NCBI GenBank assembly: GCA_023213315.1
Contig: JAKCPI010028533.1
Coordinates: 1-64,000 of the forward strand
DNA: 64,000 bases
From: Euborellia annulipes
Taxonomy: Eukaryota > Arthropoda > Insecta > Dermaptera > Anisolabididae
Reading direction: 5' to 3'
In this document: in pieces, positions 1 to 64,000 of the stretch
Position numbering within the stretch: position 1 is the first letter of the stretch
How the letters are laid out: each line of letters opens with the position of its first letter
Translations under genes and position numbers: made by a program
Notes under the pieces: model-generated
The model's database searches: none
Seen by the model: only the letters and a program-made list of their open reading frames with translations
Told to the model about the DNA's origin: nothing

Positions 1-462
1 TTTATTTAGTATATAAGGATTTTAATATACATTGTATCGATGGCAACCGGGGCGTTCCACACGCTGATTGCTCAGGGTCGCAATCCCGAGCTTTCGTCGC
101 GCTTGGCATCATTTAATATAAGTATTTGAAAGAAGTAAGAGGTAAGGACAGCCGAATATTCTGTTTCAGTTACGGTTTCAGCCAAAAATTCTGGTTTCGG
201 CCGAGGGCGGCAAAATTTTGTGCCTCTAAAAATAAAAACTTTGGTTCCGCAAAAAAGGTTCTGAGGGGCAGAAAAAATTTAGTTTCTTTAAAAAAAAAAT
301 TATCTGCAGAAAAATTTTTGAATTAAGTCCCCCCCCTACCCCCGAAAAAATTTCTATATACGCCCCTGAAAGGAAATACAAGTTTCGGTTAGTTACGGTT
401 TCGGCCGAAACTAAGATTGAGGCCGAAATTCGGTTTCGGTTTCGGCATTTCGGTGGGACCCT
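1..462. repeat. TTTCGGCCGAAAC repeat, copy 1, with inserted G/C-run segment
   Basis: Positions 150-462 carry repeated GGTTTCGGCCGAAAC-like palindromes and end in cggtgggaccctag. The sequence from 388 onward matches 34757-34853 closely. A middle segment with a C run ending 'tatacgcccctg' (~368) resembles a block at 41090-41130, so another element is probably nested. The first 125 bp hold a short GC-richer stretch I do not recognise. Confidence 0.55.
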
Positions 463-1008
463 AGTAAAAATACAATATAAAATTGTTCTGTATAATTAAA
501 ATAATGATATATAAAATATGTTATGTACTGTAGTACTAGCAACAACTTTACTTAAGAGTCGTTTATATGCATTTAGATCTTCCCTCCTATTTATTAGTTT
601 TTTTTAACCTATTTATGTAATATAAATAATTTAAATAATATAGTGCGTAATTTGCATTGGTATTCAAAATGGGCAGTGTGCCAAAGGTCAAAAAAGTTAT
701 AATAAATAAATAAATAGCCCGAAAAGTTTTTTTTTTATTTAAATCTTAGAAAAAAAAACTTGAGAGGACTTTGAGATTATATCAAGTTCCATGAAATGTA
801 TGTATAAATGATTAGTAGTCTATTAAAATTTTAAGATGAATAAAATTTTCAGTTGATTCTTGATCTTAGAATTCAGGAACGTAGCCATAAATTTTTCTGT
901 GGGAGAGTTAGTTTGGAATTTCCGTGTCATTACCTATATAAAAAAATTAATTTTAAGAATTTTTATTATAATTCTAACCATGTTTAAAATTTTAATAATT
1001 TTTTTTAT
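463..1008. other. AT-rich, no recognised feature
   Basis: A/T runs and short stop-rich frames only. The small open frame near 860-1072 ends inside a SINE and is not considered coding. Confidence 0.6.
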
Positions 1009-1172
1009 TTGTTTAAGGTCTTTTTCGACATCGGAGGGCCATTTAGACCCCGTCTCTAATTATTTCAATTAAATGGTATCCAATTCAAATGGAATAAATT
1101 TCTCGGCTGGGACGAGATGCGAACCCTTGACCTTTGGTACCAGAAGCTCCTGAGCCACAGGTCAAGCGTAAA
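1009..1172 (-). mobile_element. SINE-B (tRNA-derived), full-length-like
   Basis: In the minus orientation it has the tail block matching GCCGAAAAAGACCTTAAA, then 'gtctaaatggcc', 'aaataaat' and a head with a B-box-like sequence (read on + as gcgaacccttgacc) and 'cctgagccacaggtca'. It is diverged from the better copy at 42299-42456. Confidence 0.7.
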
Positions 1173-1298
1173 AATGTAATAATAAATATATTTCCTTCAA
1201 ATATATTTTTACTAATTTATTTTTAGGGGTGGTTCCATATCACCACTTGCTATGGATCCAAAACAAATAATAGAAAGAATTTTAAATTATTATTAGTT

Positions 1299-1397
1299 TA
1301 AGGTCTTTTTCGGCATCTAAGGCCATTAGCACCCTATCCATATTTATTTAAAATGAATGGTAGCAAATTCATATGAAATAAATTTTTCTCGCTTGAG
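1299..1397 (-). mobile_element. SINE-B, head-truncated
   Basis: The same tail and middle as 1009-1172 (ggtctttttcggcatctaag, aaataaatttttctcgc) stop at 'gagacggga', so the promoter half is missing. Confidence 0.7.
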
Positions 1398-2116
1398 ACG
1401 GGAAGTATTACAATAATTTTGGATAAATTTTAATTTAATCGCCCGGGGCTATTCATTTAGAGGAAAATGACCTTTTTTATTTATATTTATATTCATGTTG
1501 ATATTGGTCACATGATTGGTTTTACCTTGAATTTGTTAAACTTGAATTACATAATCGAAAAGAAAATTTATTAGTCGATATTTATTAATTTCTAATTAAA
1601 ATAAATATACTAATAATAATAAGATAATAGAAAGTAGTTGTTCATAAATTTCATTAATAGGTGACTTTCATTCCATTTTTTCCTTATACTATTTTGCACA
1701 ATTACGAAATGAGATCCAATTTATTATTCACTAATTTTCCTTCTCTCTCTAACATTTAAAGAGTTGCTTTTAAGGGATTTCCCTACAATGCCTCTTTTTT
1801 TCCCTTCGTGATTCATTTAAATTTAATTGGATGAAATAAATAAACCTATGGAATAATGAAAAAATAAACAAGTGAATCATTAAAAAAAAAAATTTTTTTT
1901 CTTAAATAATTAGTATTATTAATGATGAATTAAATTCAAAAACACAATAACTCATAAAAATTAATTTATACTAATGGAAAAATAAATTTTCTGACGTGAT
2001 TTCTTTGAATAGTTACTGTATCAATTTTATGGAATATTATAAAATTTAATTAAAGATTTGAAATGCATTATTATCCATTTATGTAATAAAAACAGGTATT
2101 TAATAAAACAAGAGGG
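1398..2116. other. AT-rich, no recognised feature
   Basis: Mostly A/T-rich simple sequence; no coding or repeat signature recognised. Confidence 0.6.
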
Positions 2117-2250
2117 AAAAAAATCTGGTGTGACTGATCGCACAGCACAACTTTCTCTTACCTTCGGTAATCGGAAGTTATGATCTTGTCCCACCAGATT
2201 TTTTTGTGACGACATATATTTAGTTTCCGGCAATACGGTAAATTTCAAGA
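2117..2250 (+). mobile_element. Repeat A, 5' hairpin fragment
   Basis: AATCTGGTGTGACTGATCGC begins the terminal hairpin, followed by the ttaccttcggtaat loop and the returning arm. The copy breaks at 'caagatg', where a second copy begins. Confidence 0.85.
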
Positions 2251-2648
2251 TGAAAAAATCTGGTGTGACAAGCACAAAACACAACTTTCGATAAGTTGTG
2301 TTTTGTGCTTGTCACACCAGATTTTCCGGGTCGACATATATTTAGTTTCCGCCGATATATTAGAATGCAAGATGTAAAATTTATTAGCATGGGAAAATAT
2401 TTATAATTTGTGACCATGGCAACCATTTCTCCTATCTTTCCTATGAAGTACAAGAGTAAAGTGGTCAATGGCAAAATGAGGATATACATTTTAAAGAGTA
2501 TCTAAAAAATAATTGATTTTTGAATTTTAATTGTTGGAGCTAATGTTGAGGAAATTGAAAAAAACTGAAAAACTACATCAGTAAAGTACTAGTACTTTTT
2601 GGCCGATTTTGTTTAAAAGCTTCGTGTCGCCTCTTAGGGGAGGTTTAT
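2251..2648 (+). mobile_element. Repeat A, 3'-truncated copy
   Basis: The hairpin (perfect here, arms ctggtgtgacaagcacaaaac and its complement) is followed by the conserved interior, an X-box-like GTGACCATGGCAAC (2410-2423) and the palindrome AAAGTACTAGTACTTT (2583-2598). It stops after 'cttcgtgtcgcc', so the microsatellite and 3' hairpin are missing. Confidence 0.88.
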
Positions 2649-5052
2649 GGTTAATAATATTTAAAAAGGTAAATATTTTTTAAAAAGAAAAAGTAAAAAG
2701 CCTCCAGCCGTTAGCCACAACCGTTTTTGTTCTCTTCTGGGGGAAGTTTAACCGAAACCCTTCCTGATTGCTCCAATGTAATGAAAAAATATTTACCTCA
2801 ATCAGTTGTCTAGTTTTTTTTTTGTTTTGTTTTTTTTGTTATGGTATTGCATTAACTTTATTAGAATTTTAATTTAGTACACTATTTGATAAAATAACGG
2901 TAGATAATACAGGTATAAAAAGATAAATAATTTAAAAAAAAATAGGACTGTTTAAAAAAATTTCAGGTTTCAGTGAAGAAAAAGTTGAAAAGAATTTCGC
3001 GAAGTTCTCTTTTCCTGATTGATGATATATCAAATTTCTTACGGAAAGTTATAAGGTAAATGACCATAAGGAAAATTAGTAAACAAACTCTATAATTATA
3101 AAGTGTTTACTACAACTTTGTAATATAAATTGGGAAATTTAGATAATAATATTCTGAGAATTGAAGATCATTTGTGTAAAACAAAATTTTGTAAAAGGGT
3201 AAACTTGTGCTATAAAATCGGTTACGGTTACGCGAGCGGAATTCCCTTCGCGGTTGAAATGAGGATGATTTTTATTTTTTTACTGGTCTATGGACTTCAA
3301 GTTCTTGCCTAATTTCAACGCTGACGGTGCTTTGTAGATAGAATTTTCAAAAATATTTGACCAAGAGAGTTGGATTGACAAGTACATATATTATAAATAC
3401 TGTATATTTACAGGGAAGAATACAAAGGAAACTTTGTTTAATAATAATTGCTCATAAAAAGAGAATAAAACTGAGTGTCATATTCAGTCATTTTCAAGCT
3501 TGTTTTTTATGCTAATAAGCAAAACTTTTTTTATCATAAAGACAGTGATAAAATAATCAGTAAAATATCGTTATTAAAATTTTATTTTTACTTATTTAAT
3601 AATAAAAAAAAATCACATAATACGGGCAAACGAAGTGGATATTAATTAAAATTTGTTTTTATGATTACCCCTTTTTTGTTTGTTAAATATAAAGAAAATT
3701 AAATTAAAATTTTTAAAATATAAATTTTTTTGTAAAAGTTATTTCGAGTGGAATTTCCATCGTGTTGAAATGCTAGGCGGATGATTTATTTTTTTTTTTT
3801 TTTACCCGGCGGAAGTTTATGAATCAATTAATATTTCGATATGTTCCTTGTTGAAACAATAAAATAACTGTAATTCTAACATAAGTTTTATAAAGCAGTC
3901 TTCATATTCGAGAGCAAAATTTTGGAAAATTATTTTCGCATTTTTTATCTAGGTCTATAATGATTTTAAATTCTATTCACGCTCTAAGGGTCAGCGATTT
4001 GCTTGCCGCGATTTATTTAAATGATCTCCTAATAAATATATTTAGAGAGGTTTATCTTTTATTGATTGAAGTTGAAATATAAAAGATTTTTTTTTTATTT
4101 TCTTAAATTTGAAAAATTTCTAACAGGATTGATTTTTTTGAAAAACTTCTGTATTAATTAAAATCTCAAATTAATAAGGGTAATAATGTCTTTCGGTCCA
4201 GTAAAATAAAACACTTTTTAGTGTATTAAACAAAGGGGATGTTCTATTTTATAATGGATTATTAAAATACTAAATACTGAAAAAATAGTCTAAAACTCTT
4301 ACAGTTAATAACAATTCACAAAATTTAAAATTAAATCTGTACATATGTGCTTAAACCCCCACATATATCGTATTTAAACATCGTATCATAAGAGTCTATT
4401 TGGCCTAAGAAGCCGAAAATATTTTTTTTTTAATCTGTAGCCTACATATAAAATTTCAAAGATGGATTTTGTAACAAATTTATTAATTTATCATTACATT
4501 AAAAAAATCAAAAAGAAATGGGTAATTAAAACCCATGGGCCCTTAGGTATTACCTAAATTTACTTATTGATAGCTACACCATTACTAATATCTATATCTT
4601 GCGGAGTTCAATATAAAACCCAAAATTTTTAGGATGGCCTAAGGGAAAAAACTTATATAAAACAAAAACATTATTAGCTAATTTCTGCTTTCGCTAACGA
4701 GTAATAAAGAAAGTTCTTGATGTTTAATTGATTAGGTTTTTCTGTTTACTATTTTAATTAACACATAGAAAAATTGCACTATAAAAATACAAACTATTAT
4801 TCTCAAACAATTTGTAATTTATAAAAAAATTATATTTGATAAGCCAGGAAGAGCCAATTTATTTGAAGCGTTAAACGGAAATGTGAAATATCTCAAATAT
4901 TAGGGAAAATAGATAAAAAATAAACTGCTTATAATCAAGTAATCATAATTAAAACTCATGATCAAGTCACATGAGCCTATTTATTCTATTAAATTATTAT
5001 TTACAATAGGAAGTATTATTTTATTTTCTCATGGAGAGCAAATGGAAGTCAT
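2649..5052. other. AT-rich, almost featureless
   Basis: I find no coding signal. A SINE-like 3' tail (tttggcctaagaagccgaaaatattttt) is visible at about 4399-4430. The rest is A/T-rich with homopolymer runs. Confidence 0.6.
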
Positions 5053-5060
5053 GTCATGTG

Positions 5061-5447
5061 CAGGGGCGCCGGAACGGATTTGAATCAGGGGGGGCAAAAA
5101 ATTTTTTTTAGAAAATTAAAATAATTTAATATGTTCAAATAGTATAAAACAAAAACAAATCTACTATAAAACTTTAAAAATTTTAAATAAAATCACAATT
5201 TTAATAAAATTAAAATTTTGCTAGTGATTTTATCAAAAATTTTTGGAAAAAATTTGAAAAAAAATGAATTTTTTACTCTTTTAATTTTTTTAATTTAGAA
5301 GATTTTATTTTTCAAAAGAAAAAATATACCATTTTTAAAAATAAATGAAATAAAAGAATGAAATTTTGCCCCCCTCTGCCCCCCCTGTAGGATGCCAGGG
5401 GGGGGGGGCAATGTACCCTTGCCCCCCCCCCAGTTCCGGCGCCTATG
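5061..5447. mobile_element. hAT-type MITE, family hAT-1 (TSD gtcatgtg)
   Basis: The left terminus CAGGGGCGCCGGAAC and right terminus GTTCCGGCGCCTATG are inverted copies. The 8-bp duplication gtcatgtg flanks both sides (5053-5060, 5448-5455). Runs of G or C lie just inside the ends (tcagggggggc, gccaggggggggggg). There is no coding capacity. Confidence 0.93.
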
Positions 5448-5531
5448 GTCATGTGTATATTAGTCAGGTTATTTTAAGAATGGACCAGTGGCGGATCAAA
5501 TCAAGGAATTTGTCGGAGGGTATGGCCGTAA

Positions 5532-5917
5532 CATGGGCGCCGGAACTGGGGGGGCAAGGGTACATTGCCCCCCCTGGCATCCTATAGGGGGGCAATATGT
5601 CTTCTTTTATTTTATTTATTTTTAAAAATGATATATTCTTTCTTTTGGAAAATAAAATGTTCTAAATTAAAAAAAATTAAAAGAGTAAGAAATTCATTTT
5701 TTTCCAAATTTTTTCCAAAAATTTTTGATAAAATCACTAGCAAATTTTTTTAAATTTTAATTTTATTAAAATTGTGATTTTATTTAAAATTTTTAAAGTT
5801 TTATAGTAGATTTGTTTTTGTTTTGTATTATTTGAACATATTAAATTATTTTAATTTTCTAAAAAAAATATTTTTGCCCCCCCCCCCCCCTGATTCAAAT
5901 TCGTTCCGGCGCCCCTG
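5532..5917. mobile_element. hAT-type MITE, family hAT-1, opposite orientation (TSD ggccgtaa)
   Basis: A near-identical inverse of the element at 5061-5447: CATGGGCGCCGGAAC ... GTTCCGGCGCCCCTG flanked by ggccgtaa (5524-5531, 5918-5925). Together the two copies form a ~386-bp inverted pair 84 bp apart. The spacer holds a stray hAT-like end (cagtggcggatc, 5486). Confidence 0.93.
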
Positions 5918-5993
5918 GGCCGTAATGAAGAGATATGGCCACGGAGATATTGTATTAGGGTACAAGTGCTGAAAAATGTAAGTAAGAGAATGT

Positions 5994-6666
5994 TTTTTAC
6001 TTTCTCTTACCTATGTATATATGTTAATATATATATAGAGAGAAAGTATTGGATTCATGTCAAAAATTCGATGTCGAGATTTTGATGGATCTTCACGTTT
6101 TGAGGTCCCCTGAATCCAAAAAAGTGGTTTTCGCGACATGGTCTGTCTGTGGGTGTGTGTGTGTGTGGGTGTGTGTTCAATTTTAAGGATGAAGGAATTG
6201 AGTTACGAGGTTGAAATTTTATATTTAAGTTAAACACCCCCCGGGACCGGAAAAATAAGCTTTTAATCAAAATCGGCCAAAGAGTACTAGTACTTTACTG
6301 ATGTACTTTTTCAGTTTTTTTCGATTTTCTCAAAATTTGCTCCAACGATTTTTTTTAAAATTCAAAAATCAATTATTTTTTAGATGCTCTTTAAAATGTA
6401 TATTCTCATTTTGCCATTGAAATCTTCTGAAGACCACTTTACTCTTGTGTTTCATAGAAAAGATAGGAAAAATGGTTGCCATGGTAACAAAATATAAATA
6501 TTTTCCCATACTTATAAATTTTACATCTGAATTCAAATGTACCGTACTGTCGGGAACTAAATATATTTCGACACGAAAAATCTGGTGTGACAAGCACAGT
6601 ACACAACTTTCGATTACCGAAGGTAAGAGAAAGTTGTGTGCTGTGCGCCAGTCACACCAGATTTTT
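5994..6666 (-). mobile_element. Repeat A, full-length
   Basis: From the 3' end: TTTTACTTTCTCTTACC with the AT hairpin, the conserved block containing tttggattcaggggacc on the minus strand, a CA-type microsatellite (6145-6175), the palindrome AAAGTACTAGTACTCT, an X-box GTTGCCATGGTAAC (6475-6488) and the 5' hairpin ending ...gtcacaccagatt. Small open frames in it are by-products. Confidence 0.92.
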
Positions 6667-6754
6667 TTTTTGGAATGGGTGCATAAGGTCCGAAGACCTA
6701 TAATGACTAGTGGTCACATGCAGTCAGGAAGAAAATAAAAACAATAGGAGAAGA

Positions 6755-7025
6755 AGCATAAAAGGGGAACTCAACTGCGGGAACTAAGAAGATGCCTGTT
6801 GAGATTAGACTTGAAAGTCTGAAGATTGTCTGTTTTGGGGAAGATAGACGCAGGTAGCTTGTTCCAATCACGGGAGGTCATGGGGACAAAGGAAGATTGG
6901 AATTGGCTAGTTCTGTTAGTCGTGATCTGAACAGCATAGGGATGCTGGAACGATAGGTGTTCCGTGTATATGTTGCATTGGGTGGGATAATTGATTTTAA
7001 TTCGGCAGAGCACGGACCATGGTAA
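6755..7025 (-). pseudogene. LINE reverse-transcriptase C-terminal fragment
   Basis: The minus-strand translation contains QITTNRTSQFQSSFVPMTS and RDWNKLPASIF followed by 'TFKSNLNRHL'. This is the usual tail of Jockey/CR1-like non-LTR polymerases (FxPRTIxDWNxLP, then FKxxLxxHL). About 80 codons are open; upstream domains are absent. Confidence 0.7.
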
Positions 7026-7039
7026 TACCTGTAGAAGAG

Positions 7040-7897
7040 AATAAAAAGTTATAAGAAATTGAATTCCTTAAATTCTTGCGGAATCCATTAAGACAATTGC
7101 CACTAATCTTTCAAATCCTTGAAGTAATTGTAAGGATACTTCAAGGTAAATTTTTGCCAAATAACTGTTAATTGTGGGTGAAGCAAATAATATATTCACA
7201 AATTAGAGTTCATGAAACAAAAGAGTAATTACTCATTTTCTAATTTTGTACAAAAATTTATATCTAAACTCTTTATAATTTGTTAATAAAACAAAAATAA
7301 CACCCATGCAGAAAGTAATCAGGCAGATGCTCTCGTCTAAAGTTAAATAAAATAAACCGTTTAATTGCTTCAACTTCCTTGTTTGTTGCTCACACTTTTG
7401 CAAATAACGAGATCACATTTTTATTATACTTATTTTGCGTATAAATTTTTATTTATCTAGACAAAAACTCTTAACTAACCTCTGGTAAACTTATTTTTTT
7501 AAGTGACCCCAAGTTATATAACAAATTATTTTGCACAAAGAATAAAAGCTTATAAAATCCAATTTTCTAGATCAACTATTGATCCATGACCGACAAGAAT
7601 AAAAAATACATTGCATTATTTTTGTGTTTTTATTTTTTTGTATAAAGTGATTTTTATTATAATAAGTCTAGAAAACATATTTTGAAATTTAATGATTTTT
7701 TTTTTTTAGAAAATCTTTATATATTAAACTATAATATTCAATGATAATTAGTCACAGCGAGCAGTGGCGTAGAGAGCTTAACTCGTGCCCGGGGCACAAT
7801 ACCTTTTAGCGCTGACCCCCCCCCCCCCCCCATTCTAAAACACATTCTAAATAAAAACCATATAAAATTATATGTAAAATACACAAAATTATTATAA
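7040..7897. other. AT-rich with a stray hAT-like end
   Basis: CAGTGGCGTAGAGAGC at about 7761 and a C run at 7816-7830 resemble one end of a hAT MITE with no partner or duplication. Otherwise nothing is recognised. Confidence 0.5.
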
Positions 7898-7905
7898 GTT
7901 ATTAC

Positions 7906-8573
7906 TAGGGCTCGGATTTATAGGCACTAAAAATCTTTGAAATAGGCAGGCAACTAAGCACTAAAAATTATTAAAATAGGCACTTAAAAAGGCATTTATT
8001 GTAAAAATAGGCACTTAAAAAGGCACTTAAAAGGCATTATTTAAGAAATAATATAAAAAAATTTAAAAAATTGATGTCTTATTTTTGGTAATCTGGTGTG
8101 ACTGGTCGCACAGCACACAATTTTTTCTTAATTTCGGTAATTCTGTACTTGTTTGCCAGAATATAAATACAAATCAAATTTTTAAGTACTAATTTTTAAA
8201 ATTTTACATTAAAAATAATTTTTTTTTTTTTTTTTAAAGTATTTTTTTTTTCAAATCTCGGGGGGTGGGGGGTAATTACCCCCTTTACCCCCCCTTGAAA
8301 TATTTTCTTGATAATTCAAAAAAATTTTAAATTTAGGCTATGTATAGCTCGTAAAAAATTGAAATTGTCTATTTGAACTTAAAATAGGCACTAAAAAAGG
8401 CATTTATAGATGAAATAGGCACTAAAACCCAGAATCGGCCAAAATAGGCATTATAGGCACTAACAAATGCCTCTTATTTTATTCAGAATTTCATGAAACG
8501 TATACATATCATATTGGCCTAAATTTTAAGCCATAAATTAAAAAAAGGCAAATAGGGCGAAATCCGAGCCCTA
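7906..8573. mobile_element. hAT-type element with TAGGG termini (TSD gttattac)
   Basis: TAGGGCTCGGATTT and AAATCCGAGCCCTA are perfect inverted termini, flanked by gttattac (7898-7905, 8574-8581). Subterminal regions contain many direct copies of AATAGGCACTAAAA, as expected of hAT transposase-binding repeats. The middle (8088-8300) is a fragment of the hAT-2 MITE with the Repeat A head (aatctggtgtgactggtcgc) and a G run. Confidence 0.92.
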
Positions 8574-9889
8574 GTTATTACACTGACACTAAATTTAAAA
8601 TATATTTTCCAGAAATCAATTATAATATATTATAATTTTATATAAATTTGTATTTTTTAGCATTAAAAATTTTTGTTTTTGTTTTATTTTTTAAAATGGC
8701 GGGGGGGGGGGGGGGGTGCGTCTTACTATTAAATATTTTTAAGGGAGGCGTTATAACGTAAAGATTGGAAATCACTGATCTAGAACAAGAAGGAAAATAT
8801 CTCCCTCTGTGGTACTCCCCAGGGATAAATTTTTATATGCGTACTTGAATAGTTACGTACTTTTGAATTGGTATTTCTAATAAATTATTGTTTTGAGTGT
8901 AGATATGAATTTTTTAATAGCCATATCGCTCAGTAGACAGGTCGAAAGTTTAGTGCGTGTCTTCAGTGCTCTTTGCACCATGCCCTATACAAAATGACAA
9001 TTAGAACCTTACTTTTTTTCCATACAAAATATTTTTTTTTACAAATTTCGGTCTTAAACAAAGATTGATACTCATGATTTTCTCACTTTTTGTCAGATTA
9101 TAAAATTTTTTTTATAAATTTCCTGTGCTGTCTCACTTAAAAAAAAACATGTGAGGCAGTGAGAGTAAAGAATTTTTATTAATTTGATAATGATAAATTA
9201 TTATTAAAGCCAGTACTTAATTATTAAAAAAAAATTATAATTCTTATCTATCAGTTAATTGTTATTTGATTACATCAAAGATAATAAAACTTTCGAAAAT
9301 ATTTGTGTGGATTTACTTATCCTAATTTATTGCCAGTAATTTTTGAGTCGATTACTTTTACAAATCTTTATTTGAATTAGGATAATTTTATGAGTTAAGA
9401 AGTTTAAATAAACAATAGCTACTGCTATCTCTGAATTATATTTTGTTTGATTTATTTAAGGAACTCCGTTTCACCGAGTTGCTTACAGAAGTGTTGCCTA
9501 TCAGCTAGGGGCTTTTTTAGTTTTAATAAAAGATATTTAAAAAAATAATCAAGTCTAAAAATAATTGAAAACAAAAAATAAAATAAATTTAGAAGCGATC
9601 AGAAATGAAAGTAGTAAACATTTTTAGTTATCAAATCTAATCTTAATATTATAATGTGATAAATTTGAATTTTATCAATAATAGATTGGAAGAAATCAAA
9701 TAAAAAATAAAATTGTTGTTGTCAAAATGCTATTTATTTTATTCATCATTATTAATTAGATATCATTAGGATCTGAATAAAAGAAAAAATTATTATTATT
9801 AAATGTAGATAAAGATAAAATTTCTAATTTAAAACAATTTTAGCGGAATATTCTAAAATGCAAAAATATAAATTGTAAGATTCTTAAGG
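8574..9889. other. AT-rich; one stray hAT-like right end
   Basis: A 16-17 nt G run at 8700 and 'ggaaatcactg' (8768-8778) look like an orphan CAGTG-type terminus. The rest is AT-rich without recognised features. Confidence 0.5.
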
Positions 9890-10040
9890 AGGATGTAATT
9901 AACCGAGGGGTTAAAGCAGTTAGCCTTATAAATCCTGAGTTAAAAACAACTCGCGTTCAAATCCACCTCCTTCTGAGGAAAGAAACAGGAACCCACCTAA
10001 GTATTATTCCTATGAAATTGAGTAACCACAATGTATCAGT
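9890..10040 (+). mobile_element. SINE-C, tRNA-derived
   Basis: A tRNA-like head with B box GTTCAAATC (9955-9963) is followed by ccttctgaggaaagaaacagg and aacccacctaagta...attccta. The same order occurs in reverse at 31155-31332. The following (GAA)n stretch and open frame at 10012-10239 are not recognised as protein-coding. Confidence 0.6.
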
Positions 10041-10239
10041 TCTGAAACGAATGACTGAAGAAAGAAGAGAGATTATTAATAAATATATGGCATCATATTT
10101 TTTTAAGCCCGAAGAAGAAGAAGAAGAAGAAGCTCTTTCGAAACGTTATCTAACAAGGGGAGGGCACGACCTTGGGATTTTATTTTGGGATGAGACTTCG
10201 GGTAATGATTGTACACCTTTAGTGGGGTTCACCCCTTAA

Positions 10240-11461
10240 AATAGTAACGTGCAACGCACATTCAGGCTCATGTTGGTAAAAAAAAAAGTATAATGTAATG
10301 TATCCTCAAAAAAGACCTAACATTCTTTTCTTTTTGGAATAAATCTGCCTGGACCCAAATATATATGGCCTAAGATGCCGAAAAAGCTTTAAAAAAAAAA
10401 AAAAGTAGAAGCTTCACCCTAATCAAATTATTACAATACCAACCGATAAAAAATTAATTCAAACACAACTAGCTGAAATAAATAGCCTCATATACCGAAA
10501 AGGCTTTAAAATAAAAATAAAAAAATATTTAGACATTTTATAAAAATGATGTGGAATTTTTTCAAAAATGTATCATGGATTTTTCATTTAAATTTGAAAA
10601 GAAAACATCAATGTCTTATTTTCTGGGATAATTCAACCGAAAGAAAACAAATTTTCTCAGCTTCCCACAAGCATATCTATCTACATCCCTACTCTAATAT
10701 ATAGTCTATTAATATTAGATTTTTAACTATGAAAGAAACCATGAGATGGATTAGGTGCTGGACCATCACAATTCAAGGTAATTGTCACCTTAACCTCACC
10801 ACTCACTAAATGTATTTAATCCATTTACAAGATATAAAGTGTTAACCTTTATTTTTTTCGTCTTAACCTAGATGCAAAAGGGGCACTAAAATCTAGCCTA
10901 GAGGCAACAAATAGTTAAATTCTTTCCTGGTTTTTTGGCGTTTTATATTTAGTGTTAAGGAAAAGAAGCTAATCATTCAATGTCATTGACATCGACTGCA
11001 GAAAATGCTTATTTAGGCTCTACATTAAAGACATCTTTTATAAGTTTTATCTCCTTGGGAAGGGGAATCATGCTTTACCTCTTTTCTAGATGCAAAAATG
11101 TAATAATTAATTTTTATTATTAAAAAAATAAATAAATACCTTAAAAAAATTGGTTTTATTGTCAAAAATAAAAGACTTATGCGATTTTTTGCTCTATAAT
11201 TTACACAATAAATACACGATTAAAGTGAATGCAAAAGTACAGTACATTTCTCTCTCTCGCGGAATAATGTTTTTATAAGAAATTTCGAATTTGTGTTTAA
11301 TAATAAAATTTATTATCAGTAACACAGATGAATGTTATCTATGTTTTGCTTTGAATGAAGAAATAAACAAATGTAAATTTTTTAAAAATATTTTACTATT
11401 TTTGCTAGGTCGACTTTGATAAAAAATTTCCAATATTTTTTTAAGTAATTTTTGATAGTTT
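10240..11461. other. AT-rich with SINE tails
   Basis: Two SINE 3' tails are visible (tatggcctaagatgccgaaaaagc at ~10364; tagcctcatataccgaaaaggc at ~10490). No gene is recognised. Confidence 0.55.
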
Positions 11462-11745
11462 AATCTCAGCAAAAAACATCGGAGATGCAAAAAGGGGCGC
11501 CTCGCATTATTTTTGCCCAGCGTCGAGGTGAAATCAAAAAAATGCGCCTCGCTTTTCTGATTTATATAAAAGCGAGGAAATATTTTCACTTAAATAAAAC
11601 CCCTACAGAATTTTATTTGTTTCATATATCCTCGCTTTTATATAAATCAGAAAAGCGAGGCGCATTTTTTTGATTTCACCTCGACGCTGGGCAAAAATAA
11701 TGCGAGGCGCCCCTTTTTGCATCTCCGATGTTTTTTGCTGAGATT
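11462..11745. repeat. Perfect 117-bp inverted repeat (foldback)
   Basis: Arms 11462-11578 and 11629-11745 are exact reverse complements around a 50-nt loop. The arms are GC-richer than the surroundings, and each contains GCGCCTCGC twice. No terminal duplication or transposase is evident. Open frames on both strands across it are consequences of the symmetry. Confidence 0.95.
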
Positions 11746-11856
11746 TCACTTCTTTTTGTGAAATATTACATTTAAATATTATTTAATAATTTTTGTTTAT
11801 TAAATATTAAGTTATCCCATGAATAGATCTTTTAATATGCATTCCAATCAGTAAAA

Positions 11857-12946
11857 AATAAATACATCGTTTGGTATCCATTCAAAACGATAAACATAGG
11901 ATTTCCCTAAATTTTATAAAATTTTAGGATTTTTATTTTTATTATGTTGGTAGGATATAAATACATCGTTTGGTATCCATTCAAAACGATAAACATAGGA
12001 TTTCCCTAAATTTTATAAAATTTTAGGATTTTTATTTTTTTTTATGTTGGTAGTATGTAAATACATCGTTTGGTATCCATTCAAAACGATAAACATAGGA
12101 TTTCACTAAATTTTATAAAATTTTAGGATTTTTATTTTTGTTATGTTGGTAGGATGTAAATACATCATTTGGTATCCATTCGAAACGATAAAGATAGGAT
12201 TTCACCGAATTTTATAAAATTTTAGGATTTTTATTTTTGTTATGTTGGTAGGATGTAAATACATCATTTGGTATCCATTCAAAACGATAAACATAGGATT
12301 TCACCAAATTTTATAAAATTTTAGGATTTTTATTTTTGTTATGTTGGTAGGATGTAAATACATCATTTGGTATCCATTCAAAACGATAAACATAGGATTT
12401 CACCAAATTTTATAAAATTTTAGGATTTTTATTTTTGTTATGTTGGTAGGATGTAAATACATCATTTGGTATCCATTCAAAACGATAAACATAGGATTTC
12501 ACCAAATTTTATAAAATTTTAGGATTTTTATTTTTGTTATGTTGGTAGGATGTAAATACATCATTTGGTATCCATTCAAAACGATAAACATAGGATTTCC
12601 CTAAATTTTATAAAATTTTAGGATTTTTATTTTTGTTATGTTGGTAGGATGTAAATACATCATTTGGTATCCATTCAAAACGATAAACATAGGATTTCAC
12701 CAAATTTTATAAAATTTTAGGTTTTTTATTTTTGTTATGTTGGTAGGATGTAAATACATCATTTGGTATCCATTCAAAACGATAAACATAGGATTTCCCC
12801 AAATTTTATAAAATTTTAGGATTTTTATTTTTGTTATGTTGGTAGGATGTAAATACATCATTTGGTATCCATTCAAAACGATAAACATAGGATTTCACCA
12901 AATTTTATAAAATTTTAGGTTTTTTATTTTTGTTATGTTGGTAGTA
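11857..12946. repeat. 99-bp satellite, 11 tandem copies
   Basis: The anchor tggtatccattc occurs at 11872, 11971, 12071, 12170, 12269, 12368, 12467, 12566, 12665, 12764 and 12863. All spacings are 99 bp except one of 100 bp. The unit contains the AT palindrome AAATTTTATAAAATTT and ends tttttgttatgttggtag. Copies differ at a few sites, e.g. atcgttt versus atcattt, with the former confined to the first three units. Confidence 0.97.
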
Positions 12947-13636
12947 CTTCTTATCACGTTAATCTATTGTATTTCTATCTGAAGGGATCTATCCTAAAAT
13001 TTTTTATTCCATTAGGGATGAAAATTACTAATATTAATAGATATGTACCTAGATGACGTCATCGGGGAGCAAAATAGTTAGAATTGTCTTTTCGCCACGT
13101 TAAAGATAGGACAAATTTGAAATTTTGAATACCTCTCAAAAAGTCACTTTTGATCCAAAATGAAATTTTATATCAAAGGTATCGGGTTTTTGATAGTATC
13201 TATTTGAATTTTAAATTTCATCCAAATCGGTCCAGCAGGGAAACCTGTAGCTTTGTCTAAAAATTTGAAAATTGAAGAAAAGAATGAAAAAAAAGAAAAA
13301 AAAAGAAAAAAAAGAAAAAAAAGAAAAAAAAAAAAAAAAAAGGAAAAATAAGAGACTAACTTTTGACCTTCCGAAATCGGCAAAATCTCAACTTTGAGCC
13401 TCTGCCATTCTGTTTGGCACTGGAATTTTTTTTTGAATTCGTGCTCAAAATAATCCTTATTTATTCTAGTTTAATATAAAAAAAATTTGGTTCCGATATC
13501 TTAAAAACTTTTTGAGATATTCGCCCAGAAAGAGAAAAGTTTCTCAAAAAAATTTTTTCACGTCCCTATCTTTTATTAAGGATTTAAAATCATTCTTGAT
13601 AATATAGTCTAGGGACGACTCGTCCATCTAAATGCA
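12947..13636. repeat. Repeat with CRE palindrome, AAATTTCATCC core and purine tract
   Basis: TGACGTCATCGGGG (13055) precedes a block 'ttttaaatttcatccaaatcggtccagc' (13210-13237), a core type also seen in other repeats here. Then follows a (GAAAAAA)n tract at 13275-13345. I judge it an old dispersed repeat. There is no coding signal. Confidence 0.45.
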
Positions 13637-14005
13637 ATGGGCCATTGGCATCTATTGGAATATCAACTAAATGGTAGTATTAAGAGTTTCTTTGCTTTCT
13701 TTTGCTTTTCACATGCTCGGCGACGAGTCGCTCCCGCGACTCTTGATTTTTCAAAATCAAAATTTTTTTTACTTTCAATATACATAAAAGAATTTGATTT
13801 CCGGTTTAACTGTGGTTTATTTGTAAAAATTACAACGTTCGGCCTTCTTACAAATGAACCACATTTTAACCAAAAATCAAATCCTTTTATTAATGATAAT
13901 GTTTTTTATACCTATAACTAAATATAAAAAATGCCGCCCCAAAATATTGCGGTAGGCTACTGAGACTCTTGCCTCTGTAGGCAAAATGTCTAGACCGGCC
14001 TTGAT
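13637..14005. other. Unrecognised, with an orphan hAT-like right end
   Basis: An open frame (13637-13921) has no recognisable motif. 'gccgccccaaaatattgcgg' at ~13932 resembles the region at 44174-44196, near the right end of the hAT at 43163-44238. Confidence 0.4.
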
Positions 14006-14265
14006 CAAGGGCGGATACAGGGTGGGGTAAAGGAGGTAATTACCCCCCCCCTGAGATTTAAAAAAATACTTTTTTCGAAAAAAAAATTTATTTTTTAATG
14101 TAAAATTTTAAAAATTAATACTTGAAAATTTGATTTGTATTTATATTCTGGCAAACAAGTACAGAATGCGCCTTTAAATTGCCTAAATTAAGAAATTGTG
14201 TGCTGTGCGACCAGTCACACCAGATTACCCCCCCCCCCCGAGAAACACCTCTGGATCCGCTCTTG
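14006..14265. mobile_element. hAT-2 MITE (TSD gccttgat)
   Basis: CAAGGGCGGATACAGGG ... CTCTGGATCCGCTCTTG flanked by gccttgat (13998-14005, 14266-14273). C runs sit just inside both ends. The right half includes the reverse complement of the Repeat A head (gaccagtcacaccagatt). Confidence 0.92.
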
Positions 14266-14273
14266 GCCTTGAT

Positions 14274-14626
14274 ACAGGGGACATGATCTTTAGAGGAGGA
14301 GATTTTCCTTTTTTTATAAAATGGTTTTGTAATACGTTTTTTACAAAATTTTTGATAATAAAAAAATTTGCTATTTGATTAAAAAAAAAAATAAATAAAT
14401 AAATACGGATCTTAATTTTACCATAAAATCAGAAAAAAAAATTTTCAGGAAATTCGAAGAGATGAAGGTCATTTTTTGTCAAATTTTCTACGATTTGATA
14501 TAGAATGCTTCATTTATAACATTATGGCTCCATTTAAATAATTATCGAAAATACATAGGCCTATATATATCTAAAAAAAAAAAAAATTAAAAGATCACCA
14601 TTCCCGTCCCATTCTCGTGGGCCTAT
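14274..14626. other. AT-rich, nothing recognised
   Basis: A/T-rich simple sequence. Confidence 0.6.
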
Positions 14627-15148
14627 AAAAAATCTGGTGTGATTGGTCGCACAGCTCACACCTTTCTCTTAGCTTTGGTAATTCCGAAGTTGTGTTCTAG
14701 CACAGAACAAGCACTGTCACACCAGATTTTTTTTGTGTCGAGATACGAGTATATTTGGTTTCCGACAGTACAGTACATTTAAGGGTGCTTCATTTGATTT
14801 CAATGGCAAAAAGGGAATATACATTTTAAAGAGCATCTCATCATTTGAATTTTAATCATAATCGTTGGAGCGAATTTTGAGAAAATCGAAAAAAACTGAA
14901 AAATTACTTCAGTAAAGTACTAGTTATTTTTGGGCGATTTTGTTTAAAAACTTATTTTCACGCCCTAGATGGGTGTCCTACTTAAAAATAAAATTTCAAC
15001 CTACTAGCTCTTTTCCTTCTTTAGATTTTTTGTTCACAAACACACAGACAGACCATATTGCGAAAACAACTTTTTTGGATTCAGGGGACCTCAAAACGTG
15101 TATATCCATCAAAATCTCGACATCGAATTTTTGACATGAATCCAAAAC
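14627..15148 (+). mobile_element. Repeat A, degenerate, ends before the 3' hairpin
   Basis: Starts AATCTGGTGTGATTGGTCGC. The interior has a deletion around the X-box region; the conserved block tttggattcaggggacc and tttttgacatgaatcc are present, but the AT hairpin is missing. A SINE-like tail (aatggcctcagtagccgaaaaggg) follows at 15156. Confidence 0.85.
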
Positions 15149-15149
15149 T

Positions 15150-16437
15150 TCCCTAAATGGCCTCAGTAGCCGAAAAGGGTTTAAAAAAAAAATTGTTTCT
15201 CTTAAAAATTATATAAAATATTTATAAGCTTTTGCATAAATAGGTTATAAACTTGTTTTTTTTTTTTTTAATTGGTGCATTTATCAAATGCAGATTATAT
15301 TACTATTATCTGTGTTGTGTTTTGAATTAAAAAGTAATCTATAAAGATTAAAATGAAAATTATAACAATCAACAAAAAAAAAATTGTCAAATTATTAATC
15401 GATCATTAATATGTGATTAGATTTTAGTTATAATATGATTTAAAGATAAATAGTCTGAGTATTGTAATAATTTTTTATTTATCACACCCGTATATGGAGT
15501 AATAACCTTGAACGAAGGTGAATGATCAATGACTAGGTTGGATGGGCGACCAAATGAGATAAGAACAATTGCCATGCACCCTTTCCTTAAAAAAAAAAAA
15601 AAGATAAGAAAGTAAGCTACTAAATCCTTCGAGATAAGAAAGTTATCAAGTCGTCATCGAATGTCTGATTTTAGCGTAAGTAAATAAAAGTTTTAATAAA
15701 CAACAAACGAATATCCTGATCTTAGACTGACGGTCAAAACGAATTCAAATCACATTTTGTAAAAAAATTTAAATAAAAATTTGGAAATAGTTATGATATT
15801 TGAAATGGAATTAATTAAACTTAACAAATTGGGTGGGAAAAAAGATAAAATGATAGATACGCGTATGACATATATCAAGTAATAAATGTAGTCTAATTTA
15901 CCTTTTTATTAATTAATTAATGTGACGCAAAAAATAAATAATTTAGAGCTTGATAAAAAGTGAATCATTTTTCTATCATGAATCCTTCAAGTACATCAAC
16001 CCTAACACTATCAAATTAATATTGTTTCTGAAAAAAAAAGAAAGAAAAAGAAAATAGGCGAATATTATTTGTCCGTTTTTCACGCTCGGTTTATCAAATT
16101 TCTTATTGGAATTACAAAATAAAATTTTGTACTCTATCCTAACTAGGATTATCATACGTTCCGGTTTTGCCGGGACAGTCCCGGTTTCAAACACCTATCC
16201 CAGTAACCCGAACGGCTGGGAAATATGTCTTGGTTTTCCCGGTTTTTAGTTCTAGACGTCAATGAGTTTCAAATTTCCTCCATTGACTTTAAATCTGCCG
16301 AAAAATATTATTGAGCAACTTAACAATTTATACTATAATTGTAATTATATAAATGCAATTTATTATAAATTATTTTTTGTAATGATTACATGATGTACAT
16401 TTAATTTTTGTGATATTCAGTAATATTAAAGACTTTT
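15150..16437. other. AT-rich; CCGG-rich repeat scrap near 16155-16245
   Basis: Only the GC-richer stretch 'gttccggttttgccgggacagtcccgg' (16158-16184) stands out, likely an old dispersed repeat with internal symmetry. No gene is recognised. Confidence 0.5.
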
Positions 16438-16661
16438 ACACTTTTTTTTTCTCATTCACACTCACACTCACACACTCATTCACACAGTCTTTTCGGCAAC
16501 TCAGGCCATTTAAGACTTTAGACGATAACCGTTGGTAATATATATTATCTATTGTGGGTTGAGGCATTTCTATTTAAGCCATCTGGTATCCAAATGGCTT
16601 AAATAAAATCATCGGACTGCCTGGGTCCGAACCCGCGACGTTTGGTATAGGAGGGAGGCGC
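16438..16661 (-). mobile_element. SINE-A, tRNA-derived, near full length
   Basis: In the minus orientation: a head with B box GGGTTCGGACCC (16622-16633 on +), 'tccgatgattttatttaagcc', 'gttatcgtctaaagtct', GCCGAAAAGACTGTGTG and a (GTGTGA)n tail ending in A-rich sequence. The order matches the + copy at 46563-46783. Confidence 0.85.
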
Positions 16662-16739
16662 ATATTAAAGACTTGTAATAGCCAAATATTAATAAAAGAT
16701 ATTAATAAAGTGTAACAATAAAAAAATCGAGATTGTTTT

Positions 16740-17185
16740 TTATTTTACCAGCCGCGTCGCCCGCCTTCGGCGGGCTTCGCGCCTAGCCGGGGGGCTTCGC
16801 CCCCTGGACCCCCGGCAGCTGGCTCGGGTCCGCCTGCGGCGGACCCTCGCCTTTGCTTCTTACAAATGAAAAAAAAAGAATTACTACCTATTCCAATCCA
16901 GAGCCTGCTTGAGGATTTGTTTACATTCATGGAATACACAAATGAAAAGAATACATAAATATTTCTCTATACATTTCCTATGGGAGAAATCGTAACTTTA
17001 AAAATTAATAACTCAAAAAGTTATGGGAATTTCGGGATGAAAATAATTTTCCTGTAATCCCGAGAAGGTCCTCTTTATGCATAAAAAATTTCATTTCAAA
17101 ATTCCAACGGGAAGTTGCTTAAATAGAGCGTGACAGACAGACAGACAGACGGACATTAGTGAATTATATATATAGATTAGTATAG
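16740..17185. mobile_element. GC-hairpin-headed repeat with CAGA microsatellite (Repeat E)
   Basis: The block opens with tandem GC hairpins (CCGCCTTCGGCGGGC, GGGGGCTTCGCCCCC), then has an AT-rich body with 'aaatttcatttcaaaattcc', (CAGA)n at 17131-17151 and an AT palindrome tatatatagatta. The architecture parallels Repeat A. The open frame over the GC hairpins is not coding. Confidence 0.6.
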
Positions 17186-17219
17186 AGAGTTCAAGAAAAT
17201 TCGAATTTTGGAAATTTTC

Positions 17220-17516
17220 TTATTTATTTATTTTTCTGTCTTTTCGCCATTTTAGGCCATATATAACTATATAGACTATATCGATACAAATAATTGCTTT
17301 TTGAGGTTGTGTCCGTGATGTGATTATATTTCCAATTCTCCACTATGATACAAATAATTTAAGTACGATATAATATTGGGGTCCACTAACATTTATTTAT
17401 ATCATTTGGATTCTAAATGATTTATATTCATCGGACTGCCCAAACCAGCGCCCCGGGGCTTTAATACAATCAATATTGACATTTGTCAACACCTATAACC
17501 TCTAGGCCACGGGGGA
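17220..17516 (-). mobile_element. Diverged SINE-A-like copy
   Basis: Read on the minus strand it ends in a GCCGAAAAGAC-like tail (cttttcgccattttaggcc on +), and contains 'cggactgccc' and a degenerate head. It is longer and more diverged than the other copies. Confidence 0.45.
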
Positions 17517-19244
17517 GGGGTATTTATTTTTTAAAATAATTATATTAATAGAAGACATTAAAATAAAAAATAAAAACACTCTATATCCTTATTCTTCTTA
17601 CGTAGGTATTAGATCTCCAAAGGATAAATACAAGGAAAAAACCCAAAGCTAATTTCCTTTTCTTGTCTAGCAGGTATTTGACCTTTTCCTGTGCTGAATT
17701 TTAAAATTTCAAATCAATTAAGGTTGATTACATCAATGAGATTGAAATTTTTTTGCCTCAGATTCTTATTTGTTGAACACACCTAACAATAATTTATATA
17801 TCGTTAACGATTCAAATGTATATATAGCTTAAGATTCCGAAAAGTCTAAAAAAAACGCAAACGATGTTTCGATTCAATGTTGGGATCATCTTCAGGTTTC
17901 TTGTTGTTCAATCAATAAAGTTAAAAATATTGTTTTTCATGCGGTGGTATAACAGGGGGCTAGCGAACCGACCTGATCTTGCAGGCCACTTTGGAAATGC
18001 ATCATAACTCCGCGGGCCGCATATAAAATTATATATCCCTATATTGGATTAAGAAAACTACTATAGACTTACTATAGACTATAAAAAAAATAAAATAAAT
18101 ATATTGTGTGATGTATCTCGCAGCCCGGAAAAATGTTGAAGGTGAATTTGAAAAATATATTCCGATATTAGAAGTGAAACAGGAAGCCTTGGTTTGAGTC
18201 CAAGAAAGCGCGATTTGCTCAATCAATACAAATTCATCTCGCCTTATCCTAAACGATATATTGACTAATTTATAGGGTTTTGGAGTTGGAAAAAACTCCA
18301 ACTATTGTAAATATAGCTGGACTATTCGTATTGTAAATTAATATAATAGTGATTGTTAACTTTGGATGCCGAATACTGGATGGAATTGTTGATTTTTGAA
18401 TTTACTAGTTAATTTGATTTAAATAATAAATTTATTTACGCATTTAAAAGAATTCTTTGGCAGGTTTTTTTTTTACACGCCAGGAATTTATTTAAATCAA
18501 TTTTGTTTTGTGACCTATAAATGAGTTCTTTATTAAAATCATCTCTGTATTTGCGTCAGAAGATTAAGACCGGTTTCCTTTTGTAATTTTTTTTTTTTTT
18601 TTATAGATGAATATAATATGAGAAAAATAACAACAAATTTTTAAAGGGCGGGTTTTGATTTTAATAGCAATAATATTCAAGAGAGTGAATTTTGAAGATC
18701 ATTAGGGTACTTATTAGACTAATGGAAATCATATTGATTTTACATTTAAAGTAAACAAAAACAAGTCTATGTAGCATTTTTGAAATGAATTTGTAAAGAT
18801 AGAATGGAGAGAGACTTCAATGAGTGGGCGACTATCTTTGAGTGAATACATTCAAGTGTAGTTATATAAAATATATTTTATTTATTTCTAGGAATGCAAT
18901 CTCATATCGTTACGATTTGATCATAAGCAATAAATTATTTCGCACGTGACTTTTGCACTATTTGTTTATTATTATAGTAATAATATACTGCTATAAGTTT
19001 AATATTTTTTATACAAATTTAGTACGAAAATTTTTTTAATTTTTCAAAAAGATAGGAAATTTGAGATGGCGAAAAATATAGAAAATTGTAATAAATTTCA
19101 AAAAAATAATCAAAAAAGTTTTTGTTAAAACAAAAATTTAAGGTCTCGCTTCATTTTCTAAGTCAGTGGTTTCCGTCGAAAGTAGCAAAAATTTATTTAT
19201 AATGGCTATTAAATAGTTAATATAAATATAATATGATGCCTGTA
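17517..19244. other. AT-rich; PLE-like motif and unrecognised frames
   Basis: CGATGTTTCGATTCAATG ... gatcatcttcagg (17860-17897) resembles motifs of Penelope-like elements. 'cagcgggccgc'-type repeat scraps occur near 17950-18020. The 90-codon minus frame at 18029-18301 has no recognisable motif. An orphan hAT-like end (cagtggtttccgtc) lies at 19164. Confidence 0.4.
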
Positions 19245-19252
19245 GTCTAAAT

Positions 19253-19473
19253 CGGCGGTTCCCAACCCGTGGGCCGCGGCCCAGTTGTGGGCCGCGAGCT
19301 GATTGGAACTGGGCCGCGGACGTCTAAGAAAAGATAAAAATTATATATATTTATATAAAATTATATATATATATACACTGGGCCTCAGCGTTTTATTTTA
19401 CGGAAAAAGTGGGCCGCACATCAAAAATTACGGAAAAAGTGGGCCGCACATCAAAAAAGGTTGGGAACCACTG
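19253..19473. mobile_element. hAT-type MITE with GGGCCGC repeats (TSD gtctaaat/atctaaat)
   Basis: CGGCGGTTCCCAACC ... GGTTGGGAACCACTG, with flanks matching 7 of 8. The interior contains GTGGGCCGCGGCCC and a duplicated 30-bp block (acggaaaaagtgggccgcac twice), common in 'CAGTGGTTCCCAACC' hAT families. Confidence 0.85.
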
Positions 19474-19532
19474 ATCTAAATGATTTTAACAAGTCAAAAA
19501 AAAAATTTTGTATATTCATGTATAAGATATTT

Positions 19533-20229
19533 AAAAATCTGGTGTGACTGGCGCACAGCACACAACTTTCTCTTACCTTCGGTAATCGAAAGTTGTGTAC
19601 TGTGCTTGTCACACCAGATTTTTTGTGTCGACATGTATTTAGTTCCCGGCAGTAGGGAATATTTGAATTCAGATGTAAAATTTATAAGTATGGGAAAATA
19701 TTTATATTTCGTAACCATGACAACCATTTCTCCTATCTTTCCTATGAAGCACAAGAGTAAAGTGTGCTTCAAACAATTTTGAGAGCAAAACGAGAATATA
19801 CATTTGAAAGAGCATCTAAAAAATAATTGATTTTTGAATTTTAATCAAAATCGTTAGAGCGAATTTTGAGAAAATCGAAAAAAACTGAAAAAGTACATCA
19901 GTAAAGTACTAGTACTCTTTGGCCGATTTTGATTAAAAGCTTATTTTTCCGGTCCCGGGGGGTGTTTAACTTAAATATAAAATTTCAGCCTCATAGCTCA
20001 ATTCCTTCATGCTTAAAAGTGAACACAGACACACCCACCCACACACCCACCCACCCACCCACCCACCCACCCACAGACAGACCATGTCGCGAAAACCACT
20101 TTTTTGGATTCAGGGGACCTCAAAACGTGAAGATCCATCAAAATCTCGACATCGAATTTTTGACATGAAACCAATACTTTCTCTCTCTATATATATATTA
20201 CATATATACATAGGTAAGAGAAAGTAAAA
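19533..20229 (+). mobile_element. Repeat A, full-length (CACCC subtype)
   Basis: Starts at the hairpin and ends GGTAAGAGAAAGTAAAA. The microsatellite is (CCCA)n-rich (20030-20075). The X-box position reads GTAACCATGACAAC, one base off consensus. The body uses the 'cggtcccggggggtgtttaac' subtype. Confidence 0.93.
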
Positions 20230-20783
20230 AATTTAATTTTAATAATTTAGGTCAGTAGTGTAGAAATTGAAAAATTATGCATGGGGATGGTGGAAATTTT
20301 TTAGCCTATTTATACTAGGTATATTGGCCAATAAGTTCCCAACATCGTTGTTCCAGGGACTTCACTTGTAAATAGAAAGGGTGGAATGTTTCCGCCCTTC
20401 TTTAAAATTAAATTAAGAGATGATTTCTGTAACCCTTCAATTGAACAAAAAAAAAATCATTACAGGCCTATATAAAGCGCTAGCCAATGACTTCCTGTCC
20501 CAGTGTGTATGTGTCTGTTCTCTCCCCTTTGCCACTTGTTTTTTTTTTTTTTGCTTATTTTTCAATTTTAACTCAGCGTTAAATTGAGTCATCTTCCGGA
20601 TCTATGAATTTGCCAATTATAAATAATATATGCTACTAATGCGTGAATTTTGAATTTAATTTATTTTAATTTTAAGATAATAATAATCATTAAGTTTAAT
20701 AAGAGAAGTATTTACAAAATGTTGAATAAATTCATAATTGAAAATTGTTTGAATATTTATAAATTATAATAATTAAATGTAGT
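20230..20783. other. Unrecognised; possible TATA promoter-like stretch
   Basis: TATATAAA at 20469-20476 lies ~32 bp before a 'cccagtg' sequence, with a CCAAT on the way (agccaatgac). No downstream reading frame supports a gene. The remainder is AT-rich. Confidence 0.3.
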
Positions 20784-21003
20784 CAAGGCCGTAACCAGGG
20801 GAGAGGGGATATGGGGTCTAACCCCCCCCCCCCCCGCTCTCGTGAATTCGGAACATAAAATATAGAGAGATAGAAATAGTGTCAAGATTTTAAAGACTTT
20901 TTGAAATATCCATGTATTCTTTAAAACGTTTTTATTCATTTGGGGGTGGGGGATTAGACACCCGAATCGTTCAAACACCCTTCACTTTCTGGTTACGGCC
21001 CGA
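20784..21003. mobile_element. hAT-like MITE, imperfect
   Basis: CAAGGCCGTAACCAG and CTGGTTACGGCC are inverted termini with a C run and a G run just inside. The flanking 8-mers match only weakly, so the target duplication is uncertain. Confidence 0.65.
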
Positions 21004-21289
21004 AATAGTAATTATTTTTAATAAATAAATAATAAGATGTAAAAGAGATAAAAAAAATATTAATCAGTAATTTAATTATAAGAGTTAAAAATTTTTGAAA
21101 GAACATGATTTTGAAAAAAAAAATTTATTTCTAACACTAGCGTCAAGATTGAGGCAAAGAGGAGGGGGGGGTGCAGCAAACGCCTCGCCCCCTCACCATC
21201 CAAAATTAAAAGAAATTAAAAAAAGACAAAATAACAAATACAAATGTTAATAAAAAATTTGAAATTTTTTTCTTGACTACACCTGTACA
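21004..21289. other. AT-rich; short G-run repeat scrap
   Basis: A G run with 'aacgcctcgccccctcacc' at ~21160-21200 is probably a transposon scrap; nothing else is recognised. Confidence 0.45.
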
Positions 21290-21428
21290 AATAATATTAA
21301 TATATGCTCTCGTGTCTGGGTTCGCTTCCCGTTCCAAGCGAGAAGCATTTATTACAATGTAATGGCTATCAATCATTTGAAATAAATAGAAATGGGCTCC
21401 AAATGCACTCAAATGCCGAAAAAGATCT
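21290..21428 (+). mobile_element. SINE-B, diverged
   Basis: Order on +: 'tgggttcgcttcccg' (B-box-like), 'aagcgagaagcattt', 'catttgaaataaatagaaatggg', tail 'aaatgccgaaaaagatctta'. It abuts the large foldback. Confidence 0.65.
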
Positions 21429-21430
21429 TA

Positions 21431-22389
21431 CAAGGAGAGTACACGGTTGACTCGTCACCGATTTTGATCTCCTTTTATATGGTGAATCTATACTGAAAAA
21501 TATTTGTATCCTGATCGAACTTTTCGTCCAATGCGCCCTGTAACAATATTTTTTTCTTATCTGAAATTTTAAAATCTGAAAAGGATTGTTATAAGGCTCA
21601 AAGAAAAGCTTATCAACAACAACAAGCTATTAGCCTAACGGGTAGAGGAGAGGGTTAGAAATCCAGGGATCCCAAGTTCAAAACTTGGGTTGTCAATTTT
21701 TTTTTTTTTAGAATTATTTATAGTATAAAAAATAAATATTATATTTATATTATAAAAATATTTTATTTATATTTGCGACATATTTATTACATATTTATAC
21801 AGAAAACAATGAATATTATACAATCAATTAGATATATAAATGAATAATTAAAATATAAAATAAGGCAGTAAGATATAGAAAATTAATGTTTTTTTTTTTA
21901 TGAAATATCAAAAGAAATATTTCGCCAATACATTTGCTGTCAACAGGAAGTGTCAGTTTAGTTAGTTAGTTTATATATCTAATTGATTGTATAATATTAT
22001 TTGTTTTCTGTATAAATATGTAATATGTAATAAATATGTCGCAAATATAAATAAAATATTTTTATAATATAAATATAATATTTATTTTTTATACTATAAA
22101 TAATTCTAAAAAAAAAAAAAAAATTGACAACCCAAGTTTTGAACTTGGGATCTCTGGATTTCTAACCCTCTCCTCTACCCGTTACGCTAATAGCTTGTTG
22201 TTGTTGATAAGCTTTTCTTTGAGCCTTATAACAATCCTTTTCAGATTTTAAAATTTCAGATGAGAAAAAAAATTGTTACAGGGCTCATTGGACGAAAAGT
22301 TCGATCAGGATACAAATATTTTTCAGTATAGATTCACCATATAAAAGGAGATCAAAATCGGTGACGAGTCAACCGTGTACTCTCCTTGT
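21431..22389. mobile_element. Large foldback element with tRNA-like core
   Basis: The outer ~410 bp on each side are near-identical inverted copies (caaggagagtacacggttg ... caaccgtgtactctccttg), joined by a ~130-bp AT-rich loop around 21841-21969. Each arm carries a tRNA-like promoter: A-box-like TAGCGTAACGGGTAGAG (right arm, minus strand) and a T-arm CCAAGTTCAAAACTTGG. So two head-to-head tRNA-derived units are present. Arm differences are few, suggesting a young duplication. No clear target duplication was found. Confidence 0.88.
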
Positions 22390-23395
22390 TAAACAAAATT
22401 AAAAAAAAAAAAAAATTATCTGGATATAAACAAATTTTATGACAAAATATAGGGTAAGAGAAAGTAAAATTAATTAAAAATGTTAGTATCAATAAAAATA
22501 TAATTTTTGACAGACAAGAAAAAAAAGTAAGCATACTCAAAAATATTTTAGTGTTTAGCCTATTTCAAAATTTTTTCCAAATTTCACTAGAGGCTCATCA
22601 AATATTGAGGGCATCCTTTAAAAAAAATAAAACATTTTTAATTTAAAAATCGAAACATCTACGAAAAATATTGTTAATGGAGTTGAGTACTAAAAGTGAT
22701 TAGTTATCCCTTCAGATGATAACAAAAGTGCTTGGTGATGATAACAACTAATTGTCGATTGATGAAGATGGATTATTACTGACCTTTTTTTTTGTGTTTT
22801 GAAAACGAAAAGTGATGGCTGTTGGATGTTTTCCCAAGTTGGGTGAGAATACAATGAACGTGTAGATCGGAGTGTCAAGTGTATATAGCGACAAATGCGG
22901 CTGCATCAAAAAGACATGCGGTTTCCCCTTCCATCTAGCCACGAGCCCCCCTCCACTCCCATACCCCCCTTCACCTGACGTAGTCAGAGCAGATTGGTGG
23001 GGAATTTGACTTACGACCCGGAAAACTCACCTATATCTCTCACTTTGTGTCTGCTTCCAATAGATGGGAGTTTTTGATATAATTTTAGAAAGATTCGCAA
23101 ACAAATTAATCACCGGATGTGGCTAGTGTTAATAATATAAACTGATTTTACCTGAAATTAACATTCTTTATATTATAAATATTCCCTTTAATTATTTTAT
23201 TGCATAAAATGAAAAAAAATATTCAGGAATAAATAATAAAAGGAAAATCCAGAATTTTTGCCTCTTAATCAGAAACTTTGATGATGTGAATAAAAGACGG
23301 TCCAATGGGGCATTGTAGAAAGTTGTGCAAATGGTTAACTTTTCAATTTTTATAACACTCAAATTTTGGGCTACATTAGTAAAATATTATCTATG
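22390..23395. other. Mostly unique DNA; solo Repeat A 3' end
   Basis: 'atatagggtaagagaaagtaaaa' at 22447-22469 is a solo 3' terminus of Repeat A. The stretch 22680-23060 is GC-richer than its surroundings and does not match other repeats in the window. Minus-strand frames of 62-64 codons there have no recognisable motif. Confidence 0.4.
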
Positions 23396-23497
23396 AATAT
23401 ATTTTTTGCTGGTGGCTTGAGTGACTGGAAATCAAACTAGGGCATCTCCGGGACATGGTCACTCGAACCACTAGCAAAAAAGTAAATATATTCGTAG
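23391..23497 (-). repeat. tRNA-like inverted repeat
   Basis: On the minus strand GCTAGTGGTTCGAGTGACC and AGTTTGATTTCC resemble A and B boxes. The ends (ctatgaatatattttttgct / agcaaaaaagtaaatatat) pair with each other. Probably a SINE head remnant. Confidence 0.4.
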
Positions 23498-23585
23498 TAA
23501 AAAAAATTCAAGATATTTTTTATTTATAAATTCCTAATTTAAATGAATAAAACTTTAAAAAGATTGATATTAAAATATTCCGAAC

Positions 23586-23854
23586 CAGTGGCGTCATTTG
23601 GGGGGGGGGCAGGGGGGCATTTGCCCCCCCCAAGGGCTCTGATTTTTATAAAATTTTATATTATTCTAAATAAAATACTCCAAAATACATCTACGAGTAT
23701 ACAAATTGTACAAAATTAAACAATTAATTAAATTAAAAATGTTTTGGCCAAATTTGAGAACCCGTTTGTAAGTAAATTTTAAGAAAAAAAAAATGTTTGC
23801 CCCCCCCAAGAAAAAATTTGCCCCCCCTAAGAAAAAGTTGAAATGACGCCACTG
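23586..23854. mobile_element. hAT-type MITE (TSD ttccgaac)
   Basis: CAGTGGCGTCATTTGG ... AAATGACGCCACTG flanked by ttccgaac (23578-23585, 23855-23862). G and C runs lie just inside both ends. The 124-codon minus frame crossing it is spurious. Confidence 0.93.
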
Positions 23855-23933
23855 TTCCGAACGTGGGTCTGATAAGAAGAATGAACAGCTAAACATCAAG
23901 ATCGCTGCAAACAAGAAATGGCAAGCCAGCCTT

Positions 23934-24216
23934 TGAAAAAAATACTGTTGAACTTCACCCGGAAGTCTTCGATAAATGAAATTTTTAAAATATAGAAATG
24001 CATATGTTAAGTCTTGGCAACAGCAGCCAAAAAAAAACAATAAAATAAAAAATATTTCCTTTTATTTTTTTGAGTTTAAAATAGAAAGGAGTGACGAATT
24101 CATTCAGGAAACCCTAGGGGGCCAAAAGGCAGAAAAAATTCCAAAACAAACGAGGAAAATAAATAAAAAGTAAACTATAGTATTAATAATAAATGAAATT
24201 TCCCAACCTAAATCCA
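23934..24216. repeat. Segmental duplication, copy 1 (empty site)
   Basis: Matches 24524-25008 in order (tgttgaacttcacccggaag, agtcttggcaacagc, gaattcattcaggaaaccct, aacgaggaaaat). It lacks the MITE present in copy 2, so it preserves the pre-insertion sequence (gcatatgttaagtcttgg). Confidence 0.85.
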
Positions 24217-24429
24217 TTTATAAAAAATAAAGAAAACCTCTCTTAAAAGAGCAAAAAAGAAAATCTTTCTTTTTCCTCCCCCTCCTCCAAATGACAGATT
24301 TAAGAGTTTTAAAATAAATACCTAAATTAATCAAATCAAAAATCTGAATTGATTAAACTAATTTAATTAAATTTTTAATTGAAAATCTGATTTTTCATCA
24401 AATCAGATTTTTGATAAGAGAGTGATAAT

Positions 24430-24506
24430 TATGTACTGTCAATTTAAATAAATAGAGACGGAGTCTAAATGGCATTCGATGCCGAAAAAGACCTTAAATA
24501 AAAAAA
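24430..24506 (+). mobile_element. SINE-B tail
   Basis: 'aaataaatagagacggagtctaaatggcattcgatgccgaaaaagacctt' followed by A-rich sequence: the 3' half only. Confidence 0.7.
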
Positions 24507-24523
24507 AAAAACTTTGGATGAAA

Positions 24524-25008
24524 AAAAAGCTGTTGAACGTCACCCGGAAGTCATCTATAATTGGAATTTTAAAAATATAGAAATTCATATGTCAAGAGCG
24601 GATCCAGAGTAGTTATTCCCCCTCCGGGGAAGTAATCCGGTGTGAATGGTCGCACAGCAGACAACTTTCTCTATCGGTAATTTAAAGTTGGTTTCAGTAC
24701 TTTATATACAAATCAAATTTTGAAGAATTAATTTTTAAAATATTATAATACAAATAAAATTTAATTCCCAAAAAATATTTTTCTCAAATTTCTCTTCCTG
24801 TATCCGCTCTTGTCATATGAAAAGTCTTGGCAACAACATGCCAAAAAAAACTATAGATTAAAAAATATTTCCTTTTGTTTGAGTTTAAAATAGTAAAGAG
24901 TGATGAATTCATTCAGGAAACTCTACGGGGCCAAAAGTTAGAAAAATTCCAAAAGAAACGAGGAAAATATATAAAAAGTACTAATTATGAAATTTCACAA
25001 CCTATATC
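24524..25008. repeat. Segmental duplication, copy 2 (with MITE)
   Basis: The counterpart of 23934-24216, about 590 bp downstream in the same orientation, carrying a 220-bp hAT-2 MITE plus its duplication. Both copies continue to 'gaaatttc(c/a)caacct'. Confidence 0.85.
24593..24812. mobile_element. hAT-2 MITE (TSD tcatatgt/tcatatga)
   Basis: CAAGAGCGGATCCAGAG ... GTATCCGCTCTTG, flanks matching 7 of 8. The paralogous duplication without the insert confirms the boundaries. It contains the Repeat A head (aatccggtgtgaatggtcgc). Confidence 0.92.
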
Positions 25009-25038
25009 TCTGTATATATAAAAAATACATCCATTTAT

Positions 25039-25240
25039 AAAAAATCTGGTGTGTAAAATTTATAAACATGGGAAAATATTTATATTCTGTTATCATAGCA
25101 ACAATTACTCCTATTTTTCCTATAAAGTGCAAGAGTAAAGTGGACTTCATATGATTTCAATGGCAAAATGAGAATATACATTTTAAAGAGCATCTAAAAA
25201 ATATTGAAAATCGAAAAAAACTGAAAAAGGTATCATTAAA
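25039..25240 (+). mobile_element. Repeat A, internally deleted
   Basis: 'aaaaaatctggtgtg' joins directly to 'taaaatttataaacatggg', so most of the 5' hairpin is lost. It continues to 'gaaaaaaactgaaaaagg' and stops. Confidence 0.8.
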
Positions 25241-25269
25241 TCAGATTTTTGATAAGTAAGAGAGTGAAA

Positions 25270-25358
25270 CTCATAGTAGGTGCTATCAATTTAGATAAAT
25301 AGAGACCTAAATGGCCATAGATATCGAAAATGACCTTAAATAAAAAATAAAAAAAAAT
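25270..25358 (+). mobile_element. SINE-B tail
   Basis: 'ataaatagagacctaaatggccatagatatcgaaaatgacct' plus A-rich tail. Confidence 0.65.
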
Positions 25359-25475
25359 AGTAGGTACTTTTTTTGCAAAAAAAAAAAATAAATAAATAAA
25401 TAAAAAAATATTCCTAAAATTATTCTCTGCAGCGGCGTAACCAGCCTTTGAGGGCGGGGGGGGGGCGAAGCTTAA

Positions 25476-25562
25476 CTAGGGCGCCGATTTTCCAGGGGGC
25501 TCCGCCCCCTGGACCCCCTTGCTCGCCTTCGGCGAGCAATTGCCCGCCTTCGGCGGGCAAAT
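25476..25562. repeat. Tandem GC hairpins
   Basis: GGGGGCTCCGCCCCC, GCTCGCCTTCGGCGAGC and GCCCGCCTTCGGCGGGC stand in a row. This is the same style of block as 16745-16860. Confidence 0.75.
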
Positions 25563-25599
25563 TTCTTGCATCCTGTAATTTCCTCAGCGAATTTGTTTA

Positions 25600-25769
25600 T
25601 TTTTTTTTTTTAAAAAAAACATTCACACTTTTCTCATTCACACTCACACTCACACACACATTCACACAGTCTTTTCGGCAACTTAGGCCATTTAAGACTT
25701 TAAACGATATCCGTTATTGATAATATACACATATTAGGGGTCCAGGCATTCTTATTTAAGCCATTTGCC
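25600..25769 (-). mobile_element. SINE-A, head-truncated
   Basis: Has the tail microsatellite, GCCGAAAAGACTGTGTG (minus strand), the 'gttatc' block and 'ggcttaaataag'. It stops before the tRNA-related head. Confidence 0.8.
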
Positions 25770-25984
25770 AATTTGTTTATATTTACATGTTTTTTAATGA
25801 CACCTGTATGATTTTGTTTTGATTTTTCTTTGCTTTTAAGAAAAATGTCGTTTTCTTCTGTGATTATTTCAAAAACTATTCAGTTTTCGAAAAAATATCA
25901 AAGAATAAATACTTTTTAAAATTTAGTATTTTATCATAATATGACAAATAAATTGAAAATTTCGAAATTTCTGAAAAAACTTAT

Positions 25985-26165
25985 TAGGTAAAGTACTACT
26001 TCCAAGTGACGAATTTAATCCAAAAGTTGATAGAAATCTACAATTTTAGTGTAAGGAGCATATACCAAATTTCATCGATCTAGCTGCTTTGGTTTTTAAG
26101 CAATCGTGCTCACACACACACCCAGACGTAATTCCAATAGAATATACGAGAAAGTCTCGGGGAAG
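25985..26165. repeat. Dispersed repeat with CAAATTTCATCGATC core and CA tract
   Basis: 'taccaaatttcatcgatctagctgc', then 'aagcaatcgtgctcacacacacac'. The layout resembles the Repeat A core (aaatttcaacctcctagctc ... gttcacagacag). Confidence 0.5.
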
Positions 26166-26176
26166 TCATTCACCAT

Positions 26177-26333
26177 GTTTTTTTTTAACACACACTTTTT
26201 TCCCATTCACACTCACACACACATGCACACAGTCTTTTCGGCAACTTAGGCCATATAAGACTTTGACTTTGACATTTGGTATTCAAATGGCTTAAATAAA
26301 ATCATCGGACTGCCTGGGATCCGAACCCCCGAT
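26177..26333 (-). mobile_element. SINE-A with internal deletion
   Basis: The tail and GCCGAAAAGACTGTGTG are followed by a deletion to 'aaatggcttaaataaaatcatcggactgcc' and the degenerate B-box 'ggatccgaacccccg'. Confidence 0.8.
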
Positions 26334-26597
26334 TAGAGCCCTGGACGGGTACGGGTTGGCCCGTTACCCGCCCGGCCCGCGGCCCGGGCCGGGCGGGCTT
26401 TGGAGGCCATGAAAAAATTACGGGCGGGTAGCAAGTCTAAATAAATGGGTTCGGGCGGACGGGCATGCAAATGAAATTTTATTTAAAAATTGCTAGACAT
26501 TCGTTCATTCATTCACTAAATCTCGGGCGGGAATGGGCGGGTTTGAAAAAATTCCGGGCGAGCTCGGGCGGGCCTGAAGAATGGTAAAAGCCCTTTC
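26333..26597. repeat. CGGGCGGG-rich repeat
   Basis: Multiple CGGGCGGG and GCCCGCCCGGCCCGC motifs make this one of the most GC-rich stretches of the window. It probably belongs to a hAT-like family, truncated at the right by Repeat A sequence. Confidence 0.5.
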
Positions 26598-26752
26598 ATT
26601 TTGAGAAGATCGAAAAAAATGAAAAACTACATCAGTAAAATACTAGTACATTTTGGCCGATTTTGATTAAAAGCTTATTTTCAAGGTCCCGGGGGTGTTT
26701 AACTTAAATATAACATTTCAGTCTCATAGCTCGATTCCTTCATGCTTAAAAA
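26598..26752 (+). mobile_element. Repeat A middle fragment
   Basis: Begins 'cattttgagaagatcg' and ends 'cttcatgcttaaaa'; both termini are missing. Confidence 0.75.
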
Positions 26753-27399
26753 AATTTTGAATTTCAAAAAGTTAAATATTAAGGCTTATACGAATCCTGA
26801 GTAAATCTCCACAGCCATAAAACATCAAATTAAGGCTTATATATTGCAAAATAAAAAAAATTTTAATTATAAAGCCTCTATATACGTTATTTATTATTTT
26901 TGGAATTAAATTCATTTAAAATAGTAGAATTCAAGTTGTAATATAATTTTAAAAGAAAACAATCAATTTTTTAAGACAATCGATGAAAAGAATATGATAA
27001 AATCACATTCGCTGGGCTATATCTTAGAGGCCGTAGGGCGCCTATGCCGGTTTCGGGGGGCGCCAAGGTCTCGATGCGCCTGGGGCGGGGGGGCTCGAGC
27101 CCCCCTGGTTACGCCACTGATTCTCTGGTATTCAGATTATGGACAATGGTGTATAAAATAGCAAATAAACGATTCCTACTGTATAGTGAATATTAATAAT
27201 ATCTATCAATAATTCAGATGACAAGGTTTTGATATTGTTTAATTTTAAATTAGAATGATTGACATTGTTATTGAATCCACTCAAAGGGTATTACGGATCC
27301 GCCCAAATCATCGATTAAATTTATTGATTTGTTAAATGATTTATTGATCACTCAATATTTGAATAACTATGAGGATATAATGCTGATTGTATATATTGT

Positions 27400-27560
27400 A
27401 GCTTAAGAGGCCCTCACATTTGCAAAATGATTCATAAAAATCGCATTTTTGCACAAAAAAAGCGATTTTTATGAATCATTTAAAAATTTTCAAAAAGAGT
27501 TGAAATTTTTTGCCGATGTCAAAATTTTGAATTATGGAAGCTAGTGTGAGGAGGCTGACA
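27400..27560. repeat. Old repeat end with a 20-bp perfect hairpin
   Basis: Arms 27425-27444 and 27462-27481 (AAATGATTCATAAAAATCGC and its complement) enclose 17 nt. 'aagaggccctcacatttgc' at 27403 and 'ccaagtgtgagggccccttt' at 30059-30078 look like diverged inverted ends of one older element. Confidence 0.5.
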
Positions 27561-27845
27561 AAAATTTGCGCAAAATTCCTTCATTCTGTCAAGAGCACAA
27601 GGGAAGACTCATTGAAACCCCTATGAAAAAAAAAATAAACCACGGAAGGGGATGCGAACAATCTTTCCTACTCCATTGTATCGAGGAATGTAGTTACAGG
27701 GCCGTTGCCAGAGGGAGGGAAGAGTGGAATATGTGGGCCCCCACCCCCGCCCTAAATTCCAAAAAAATATATTCTATGAAACATGTAGACCGGGGATGAG
27801 CAACCCGCGGCCCGTTAAACATGTTTATGCGGCCCGCCAAGCATA

Positions 27846-28000
27846 TTGAAAATAAATATTTTTTATTTTAATTTTGTCATTTCAACCATGAAATTGATCA
27901 AAAATGACCACCGATCAAGACTGAGTGATGCACGATTAGGAAGCTCCGTACATGTAGCTAGCACATCAATTCCGGCTGATATTGATCAGTTTCTTATTGA
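27846..28000 (+). pseudogene. hAT transposase C-terminal fragment
   Basis: The open frame reads KLIKNDHRSRLSDARLGSSV and then HVASTSIPADIDQFLIEK. This matches the C-terminal end of hAT transposases (K-SRYRxxLTDEHLxxxLRIAxTxxxPDIDxLV), which forms part of the catalytic/dimerisation region. Upstream exons and catalytic residues are absent. The frame is cut by Repeat A at 28001 and resumes after it with codons for QCPISH and a stop. Confidence 0.75.
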
Positions 28001-28675
28001 AAAATCTGGTGTGACTGGCGCACAGCACACAACTTTCTCTTACCTTCGGTAATCGAAAGTTATGTTCTGTGCTTGTCACACCAGATTTTTTGTGTCGACA
28101 TGTATTTAGTTTCCGACAGTAGGGTACAATTGAATTCAAGATGTAAAATTTATAAGTATGGGAAAATATTTATATTTTGTTACCATGGCAACCATTTCTC
28201 GTATCTTCCCTATGAAATACAAGAGTAAAGTGGTCTTCAGAAGATTTCAATTGCAAAATGAGAATATACATTTTAAAGAGAATCTAAAAAATAATTGATT
28301 TTTGAATTTAAAAAAAAATCGTTGGAGCAAATTTTGAGAAAATCGAAAAAAACTGAAAAAGTACATCAGTAAAGTACTAGTAATCTTTGGCCGATTTTGA
28401 TTAAAAGCTTATTTTTCCGGTCCCGGGGGGTGTTTAACTTAAATATAAAATTTCAACCTCATAGCTCAATTCCTTCATGCTTAAAATGGAACACACACAC
28501 ACACACCCACCCACCCACCCACAGACAGACCATGTCGCGAAAACCACTTTTTTGGATTCAGGGGACCTCAAAACGTGAAGATCCATCAAAATCTCGACAT
28601 CGAATTTTTGACATGAAACCAATACTTTCTCTCTATATATATATTACATATATACATAGGTAAGAGAAAGTAAAA
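28001..28675 (+). mobile_element. Repeat A, full-length, inserted in the hAT frame
   Basis: Hairpin start, perfect X-box GTTACCATGGCAAC (28179-28192), palindrome, CACCC microsatellite, core and 3' hairpin with GGTAAGAGAAAGTAAAA. The host frame on either side joins in an A run without a recognisable duplication. Confidence 0.95.
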
Positions 28676-28699
28676 ACAGTGCCCAATTTCTCATTAAAA

Positions 28700-28750
28700 A
28701 GAAAGGTTGAAGAGGAAAGCAGCCAGGCTGCTTTCCTCTTCAACCTTTCT
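28700..28750. repeat. 25-bp perfect hairpin
   Basis: Arms 28700-28724 and 28726-28750 (AGAAAGGTTGAAGAGGAAAG... and complement) are separated by one base. It lies inside the hAT element just after the transposase stop. Confidence 0.9.
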
Positions 28751-29049
28751 TCAATTCTACACAGCCACTTTCTACATTAAATTCTCATTAAAAATTTCAA
28801 GTAAATTCGTTTTTCTGTTCTTTTCTTGTTTGTTTTTATTTTCCATTAAAATTTGTATATAAAATTTTTACTTTTTTTTAAATTTTATATTTTTTGATTC
28901 TAATGTTTATTATAAATAAAGTTTTGTAAATTATTAATAAGTGTTACTTTATGTGCAGCCCGCCAAAAAATTTTAAAATATAAATTAGCCCGTTGATTAA
29001 AAAGGTTGCTCACCCCTGATGTAGACTATAATATAATTTTTTTTTTTAA

Positions 29050-29125
29050 TTTCATTTAAAGTCTTTTTCGGCAGCGAAGGCAATTTAGACCCCGTCTCTA
29101 TTTATTTGGTAGCCAATTCAATTGA
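29050..29125 (-). mobile_element. SINE tail, split by Repeat A
   Basis: The SINE-B type tail (tctttttcggcagcg, gaccccgtctctatttattt) reaches 'caattg'. The head continues after Repeat A at 29796 as a SINE-A-like tRNA portion, so one element was probably split. Confidence 0.6.
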
Positions 29126-29795
29126 AAAAAATCTGGTGTGACTGGCGCACAGCACACAACTTTCTCTTACCTTCGGTAATCGAAAGTTGTGTACTGTGCT
29201 TGTCTCACCAGATTTTTTGTGTCGACATGTGTTTAGTTTCCGACAGTACGATACATTCGATTTTCAAGATGTAAAATTTATAAGTATGGGAAAAAAATAT
29301 TTATATTTTGTTAACATGGCAACCATTTCTCCTATCTTTTCTATGGGGTACAAGAGTAAAGTGGTCTTCAGAAGATTTCAATCACAAAATGAGAATATAC
29401 ATTTTATCGAGAATCTAAAAAATAATTGATTTTTGAATTTAAAAAAAAATCGTTGGAGCAAATTTTGAGAAAATCGAAAAAAACTGAAAAAGTGCATCAG
29501 TAAAGTACTACTACTCTTTGGTCGATTTTGTTCAAAAGCTTCGTGTCACGTCCCATGGGGGTGCCTAACTTAAATATAAAATTTCTACCTCCTAGCTCAA
29601 TTCGTTCTTGAGATATTTTGTTCACAGACAGATACACACACAGACAGACCATGTCGCGAAAACCACTTTTTTGGATTCAGGGGACCTCAAAACGTGAAGA
29701 TCCATCAAAATCTCGACATCGAATTTTTGACATGAATCCAATACTTTCTCTCTCTATATATATTAACATATATATAGAGGTAAGAGAAAGTAAAA
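29126..29795 (+). mobile_element. Repeat A, full-length (CAGA subtype)
   Basis: Complete from hairpin to GGTAAGAGAAAGTAAAA. The microsatellite has CAGA/CACA units (29625-29650). The X-box is mutated to GTTAACATGGCAAC. Confidence 0.95.
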
Positions 29796-29869
29796 ATTGT
29801 CGCATGAGACCGCGACTCTTGGTATAAAAGGCCAGCACGCTACCCACTTCACCAAGGCCCGAGAGCAAG
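29796..29869 (-). mobile_element. SINE head (tRNA-like)
   Basis: On the minus strand it reads GGGCCTTGGTGAAGTGGGTAGC ... ccaagagtcgcgg, the tRNA-related half of a SINE-A type head. Confidence 0.65.
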
Positions 29870-30079
29870 TTTTAAATTTATACAAGTAATTTGTATAAAT
29901 ATAATATAATATAAAATTTTGGTATGGCTTATGGTCGAAAGCCAAATAAATGAAAAAAAAAAAAAAAAAATTGTACAAAATTTTTGTGTAGTGTGAGGGG
30001 TTGACGAACATTCAATATTTTTCACAAAAATCTAGATCAAAATTTTGAGACTTTTTTCCAAGTGTGAGGGCCCCTTTAG

Positions 30080-30937
30080 TGAAATTATGATATTTCGTTA
30101 AGGCCTAACGCCTGGCTTTAAATGCATAAAAATAATAACTACAAAATACCTTTTATTATTTTATAAATAATAGATTAGTACTCGTTACTTCTTAAATATT
30201 AATAAGATATTCAATTTGTCTAATAAATTCCGACATTGACATTGAGATATTCAATTCAAGGAGGGAAGGATTTGAAAATTCTTAATCTCATAAATAAATA
30301 ATACAAAGCAATTTTTTTTTATCTCATGCACTTGTAATCTTATCTAAAAAATAATATTGCTACTCTTTTTGAGACTAAGAGAGAAGGGGAAGGTAAATAG
30401 TAAATCAACAAGGATAATCCTAGCCCAATCAAGTAAGGCAGAACACCAAATATTTCTTACTTGCCAAAAAATTATTCATTATGATCTTACTGATACGTAT
30501 AATAATAACAAGGGGAAACATAAGCAGTTAGGGAGGGAAGGGGTTTCACGTTTGCTTACTTTTGTTGACATAGGGAATTGATTACGTCAGCACTTTAAAA
30601 GTCAAACCAAAAATATTCCTTTAAAAAAATTGCGAAGCGGTTACATAAGTAGAGGTTAGCGGTTTCTTAATTTTTTTTTTTTTTTTTTTTTTTTTGTTAA
30701 GGATTAGGATAAAACGCCCAAAATTTGATTAAAAAAAAAAAAAAATTTGAAAAATTTAACCTTGATATGCTTACTAAAGGTTTCCAAAAAACAATCCATC
30801 AATTTTACCATATTAATTTACAAATAATATAAAATACTATCATTTTATTATATCAATGGTTCAACAAAATATTATTAATATAAATAAATGTAGAAGGGAA
30901 AGAAAGAAATCGGTGATATTATTGTTAAAAAATTTTC
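30080..30937. other. AT-rich; nothing recognised
   Basis: The stretch 30350-30600 is less repetitive and contains an open frame of 74 codons with no known motif. T and A runs follow at 30670-30745. Confidence 0.45.
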
Positions 30938-31000
30938 CAACCCGCGCGTCTTGGTATACGAGGCAGGCGCGCTACCAACTACACCAAGCCTGAGGGCAAA
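30938..31000 (-). mobile_element. SINE-A head (tRNA-like)
   Basis: Minus strand: CAGGCTTGGTGTAGTTGGTA ... gcgcgcctgcctcgtataccaag, closely matching the head of the family. Confidence 0.75.
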
Positions 31001-31154
31001 AGCTGTTTTGATATAAATAAGTTAGGATCAGCCATTTATTTTGTTAGATGAATTTTTTTCAACCATCTAATATATAATATAGTAGCCTACTCACCAAGAT
31101 ATATTCTGCAGGATGTCAGAAATTCTCTCACTTCGATTATAATAGCAGAAATTC

Positions 31155-31332
31155 ACACGTTGCTGTTGCTTTCATTGGAATACGTATTACTGAGGCGGGT
31201 TCCGGTTTCCTTCCTCAGAAGCAGGGATCATCGAGAGTGTTGGATAATTATTTGCCATGAGGTTTGAATCTGAGATGTTTTCAACTCAGGATTATAAGCT
31301 TAAGTGTTTTATCATCTTGGCTCCCCAGGTAT
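31155..31332 (-). mobile_element. SINE-C, reverse copy
   Basis: The B-box reads GATTCAAACC on the minus strand (31261-31270), followed by ccctgcttctgaggaagg and aacccgcctcagtaatacg. The order is as in 9890-10040. Confidence 0.65.
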
Positions 31333-31551
31333 TATCGTCCCATGATTGATGTAACTGTAATAAAAACAAAAAATTTTATAGTTAAATAAAAATATAATTA
31401 ATATTTATTAGATAGAGCTTAGTTGGTAAAATAATTAATATGTAAGGTTATAAAATGCCTTAATGGGAATATCGTCCCGTTTAGGATTAAAGAATTGCCA
31501 AATGTGCCTGGTTTTTTTATAGTAATTAATATTTTGCATAATATACTTGTA

Positions 31552-32639
31552 CAGTGGGCGCCAAAAGTGCCTGATCTGCCTTGAGCTTAGGCAGCCAAAA
31601 TACACAGCGGTCGGAGGAGTTGCGTTAAAAATAGATACGCCCCTTCAGTTGCATTAAAAGAGATTATTTATTTATTTTAAAAATATTTATGAATTCTAAA
31701 ATATTTTTCTAAATTTCTTCACAGATTAAAAAATCTGGTGTGACTGACGCACAGCACACAACTTTCTCTTACCTTCGGTAATCGAAAGTTGTGTACTGTG
31801 CTGTCACACCAGATTTTTTGTGTCGACATGTATTTAGTTTCCGACAGTACGGTTCATTCGATTTTCAAGATGTAAAATTTATAAGTATGGCAAAATATTT
31901 ATATTTTGTTACCATGGCAACCATTTCTCTCATCTTTTCTATGGAGTACAAGAGTAAAGTGGTCTTCAGAAGATTTCAATGACAAAATGAGAATATACAT
32001 TTTAAAGAGAATCTAAAAAATAATTGATTTTTGAATTTAAAAAAAAATCGTTGGAGCGAATTTTGAGAAAATCGAAAAAAACTGAAAAAGTGCATCAGTA
32101 AAGTACTAGTACTTTTTGGTCGATTTTGTTCAAAAGCTTCGTGTCACGTCCCATGGGGGTGCCTAACTTAAATATAAAATTTCAACTTCCTAGCTCTTTT
32201 CGTTCTTGAGATATTTTGTTCACGGACACACACACACACACACAGACAGACAGACAGACAGACCATGTCGCGAAAACCACTTTTTTGGATTCAGGGGACC
32301 TCAAAACGTGAAGATCCATCAAAATCTCGACATCGAATTTTTGACATGAATCCAATACTTTCTCTCTATATATATTAACATATTAATAGAGGTAAGAGAA
32401 AGTAAAAAAAAATTTCATAATTAAATTCTAGCAAAATATGAGAAAAAAGTTTTAATTTTATTTCATTTAATATAGAAAAAAAATATTTTATAATTCATAA
32501 ATATTTTTAAAATAAATAAATATTCTCTTTTAATGCAACTGAAGGGGCGAAGCTACTTTTAACGCAACTCATCCGACCGCTGTGCATTTTGGCTGCCTAT
32601 GCTCAAGTCATCGAGATCAGGCACTTTTGGCTCCCACTA
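31552..32639. mobile_element. Tc1/mariner-like foldback MITE (TA target)
   Basis: CAGTGGGCGCCAAAAGTGCC at the left, and the right end complementing AGTGGGAGCCAAAAGTGCC, bordered by TA dinucleotides (31550-31551, 32640-32641). The ends remain complementary for about 150 bp. Repeat A is inserted near the centre. Confidence 0.75.
31728..32408 (+). mobile_element. Repeat A, full-length (CAGA subtype)
   Basis: Hairpin, X-box GTTACCATGGCAAC (31908-31921), AAAGTACTAGTACTTT, CACA/CAGA tract (32221-32261), core and 3' hairpin. Nested in the Tc1-like MITE. Confidence 0.95.
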
Positions 32640-32790
32640 TACAGTACCTATTTACATATTTTATCGTTTAGAAGCCTTTCAGGCTTATAATGCAGTAAAT
32701 AATAAAATAAATAGGCCTAATAATATATATTAAACTGAGAAAAATAGAAGTAGGATTAATTAAGTAGTAATTAGTTTTTAAATAATTTCC

Positions 32791-33150
32791 ATTTTTACTT
32801 TCTCTTACCTATGTATATATGTAATATATATATATATAGAGAAAGTATTGGATTCATGTCAAAAATTTGATGTCCAGATTTTGATGGATCTTCACGTTTT
32901 GAGGTCCCCTGAATCCAAAAAAGTGGTTTTCGCGACATGGTCTGTCTGTGGGTGGGTGGGTGTGTGGGTGTGTGTTCAATTTTAAGCATGAAGGAATTGA
33001 GCTACGAGGTTGAAATTTTATATTTAAGTTAAACACCCCCCGGGATCGGAAAAAAAGCTTTTAATCAAAATCGGTCAAAGAGTACTAGTACTTTACTGAT
33101 GTACTTTTTCAGTTTTTTTCGATTTTCTCAAAATTTGCTCCAAAGATTTT
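32791..33150 (-). mobile_element. Repeat A, 5'-truncated (CACCC subtype)
   Basis: Present from the 3' hairpin to 'ttgctccaaagattttttt'. It then joins the 3' end of a second copy in the same orientation, forming a partial tandem. Confidence 0.93.
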
Positions 33151-33152
33151 TT

Positions 33153-33808
33153 TTTTACTTTCTCGTACCTCTATATATATGTTAATATATAGAGAGAGAA
33201 AGTATTGGATTCATGTCAAAAATTCGATGTCGAGATTTTGATGGATCTTCACGTTTTGAGGTCCCCTGAATCCAAAAAAGTGGTTTTCGCGACATGGTCT
33301 GTCTGTGTGTCTGTGTGTGTGTCTGTCTGTGTGTGTGTCTGTGAACAAAATATCTCAAGAACGAAAAGAGCTAGGAAGTTGAAATTTTATATTTAAGTTA
33401 GGCACCCCCATGGGACGTGACACGAAGCTTTTGAACAAAATCGACCAAAGAGTACTAGTACTTTACTGATTCACTTTTTCAGTTTTTTTCGATTTTCTCT
33501 AAATTTGCTCCAACGATTTTTTTTTTAATTCAAAAATCAATTATTTTTTAGATTCTCTATAAAATGTATATTCTCATTTTGTCATTGAAATCTTCTGAAG
33601 ACCACTTTATAGGGAAGATAGGAGAAATGGTTTCCATGGTAACAAAATATAAATATTTTCCCATACTTATAAATTTTACATCTGAATTCATATGTTCCGT
33701 ACTGTCGGGAACTAAATATACGTCGACACAAAAAAATCTGGTGTGACAAGCACAGAACACAACTTTCGATTATCGAAGGTAAGAGAAAGCCAGTCACACC
33801 AGATTTTT
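33153..33808 (-). mobile_element. Repeat A, full-length (CAGA subtype)
   Basis: Complete from the 3' hairpin to the 5' hairpin, though the 5' hairpin arms are shortened at 33780-33790. The X-box is GTTTCCATGGTAAC, one mismatch. Confidence 0.93.
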
Positions 33809-34487
33809 TTTTTATTTCAACAAATTTTTTATAATATAATAAAAAAATTTTCAGTTTTTTTTTTCTTTATGCTTTCTGATCATTTGCATCCAGCAAACTT
33901 CAGTACTTTTATTTATTTTTGTTCTTTGTAGTCTAGAGAACGTAAGGATCGGGGAGGGGAGGGGAGACTCCCACAAAAGCTAACGAAAGAATCGAATTGT
34001 TAGATTACTTAAAAATTTGAACTTAAGTCTAAATTTTATAATTATTATTATTTTATTTTTTTATTTATTTTTTTTTTTTGTTATTTTTTTCTTGATGGCC
34101 ATATTCTAGAAAAATATCCGAAACAGATATTTCTCAATTTTTTTATTAATTCATTTATAAAAGGAATAGGAGACCTTGATTAAAGATTCTGCGGTTTTTA
34201 TACTTAAATAAATAGTTTGCGTAATTGAAATTTGTTTCATTTCCTCAAGAGATTATAAAAATAAAATTTTGATAAGTCCTATTTTCTCTATTTTTCTTTC
34301 ATTAAATATTTTTTTGGTTTTCTTTTAATAGTACAGTACCATTATAGCCTATCACTAGTTACTAGTTTCAAAACAATATTCATAATTATATATGAATTGT
34401 TGCTGGTTTCAGAGGATGGTTTGACGGGAGAAATAAAATAGATAAAATTTTCACTGGCAAAGAGAAATCAATGAAAAATCAACAAAA
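33809..34487. other. AT-rich, nothing recognised
   Basis: Homopolymer-rich sequence with no recognised gene. Confidence 0.5.
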
Positions 34488-34855
34488 AAAAGTCTTGGTT
34501 TCGGCCGAGGTTTCGGTTTCGGTCAAAAAGTGGCCGAAACCTGAATCTGAAAAAAATGGGATGACACTCGCATGCAAAAAAAAAAAAAAAAATAAAAAAG
34601 GTCAAATTATTTGCCCTTGAGGGAGAAAAAAATTTCCGGTGGAAAAGGGGCGGAAAAATTTTAATCTCCCTAAAAAAAAAGGGTAAAATGATTTTCACCG
34701 GAGGGGAAAAAAATTTCAAAAAAAAAAGGTAAAATGATATGAATTTTGTATAGGAAATTCAAGTTTCGGTTTCGGTTACGGTTTCGGCCGAAACTAAGAT
34801 TGAGGCCGAAATTCGGTTTCGGCTGAAAATCTTGTTTCGGTCGGACCTTAGAAAA
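34488..34855. repeat. TTTCGGCCGAAAC repeat, copy 2
   Basis: This is the same family as 150-462, with CGGTTTCGGCCGAAAC followed by taagattgaggccgaaattcgg. The middle (34570-34740) is a purine-rich insertion with A runs. Both copies end close to 'ggacc(c/t)tag', possibly the true terminus. Confidence 0.55.
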
Positions 34856-35734
34856 AACTAGAAAAATTGGATGTTAGTAATCCCATTTCACACCAGATTT
34901 TTAATAAACTTTTTCAAAGAAATATTTATCATTTACCCGGTAACAAAGTATCAATATTAACGCAGGCTTTATAAAATGTAAATATGTACCTAAGTCTTTA
35001 TCACATGTACTTTATTATTCATGATCAAAACAAAAATTTTAATTAATCCAAGAATAAATAAATGGTTTTTCACCTAATGGAACTAATAAGAACTAGATAC
35101 TGCAGATACAATTATATACCTGAACTTTGTAAAAGGCTAAAGGTTAAATCATTTGATAAATTTAGTTTGTTAGTGTAAGAGGTTATATAAAGTGGCAGGG
35201 GGAGGAGGATTAATCCAGAACCTGACTGGAGAATATTCTTAGGGAAAAAATCAAAATATTGTAGTAATAAATATTGTTTTACATAAAGTTAAGGCCTCAT
35301 GGAAAAAGACATCTGTCCTAATTAAGCATGCGGTAAATCAGATCTAAAAGTTTTAGTGGGTGTTTTTTCTTAGAACCAAAGCTCTAAGCGAGGTAGATGG
35401 ATCTGACTCTATTGCCTTGGAAAATCCGCCAGCAATATAATATTTCTATTCATTAACACCAACTATAATAAAATTGATTTTTAAAGTTGTGCACCGTGTT
35501 GTGATATAGCACCTTAGTTTCAAACTATATCACTTGTATTTCGTAAGTCAAAATTTAAAAAAAAAGAAAAGTCAATTGACTCAAAATTTCTATAGGCTCT
35601 GTGTATTTTAAATGTTGACTGTTTGAAATAAACTATGGTTATTTTTCAAAATTTTAATCTCATATTTGGATATTTTATACCCATTAAAGAATCCTAAATT
35701 AATACAAAATTTCATAAGAATTGGAAAAAATTTT
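34856..35734. other. Unrecognised, AT-rich
   Basis: A short 'ttcacaccagattttt' scrap of Repeat A lies at 34887. 35150-35470 is less AT-rich but has no motif I recognise. 'caaaatttcataagaattgg' near 35705 resembles the core motif of other repeats. Confidence 0.4.
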
Positions 35735-36050
35735 GGTGGAGAGAATTTTGAGAAAATTGAAAAAAAAAAACTAATAAAGTACATCAAAAAAGTACTAGTA
35801 CTTTTTGGCCGATTTTGTTCAAAAGCTTACTTTGAGTGTCCGGGAGGGTACCTAACTTAAATATAAAATTTCAATCCGGTAGCTCAATTCCTTTATGCAA
35901 AAAATCGTTACACACAGACCAATTTGTGAGACCCATTTTTTTGGACTCAGGGGACCTCAAAACGTGTATATCGATCAAAATCTCGACATCGAATTTTTGA
36001 CATGATCGCAATACTTTCTCTATTTATTTCATATCTAAGAGAAAGTAAAA
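35735..36050 (+). mobile_element. Repeat A, 5'-truncated, diverged
   Basis: From 'ggagagaattttgagaaaattg' through a shortened microsatellite to a diverged AT hairpin ending aagagaaagtaaaa. A solo 3' end (tagggtaagagaaagtaaaa) follows at 36071-36091. Confidence 0.85.
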
Positions 36051-36216
36051 ATGGTTATAAGAAAAAATATATAGGGTAAGAGAAAGTAAAAACGCTTTAC
36101 CGGAGGTTATTTACCAGAAGGGCGTTTTTTATATTATTAACAACAGCTTTAGGAAATTTTTGAATTTTGATATTTACTATATTAGAGTTCAGAAATTAAT
36201 TTGTTTTTGTTTATTG

Positions 36217-36874
36217 AAAAATCTGGTGTGACTGGCGCACAGCACACAACTTTCTCTTACCTTCGGTAATCGAAAGTTCTGTTCTGTGCTTGTCACACCA
36301 GATTTTTTGTGTCGACATGTATTTAGTTTCCGACAGTACGGTACAAGATGTAAAATTTACAAGTATGGGAAAATGTTTATATTTTGTTACCATGGCAACC
36401 ATTTCTCCTATCTTTTCTATGGAGTACAAGAGTAAAGTGGTCTTCAGAAGATTTCAATCACAAAATGAGAATATACATTTTAAAGAGCAACTAAAAAATA
36501 GTTGATATATGAATTTTAAAAAAAATCGTTGGAGCAAATTTTGAGAAAATCGAAAAAAACTGAAAAAGTGCATCAGTAAAGTACTAGTACTTTTTGGCCG
36601 ATTTTGTTCAAAAGCTTCGTGTCACGTCTCAGGGGGTGCCTAACTTAAATATAAAATTTCAACCTCCTAGCTCTTTTCGTTCTTGAGATATTTTGTTCAC
36701 AGACAGACAGACACACAGACAGACAGACCATGTCACGAAAACCAGTTTTTTGGATTCAGGGGACCTCAAAACGTGAAGATCCATCAAAATCTCGACATCG
36801 AATTCTTGACATGAATCCAATACTTTCTCTCTATATATATATTACATATATACATAGGCAAGAGAAAGTAAAAA
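36217..36874 (+). mobile_element. Repeat A, full-length (CAGA subtype)
   Basis: Complete, with X-box GTTACCATGGCAAC (36386-36399), a CAGA tract (36700-36728) and a 3' end ggcaagagaaagtaaaa. Confidence 0.95.
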
Positions 36875-38145
36875 CAAGCAATTCTAATGACGAACTTAAA
36901 GAATTCTTTTACAATTGGCTTTAGATTAGTCCTACTAAGTTTTTTTAAACCTGTAGCAGACTTTGCCGTGAAATTACAGTTTGTTTGAAATGATATATGA
37001 ATAAAATCAAATAAGAAATTCTTAGCAAGATTATTTGTATGAATGAACCTATAAACCTTAAATGGACCTATACTACAATATTCCGGATGTTGCAAAACTT
37101 TTCCAAGAAATCTCAAAACACGACGCCTGACAACTTTGATGAATGTTGATTGCAATATAATATTTTTTTTGTTTTCGGTACTTTTTTTCGTAGAAATTTT
37201 GTTTTATCTTATTGATATAGATGATGAATTTGTTATAAAACCGATTGATAGTGTGTTGATAAAATAGATTTCAAACAATCCAAAGTCACCATTATTTGCA
37301 TTTTATTCTAAATTTAATTTTATTTTTCAAGTAGGAAACTTTAACGCGCAATCTCTTTTAGAAAACTAAATATTATATAAAATTTTAATTATAGAACTCT
37401 GTTTAAATAATTTATAGATAGATATAGAGCGATTTAAATTTATTGTATTTTCTTTGTTTAAATAATTTTGAAAACTTGATAATAATAAGATTAAAGATAG
37501 CCTGGTTTGAAATTATCTTATCTAATAAATACACCTCAAAGCTCTTTATTTGTAAGCAGGAGACGTTGACTCGTAGGGGTGGAAATAGGTTTAAAATATG
37601 TCAAAAAAATGGCTTTTATAATGAATTTGAGAATTAATTTGAAATGGAAAGAAAATGCTGGAAAATAAGTTTAGCCTCATATACGTACATCCTGCTATAA
37701 TTTTGCTCCTCTCTCTCCTTCCTTTGCAAAATGACAGGAAAATTGAACTTCCAGATTACAACAAAACTTTTTTGAATTCGAACAATATGTTTTTCGCTAC
37801 CCCTATATATGGAAGTCTACAATAATGATCAAATTTAAATGAAATCTTAGATCTTTTCGATTTTTACTTATACATGTTCTAACCACGCATCCGGCCTCCA
37901 GCAGGCTTCACGCCTAGTCATAAGGGGTTAGCCCCTAGAACACCCCTCCAGCTGAAAAATTTTTATTATCTTTCATTTGAGATTTAATTTTTTAATAATT
38001 ATTGGATGGAATTTTTAATAAGGAGAGATAGAACACAAATGGTAAATTCTGGTTTGTGGGCTCTTTAAAAGGGGGATCCCTTACACGTTTAATCTGAATT
38101 AATGATAGCCACCACACAAGGACCACCGTTGATTATTGAAAACCA
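36875..38145. other. Unrecognised; one 123-codon minus frame
   Basis: The minus frame 36784-37155 starts outside the repeat and ends inside Repeat A. Its ~85 unique codons (e.g. VLRFLGKVLQHPEYCSI) fit no family I can name. The rest is AT-rich, with a degraded GC hairpin block near 37885-37960. Confidence 0.35.
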
Positions 38146-38149
38146 GGGA

Positions 38150-38900
38150 TTAGAACAGGTCAAGAAATAAATATTTTGGCACCATAGTCAACGATGAAGA
38201 AATTAATAGCAGAATCCAACAAGCAAGAAGTTTCTTCTTCCGTATGCGTTCTCTACTAACCAACAAGAATCTCAACTTCCAACTGAAGCTAAGGATGGTT
38301 CGGTGCTTGGTGTTCTTGACATTCTTCTATGGAGTGGAATCATGAACCCTAAATAAGGATCTGTACAAAAGAGTAGACGCTTTCGAAATGTGGGTCTACA
38401 AAAGAATATTCCGCATCTCCTGGGTAGAAAAAGTTAGCAACTCGAACATTCTGCTACCCATGAACAAAACACCAGAACTAATTTTCAACGTAAAGAGGCG
38501 AATGCTGGAGTATCTTGGGCATGTTCTTAGTGGGGAGAGAAACTCAATGCTCCGTCTTATAATGGAAGGAAAGATCTGGGGAAAGCGGAGCGTCCGGAGA
38601 AGAATAACATCCTGGTTTTTTTTTTTTTTTTTTTTTTTTTTATAAAAAAAAACATTCACACTTTTTTCTCATTCACACTCACACTCACACACACATTCAC
38701 ACAGTCTTTTCGGCAACTTAGGCCATTTAAGACTTTAGACGATAACCGTTGTAGAGAATATATCTATTGTGGGGTCAGGCATTTCTATTTAAGCCATCTG
38801 GTATAACATCCTGGTTGAAAAACCTGCTCGTGAGGTTCGGTTTCTCCAGCGGCTTCTAAGCAAACAACCGAAGGGAGACGACACAGAAGAAATGATAGCC
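38150..38900 (+). pseudogene. LINE reverse-transcriptase C-terminal part, split by a SINE
   Basis: Frames read YFGTIVNDEEINSRIQQARS, FYGVES, EMWVYKRIFRISWVEKV, KRRMLEYLGHVL and WGKRSVRRRITSWLKNL in family order. This is the tail of a non-LTR reverse transcriptase and its 'LEYLGHI..R' region. There is one stop in the YGVE*-T region, and a SINE insertion at 38618. It is not a host gene. Confidence 0.85.
38618..38802 (-). mobile_element. SINE-A, 5'-truncated, with 14-bp TSD
   Basis: The poly-T start (A tail on minus), microsatellite and GCCGAAAAGACTGTGTG are flanked by ataacatcctggtt (38604-38617 and 38803-38816). The tRNA head is missing, as in 5'-truncated retrotransposition. Confidence 0.93.
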
Positions 38901-39910
38901 TAAAACCACCCCCGAAGATTTTCTCCCTAATAAAACAAATTTTGAAAAATCCAGTAGTTTCGGAGTCGGAGTCAGAGTGACTGACTTTGTCTTTTATATA
39001 ATAGTATAACTTAAATATTGAAATTTAATAAAAATTTTAATTCTAAGGAAACTCTGGAGACGAATTTTTATATTAAATAACAACAAAAATAAATTATTAT
39101 TGTTATATTAGTTTTAAATTGTCAACTATAATCTCCTAGTTGAAACATTATGTATAGGATTAATTAAAAACACTAGGACATAAGTTTTAATGATTTATTA
39201 ACTTTAACACTTAAAGGTATTTGCACAATTTTATGTCAACTTAATACACTTCTGAAGGTGACATAAGGGTGTCGAAATACGAATCAAGTGTTAAAAAGTT
39301 CATTTTTATAGATATTAGTAATCTATCAAAATTGATGATAATAACAAGCGATCTTAGTGCATTTATTATCTAAAGAAATTTTAATAAAAAAAATTTTACC
39401 TTGATGATTTTTAAATGCAATAAAGGAAAACATTTTAAGGAAACTAATTTATAATTCATAAAAGGGATAAGTGTGTGGGAAGCGCAACTCCTTTAGTCAT
39501 TGAAAGTTGGTTGGGGATGGATTATAAATAGAAAGATACTTCGCGGCCTAAAAACTAAAGACTTTGACCATATTCTTTTAATTATTTCGCGCCTATTGAG
39601 GGCTAAAGCCATTCATTCCTCTCTTGGGCATATGACTTAATTATTTCGGCATTTTTGATAATAGACTCATTATTTGCACATCTTGCACCATTTTTTTTAA
39701 ATTATTTGCAAATTAGTCATCTTCTAAATTAGTTATTACATAAAGGTTCATAGAAAAATAAAATATTTGTACATTATGATGTCTTCAACGGGTTGCCAGA
39801 AACTAGATTATAATTATTAGACATTTAAAAACCAATTGAAATTAATTTGTTTTTCAAAGAATAATTTAGCAATATTTATGAATTTTCTATTATTAAAAAA
39901 AAAAAAAATT
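38901..39910. other. AT-rich, nothing recognised
   Basis: 39470-39660 is slightly GC-richer without a motif. Confidence 0.5.
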
Positions 39911-40153
39911 GGATCTGTCTGTGGGAGCGGGTGTGTGTTCAAAATAAAGCATTATGGAAATGAGCTACGAGGTTGAAATTTTATAATTAATTTCGGTATT
40001 CCTCTGAGACTCGAAAATTAAATCGGCCTTAGAGTACTTGTAGGCCTACTAATTTTCTCAAAATTTACTTTAACGATTTTGATTAAAATTCATAAATTAT
40101 TATATTTTAGACCCTCTATAAAATGTATATTCTCATTTTGTTCTTAATCGACA
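39911..40153 (-). mobile_element. Repeat A, degenerate
   Basis: 'ctgtctgtgggagcgggtgtgtg', 'gagctacgaggttgaaatttta' and 'aaatgtatattctcattttgt' appear in minus order. It is broken by the hAT-2 MITE. A + oriented scrap (aagccacaccagattttttgtg) follows at 40436. Confidence 0.8.
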
Positions 40154-40429
40154 CAAGGACGGATCCGGAAGTGTTTCTCAGGGGAGGGGGGGGTAATCTG
40201 TTGTGACTGGTCGCACAACACACAATTTTTTTCTTAATTTCGGTAATTTAAAGGGGCATTCTGTACTTGTTTGCCAGAATATAAATACAAATCAAATTTT
40301 TAAATATTAATTTTTAAAATTTTACATTCAAAATAATTTTTTTTTTTTTTCGAAAAAATAGTATTTTTTTCAAATCTCGGGGGGAGGTAATTACCTCCTT
40401 TACCCCCCCCCCCCTTGTATCCGCCCTTG
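40154..40429. mobile_element. hAT-2 MITE (TSD aatcgaca)
   Basis: CAAGGACGGATCCGGAAG ... GTATCCGCCCTTG flanked by aatcgaca (40146-40153, 40430-40437). It contains the Repeat A head (aatctgttgtgactggtcgc) and G/C runs near both ends. Confidence 0.95.
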
Positions 40430-40678
40430 AATCGACAAGCCACACCAGATTTTTTGTGTTATTTTAGTGTTGAGGTAAAAGGATTTAAGAGTAAATCAAA
40501 ATTTTATTTATTTTTTAGAAAAAATTATGAATAACTCACAGTTAATAATATAAAGGATTATAATAACGAATCTATTTATTATCTTTTCTTTTTCCTCTAT
40601 AAATTTAAGTGGTTTTCAATTAAAAAAAAAATAACTTTTTTCCTTCTTCAAATTGAAGGTGTCTTATACAGTTATAAG

Positions 40679-41262
40679 TAGAGACCGGATTTTAAGCAAA
40701 ATGCTTATTGCTCAATTTTATAAGCAACCATTAGATATTTAATTTCTATACGAATTAGGAAAAACTAAGTGCATTGAGATTGCATTTTTTATGCTTTTTT
40801 TGCTTTTTTTGAGTTTTCATGCTTTTTTCCCTTTCGTGCTTATTTGAACTTATTTTACGAATATTTATAATTTTTTTGTTTTTTTTTTATTAAAAAACAC
40901 ACTTTTTTTCCATTACACACGCATACACTAGGGACGTATAATAAGGGGGAGGGGAGGCGCCCCCCCCCAAAAAAAAAAAAAAAAAAACCCCGCAGTGCGA
41001 AAAAATATAGCCCTGTAAAAAAAATTTTTTCCGCAGGGTGAAAAAATTTGGTTCCGCAAAAACAAAATTTTTCGCAGGGCGGGGCGGAATAAATTTAGTT
41101 TCTTTAAAAAAAATTTGTATACGCCACTGGTATGAGTAAAAATTGCTTATTAGATGCTTTTTTTCAACTTTTATGCTTATTTAACAACTTTTTATTCAAG
41201 TTTTTTATGCTTTTTTAAGCACTTTTTTCCCATTTTTTTATGCTTTTTTTTTCCGGTCTCTA
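40679..41262. mobile_element. hAT-type element with TAGAGACCGG termini (TSD gttataag)
   Basis: TAGAGACCGG and CCGGTCTCTA flanked by gttataag (40671-40678, 41263-41270). The subterminal regions repeat ATGCTTTTTT and GCTTATT motifs. The middle (40902-41130) holds a SINE tail scrap and a nested unit with C run, A run and 'tatacgccactg'. Confidence 0.9.
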
Positions 41263-41270
41263 GTTATAAG

Positions 41271-42110
41271 TATATCCACTCCCTGTTTTTTGCAGAATTT
41301 CTTTCCAGAAAGGTATCTCATAATTTCATAATGTTGGAATATGAAATCAAATTGAAGTGTATTATCAAAAGTTTCAATGATGTAATCAGGGTGAAATCAC
41401 TAAAAGACAAACCCTAAAAGACCAGTGTCTCTGGGATACTGAGAATAAATAAATTAATAAAAAATATAAATAAAGGTCATTTTAATAAATACATTTTTTT
41501 AAAAGCACATAAATGAAGAATTTGCACTTATGTGTTTTTTTTTTAGGGGGTAGAAAATAGTGGGGATTCACTATTATCACAAAGGTAGCCAGATAAAAGA
41601 TTTATGGTATACTTAGAGTCGATAGCATTCTGACAGGGATATTTTATCAATACAGTGTACTATTAAAATTTATTTTATTTACTATAAAAACTCCAAAGTA
41701 TAATTTTTTTTATTTAATGTCACAATAGAAAAGTATTTAAAGTAAAAAAAAGAAAGAAAATTATTCGATTATCTCTATATTAAAAGCTTAAGAATGATAA
41801 TCTATAGATAAATTGGATTTAATGTAGCTTAAATACTTTGCGATGGGAAATTTCAAAATGAAGAAAACAAGTCAATTAATCAAAAAAAGAGAGTTATACT
41901 AAGATTTTACAAATGCTAATCATATGGCGCGCCGGGCTCTAAGTCCAGTTCAAAGAATAAAATCTTAATTTGAAATATAAGTAGGCCTATGTATATCAGA
42001 AGGAGCTCTATTTCTCAAATACTTCAGTAGCCTATTATAAAGTTGAGAGAGCTTGTAAAAAGTTAAGTAAAAATGTAGATATGTTCGAAATAGTGGCTGT
42101 GAGATGTATA
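41271..42110. other. AT-rich, nothing recognised
   Basis: The open frame at 41154-41417 overlaps the hAT right end and is not coding. 'catatggcgcgccgggctc' at 41921 stands out only by composition. Confidence 0.45.
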
Positions 42111-42200
42111 GATGGATAAATGTGGGCAGGAGACGTCTCCGGTGATTGTGTCTGCATACAGAGTCTATTTATTGGCTGCTCCTGCCCACATTTATCCATC
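42111..42200. repeat. 22-bp perfect inverted repeat
   Basis: GATGGATAAATGTGGGCAGG.. (42111-42132) and its complement (42179-42200) enclose 46 nt with gacgtctcc. Confidence 0.85.
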
Positions 42201-42298
42201 CTAGTTAAGTAAAAAATTAAAAAAAGGTTGTTTTAGGATAACTAATCCGGTGAGTTTAAATTGTGGTGTAAATAAATTAGGGGGCTCCTCAACATCAA

Positions 42299-42456
42299 TT
42301 TTTTTTCGGCATCTAAGGCCATTTAGACCCCATTCCTATTTATTTCAAATGATTTGTAGTCAAATCAAATGAAATAAATTTTTCTCGCCTGGGACGGGAG
42401 GCGAACCCGGGATCCCGGCGCGAGAAGCTAGTGTCTTCTCTCTGAGCTACGGGTCA
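42299..42456 (-). mobile_element. SINE-B, best-preserved copy
   Basis: Minus strand: A box GTAGCTCAGAGAGAAG (42436-42450 on +) and B box GGGTTCGCCTCCC (42396-42408), the two RNA polymerase III promoter boxes, then 'aggcgagaaaaatttatttc', 'gtctaaatggcc' and 'gatgccgaaaaaa'. Confidence 0.88.
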
Positions 42457-42559
42457 AGAACTCCTTCTCCTGCGTTCATTTATAGCTAGCGAGCTAATCT
42501 TTATTTCACCTGGATCCATTTATCCACCCTCAATACAATAAAATAGAATTAAGTCACTT

Positions 42560-42655
42560 AGAGAAACCCCGGGTCCTCCATGTTTTAGTGACGTTTTGTC
42601 CAGACCCCTCCCGCCCTAACGCGTTACGTAATAATTGGACGACCCCAAATAATAA
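42560..42655. repeat. ACGCGTTACGTAA repeat, copy 1
   Basis: 'agagaaaccccgggtcctcc', 'ttgtccagacccctcccgcc' and ACGCGTTACGTAA recur inverted at 63585-63690. A short, old dispersed element. Confidence 0.65.
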
Positions 42656-43162
42656 ATTTTAAAAATATCGGCCCCTCCCTCCCTGCGACCGGCACTGGAT
42701 AAACTTACAAATTGGAAATAAAATTTCAAAATAAGTCGTAGAGACCTCATTTCTCTGTATCTAATACATCTTAATTTCTATTGTAATATTTGTTTTATAA
42801 TTTGTTTTTAATGGGATAAAGGGGTCAAGAGTTTGAACAAAAGAATTTTAAGATTAATCTCTTAATATCATTTTAAATGTTTTACAATTCATCTTTGTCT
42901 TGTTGTGATTATCCATTAAAATTAGCCTACGTCAGTTATCTTTGTATCTAATCGGTATATTTGCATTTTATCAATAATATTTAGTAAATATCATAATTTA
43001 AATTCAAGTATCTGTCTAGTTTATTATCAAAAAAGTTTCATTTTTTTTTTTTTTTTTTTTATATTTTTATCATGTAGAAGAAAAATGTATTAATAAGATA
43101 GCTATTGTATGCAGGCCGGCTATAGGGTAGCGCGGTGCCCTGCCTGCTATTAACCTTACAGC
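42656..43162. other. AT-rich filler
   Basis: A long T run lies at 43042-43060. Nothing recognised. Confidence 0.5.
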
Positions 43163-44238
43163 CAGGGCCGTCTTAAGAAATTCGGCGCCCGTGGGCTACT
43201 AGAAATAACGCGCCCCTCTTCCTAAGAAAATACACAGAATGGCAAATGGGAGCGGGGTGTCCGGAAAGGTTATACAAAAGTGTCAGAACTAGAAAAAATC
43301 TATTTATTACTTTTATACTAAACAAAAATAAAATTTAATTAAATCAAAAAACATTTAAGAAGAAAAACAATATTTTAAGAAAGTGTTTTAATTTAAAAAA
43401 AAAATCTGGTGTGACTGGCGCACAGCACACAACTTTCTCTTACCTTCGGTAATCGAAAGTTGTGTACTGTGCTTGTCTCACCAGATTTTTTGTGTCGACA
43501 TGTATTTAGTTTCCGACAGTAGGGTACAATTGAATTCAAGATGTAAAATTTATAAGTATGGCAAAATATTTATATGTTGTTACCATGGCAACCATTTCTC
43601 CTATCTTTTCTATGGAGTACAAGAGTAAAGTGGCCTTCAGAAGATTTCAATCACAAAATGAGAATATACATTTTAAAGAGCATCTAAAAAATAATTGATT
43701 TTTGAATTTAAAAAAAAATCGTTGGAGCAAATTTTGAGAAAATCGAAAAAAACTGAAAAAGTGCATCAGTAAAGTACTAGTACTCTTTGGCCGATTTTGA
43801 TTAAAAGCTTCGTGTTACGTCCCATGAGGGTGCCTAACTTAAATATAAAATTTCAACCTCCTAGCTCTTTCTGTTATTGAGATATTTTGTTCACAGACAC
43901 ACAGACAGACACACAGACAGACAGACAGACCATGTCGCGAAAACCACTTTTTTGGATTCAGGGGACCTCAAAACGTGTATATCCATCAAAATCTCGACAT
44001 CGAATTTTTGACATGAATCCAATACTTTCTCTCTCTATATATATTAACATATATATAGAGGTAAGAGAAAGTAATAAGTAAAAACTAATAAAATGAAAAA
44101 TGAATTTTTATAAAACTAATAAATAAATGACTAATAACTAAATAACTAATAAGAACAAAAAAATATAGATATTGCCGCCCCAAAAGGCTTGCGCCCTGGG
44201 GCTATAGCCCATTTAGCCCTGTGTTTAGGGCACCACTG
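43163..44238. mobile_element. hAT-type element, weak termini, perfect TSD cttacagc
   Basis: CAGGGCCGTCTTAAG at the left and GGGCACCACTG at the right share only the outer bases, but cttacagc flanks both (43155-43162, 44239-44246). It contains 'cggcgcccgtgggc' and 'gccgccccaaaagg', and a Repeat A insertion. Confidence 0.75.
43397..44074 (+). mobile_element. Repeat A, full-length (CAGA subtype)
   Basis: Reference-quality copy: 5' hairpin to ~43490, X-box GTTACCATGGCAAC (43579-43592), palindrome near 43773, CACAGACA tract (43894-43930), core, and AT hairpin ending gaggtaagagaaagt. Confidence 0.95.
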
Positions 44239-44289
44239 CTTACAGCACCTCCCTCCCTTATTTTTTTTCAAGACAATACTGTTTCTAAA

Positions 44290-44733
44290 AAACTTTTTTC
44301 CCATTCACACTCACGTTCACACACACATACACACAAGGGCGGTCCCAGAGGGGGGGGGTCAAGGGGGTCGTGACCCCCCCAAAATCTTTTTTTTTTTTTT
44401 TTAACACACACTTTTTTCCCACTCACTCTCCCATTCACACAATCTTTTCGGCAACTTAGGCCATTTAAGACTTAAACGATACTCATATTTGATTAATATA
44501 TATTTATTGGGGCCCAGGCCCATTTATTTATACTATAAAAAAAAAAAACAGTGACCCCCCCAAAATGTAAGGCTAGGACCGCCCTTGCATACACACAGTC
44601 TTTTCGGCAACTTTAGCCATATAAGACTGTACGATAACCGTTTGGTATCCAAATGGCTTAAATAAAATCATCGAACTGCCCTTGGTTTACAAGGCAGGCG
44701 CGCTACCAACTACACCAAGCCCGAGGGCGCACC
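44290..44733 (-). mobile_element. SINE-A (outer), split by a hAT MITE
   Basis: The tail (cccattcacactcacg...) lies left of 44333 and the rest (cagtcttttcggcaacttt ... aggcaggcgcgctaccaactacaccaagcc) right of 44596. The head reads GGCTTGGTGTAGTTGGTAGC on the minus strand. Confidence 0.88.
44334..44587. mobile_element. hAT-type MITE carrying its own SINE-A (TSD catacaca)
   Basis: CAAGGGCGGTCCCAG ... TAGGACCGCCCTTG flanked by catacaca (44326-44333, 44588-44595). Inside are G and C runs and a second SINE-A (44384-44530, minus). Confidence 0.93.
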
Positions 44734-44960
44734 GATATATTAGAATTCAAGAGGTAAAATTTATAAGTATGGGAAAATATTTATATTTTTTTACCATGAC
44801 AACCATTTCTCCTATCTTTTTCCTATTAAGTACAAGAGTAAAATGTGCTTCAAACAATTTTGAGAGCAAAATGAGAATATACATTTGAAAGTGCATCGAA
44901 AAAATAATTGATTTTTGAATTTTAATCAAAATCGTTAGAGCGTATTTTGAGAAAATCGAA
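44733..44960 (+). mobile_element. Repeat A middle fragment
   Basis: From 'gatatattagaattcaag' to 'gagaaaatcga'; both hairpins are missing. Confidence 0.85.
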
Positions 44961-45417
44961 CGTATTATATTAGTATAGTGTTACTATAGTTATTAATCGG
45001 TAACTGCATAAATTCAAGTAATTAAACACGATCAAATTTATGGACAATCTAAAAATATTAATATAAGTAGGAATGAAATACAGAAAGATGACTTCGTTTA
45101 GTTTCATACAATATACCTACGGAAATAGAAGGTTTGTAAAGAGAAGTGCAAGGTTAATGTTTTTTCGGTATCTTATATGATCTAGAGACATTCTAAGTGC
45201 AAATTATTTGATAAAAAAATCAATTTTTATTTTCCAAGTAATCGCATTAATTTACCCCTGTATGTTAGGCAAGAAAATATACAAAAAGAAAGAAGTGTTG
45301 CTAGAGTATTTAGGAAATTTTAAATAGATATATACGTAGATTCGTCCATCATTATATCTATAGGCAGGAATTAAGATAAGAGAAAATGCTCTTTGGTATC
45401 ATGGAGAACCCAATTTT

Positions 45418-45523
45418 AAAAATCTGGTGTGACTGATCGCACAGCTCACAACTTTATCTTACCTAAGGTAATCGAAATTTGTGCCCTGTGCTTATCACAT
45501 CAGATTTTTATGTGTCGAGATTT
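45418..45523 (+). mobile_element. Repeat A 5' hairpin only
   Basis: AATCTGGTGTGACTGATCGC to 'tgtgtcgagattt', diverged but still folding. Confidence 0.85.
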
Positions 45524-45722
45524 AATCCACCTGACGTTTCGGTCCCAGGTCTAGATCGCCTTCGGAGTCGGCTTGCAATAAGTGTGTGTATAAGAAATGC
45601 GCATTTCTTTGTATTGACCAGGAGGGCTTGATCTTGTTGCTGTTAAAAAAGGTTATACACCTTTAATTACTTCCAACCAACTCTGAAGATGGCCTAGACC
45701 TGGATCAGAAACTTCAGCAGGG
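45524..45722. repeat. Imperfect inverted repeat with Penelope-like motifs
   Basis: 'ctgacgtttcggtcccaggtctagatcgccttcggagt' at the left is partly complementary to 'actctgaagatggcctagacctggatcagaaacttcag' at the right. CTGAAGATGG..CC / GG..CGAAACGTC is typical of Penelope-like element ends, which often contain hammerhead-like cores. The assignment is by motif only. Confidence 0.4.
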
Positions 45723-46129
45723 AAGGCGTTAATTAAATTAAATAAAATCTGAGAACACAAGTTTCTTTTTCTTTTGACATTACCCAGCCTTCAGTCACAG
45801 TTTCTTCATAAAAAAAGACAAGTTGGTTTAAATCACTTTTTTAGACTCGGGAATTTCCATTCATTGAAATCTCGTCTTCATTCCTACAATAATTCTTATT
45901 TAATTTATTTTCGTGTTATAAATAAATTTGAAATTTTTTTCTTTTTGTGTATCCTTCTTGAGTGTTCCAAAAATAATTATGTCGCCAATATTAATAGTCA
46001 CATGATGATTGTTTTTGTTGTTGTTCTTCCTCTTTGGTCAACTAGTTAATGAACAAAACTGGATTTAGTTCTCAAGATTCCTACAGGATGGGAACTGGCC
46101 TCGTCAGGAAATTAACCCGCGGAGCATTC
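45723..46129. other. Low-repeat DNA, unrecognised
   Basis: The open frame 45774-46049 has no recognisable domain. This stretch matches none of the repeat families defined here. Confidence 0.4.
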
Positions 46130-46400
46130 ATGTGATTCCATTTGACATTTGTTATTGACCAATCAGTCATTGTTCTCAATTGGCTGGGCAACACGTCACT
46201 GTCAGCCGTCAAAATCATCATCCTTCGAGAAGTCTCTCGATACATTCACAAAAGATCACAAGGAGATGAGTATATAAATGTAAACATCAACAGTGGGTCC
46301 TCATTCAGGGTTAGATCATTCAAGAAATTCTTTTCTCCCATTTCTCTCATTCCCCCTCTCTCTCGCTCTCTCATCAATTTATTCATTCGATCGATTTGAA
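46130..46400 (+). promoter_or_regulatory. Candidate RNA polymerase II promoter, heat-shock-like
   Basis: In order: GACCAATCAG (CCAAT, 46157), inverted CCAAT in CAATTGGCTG (46176), a heat-shock-element-like run TTCGAGAAGTCTCTCGAT (46224-46241; first two pentamers perfect), TATATAAAT (46271-46279), an initiator-like TCATTCAG (46301-46308) with its A 32 bp after the TATA start, and a CT-repeat (46358-46375). This arrangement is typical of stress-gene promoters. No coding region follows within 200 bp, so it may feed a noncoding first exon or be an orphaned promoter copy. Confidence 0.4.
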
Positions 46401-46562
46401 ATGTTATTAATGTGACTCTGACTCAATTCATTTCTATTAAATTAAAGTGTTGTTAGGCAAATCAAACAAACAAGTCCACAATTATCAAATGAGAGTTATT
46501 ATAATTAATTTAAATCATTAAAATAAAATTTAGTTTATATGGCCTATAAATAAGATCGAGTG

Positions 46563-46783
46563 CCCTCGGGCTTGGTGTATTGTCTAGTGTGCTGGCCTTG
46601 TGTACCAAGGGTCGCGGGTTCGGATCCCAGGCAGTCCGATGATTTTATTTAAGAATAAGAATGCCTGGACCCCCAAATGTATATTAATCAATAACGAATA
46701 TCGTCAAAATCTTATATAGCCTGAGTTGCCGAAAAGACTGTGTGATTGTGTGTGTGAATGAGAAAAAAAGTGTGTGTTAGTCT
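46563..46783 (+). mobile_element. SINE-A, full-length, + strand
   Basis: Head 'gggcttggtgtattgtctag' (A-box region), B box GGGTTCGGATCCC (46616-46628), 'ccgatgattttattta', 'gcctggaccccc', GCCGAAAAGACTGTGTG, then a GT-rich tail. Confidence 0.9.
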
Positions 46784-46792
46784 TAGCCTAGT

Positions 46793-46885
46793 AAAACGTG
46801 TATTTTCATCAAAAAACAAGCAAAACGTATATTTCCATTAAAATCTTGATATTGAATTTTTAACATGAATGCTACACTTTTTCTT
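46793..46885 (+). mobile_element. Repeat A 3' fragment, degenerate
   Basis: 'aaaacgtatatttccattaaaatcttgatattgaattttta' matches the conserved core with many changes; no terminal hairpin. Confidence 0.65.
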
Positions 46886-46902
46886 GGTATATTATCACAA
46901 AT

Positions 46903-47090
46903 CAGGGTCGGAACTACGAGATTTTTTAGGGGGGGCAAAATTTAATTTGCCGCCCCCTTCTTAAAATTTTTTATACAAAATTCATATCTTTTTACTTTTT
47001 TTTAGTAAATCTTTCTTTAATTGCCGCCCCCTAATATTTTCCGCCCGGGGCACATGCACCCACTGCCCCCCCTCCCTAGATCCGGCCCTG
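46903..47090. mobile_element. hAT-type MITE (TSD tcacaaat)
   Basis: CAGGGTCGGAACTACG ... TAGATCCGGCCCTG flanked by tcacaaat (46895-46902, 47091-47098). G and C runs lie inside both ends, with GCCGCCCCC blocks. Confidence 0.92.
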
Positions 47091-47098
47091 TCACAAAT

Positions 47099-47605
47099 AG
47101 TCAAGAAAAAGTTAAAAATAAATAATAAAATATTTAATTAAAAATAAAGTTAAATAAAAATTAATATTAATTAATTAATAATTAAATAAATATTAACAAA
47201 AATAAGATGAATTAAGAAGATTAATTCTGAACCTTGACTTTGAACTTATTAAATTTATAGACCTACATAACCAAATGAAAGATAAAGAAGTTAAATTAAT
47301 GTTTTATTTAATTTGAACTTTACTATATTTAAAGAATGTAATTGTATTAAGTTCTCGTGATTACTTTAGAATACCTATAGTATATCAACACCTGTCGCTT
47401 GATTTAAATTAAACAATCAAGAAGTTATATAAAAAATAAAATGAAATATTGTTTTTGCTGATTAAGATATAATAAAGTTCTTATCAAGAAGGAATTTTGT
47501 TTAAAAAAATTTTCTTTTTACAGATAATTATTTTTTAGTTTATTTTTTTATGTAGTATATTTATTTGTTAACTCTTATCAAATGTAAAATAAAAAGTCTT
47601 AATAA
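47099..47605. other. AT-rich, nothing recognised
   Basis: Simple A/T-rich sequence. Confidence 0.55.
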
Positions 47606-47787
47606 GATATACCCATGGGCGTAGCCAATGGGGGCAGGGGGGGGGGCAATGCTCCCTGAAAAATTTTTTTCTGTTAAAAACAAATATATATTTTTTCCAT
47701 TGTAAATTTTTTTTTTTAAATTCACTCCTTCCAATTCACCAATTCACTACATTATATTAATTTTTTTTTTTTTTTTAATAAATAATT

Positions 47788-47919
47788 AATTGGGTATAGG
47801 AGACTTTGCAGCCAAGGAAATTAAATAAAAAACTTATTTAATTATTAATCGTCGACGTTTAATAATTAAATAAGTTTTTTATTTAATTTCCTTGGCTGGA
47901 AAGTCTCCTATACCCAATT
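47788..47919. repeat. Near-perfect 132-bp palindrome
   Basis: Arms meet at CGTCGACG (centre 47853/47854) and run to attgggtatagg / cctatacccaat with very few mismatches. It lies within the outer hAT element. Confidence 0.93.
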
Positions 47920-48006
47920 CAAAGTCTACAGCCACTTCTCATCACTAATAAATAATAAATAATCTATGTATATATTAATTGTTTCATAACCCCCCTCTCG
48001 ATCATG

Positions 48007-48638
48007 CATAGGCGTAGCCACGGGGGGGTTTTGGGGGTTCAAACCCCCCCCATTGGACACAAGCCATGACTAGATATTTGAGCTCTATAATACAAAATAC
48101 TTTTTCTCTCTATATATTTCATATATAGGGTAGGAGAAAGTAAAATATAATAATTTTCTCTAGCTTAAAAAAAAAAAAAAAATTAAATAAAACCCAAAAA
48201 ATTTGAGAAAATTCAAAATTTTTTAATAGAAAAGAATTGATTTTTGTTATGCTTTATAAAAAATTAAAGCCGCTTAAAATTGATTAAATCTCGCAAATGA
48301 AAAATAATAAAAATTATTATATAAAGAAATTTTTTATTTTTTTTCTTAAAGAGATCTTAGATGGAACTGGAGAAACAGATCGAGGGACCCTTCGGTATTT
48401 TAGGCCCATATACATAAAATTAAGAGAGTTGCATTTTTTTATTGCCTGATACGAGTTGATTGAAAAATTGCGGCACTTAATTAAGAAAGGGCGGGCCCGA
48501 GCCACCTCGAGGGGGGTCCAGGGGTGGGGTAAGTCTAATTTCATTAGAGGCCTTATACTGCCCCATTAGTCGCGGAGGGGGGGGGGGAGAAATAATCCTA
48601 AACCCCCCCCCCATCAAAAATTTCTGGCTACGCCTATG
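48007..48638. mobile_element. Nested hAT-type element (TSD cgatcatg)
   Basis: CATAGGCGTAGCCACGG ... CTGGCTACGCCTATG flanked by cgatcatg (47999-48006, 48639-48646). It carries a Repeat A-like 3' hairpin end (48100-48143, ggtaggagaaagtaaaa). The 75-codon minus frame is spurious. Confidence 0.93.
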
Positions 48639-48726
48639 CGATCATGGTATAATGGTTGCCCCCCCCCTAGCAAAATATCCCGCTACGTCCATGGATATAC
48701 CATTTTTGCCATTAATATATAGAGAC

Positions 48727-48968
48727 CAGTGGCGGATTAATGCAATTTTGTCGGGGGGGGGTGGTTTTTTTTTTTTAATTTTTTTTATTTAAGGACTTTG
48801 TGGGCATCTATGGCCATTTAGACCCCTTTCCTATTTATTTAAATTGATTGGTAACAAATTCAATTGAAACTAAAGAGCGGAAATCATAATTTCTTTAGAT
48901 TACTAGTTTATTAACTTTGTGAATTTCTTCTCGGGGGGGGGGATCGCCCCCCCTTTAATCCGCCCCTG
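48727..48968. mobile_element. hAT-3 MITE with captured SINE-B (TSD atagagac)
   Basis: CAGTGGCGGATTAATGC ... TTTAATCCGCCCCTG flanked by atagagac (48719-48726, 48969-48976). The interior contains a SINE-B 3' half (48775-48870, minus). Confidence 0.95.
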
Positions 48969-48976
48969 ATAGAGAC

Positions 48977-49124
48977 ATACAAATAAATGTATAATGATTG
49001 AGATTTAAAAAAAAAAGCCTCCATTGAACCAGAAGAAACAGAGTAAATTTAGAATTTACATTAAATGGGAAATGTAAGATCCTGGGTTCGATTCCCGAGA
49101 ATCAATCAGGAGGCGACAGTTGTC
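48977..49124. repeat. B-box-bearing SINE scrap
   Basis: 'gtaagatcctgggttcgattcccgag' (49075-49100) has a canonical T-arm/B box GGGTTCGATTCC but no A box or cloverleaf. Confidence 0.4.
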
Positions 49125-49395
49125 CAGGTCGGATACAGGGGGAGTAAAGGGGGTAATTGCCCCCCCCCCCCCGAGATTTGGGAAAAATATTTTTTTTTTG
49201 AAAAAAAATTTATTTTTAATGTAAAATTTTAAAAATTAATAGTAAAAAATTTGATTTATATATATATATATATTCTGGTAAACAAGTACAGAATGCTCCT
49301 TTAAATTACCGAAATTAAAAAAAAATTGTGTACTGTGACCAGTCACACCAGATTACCCCCCCCCCCCCCGAGAAACTTCTCTGGATCCGCCCTTG
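49125..49395. mobile_element. hAT-2 MITE (TSD cagttgtc/tagttgcc)
   Basis: CAGGTCGGATACAGGG ... CTGGATCCGCCCTTG, flanks matching 6 of 8. Same structure as 14006-14265, with the Repeat A head in its right half. Confidence 0.85.
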
Positions 49396-49899
49396 TAGTT
49401 GCCCCGTCATAAACAAAAATATCATATTAAATTTGTTAAATTTATAAAAGTATGAAACGAGAAGAGTTTTTGTTTCAGCGAAGAAAGCAAATGTATATCC
49501 CATCTCGTTTAAAAGTTATTGTAAAATCAAAATTTTACACAAAAATGGCAATTTGGGGGCCTTAGAGTCGGAATTTCAAAAATCGCTTCTTAAATGACGC
49601 TTACGTAATATACATGCCAAATTTCAGCTTTATATATGTTATAGTTTAGGACCTGCGTTGTCATCACTAGAACTCTAGATATTCACTAAAAAACCACAAA
49701 ATATGCATCTAAAAAGGCCGAAATATGCACAAAAAAAGTAAATATGCACTTAAAATATGCGTTATAAACCCATACTATCAAGTGTTTGATAGCTTTAAAC
49801 CGTAAGAGAACTCCAATTTATATTTAATATAAAATAAATGTTGCCCCCCCCCCTAACAAGATGTCTGGCTACGCCCATGCAGACTTCAATACACCGGCA
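49396..49899. repeat. Mixed repeat scraps
   Basis: 'gccaaatttcagctttatatatgttatag' (49615-49643) is a core-type motif. 'aaatatgcac' is repeated at 49695-49755 in the manner of hAT subterminal repeats. 'gtctggctacgcccatg' with a preceding C run (49840-49880) is an orphan hAT right end. Confidence 0.5.
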
Positions 49900-50145
49900 C
49901 AAGGGCGGATTAAAGGGGGGGGAGGGGCGATCGCCCCCTCCCCCGAGAAGAAATTCACAATGTTATAAAAACTAGTAATCTAAAGAAATTTTGATTTCCG
50001 GGTTTTAATTTCAATTGAATTTGTTACCAATCAATTTAAATAAATAGGAAAGGGGTCTAAATGGCCATAGATGCCGACAAAGTCCTTAAATAAAAAAAAA
50101 AAACCGCCCCTCCCCCCCCGACAAAATTGCATTAATCCGCCACTG
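49900..50145. mobile_element. hAT-3 MITE with captured SINE-B, inverse copy (TSD caccggca/catcggca)
   Basis: CAAGGGCGGATTAAAGG ... ATTAATCCGCCACTG, flanks 7 of 8. The SINE-B fragment (50020-50098, +) sits at the same internal position as in 48727-48968, so the capture preceded amplification. Confidence 0.94.
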
Positions 50146-50273
50146 CATCGGCATACCGAATAATCCGAAAATTGAAAAGTCACTTCTTCGGGATATTACA
50201 GCAAAAAAGGGGTAGGTAATTTAAGAAAATTAGTATTTAGTCGAGTAGCGAGTAGTTTAGCTAAATTACTCGC

Positions 50274-50345
50274 GTTGTGATCTGTGCTTGTCATACCAGA
50301 TTTTTTGTGTCGACATATATTTAGTTTCCGCCGAAATATTAGAAT
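50274..50345 (+). mobile_element. Repeat A scrap
   Basis: 'ctgtgcttgtcataccagattttttgtgtcgacatatatttag' is the returning arm of the 5' hairpin and adjacent block. Confidence 0.75.
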
Positions 50346-51620
50346 TAATGAACCAGATCATCAGCTCCGGATTTTATTTATTCATCCTTCTCAATAATAC
50401 AATAGTTAAAATTTGAATATTTTTTTAATTTTTATTTTAGAGGTATTTTTTGTTAGCCCAAATGAATCAAACTTTTGAGATAGGTAGTGCTATCTATTGG
50501 GTAAAAAAGGAATCAATTTTTTTTACTATTCTAGACTATTCTAAGAAATAATATTTCCAATAATAAAAAATTATTCAATATTGAATTTAATAATTATTTA
50601 ATAAGTATTTAAATAATAAGAAATCCTTTAATTATTTAATTAAAATAAAGAGAGTATATAATTCATGGTAAAGAGTAAAATAGATGTCGAGTCGTGGATG
50701 TTAAAAAAGGATATTTTCAACTAAATTCAGTTTAGAAAAACTTTAAATAAAATATTTAATTAACATTGATTATTAACTAATAAAGAACATTTGTATAATG
50801 ACAAAATTGTTATTTAACTTACATATAAATGGAGAAAGTAGCCTATTGAGAATTTTCTTCATTCCTTTCGAAAAACACTCACTGCACTCACACAATTTAA
50901 CTAGTAATGAAACGAGTTTGGTCGAAAGAGCGGGTTAACAATCAATCTGGCTTCTGATTGGTTAATGAGAATGACATACACTCGGGTTAAAAATGTTATC
51001 GACTTTTGAATAAGAAATAATATTACAAAAATATAGGTCTATTATATAAAATATTCTTATTATATATATATATTAAAAATTATTATACTATAATTATTAG
51101 CATCTTAAAATGATTTTATCCTTAAAATATATTATTTTTCAAAATTTTGTTTTTTGCCGGGAAAATAGAATTTATTAATTTTTAATTAAAAAAATGTATC
51201 AAATTCACTTTATACTCAGGTGGCCTATTTAATCAATACTGGTCTAATCTATTTGTTTAGTTCCAAAATTTAATTTAATCCAAGATAATTTATAAATTAA
51301 GAAGGATCTGCCAAAGATAGCTTTAATCGATAATTTATTGGAAGTCGGGGATAGGGGAAGGAAGGGATTATAGTATTTTCTATCTCCCTAAAAAAAAATA
51401 AAATATCACGAAAAGATTTTCTGGCCCTCTTGTGGGCTACTGCTTAATATTTTTTTTTTCATTTCGGCCTCTTCTGATTTTTAAAACCTTTGAAATAAAT
51501 AAAATAAAAAAAAAAAAAAAAATATTTGAATTGTCGAAGACATATATTCCATGGATAATCCCAACATCCTGAAACATATCAGCAGCTCAATAATTTATTT
51601 TTATATTCCCTTCCATACTC
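50346..51620. other. AT-rich; unrecognised
   Basis: 50850-51000 is less AT-rich and includes an inverted CCAAT (ctgattggttaatg) but no supported promoter or gene. Confidence 0.45.
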
Positions 51621-51628
51621 CCCTCCAT

Positions 51629-51800
51629 AGGCGCCGGAACTGGGGGGGGCACGGACATTGCCCCCCTGGCATCCTACAGGGGGGGCAGGGGGGGGCAAAA
51701 TTTCTTCTTTTATTTCATTTAGTTTTAAAAATGATATATTTTAAAATTTTTTTATTTAAATTTAAAAAAAATTAAAAAAGTAAGAAATTTTTTTTATTTT
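51629..51800. mobile_element. hAT-1 MITE, truncated
   Basis: AGGCGCCGGAACTGGGGGGGG with C and G runs, then the same AT-rich interior as 5532-5917 (cttcttttatttcatttag), breaking off before Repeat A. Confidence 0.8.
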
Positions 51801-51857
51801 ATATAGACCTATTGTATTTCTAAATTCTAAATACATTTTATATGGAATTAAAATAAT

Positions 51858-52042
51858 AAAAATCTGGTGTGACTGGCGCACAGCACACAACTTTCTCTTA
51901 CCTTCGGTAATCGAAAGTTGTGTACTGTGCTTGTCACACCAGATTTTTTGTGTCGACATAGATTTAGTTCCCGGCAGTAAGGAATATTTGAATTCAGATG
52001 TAAAATTTATAAGTATGGGAAAATATTTATATTTTGTTACCA
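51858..52042 (+). mobile_element. Repeat A, 5' part
   Basis: A complete 5' hairpin and the following block end abruptly at 'tttgttaccacc', cutting through the X-box. Confidence 0.92.
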
Positions 52043-52319
52043 CCCTCCCCTTCCCCCTTTTTATATATGGAATAAATTATTATCCAAATTGAGGCCTCAT
52101 CAGTTTCCAAAATAAGGAAAACTGCTTCAAAGGGCCTTTGTACCTTAAACTTTTATAAGCGAAATATTTGTGAAATATTCTGGTCTGCTTGCTGATAGAT
52201 TAATATTGAATATTTATTGTAACAAATTAGTTTTTTTAGAATTATGGAAAAAATTTGCTCTTTTAATCGCACTAGCAGACATCTTTTTATTTGTTTAAGA
52301 TAGCAAATTTGCGAGATAT

Positions 52320-52450
52320 GTTTGTGTTTAAGATTGAGCAAAATTGCACCCCCTGGAGTTGAACCAGGACCTTCACTCTTTTGCGGCGGGTGGTCCTGGT
52401 TCGACTCCAGGGGGTGCAATTTTGCCCAATATTAAGCACAAACATATCGC
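52320..52450. repeat. tRNA-length palindrome with T-arm sequence
   Basis: TGCACCC (52345) and GGGTGCA (52412-52418) bound a 74-nt segment whose right part reads CCTGGTTCGACTCCAGG, a canonical T-arm with B box. The left part is its near reverse complement. Outer flanks (acaaacatatc / gatatgtttgtg) pair too. No D-arm is visible, so it is not called as a tRNA gene. Confidence 0.5.
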
Positions 52451-52689
52451 AATGCAATCGCAAAATGCAATTTTCATAATCAATTCATAATCAATCATAT
52501 ACATTATGAAAATTGCATTCATGGAATGCTGAGCTATTTTGTCATATTGGATGGGAGGAATAAACGATTTGCAAAACATCTGTTGATTGTACTCAAGATG
52601 ATTCTATATCACTGGAATCAAAATATTTACAAATAAACGGATAATACGCAAAAGTATTTATTTTGTTGGCCGGTGTCCTTATAATAACA

Positions 52690-53245
52690 CTGATCATCCT
52701 TACGGCCATCTATAAACAATACAATAAGTATTAGCCAAGGGTCCTTACCGCCTTAACTTCCTGGGGGAGTGAATTCCAGAACCTTGATGCTGTGATCAAA
52801 AATGACCCAGCATAAGTTGTGGTCCGATGTTTGGGAATAATAATTTCGCTCCCCTCAGACCGGAGGAATTCTAGATCTCACCTCGTCCTTAAATTTGAAA
52901 AGATCATAAAGGTACCCCGGTCTGTGAGTGCAAAACAGATTATATAAGAAAATCCCCTGGAAGTACTTTCGCCTTGCTCTCAGGCGCAGCCAGCCCATCT
53001 GAACATAATACGGAGTAAATAGCCACATCATAAATAAATCCTATGCAGGCATTTAAGACTTTCTCAAGTCGCAAAACCATCTCAGAAGAGAGATCATTAT
53101 ACACCAGACACCCATAATCAAAATGCGGGAGTATTAGCGTCTTAACTAAGTGAATCCTAACTTTAGTGGGTAGAATTTGATCATGCCTCCTCAGCTGGTA
53201 CAAGATTTTATATACTCTTAGATTGAATATTAGGCTGGGATGAGT
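52690..53245 (-). pseudogene. LINE reverse-transcriptase C-terminal part
   Basis: The minus frame includes VYKILYQLRRHDQILPTKV, RIHLVKTLILPHFDYGCLVY and NDLSSEMVLRLEKVLNACI; in another frame downstream are HRTTTYAGSFLI and SRFWNSLPQEVKAVRT. These are thumb/C-terminal motifs of Jockey/CR1-like LINEs. It is broken by a frameshift near 52970. Confidence 0.85.
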
Positions 53246-53247
53246 AG

Positions 53248-53659
53248 AGTAAAGGGGTTGGAGAATAGTAACCAGCAAATTTATAGCTCCACCTGACGTC
53301 CTTTTATTTGGCAGATATTTCGATGCGTAGAACACACATCATCTTCAGTGCCGCGAGGATATAGTAGGTGGGCTTAGTCTATTTATATCAAATGCCTTAG
53401 GGGCGTTATACATAACGGAGGTGCCTTCTCTAATTGGGCACAATTCTGCTATGGACACAGAGCGGTCATCAGCTTAGAGAAGGCACCTCCGTTATGTATA
53501 ACGCCCCTAAGGCATTTGATATAAATAGACTAAGCCCACCTACTATATCCTCGCGGCACTGAAGATGATGTGTGTTCTACGCATCGAAATATCTGCCAAA
53601 TAAAAGGACGTCAGTTGGAGCTATAAATTTGCTGGTTACTATTCTCCAACCCCTTTACT
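53248..53659. repeat. 186-bp-arm inverted repeat, Penelope-like motif
   Basis: Arms 53248-53433 and 53474-53659 are complementary in perfect register with about one mismatch and a 40-nt loop. Each arm contains cactgaagatgatgtgtg ... cgcatcgaaatatctgcc and an AATAAA, similar to Penelope-like element ends. It adjoins the LINE tail. Confidence 0.92.
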
Positions 53660-54065
53660 TTTATATACTCTATTAGGGAGAGTGGACCTCCCTGGCTTCG
53701 GCGGGCGGCGAAAATATGACTTTGACAAAATTATATTGAGAAAATTATCATAATAAATAGAAAATTCTTTAAATTGAACTGCTTTTGCACCTGGATGCTC
53801 CTCTCCTTTCACCTATATCTACAAACAGGGCCGCAGACAGACATGAGAGGTCTCGGGGATACTTAATTATTTTTGTATTAAAAAAAAAACTAGCTGCACT
53901 TCTCTTTATTTTCTACCAATATTATTCAAAACACAGCTATAAAATTCGTCGATAAAAATTTTTTAATGAATGTCAAAGGGTATGATTGGATTAAAAAAAA
54001 AAATACATAAAAAGAGCTTTAAAATAATATGTATATATGATTGTTTCCAGTAATAACAGAAAGAA
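53660..54065. other. MRPL2 3' flank, AT-rich
   Basis: A 'cttcggcgggcgg' scrap (53697) and a 'cagggccgcagacagac' scrap (53826) resemble repeat pieces elsewhere (e.g. 59551). Confidence 0.45.
53905..53910 (-). terminator. Possible MRPL2 polyadenylation signal
   Basis: A minus-strand AATAAA lies about 156 nt past the MRPL2 stop and is followed by a long T-rich stretch. In DNA this A+T-rich the hexamer can occur by chance, so the call is positional only. Confidence 0.35.
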
Positions 54066-54271
54066 TTAAGAGGGTATTTTACTTATAGTAAGAATTTCTT
54101 CTACTGTTTCTTTTTTCTCTATCAATTTTATAGGTGGCAAAGGCCTAATTTTTCTTCCGTGACGTCCTTCTTTACGGTGCCATAAACCTGAACGAGGCCT
54201 ATAGCCTAAATAACGTAGATTTTGAGCACTACCTATATGCTCATCTTGATGACCAATATTAGATGTTCGTC
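54066..54271 (-). CDS. MRPL2: MRPL2 exon 4 (C-terminus and stop)
   Basis: The exon lies behind a poly-T tract and the acceptor tctag after an 87-bp intron. It starts GA CGA ACA, giving GRTSNIG across the junction, then the basic tail with [19 protein letters not shown], and stops at TAA (54068-54066). The frame fits only this splice choice. Confidence 0.93.
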
Positions 54272-57200
54272 CTAGAAAAAAAAAAAGATTATTGTGAAGA
54301 TAAAAAAAAATGTGTAAAGGAGAGTAATGATAATAATAGAAATATATAAATTACACACCAACAACAGCCATACATTCTTGAGGCAATGAAACTTGATGTT
54401 TCGAAGGAAGTTGAATAATAGCTCTATCATTTTCTTTTTTCATTAAGATTGCAGAACTTCCAGCACTTTTAGCATAGAATCCACCTGTTCCAGGATACTT
54501 TTCCACCGACATTACTCTAGTACCAAGTGGAAGAGCTCCAAGAGGATATGCATCACCTTCATTAGCTCGAACTAAGTAAAGCATATAGAAATATATATAT
54601 ATTAATTAATAACTAGACAGAATAAAAGTGAAAAAAGACAAATTTTAAGCAAGAAAATTTTGAAGGAAAAATATATTGAATTGTAAGCAAAAAAAAAATT
54701 AAATTTTTATTAATTTTTTCCAATTTCAATGTATATCCATCAAAATCTCGACATCGAATTTTTGACTTGATCGCAATACTTTCTCTCTCTATATAATACA
54801 TATATAGATAAGAGAAGGTAAAAAGGTTAAGGAGCACTGGTCTATATATATAAAAGGAAGTCGCAATTCTGTCTAATAGATACCTTTTTTTTTTTTAAGA
54901 AACTAAACTTGTTCGAATATGACTATTTAATAAATAATAATCTTTCTAATTATTTACAGAATATAATATTTTAATAATCACCAGGAATCCTTGGTATATA
55001 AGAGGAAGTTTTTATAATATCTCCAGGTTTCATATTTTCGGTCGCAACAATGTATTTTAATTTATCTTTAACGCCAACCAAAGCAACAAATCCAGTCCGA
55101 CATCCTCCTTTAAAAACTTCTAAGACTTTCTCTTCTAAAGGTGGCTGGTCGTCTTTTGGCCCTTGTCGAACTGTATCGATCCATTGATATTTTTGCTTTA
55201 TTCCGCCACCAATTCCTTTATGAACCACTCGACCTATTATAAAAAATAAGCCTTGTTTTATAACAATATACAAATAATTTAATTAGTAATCAAATAAATT
55301 CCTGATGAAAGGGAGAGGGACGACAATATTATTGACTTTTACAATAAATTGGAGGCGAAGTAATCTGAAATTTGAAAATTTATTTGTAGGTAGGTATATT
55401 CAGTGAATGTTAAAACATCTCCATGTGATTATTTCTTTGTTTTTTTTTTTTAAATTTGAAGAATCTTTAATAGAAACTTTTGTAATTTAAACAGAGCACA
55501 AGATTCTAATAGATTTCATCATTTTGAAATAATCACATGAGAGAAGGCATGTGTTTGAATATTTTAACTTGGGTGATTTTTTAATATAATCACATAAAGG
55601 CAGATAACATACACATGTGATAATTTTTGATAAATTTTAGCAAAAACCAACCAAGATTATTCAAAAAACTATTTTTCCCCAATAAAAGACGCTGGTAATA
55701 TGTTAAAAAATCTAATCTAGGCTTCTAAACAAGTAGAAATTTTATATAATTAAAAAAAAAAAACAGATTTATGAAAAATATAGCCTATATATATATATAT
55801 TTACATATGAGAAATTTTATTAAAAGCAATCAAAGTTATTCAAAGTATTTTTCCCAAATAACAGATGCTGATAATATGTTAAAAAATTTAATCTAGTCCT
55901 CTAAAGGAGTAGGAATTTTATTTAATTGAAAAATAGTAAATGAAATTTAGATATGAAAAATTTTATCAAATTTTATTAAAACCACTTGAGGTTCTACAAA
56001 GAGAGTATACCTACTTTCCCATTAATAAACGTTAATACTATATTAAATAATCTAGTCTCGACTTTGAAAGAAGTAAAAATTTTATATAATCACAAAAATG
56101 CAGATAACATAGACATATGACTATTTTTGATAAATTGTAGCAAAACCAACCAAGATTATCTAAAAAAAACTATTTTATCCAAATAACAGACGCTGGTAAT
56201 ATGTTAAAAAATCTAATTTGGTTCTCTAAAGAAGTAGGAATTTTATTTAATCAAAAAATTAAAAATGACATTTAGATATGAAAAATGTTATCAAATTTTA
56301 TTAAAACCACTTTAAGTTCCTCAAAGAGAGTATATTTCCCAATTAATAAACGTTAATACTATATTAAATAATCTAGTCTCGGCTTTGAAAGAAGTAAAAA
56401 TTGTATATAAAGACAAAAATGCAGATAACATAGATATATGACTATTTTTGATAAATTTTAGCAAAATTGTTAAAAGAAACTATTTTTCCCAAATAGAAAA
56501 CGCTGATACTATGTTAAAAAATCTAATTTGGTCCTCTAAAGAAGTAGAAATTTTATATAATAAAAAAAAAAATCAGATTTATGAAAAATATAGCCTATAT
56601 ATATATATATATATATATTTACATATGACAAATTTTATTTAAAGCAATGAAAGTTATTCAAAGTGAGTATTTTTCCGAAATAATAGATGCTGATAATATG
56701 TTAAAAAATTTAATCTAGTCCTCTAAAGAAGTAGGAATTTTATTTAATCAAAAAATAGTAAATGACATTTAGATATGAAAAATTTTATCAAATTTTATTA
56801 AAACCAATGGAAGTTATTCAATGAGAGTATTTTTCCCAATTATTAAACATTAATACTATATTAAATAATCTGGTCTTGGCTTGGAAAAAAGTAGTAATTT
56901 TATATATTCAAAAAATAGCAAATGACATTTAGATATGAAAGATTTTAGCAAATTTTATTAAATCCAAGGAAAGTTATTCAATGAGAGTATTTTTCCCAAT
57001 TATTAAACATTAATACTATATTAAATAATCTGGTCTTGGCTTGGAAAAAAGTAGTAATTTTATATATTCAAAAAATAGCAAATGACATTTAGATATGAAA
57101 GATTTTAGCAAATTTTATTAAATCCAAGGAAAGTTATTCAATGAGAGTATTTTTCCCAATTATTAAACATTAATACTATTTTAAATAATCTGGTCTTGGC

Positions 57201-60200
57201 TTCGAAACATGTCAAAATTTTATATAATCAAAATATAGAAAATGTCATTTACATATGAAAGATTTTATCAAATTTTATTAAATCCAAGGAAAGTTATTCA
57301 ATGAGAGTATTTTTCCCAATTATTAAACATTAATATTATATTAAATAATCTGGTCTTGGCTTGGAAAAAAGTAGAAATTTTATATATTCAAAAAATAGCA
57401 AATGACATTTAGATATGAAAGATTTTATCAAATTTTATTAAAACCAAGGGAAGTTATTCAATGAGAGTATTTTTCCCAATTATTAAACATTAATACTATA
57501 TTAAATAATCTGGTCTTGGCTTGGAAAAAAGTAGAAATTTTATATATTCAAAAAATAGCAAATGACATTTAGATATGAAAGATTTTATCAAATTTTATTA
57601 AAACCAAACAAAGTTCCTCAAAGAGAGTATTTTTCCCAATTAATAAACGTTAATAATATATTAAATAATCTAGTCTCGGCATTGAAAAAAGTAAAAATTT
57701 TATATAGTCACAAAAATGCAGATAATATAGATATATGAATATTTTTGATAAATTTTTGCAAAATCAACCAAGATTATATAAAGAAACTATTTTTCCCAAA
57801 TAAAAGACCCTAATAATGTGTTAAAAAATCTAATCTAGTCTTCTAAACAAGTAGAAATTTTATATAATTAAAAAAAAAAATCAGATTTATGACAAATATA
57901 GTCTATATATATATATATTTACATATGACAAATTTTATTAAAAGAAATCAATGTTATTCAAATTGAGTATTTTTTCAAATAACAGACGCTGATAATATGT
58001 TAAAAAATCTAATCTAGTGCTCTAAAGAAGTAGGAATTTTATTTAATCAAAAAATAGTAAATGACATTTAGATGTGAAAAATTTTATCAAATTTTATTAA
58101 AACCACTTGAAATTCCTCAAAGAGAGTAATTTTTTCAATTAATAAACGTTAATACTATATTAAATAATTTGGTCTCGGCTTGGAAAAAAGTAGAAATTTT
58201 ATATAATCACAAAAATGCAGATAACATAAATATATGAATATTTTTGATAAATTTGAGCAAAACTAACCAAGATTAACTAAAAAAAACTATTTTATCCAAA
58301 TAATAGATGCTGATACAATGTTAAAAAATCTAATCTGGGCCTCTAAAGAAGTAGGAATTTTATTTAATCAAAAATTTGAAAATGACATTTAGATATGAAA
58401 AATTTTATCAAATTTTATTAAAACCAAACAAAGTTCCTCAAAGAGAGTATATTTCCCAATTAATAAACTTTAATACTATATTAAATAATCTAGTCTCGGC
58501 TTTGAAAGAAGTAAAAATTTTATATAATCACAAAAATGCAGATAACATAGATATATGAATATTTGTGATAAATTTTAGCAAAACCAACCAAGATTATTAA
58601 AAGAAACTATTTTTCCCAAATAAAAGACGTTGATAATATGTTAAAAAATCTAATCTGGGCCTCTAAAGAAGTAGGAATTTTATTTAATCAAAAAATAGTA
58701 AATGACATTTAGATATGAAAAATTTTATCAAATTTTATTAAAACAAAGCGAAGTTCTTCAAAGAGAGTATATTTTCCAATTAATAAACGTTAATTCTATA
58801 TTAAATAATCTAGTCTCGGCTTTGAAAGAAGTAACAATTTTATATAATCACAAAAATGCAGATAACATATACATATGCCTATTTTTGATAAATTGTAGCA
58901 AAACCAACCAAGATTATATAAAAAAACTATTTTTCCCAAATAACGACGCTGGTAATATTTTAAAAAATCTAATCTAGTCTTCTAAACAAGTAGAAATTTT
59001 ATATAATTAAAAAAAAATCAGATTTATGACAAATATAGCCTGTATACCTATATATACATATTTACATATGACAAATTTTATTAAAAGCAATCAAAGTTAT
59101 TCAAAGTGAGTATTTTTCCCAAATAACAGACGCTGATAATATGTTAAAAAATCTAATCGAGTCTTCTAAAGAAGTAGGAATTTTATTTAAACAAAAAATA
59201 GAAAATGACAATTAGATATGAAAAATTTTATCAAATTTTATTAAAATCAAACAAAGTTCTTCAAAAAGAGTATTTTTCCCAATTAATAAACGTTAATACT
59301 ATATTCAATAATCTAGTCTCGTCATTGAAAGAAGTAAAAATTTTATATAGTCACAAAAATGCAAATAATATAGACCAGTGGTTCCCAACCTTTTTTGACC
59401 CATCGCCCCTTTCTGGAGGTTGACTAACACCTATCGCCCCCCCCCCCTTTACATTTTCATTGTATACCTAATTATAATTTGAAGTAAAGTGTAAATAATA
59501 AAGCTGTTTTATTATTTTAAACAATTTTATTACCGTAGGCCTATATACAGGGCCGCAGACCGACTTGACAGGCCCCGGAGCTACTTAGTAATACTTAGTA
59601 ATACCCCCCCCCCAAAAAAAAAAAAAAAAAAGTTTTTTTTTTTAGTATATAAAAGGCCATTGTGGCCTTCATGGCAACAATTTTTTACACAGTTTTTGAC
59701 ACAACTTTTGAAATAGTTATTCATAGCTTACAATATTTATTTAAATAAAGTTATATAAAATTTTTTCAAAATTTCCTAAACAAAGAGTTACAAAGTTTTA
59801 ATTTATCGAGGCCAGATCTGGGCAGAGGAATTCCGGGGGAATCTGGGGATATGGAAAATTTTTTGAAAATTAGCCACTGAAATCTGCATTTTTAGCTATC
59901 CTGAGTCGTGAAAAAGACTAAACTTGATTTGAGCTTAAAGGGCCCGGGCCCTGAAGAAAAAAATTTCAAGAAAATGATTTTTTTAATTGAAATTTTAAGA
60001 TTCGAGCTTAAAGAGCCCGAAGGCTCCCATGAAAAAAATTTCAAAAAAATGATTTTTTTAAATTGAAATTTAGAATTTGAGTTAAAAGTGACGTTTCAAA
60101 TCTAGATTGGAATTATCTTCAGACTATTTTATTTTTATGATAATATTTTATCTTCTTCTATCCTGACCATCCTGTAAATAGGAGATTTTTCTTTTTTTAA

Positions 60201-63200
60201 ATTTTAGTAAATAATTTTTTCTCCCTTTGAATACTCATCGCCCCCCAATCGCCCCCCGCTTATTTATCGCCCCCCTGAAAACCCAAATCGCCCCCAGGTT
60301 GGGAACCACTGATATAGACATATGACTATTTTTGATAAATTTTTGCAAAATCAACCAAGATTATTTAAAGAAACTATTTTTCCCAAATAAAAGACCCTGA
60401 TAATATGTTAAAAATCTAATCTAGTCTTTTAAACAAGTAGAAATTTTATATAATATAAAAATATAAGTTATTACAAATATAGACTATATATAGAGATATA
60501 CCATGTATATATATATATATATATTTAAAGATTTACATATGACAAATTTTATTAAAAGCAAAGTTATTCACAGAGAGTATTTTTCCCAAATAATAGACGT
60601 TAATAATATATTAAATAATCTGGCACAGTGAGGGACAATATTAAGTCCCACCCATGCGTTTTCTACTTGTGATTATTTCATTGGTTTAAAAAAAAAAATT
60701 ATATATTTTTTTAATTGATACTTTCTTTATTCAAATCATAGAAAATTTCCAATAAAGATTTTCAAAAATAATAAAAACAAAACTAATAAAATTGAAATAA
60801 TTGAAGCTACTCTAGATAAAAATGAAACTATTCCTGAACAAACGATAAATAATGAGGTGAATGAAAATGAAAATGAGATTGCTCCAGTGAAGGAAGAAAA
60901 TTTTCATGAGGAAATTCCTGCAAATGAAGAGGAAACAACAGTTCCACCAGAGAGCTAACAACGAAGTCGGAAACGACCTACCCGTCTATGGACAAAAGAT
61001 TATGAAATGACATTGAAATGTGAAATGATGTCAATCAATGAAATGGTTGAAAATCAGGATGAGTCTGAAAACAAATGGAAAAGAAGAGATTAAGGCTCAC
61101 TTAAAAAATAATAAGTAGATTTTAGTTAAAAATGGTGAAAACTCAAATATAATAGATTTAAAAATGGTACTGAAAGAAAAATTAAAACCGAATGGTGAAC
61201 TTGAAAGAAGAAAAGATTCGCTTCAGTTGTTAAATTAAGTTCCATAAGATTTCTTTTAGGATTAGCAGTCGAAGAAAATATGAAAATCCATCAGATGGAT
61301 GTTTCTACAGCCTTCCTAATGGATAACTAGAAGAAACTTTATATGGAAGTTCCCAAAAGCCTTAATAAATATTTAAACGAAATAATAATAGAAAAGTGTG
61401 ACAAAAACGATAAAACAGTATTATTAAATGCGAGGAATGCTTGAAGACTTCAAAAGGAATAAAGATAATGTCTGTCTTTTGTAAAAGGCACTTTACGGTC
61501 TCAAACAATTAGGCCGTCAGTGGTTTATCAAATTAGACCACAAAAACAGAAACTAAATTTGAAACCGTCCAGTTACTGATCAATGCATTTATTCCTCAAC
61601 TAAAAAGACAAGATAATTGTTGCTGTCTACGTTGACCATATTTTGATCGCCTGCACGAATGAATCAAGAATAAATCAATTAAAAAAGAGTTTAGCATTGT
61701 CTTTTGAAATGAGGGACTTAGGCGAATTACATTATTGTCTAAGAATTATGTTCTCTCGAGAAAATGACGGATCTATAAAAATCAATCAAGAGAAATACAC
61801 TCAAGAGTTATTAATAAAATATAAAATGGAAAATAGCAAGACAGTGCTTACACCTCTTGAACCCTGAGTAAAGTGAGAAAAAAATGAGTTAAAAAAGGAA
61901 GATAAAAATATACCCTATCAAAATCTAATTGACAGTCATGGCTACCTGGCAGTAGCAACGCGTCCAGACATTGCCCATCTGGTAAGCTACTTAAGCCAGT
62001 TCAACAAAAATTTTGACAAAAGTCATTGGATGGCTGCAAAAGGGGTTTTACAATACCTAAAATACACAAAAAATGTGTCTCTTCAGTTTGTCAAAACAAA
62101 TAAAAAAGTAATAACTGGATTTTTGCGACGCAGATTGGGCAAGCTGTACGGTTGACCGTAGGTCATTTACGGGGTACTGCTTCAAGTTTGCAGGAGGAGC
62201 CGTCAGCTGGGAGACCAAAAAGCAGAAGACTGTGGCACTCTCTACAGCTGAGGCTGAGTATATGTCCTTAACAGAAGCAGCTAAAGAGGCTATCCATCTG
62301 AAACAGCTGGCAAAAGATATGGGATTAGGGTGTAACACAATAACCATGGGCGTAACTAGGAGGGTGAGCTAGGATGGCTGATCCTATGCCCCCCCCCCCC
62401 CCCAGCCAAATTCTCACTCATGGTTGCAATGCAACTCTTCAAATTACTGACCAGACGTCAGGATTTCTTCAACTTCATTTTTCATATATTTTCTATGCAA
62501 TGGCTATATATATATAATTTTTTTTTGGTATTTTAATTTAGACCTCATCTTTATTTGTTTCTTGTTTGGTAGCCAAATGAAATTAAAAATTTTTTGTTAT
62601 TTGTGAAGAGAATGAGACTCCAAACCCCTAGGATAAGAAGCAATTACTCTACATATCTGTAAAAAGACCCAGGAGTGTAACTAATCTTAAAGTTGTTTTT
62701 GACAAAATGTATTAACTAAATCCTAAGTTTTCTTGAGAGCTATCATTTCCAGATATACTCCTATTAGTATTATTGATTTTTTAATGATATATATATATAT
62801 ATATAAGTAGGTGTATAGTAATAATAATATAGAATGTTAATTTAATTTTTAGGATATTGACTAGGATAATAAAAGATAAATATGTAAAAGAATTAATATA
62901 TAATACAAATAAAATATTAAATAAATGATAATATATAATAAAATGTATTTATAAACACAAAATTGCCTAACTTTTTAAAGAAAATAAGTTGTTACTAGCA
63001 ATATAGGATACATATCAAAATATAATGAAAAAATACCTGTTTTGGGATCTCTCCCAGCTAAATTAGTTGTTTTTAGGGGCTGAACTGTATATTCTTCAGG
63101 GTAATGGACTATTCTCCATAGACATTGACTGCCTGGTGAAGGTAATTTCAATCTTGGCTTATTTCTAACACTTGTAATCAATATTTTAGAAAGTTTATGA

Positions 63201-63226
63201 TTAATTAATTGTAAAGTTGTATTCAT
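54066..63226 (-). CDS. MRPL2: Mitochondrial large-subunit ribosomal protein uL2m, four exons
   Basis: The product is a structural protein of the mitochondrial 54S/39S large ribosomal subunit that binds rRNA near the peptidyl-transferase centre. The CDS joins 63226-63037, 55233-54982, 54571-54359 and 54271-54066: 861 nt, 286 codons plus TAA. Every intron starts GT, ends AG and splits a codon after its first base (Gly, Val, Gly), which supports the model strongly. Residues 1-35 are basic and hydroxylated, like a mitochondrial presequence. The uL2 signature [15 protein letters not shown] crosses junction 1 and [12 protein letters not shown] follows; the SH3-like C-terminal domain includes [21 protein letters not shown] and GRTSNIG, and the tail has [17 protein letters not shown]. 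These are family hallmarks of MRPL2. The start is the first ATG of the exon-1 frame. Intron 1 (7.8 kb) is full of repeats, yet all exons are open, so the gene looks intact. Untranslated exons cannot be excluded. Confidence 0.95.
54359..54571 (-). CDS. MRPL2: MRPL2 exon 3
   Basis: The acceptor ttacttag is followed by TT CGA GCT AAT, completing Val and reading [17 protein letters not shown]. The exon ends GTT G before the donor gtgtgt. It covers most of the C-terminal SH3-like domain, including [18 protein letters not shown], the position of the conserved QLPS motif. Confidence 0.93.
54728..54824 (+). mobile_element. Repeat A 3' end in MRPL2 intron 2
   Basis: Only the last ~100 bp of Repeat A is present: the block tatatccatcaaaatctcg to ttttgac, then the terminal AT hairpin ending agagaaggtaaaa. 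The 410-bp intron is otherwise AT-rich and featureless. Confidence 0.8.
54982..55233 (-). CDS. MRPL2: MRPL2 exon 2
   Basis: The exon follows a T-rich acceptor ending ataatag and starts GT CGA GTG (completing Gly, then Arg-Val). It encodes 83 whole codons, including [12 protein letters not shown] and [13 protein letters not shown], and ends CCT G before the donor gtgatt. The open frame continues upstream into intron sequence by chance, so the ATG at 55273 is not a start. Confidence 0.93.
55570..60650. repeat. ~160-bp tandem satellite array in MRPL2 intron 1
   Basis: The block containing 'aatccaagga/aaaccaaggg' recurs at 56961, 57121, 57281, 57441 and 57601, exactly 160 bp apart; elsewhere the spacing drifts. 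Two alternating unit types are visible: one with TTTCCCAATTAATAAACG and AATCTAGTCTCGGC, the other with TTTCCCAAATAACAGACGC and AATCTAATCTAG. Outside the central run this gives a ~320-bp dimer. After removing the 934-bp insert, roughly 25 units remain. Units near 57 kb are almost identical, which implies recent local homogenisation. Confidence 0.9.
59386..60311. mobile_element. hAT-type element inside the intron-1 array (TSD atatagac)
   Basis: The termini CAGTGGTTCCCAACC and GGTTGGGAACCACTG are perfect inverted repeats, flanked on both sides by the 8-bp duplication atatagac (59378-59385, 60312-60319). The interior is non-coding and carries a C run, a 'cagggccgcag' block and cgcccccc motifs near the right end. 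The satellite continues in register after it, so the insertion is younger than the array. Confidence 0.92.
60740..62340 (+). pseudogene. Degenerate Copia-type retrotransposon pol fragment
   Basis: Three-frame reading gives Copia order: an acidic/basic linker (60.74-60.96 kb), a KRPTR-like block (60.97 kb), reverse-transcriptase block QMDVSTAFL (61.28 kb), YVDHILIAC (61.63 kb; the usual YVDD second Asp is His), [14 protein letters not shown] (61.70 kb), [16 protein letters not shown] (61.96 kb), then RNase H with [13 protein letters not shown] and [10 protein letters not shown] (62.19-62.27 kb). Several stops and frameshifts separate the blocks, gag, protease and most of integrase are missing, and no LTRs are recognisable. 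It is dead, and lies inside MRPL2 intron 1 antisense to the gene. Confidence 0.88.
62341..62660. mobile_element. hAT-like left end and AT-rich tail after the Copia fragment
   Basis: CATGGGCGTAACTAGG followed by a 16-nt C run (62387-62402) resembles the left termini of the window's hAT MITEs. It abuts the broken Copia reading frame. No matching right end was found. A SINE-B-like scrap (gacctcat...ggtagccaaatg) lies near 62542-62580. Confidence 0.35.
63037..63226 (-). CDS. MRPL2: MRPL2 exon 1 (start codon, presequence, uL2 start)
   Basis: This exon encodes residues 1-63 plus the first base of Gly64. It reads from ATG at 63226 and ends ...AAA ACA G, followed by the donor gtattt at 63036. It contains the basic N-terminus expected of a matrix-targeting signal and the start of the uL2 signature (NLAGRDPKT). 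Confidence 0.93.
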
Positions 63227-63580
63227 GATATTCTTAAGTGTTTATAAAATCAAATTGTAAAATATTTTAAAATTTGACAAGAATAACCAAATTTGTTAAT
63301 GAAAATGAAGTTAGCAGTGCTTAGATGTCAAGTGAACTTAGAAACAGGCGCGCGCCAATTTCCTATTATTTTAAATAGTTCATTCTGCTTGAATATTAAA
63401 CAAACCCAAGTATAAAGGTTTATTTAAATTTTTAGAATGTTGACAGCCAATCAGAATAATTTTAGCCCCTTCTGGCGTTAAAGGGTTTAATTTATAAATC
63501 CTGAAAAAAGAAATTAAGTATTAAAAAAATTTAAGAAATAAATTTATATATTTAGGGATACTTTTTCCACGATTATTTTA
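63227..63580. other. MRPL2 upstream region
   Basis: AT-rich except for the GC palindrome at 63347. No TATA box at a convincing place; no second gene seen. Confidence 0.45.
63340..63365 (-). promoter_or_regulatory. GC-rich E2F-like element upstream of MRPL2
   Basis: About 120-140 bp upstream of the MRPL2 ATG is a GC island holding the palindrome GGCGCGCGCC (63347-63356). On the gene strand it extends to ATTGGCGCG, which resembles an E2F/DP site. The position suits a housekeeping core-promoter element. Its activity is inferred. Confidence 0.35.
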
Positions 63581-63584
63581 GATT

Positions 63585-63690
63585 AGGGGTCGCCCACATT
63601 TTACGTAACGCGTTGGGGGGGGGTAGGAGTCTGGACAAAGCGTTACTAATTGTGACTTGGGGGACCCGGGGATTTCTCTAGGACATCACA
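63585..63690. repeat. ACGCGTTACGTAA repeat, copy 2
   Basis: TTACGTAACGCGT followed by a G run, 'gtctggacaaagcg' and 'gggacccggggatttctct': the inverse of 42560-42655. Confidence 0.65.
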
Positions 63691-63760
63691 ATTCAAAGTT
63701 GAATTTATAAAACGAAACCTGAGTTTGAAAAGATGAGATGAGACTAGTATACTAAAAAAG

Positions 63761-64000
63761 AAAAATCTGGTGTGACTGGCGCACAGCACACAACTTTCTC
63801 TTACCTTCGGTAATCGAAAGTTGTGTTCTGTGCTTGTCACACCAGATTTTTTGTGTCGACATATATTTAGTTCCCGACAGTAGGGTACAATTGAATTCAA
63901 GATGTAAAATTTATAAGTATGGGAAAATATTTATATTTTGTTACCATGGCAACCATTTCTCCTATCTTCCCTATGAAATACAAGAGTAAAGTGGTCTTCA
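63761..64000 (+). mobile_element. Repeat A, cut by window end
   Basis: Full 5' hairpin, following block and X-box GTTACCATGGCAAC (63940-63953). It continues beyond the window. Confidence 0.95.

Follow-up and report, generated by a model that had tools for sequence, protein, structure and literature searches.

Results

The window, by which we mean the whole 64,000-nt stretch of DNA analysed, has a G+C content of 30% and four stop-to-stop open reading frames (ORFs) of at least 120 aa, and about 14% of it matches one repeat family that is present as eight full-length copies and fragments. The family was delineated by BLAST, using the segment 43399-44080 as a query against the window itself. At an E-value of 1e-6, this search yielded 29 blocks of matches spanning 8,937 of the 64,000 bases, and merging of blocks less than 120 bp apart gave 26 groups. 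Four of these (8090, 14155, 24634 and 49274) consist of hairpin pieces only and belong to a different, hAT-like repeat, as does part of a fifth (40195-40270). Among the 22 groups left, eight contain a full-length copy and the others are fragments (Table 1). The element that an earlier note had placed at 43397-44074 is real; the note's description of over 20 copies with a common plan overstates the count, the plan being complete in the eight full-length copies.

These copies measure 654-695 nt and are 88-96% identical to one another over gap-free columns. They form two subfamilies, one comprising c28000, c5994 and c19533 and the other the remaining five, and the divergence between them, as judged by eye, is greatest from the microsatellite to AAGCTTTT. 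Allowing up to two mismatches, GGTAAGAGAAAG matches the window 40 times against 5.95 expected (none of 100 shuffles reaches 40) and AATCTGGTGTGAC matches it 38 times against 0.64 expected (shuffle maximum of 3), counts to which one full copy can contribute several matches. Two 5′ subTIRs of like orientation, spaced by 41 nt, occur at 36050-36091; an older relative of the family starts with the second one.

Table 1. Features of the repeat family in the window, with the number of T flanking each full-length copy
Feature	Position	Strand	T before 5′ subTIR	T after CCAGA	Basis
Full-length element of the earlier note (c43399)	43402..44076	- (sense = minus strand)	2	10	BLAST family, alignment, termini
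5′ subTIR ACTTTCTCTTACC, 13 nt	44060..44072	-			motif and termini comparison
Inverted repeat AGAGAAAGT, pairs with 5′ subTIR (5′ hairpin)	44024..44032	-			DNA fold
GTCY-type microsatellite (GTCTGTCTGTCTG...)	43893..43930	-			repeat scan, alignment
Long terminal palindrome, 3′ end	43399..43491	-			DNA folds
Opposite palindrome arm CTTTCGATTACC, imperfect partner of 3′ subTIR, GA/GA mismatch	43448..43459	-			folds
3′ subTIR GGTAAGAGAAAGT in palindrome, exact inverted copy of 5′ subTIR	43432..43444	-			motif, folds
Small stem-loop GTGTGCTG..CAGTCACAC, directly after 3′ subTIR	43409..43430	-			fold of string shared by this copy
Terminal T-run, 10 T	43395..43404	-			termini comparison
Full-length copy (c5994), second subfamily	5995..6664	+	6	10	BLAST, alignment
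Full-length copy (c19533), second subfamily	19535..20229	-	6	5	BLAST, alignment
Full-length copy (c28000), second subfamily	28002..28675	-	5	5	BLAST, alignment
Full-length copy (c29126), within dispersed repeat with empty paralogues in window	29129..29795	-	5	7	BLAST, alignment
Full-length copy (c31728), between arms of 165-bp inverted repeat	31731..32407	-	9	6	BLAST, alignment
Full-length copy (c33152), in T-run of another copy; 3′ palindrome lacks 14 nt	33153..33806	+	10	10	BLAST, alignment
Full-length copy (c36217)	36219..36873	-	5	5	BLAST, alignment
5′ part of the recipient of the 33153 copy	32793..33152	+			BLAST
Abutting pieces of two copies, one with perfect 33-bp hairpin and 3′ subTIR lost	2118..2627	-			BLAST, fold
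3′ part of copy, cut by window end	63761..64000	-			BLAST

Once reverse-complemented, the full-length copies read as a T-run, the subTIR ACTTTCTCTTACC, an inverted repeat, a core, a GTCY microsatellite, the 3′ subTIR, a small stem-loop, CCAGA and a second T-run. We make no claim of a likeness between this core and that of Drosophila DINE-1, for which a text search with four DINE-like strings gave no match. The 5′ side of DINE-1 and HINE elements is described as a terminal subTIR, an adjoining inverted repeat and a microsatellite (PMC2374699, PMC7492417), the end subTIR or ATIR of DINE-1, HINE and Helitron2 elements pairing with the neighbouring inverted repeat, and the 3′ side of published elements as an internal repeat adjoining a stem-loop (PMC2374699, PMC3627910, PMC7492417). 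Since the terminal subTIR, the inverted repeat and the microsatellite sit at the end that the earlier note had called 3′, we take the element polarity to be the reverse of the one proposed there. This assignment follows published convention: 5′ and 3′ labels are arbitrary for elements without ORFs (PMC2374699), and the Rep/helicase of some relatives lies in the opposite orientation (PMC3627910, PMC4067079). The CAGA/CA/CCCA tract listed in the earlier note is present, and folding confirmed both of the hairpins that it described, the one of about 90 nt and the AT-rich one, with their placements exchanged by the same convention.

The AT-rich hairpin is thus the 5′ hairpin. It forms between the 5′ subTIR, found at element positions 5-17 (exact in six of the eight full copies and with one substitution in two), and the inverted repeat AGAGAAAGT, which lies at positions 43-46 and folds with the subTIR in all eight. 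Its predicted stability is -15.5 kcal/mol (z -7.5; none of 200 shuffles as good), and it is weaker in another copy (-8.4 kcal/mol). At 13 nt, the subTIRs agree with the DINE/HINE description of 11-15 bp repeats, of which the 5′ copy starts within 0-4 nt of the terminus and the 3′ copy is internal; the distance to the 5′ end here varies with the number of T counted as element. The microsatellite ranges in form between GTCT-rich and GGTG-rich and occupies the 5′ side in all eight full copies, each with GTCTGTC at element position 145-148.

GGTAAGAGAAAG stands near the 3′ end of all eight full copies. The 13-nt 3′ subTIR is separated from the T-run by 27 nt in seven of them, c33152 lacking 14 nt there. 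It is followed by the stem-loop GTGTGCTG-tgcgc-CAGtCACAC and then CAGATTTTT. This small stem-loop lies inside the long palindrome and agrees, modestly, with the stem-loop of DINE/HINE elements: its fold of -5.7 kcal/mol was equalled by 5 of 200 shuffles (by 14 of 200 once the subTIR was added), and the folded string is unchanged in six of the eight full copies and deleted in c33152. Together, the 3′ subTIR and the small stem-loop fit an ordinary HINE 3′ end. What comes in addition is an upstream segment complementary to the whole 3′ end, the two forming about 39 pairs. The resulting hairpin of ~85-93 nt folds at -35.1 kcal/mol (z -11.6; none of 200 shuffles as good), and among 13 aligned hairpins nine fold at -33.7 to -37.9 kcal/mol and four deleted or divergent ones at about -20 to -22 kcal/mol. 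It contains CTTTCTCTTACC, the exact complement of the end GGTAAGAGAAAG, as had been noticed earlier. The earlier remark on an unusual 5′ hairpin is upheld in its size, which exceeds the ranges in the cited papers, and revised in that the structure is the 3′ terminus joined to its own inverted copy on the upstream side.

In the consensus, the two subTIRs form 13 pairs with each other and no mismatch (-13.7 kcal/mol), whereas pairing of the 3′ subTIR with its own arm is interrupted by a GA/GA mismatch (12 pairs, -9.2 kcal/mol). Because the pairing is perfect with the 5′ partner and mismatched with the arm, these sequences suggest that the 5′ partner, and not the hairpin, maintains the sequence of the 3′ subTIR. 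The alignment of hairpins contains no compensatory change at any of 33 pairs of the long stem, and a second covariation test gave 0 of 39 pairs, with a score reached by 466 of 500 shuffles; selection on the stem therefore lacks covariation support. In this second test, 94.4% of cells are paired by the proposed stem and 36-50% by slid versions of it, the stem having been derived from one of the aligned sequences. Its basis is single-sequence folding together with conservation. In the fragment at 2253, a perfect 33-bp hairpin is present and the subTIR has vanished, resembling the outcome of copying one arm from its partner; this would fit fold-back copying as the source of the palindrome.

T-runs flank the full-length copies at both ends. 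At least four T precede the 5′ subTIR in seven of the eight (3.7% of window positions as background) and at least five follow CCAGA in all eight (background of 1.9%), in keeping with the T-rich insertion of DINE/HINE elements. The further ends compared, those of fragments and more distant relatives, had been located with patterns that contain T and are biased; the counts given here are those of the eight full copies.

The copy at 29129-29795 lies within a dispersed repeat, several members of which lack the copy and represent empty paralogues. Both sides of the site are present in three members, at 1297-1399 (a BLAST alignment crossing the junction) and near 1009 and 42302 (by eye), and the members at 24446, 48766 and 50009 match one side only. 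The joined flanks carry T5 + T7 (T12) where the three members read TTTATTT (two) or TTTATT (one), with matching sequence on both sides; this single comparison thus reveals about five extra T and no duplicated non-T sequence. The lack of target duplication claimed earlier is accordingly supported at one site, outside the T-run, while within it the extra T may belong to the element or reflect a duplication of T alone. The same ambiguity over the sharing of T between ends is described for HINE insertions, and in Culex HINE the T were taken as part of the element (PMC4067079). The copy at 33153-33806 sits in the T-run of the copy at 32793-33152, which does not make a clean empty site, as the rest of that receiving copy is absent beyond the inserted one; in both nested cases (33153 and 2253) one target side only remains.

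A search of 30 of the window's 80 ORFs of at least 75 aa against Pfam (E-value of 0.01) detected no Rep, helicase or DDE transposase domain; many, though not all, of the other 50 overlap element copies. These 30 ORFs gave two matches to ribosomal L2 domains and single matches to RVT_2 of copia type and, below the Pfam cut-off, to RhopH3_C. The L2 N and C domains mark fragments of the host gene for mitochondrial ribosomal protein L2, on the minus strand (54066-55282). Three ORFs joined by eye served as an L2 query that matched 779 proteins, and in the best 120 of these 779 the named top matches are insect mitochondrial L2 (59-67% identity), the crustacean Moina also being present. On this basis the host is most likely an insect. 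A 5′ fragment of the element (54730-54825) lies inside these gene pieces, apparently in an intron. RVT_2 (61604-61867) belongs to a copia-type retrotransposon remnant at 61604-62372. Exact pattern scans of viral contigs and prokaryote genomes and a distant BLAST of phages recovered nothing, and these searches say little about insects because the collections are viral and prokaryotic. Viral contigs were also compared at the protein level with one window ORF, which gave no relative.

The window holds further repeats. A hAT-like MITE with termini like CAAGRGCGGATCCAG occurs at 14006-14265, 24593-24812, 40154-40429 and 49124-49395, with an internal match at 8087-8297; its 8-bp flanking duplication is exact at 14006 and 40154, matches at 7 of 8 positions at 24593 and is not obvious at 49124. 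Its internal hairpin is 77-79% identical to the HINE 3′ hairpins, and the retention of AGAGAAAGTTGT by the 24593 copy suggests capture of a HINE 3′ end by this MITE. A 165-bp inverted repeat (31548-31708 and 32479-32643; 91% identical) holds a full HINE copy between its arms and is probably a foldback or MITE element with the HINE in its loop. An inverted pair at 5061-5218 and 5752-5917 (93%) lies 77 nt outside the copy at 5995. The dispersed repeat around the 29129 copy, recognized by a GGTCTTTTTCGGCATC...CCATTTAGACCCC block (999-1094, 1297-1399, 29030-29128, 42302, 48766 and 50009), is possibly a SINE; a stretch in the other flank of that copy, tRNA-like by eye, recurs at 46561, 30942 and 44681, and ARAGORN reported no tRNA. 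Tandem repeats comprise a minisatellite at 11859-12944 (99-bp unit, 11 copies, 97% matches) and a satellite-like array of about 20 diverged copies of a 160-bp unit (55580-59410).

Discussion

The plan of the family matches those published for DINE-1/HINE and Helitron2-type elements (PMC2374699, PMC4067079, PMC3627910), and we assign it with high confidence to the non-autonomous rolling-circle transposons of the Helentron/Helitron2 branch, as a DINE/HINE type. The Helentron/HINE-like class proposed in the earlier note therefore fits the structural features that we tested, in the opposite polarity. Canonical Helitrons (Helitron1), with 5′-TC and 3′-CTRR ends and insertion at A/T, are ruled out by ends that read T(n)ACTTTC and CCAGAT(n).

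Drosophila DINE-1/INE-1 is described as having 13-nt subTIRs, one terminal and one internal, an inverted repeat beside the 5′ subTIR, a GTCY microsatellite, a stem-loop after the 3′ subTIR, T-rich insertion and no significant ORF (PMC2374699, PMC4067079), all as in the present family. The subTIR given for D. melanogaster (ATACCCGTTACTC) differs from ours, the 3′ stems quoted for DINE-1 are 7-11 nt long against about 39 pairs enclosing the subTIR here, and a central tandem-repeat array was not seen in the eight full copies. The HINEs known from Metaseiulus and Culex likewise have 12-15 bp subTIRs, a 3′ palindrome and variable terminal T-runs, and no target modification was found in those reported (PMC4067079); the mite palindromes cited are 5-10 bp, far shorter than ours, and the mite 3′ subTIR lies 38-60 bp from the end, against 27 nt plus the T-run. 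The lepidopteran Hel-2 shares a 5′ inverted repeat, subterminal inverted repeats, a (CTGT)n microsatellite and a 3′ hairpin with our family, but has 5′-TC/3′-CTRR termini with A/T flanks that are absent here (PMC4344730).

Within this class, we regard it as somewhat unlikely that the family is a strict non-autonomous Helitron2, whose partner has no endonuclease, rather than a Helentron derivative. Helitron2 elements have hairpins at both ends, a 5′ ATIR paired downstream, a 3′ ATIR 20-30 bp from the end and insertion after TTTT (PMC3627910). These features are also found here, with ATIRs inside the described range of 8-15 bp, the 3′ ATIR lying inside the long hairpin and not only upstream of one. 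Helitron-1N1_CRe and Fusarium FoHeli1/2 share the hairpins and ATIRs, and FoHeli1/2 moreover end in ATTTT with the 3′ repeat itself in a hairpin (PMC5148889), but the Helitron2 hairpins quoted are short and their partners known, unlike in our case (PMC3627910, PMC5148889). The inverted repeat with a GTCY microsatellite is instead the DINE-1/HINE plan (PMC2374699, PMC7492417), and the termini of the Helitron2 and Helentron groups overlap and are non-decisive.

Two explanations outside the rolling-circle elements were weighed. A MITE with subterminal inverted repeats, moved by a DDE transposase and making a short T-only target duplication, would also be short and non-coding with inverted repeats; the flanking T-runs could be a TTTTT duplication, c28000 and c36217 having exactly five T at each end, and about five T were gained at the one empty site. 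Yet the repeats are asymmetric, one at the end and the other about 30 nt inside, the T-runs of the eight full copies vary (2-10 at 5′ ends and 5-10 at 3′ ends), and the inverted repeat, the microsatellite and the 3′ palindrome are DINE/HINE features, making this origin very improbable. Even less credible is a SINE or other retroposon in the orientation of the earlier note, in which copies end in AAAGT followed by A-runs that would be poly-A tails: A-runs also precede the other end, the one empty site has no non-homopolymer duplication, and in the window ARAGORN found no tRNA gene and Rfam no match at gathering score, although a diverged head could escape both.

For the favoured Helentron/Helitron2-type element, published models lead us to infer that a Rep/helicase encoded elsewhere would nick at the T-run, that one strand would be peeled off from the 5′ subTIR and end at the 3′ palindrome, and that this strand would then be joined to T-rich target sequence. 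Pairing between the two subTIRs would open the 5′ hairpin and mark the end, as proposed for Helitron2 (PMC3627910). The long 3′ palindrome itself is best seen as an ordinary HINE 3′ end with an inverted copy immediately upstream, probably generated by fold-back or template-switch copying.

We also considered a model in which the palindromised 3′ terminus locks the subTIR, the 5′ hairpin, the 3′ hairpin and the subTIR-subTIR pairing being competing states that would regulate the rolling-circle stop. The better pairing of the 3′ subTIR with the 5′ subTIR than with its own arm agrees with such a model. We find it rather doubtful all the same: the whole 3′ hairpin (-37.3 kcal/mol) by far exceeds the duplex of the two subTIRs in stability, both hairpins persist when the end regions are cofolded, and the absence of compensatory changes in the stem weakens it further. 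Repeats within short hairpins or overlapping palindromes are already published for Fusarium and Chaetomium elements (PMC5148889). A 3′ palindrome as long as this one found no match in the parts of the Helentron literature that we covered, Repbase and supplements lying outside that scope, and its length together with the enclosed subTIR is the main departure from the cited papers as far as these parts go.

In summary, the window provides a high-copy HINE-type family with mapped ends and one empty site, and its corrected polarity decides where a partner should be sought. The long 3′ palindrome would be a naturally occurring variant of what is presumably the terminator, and may offer a handle on how rolling-circle elements define their end.
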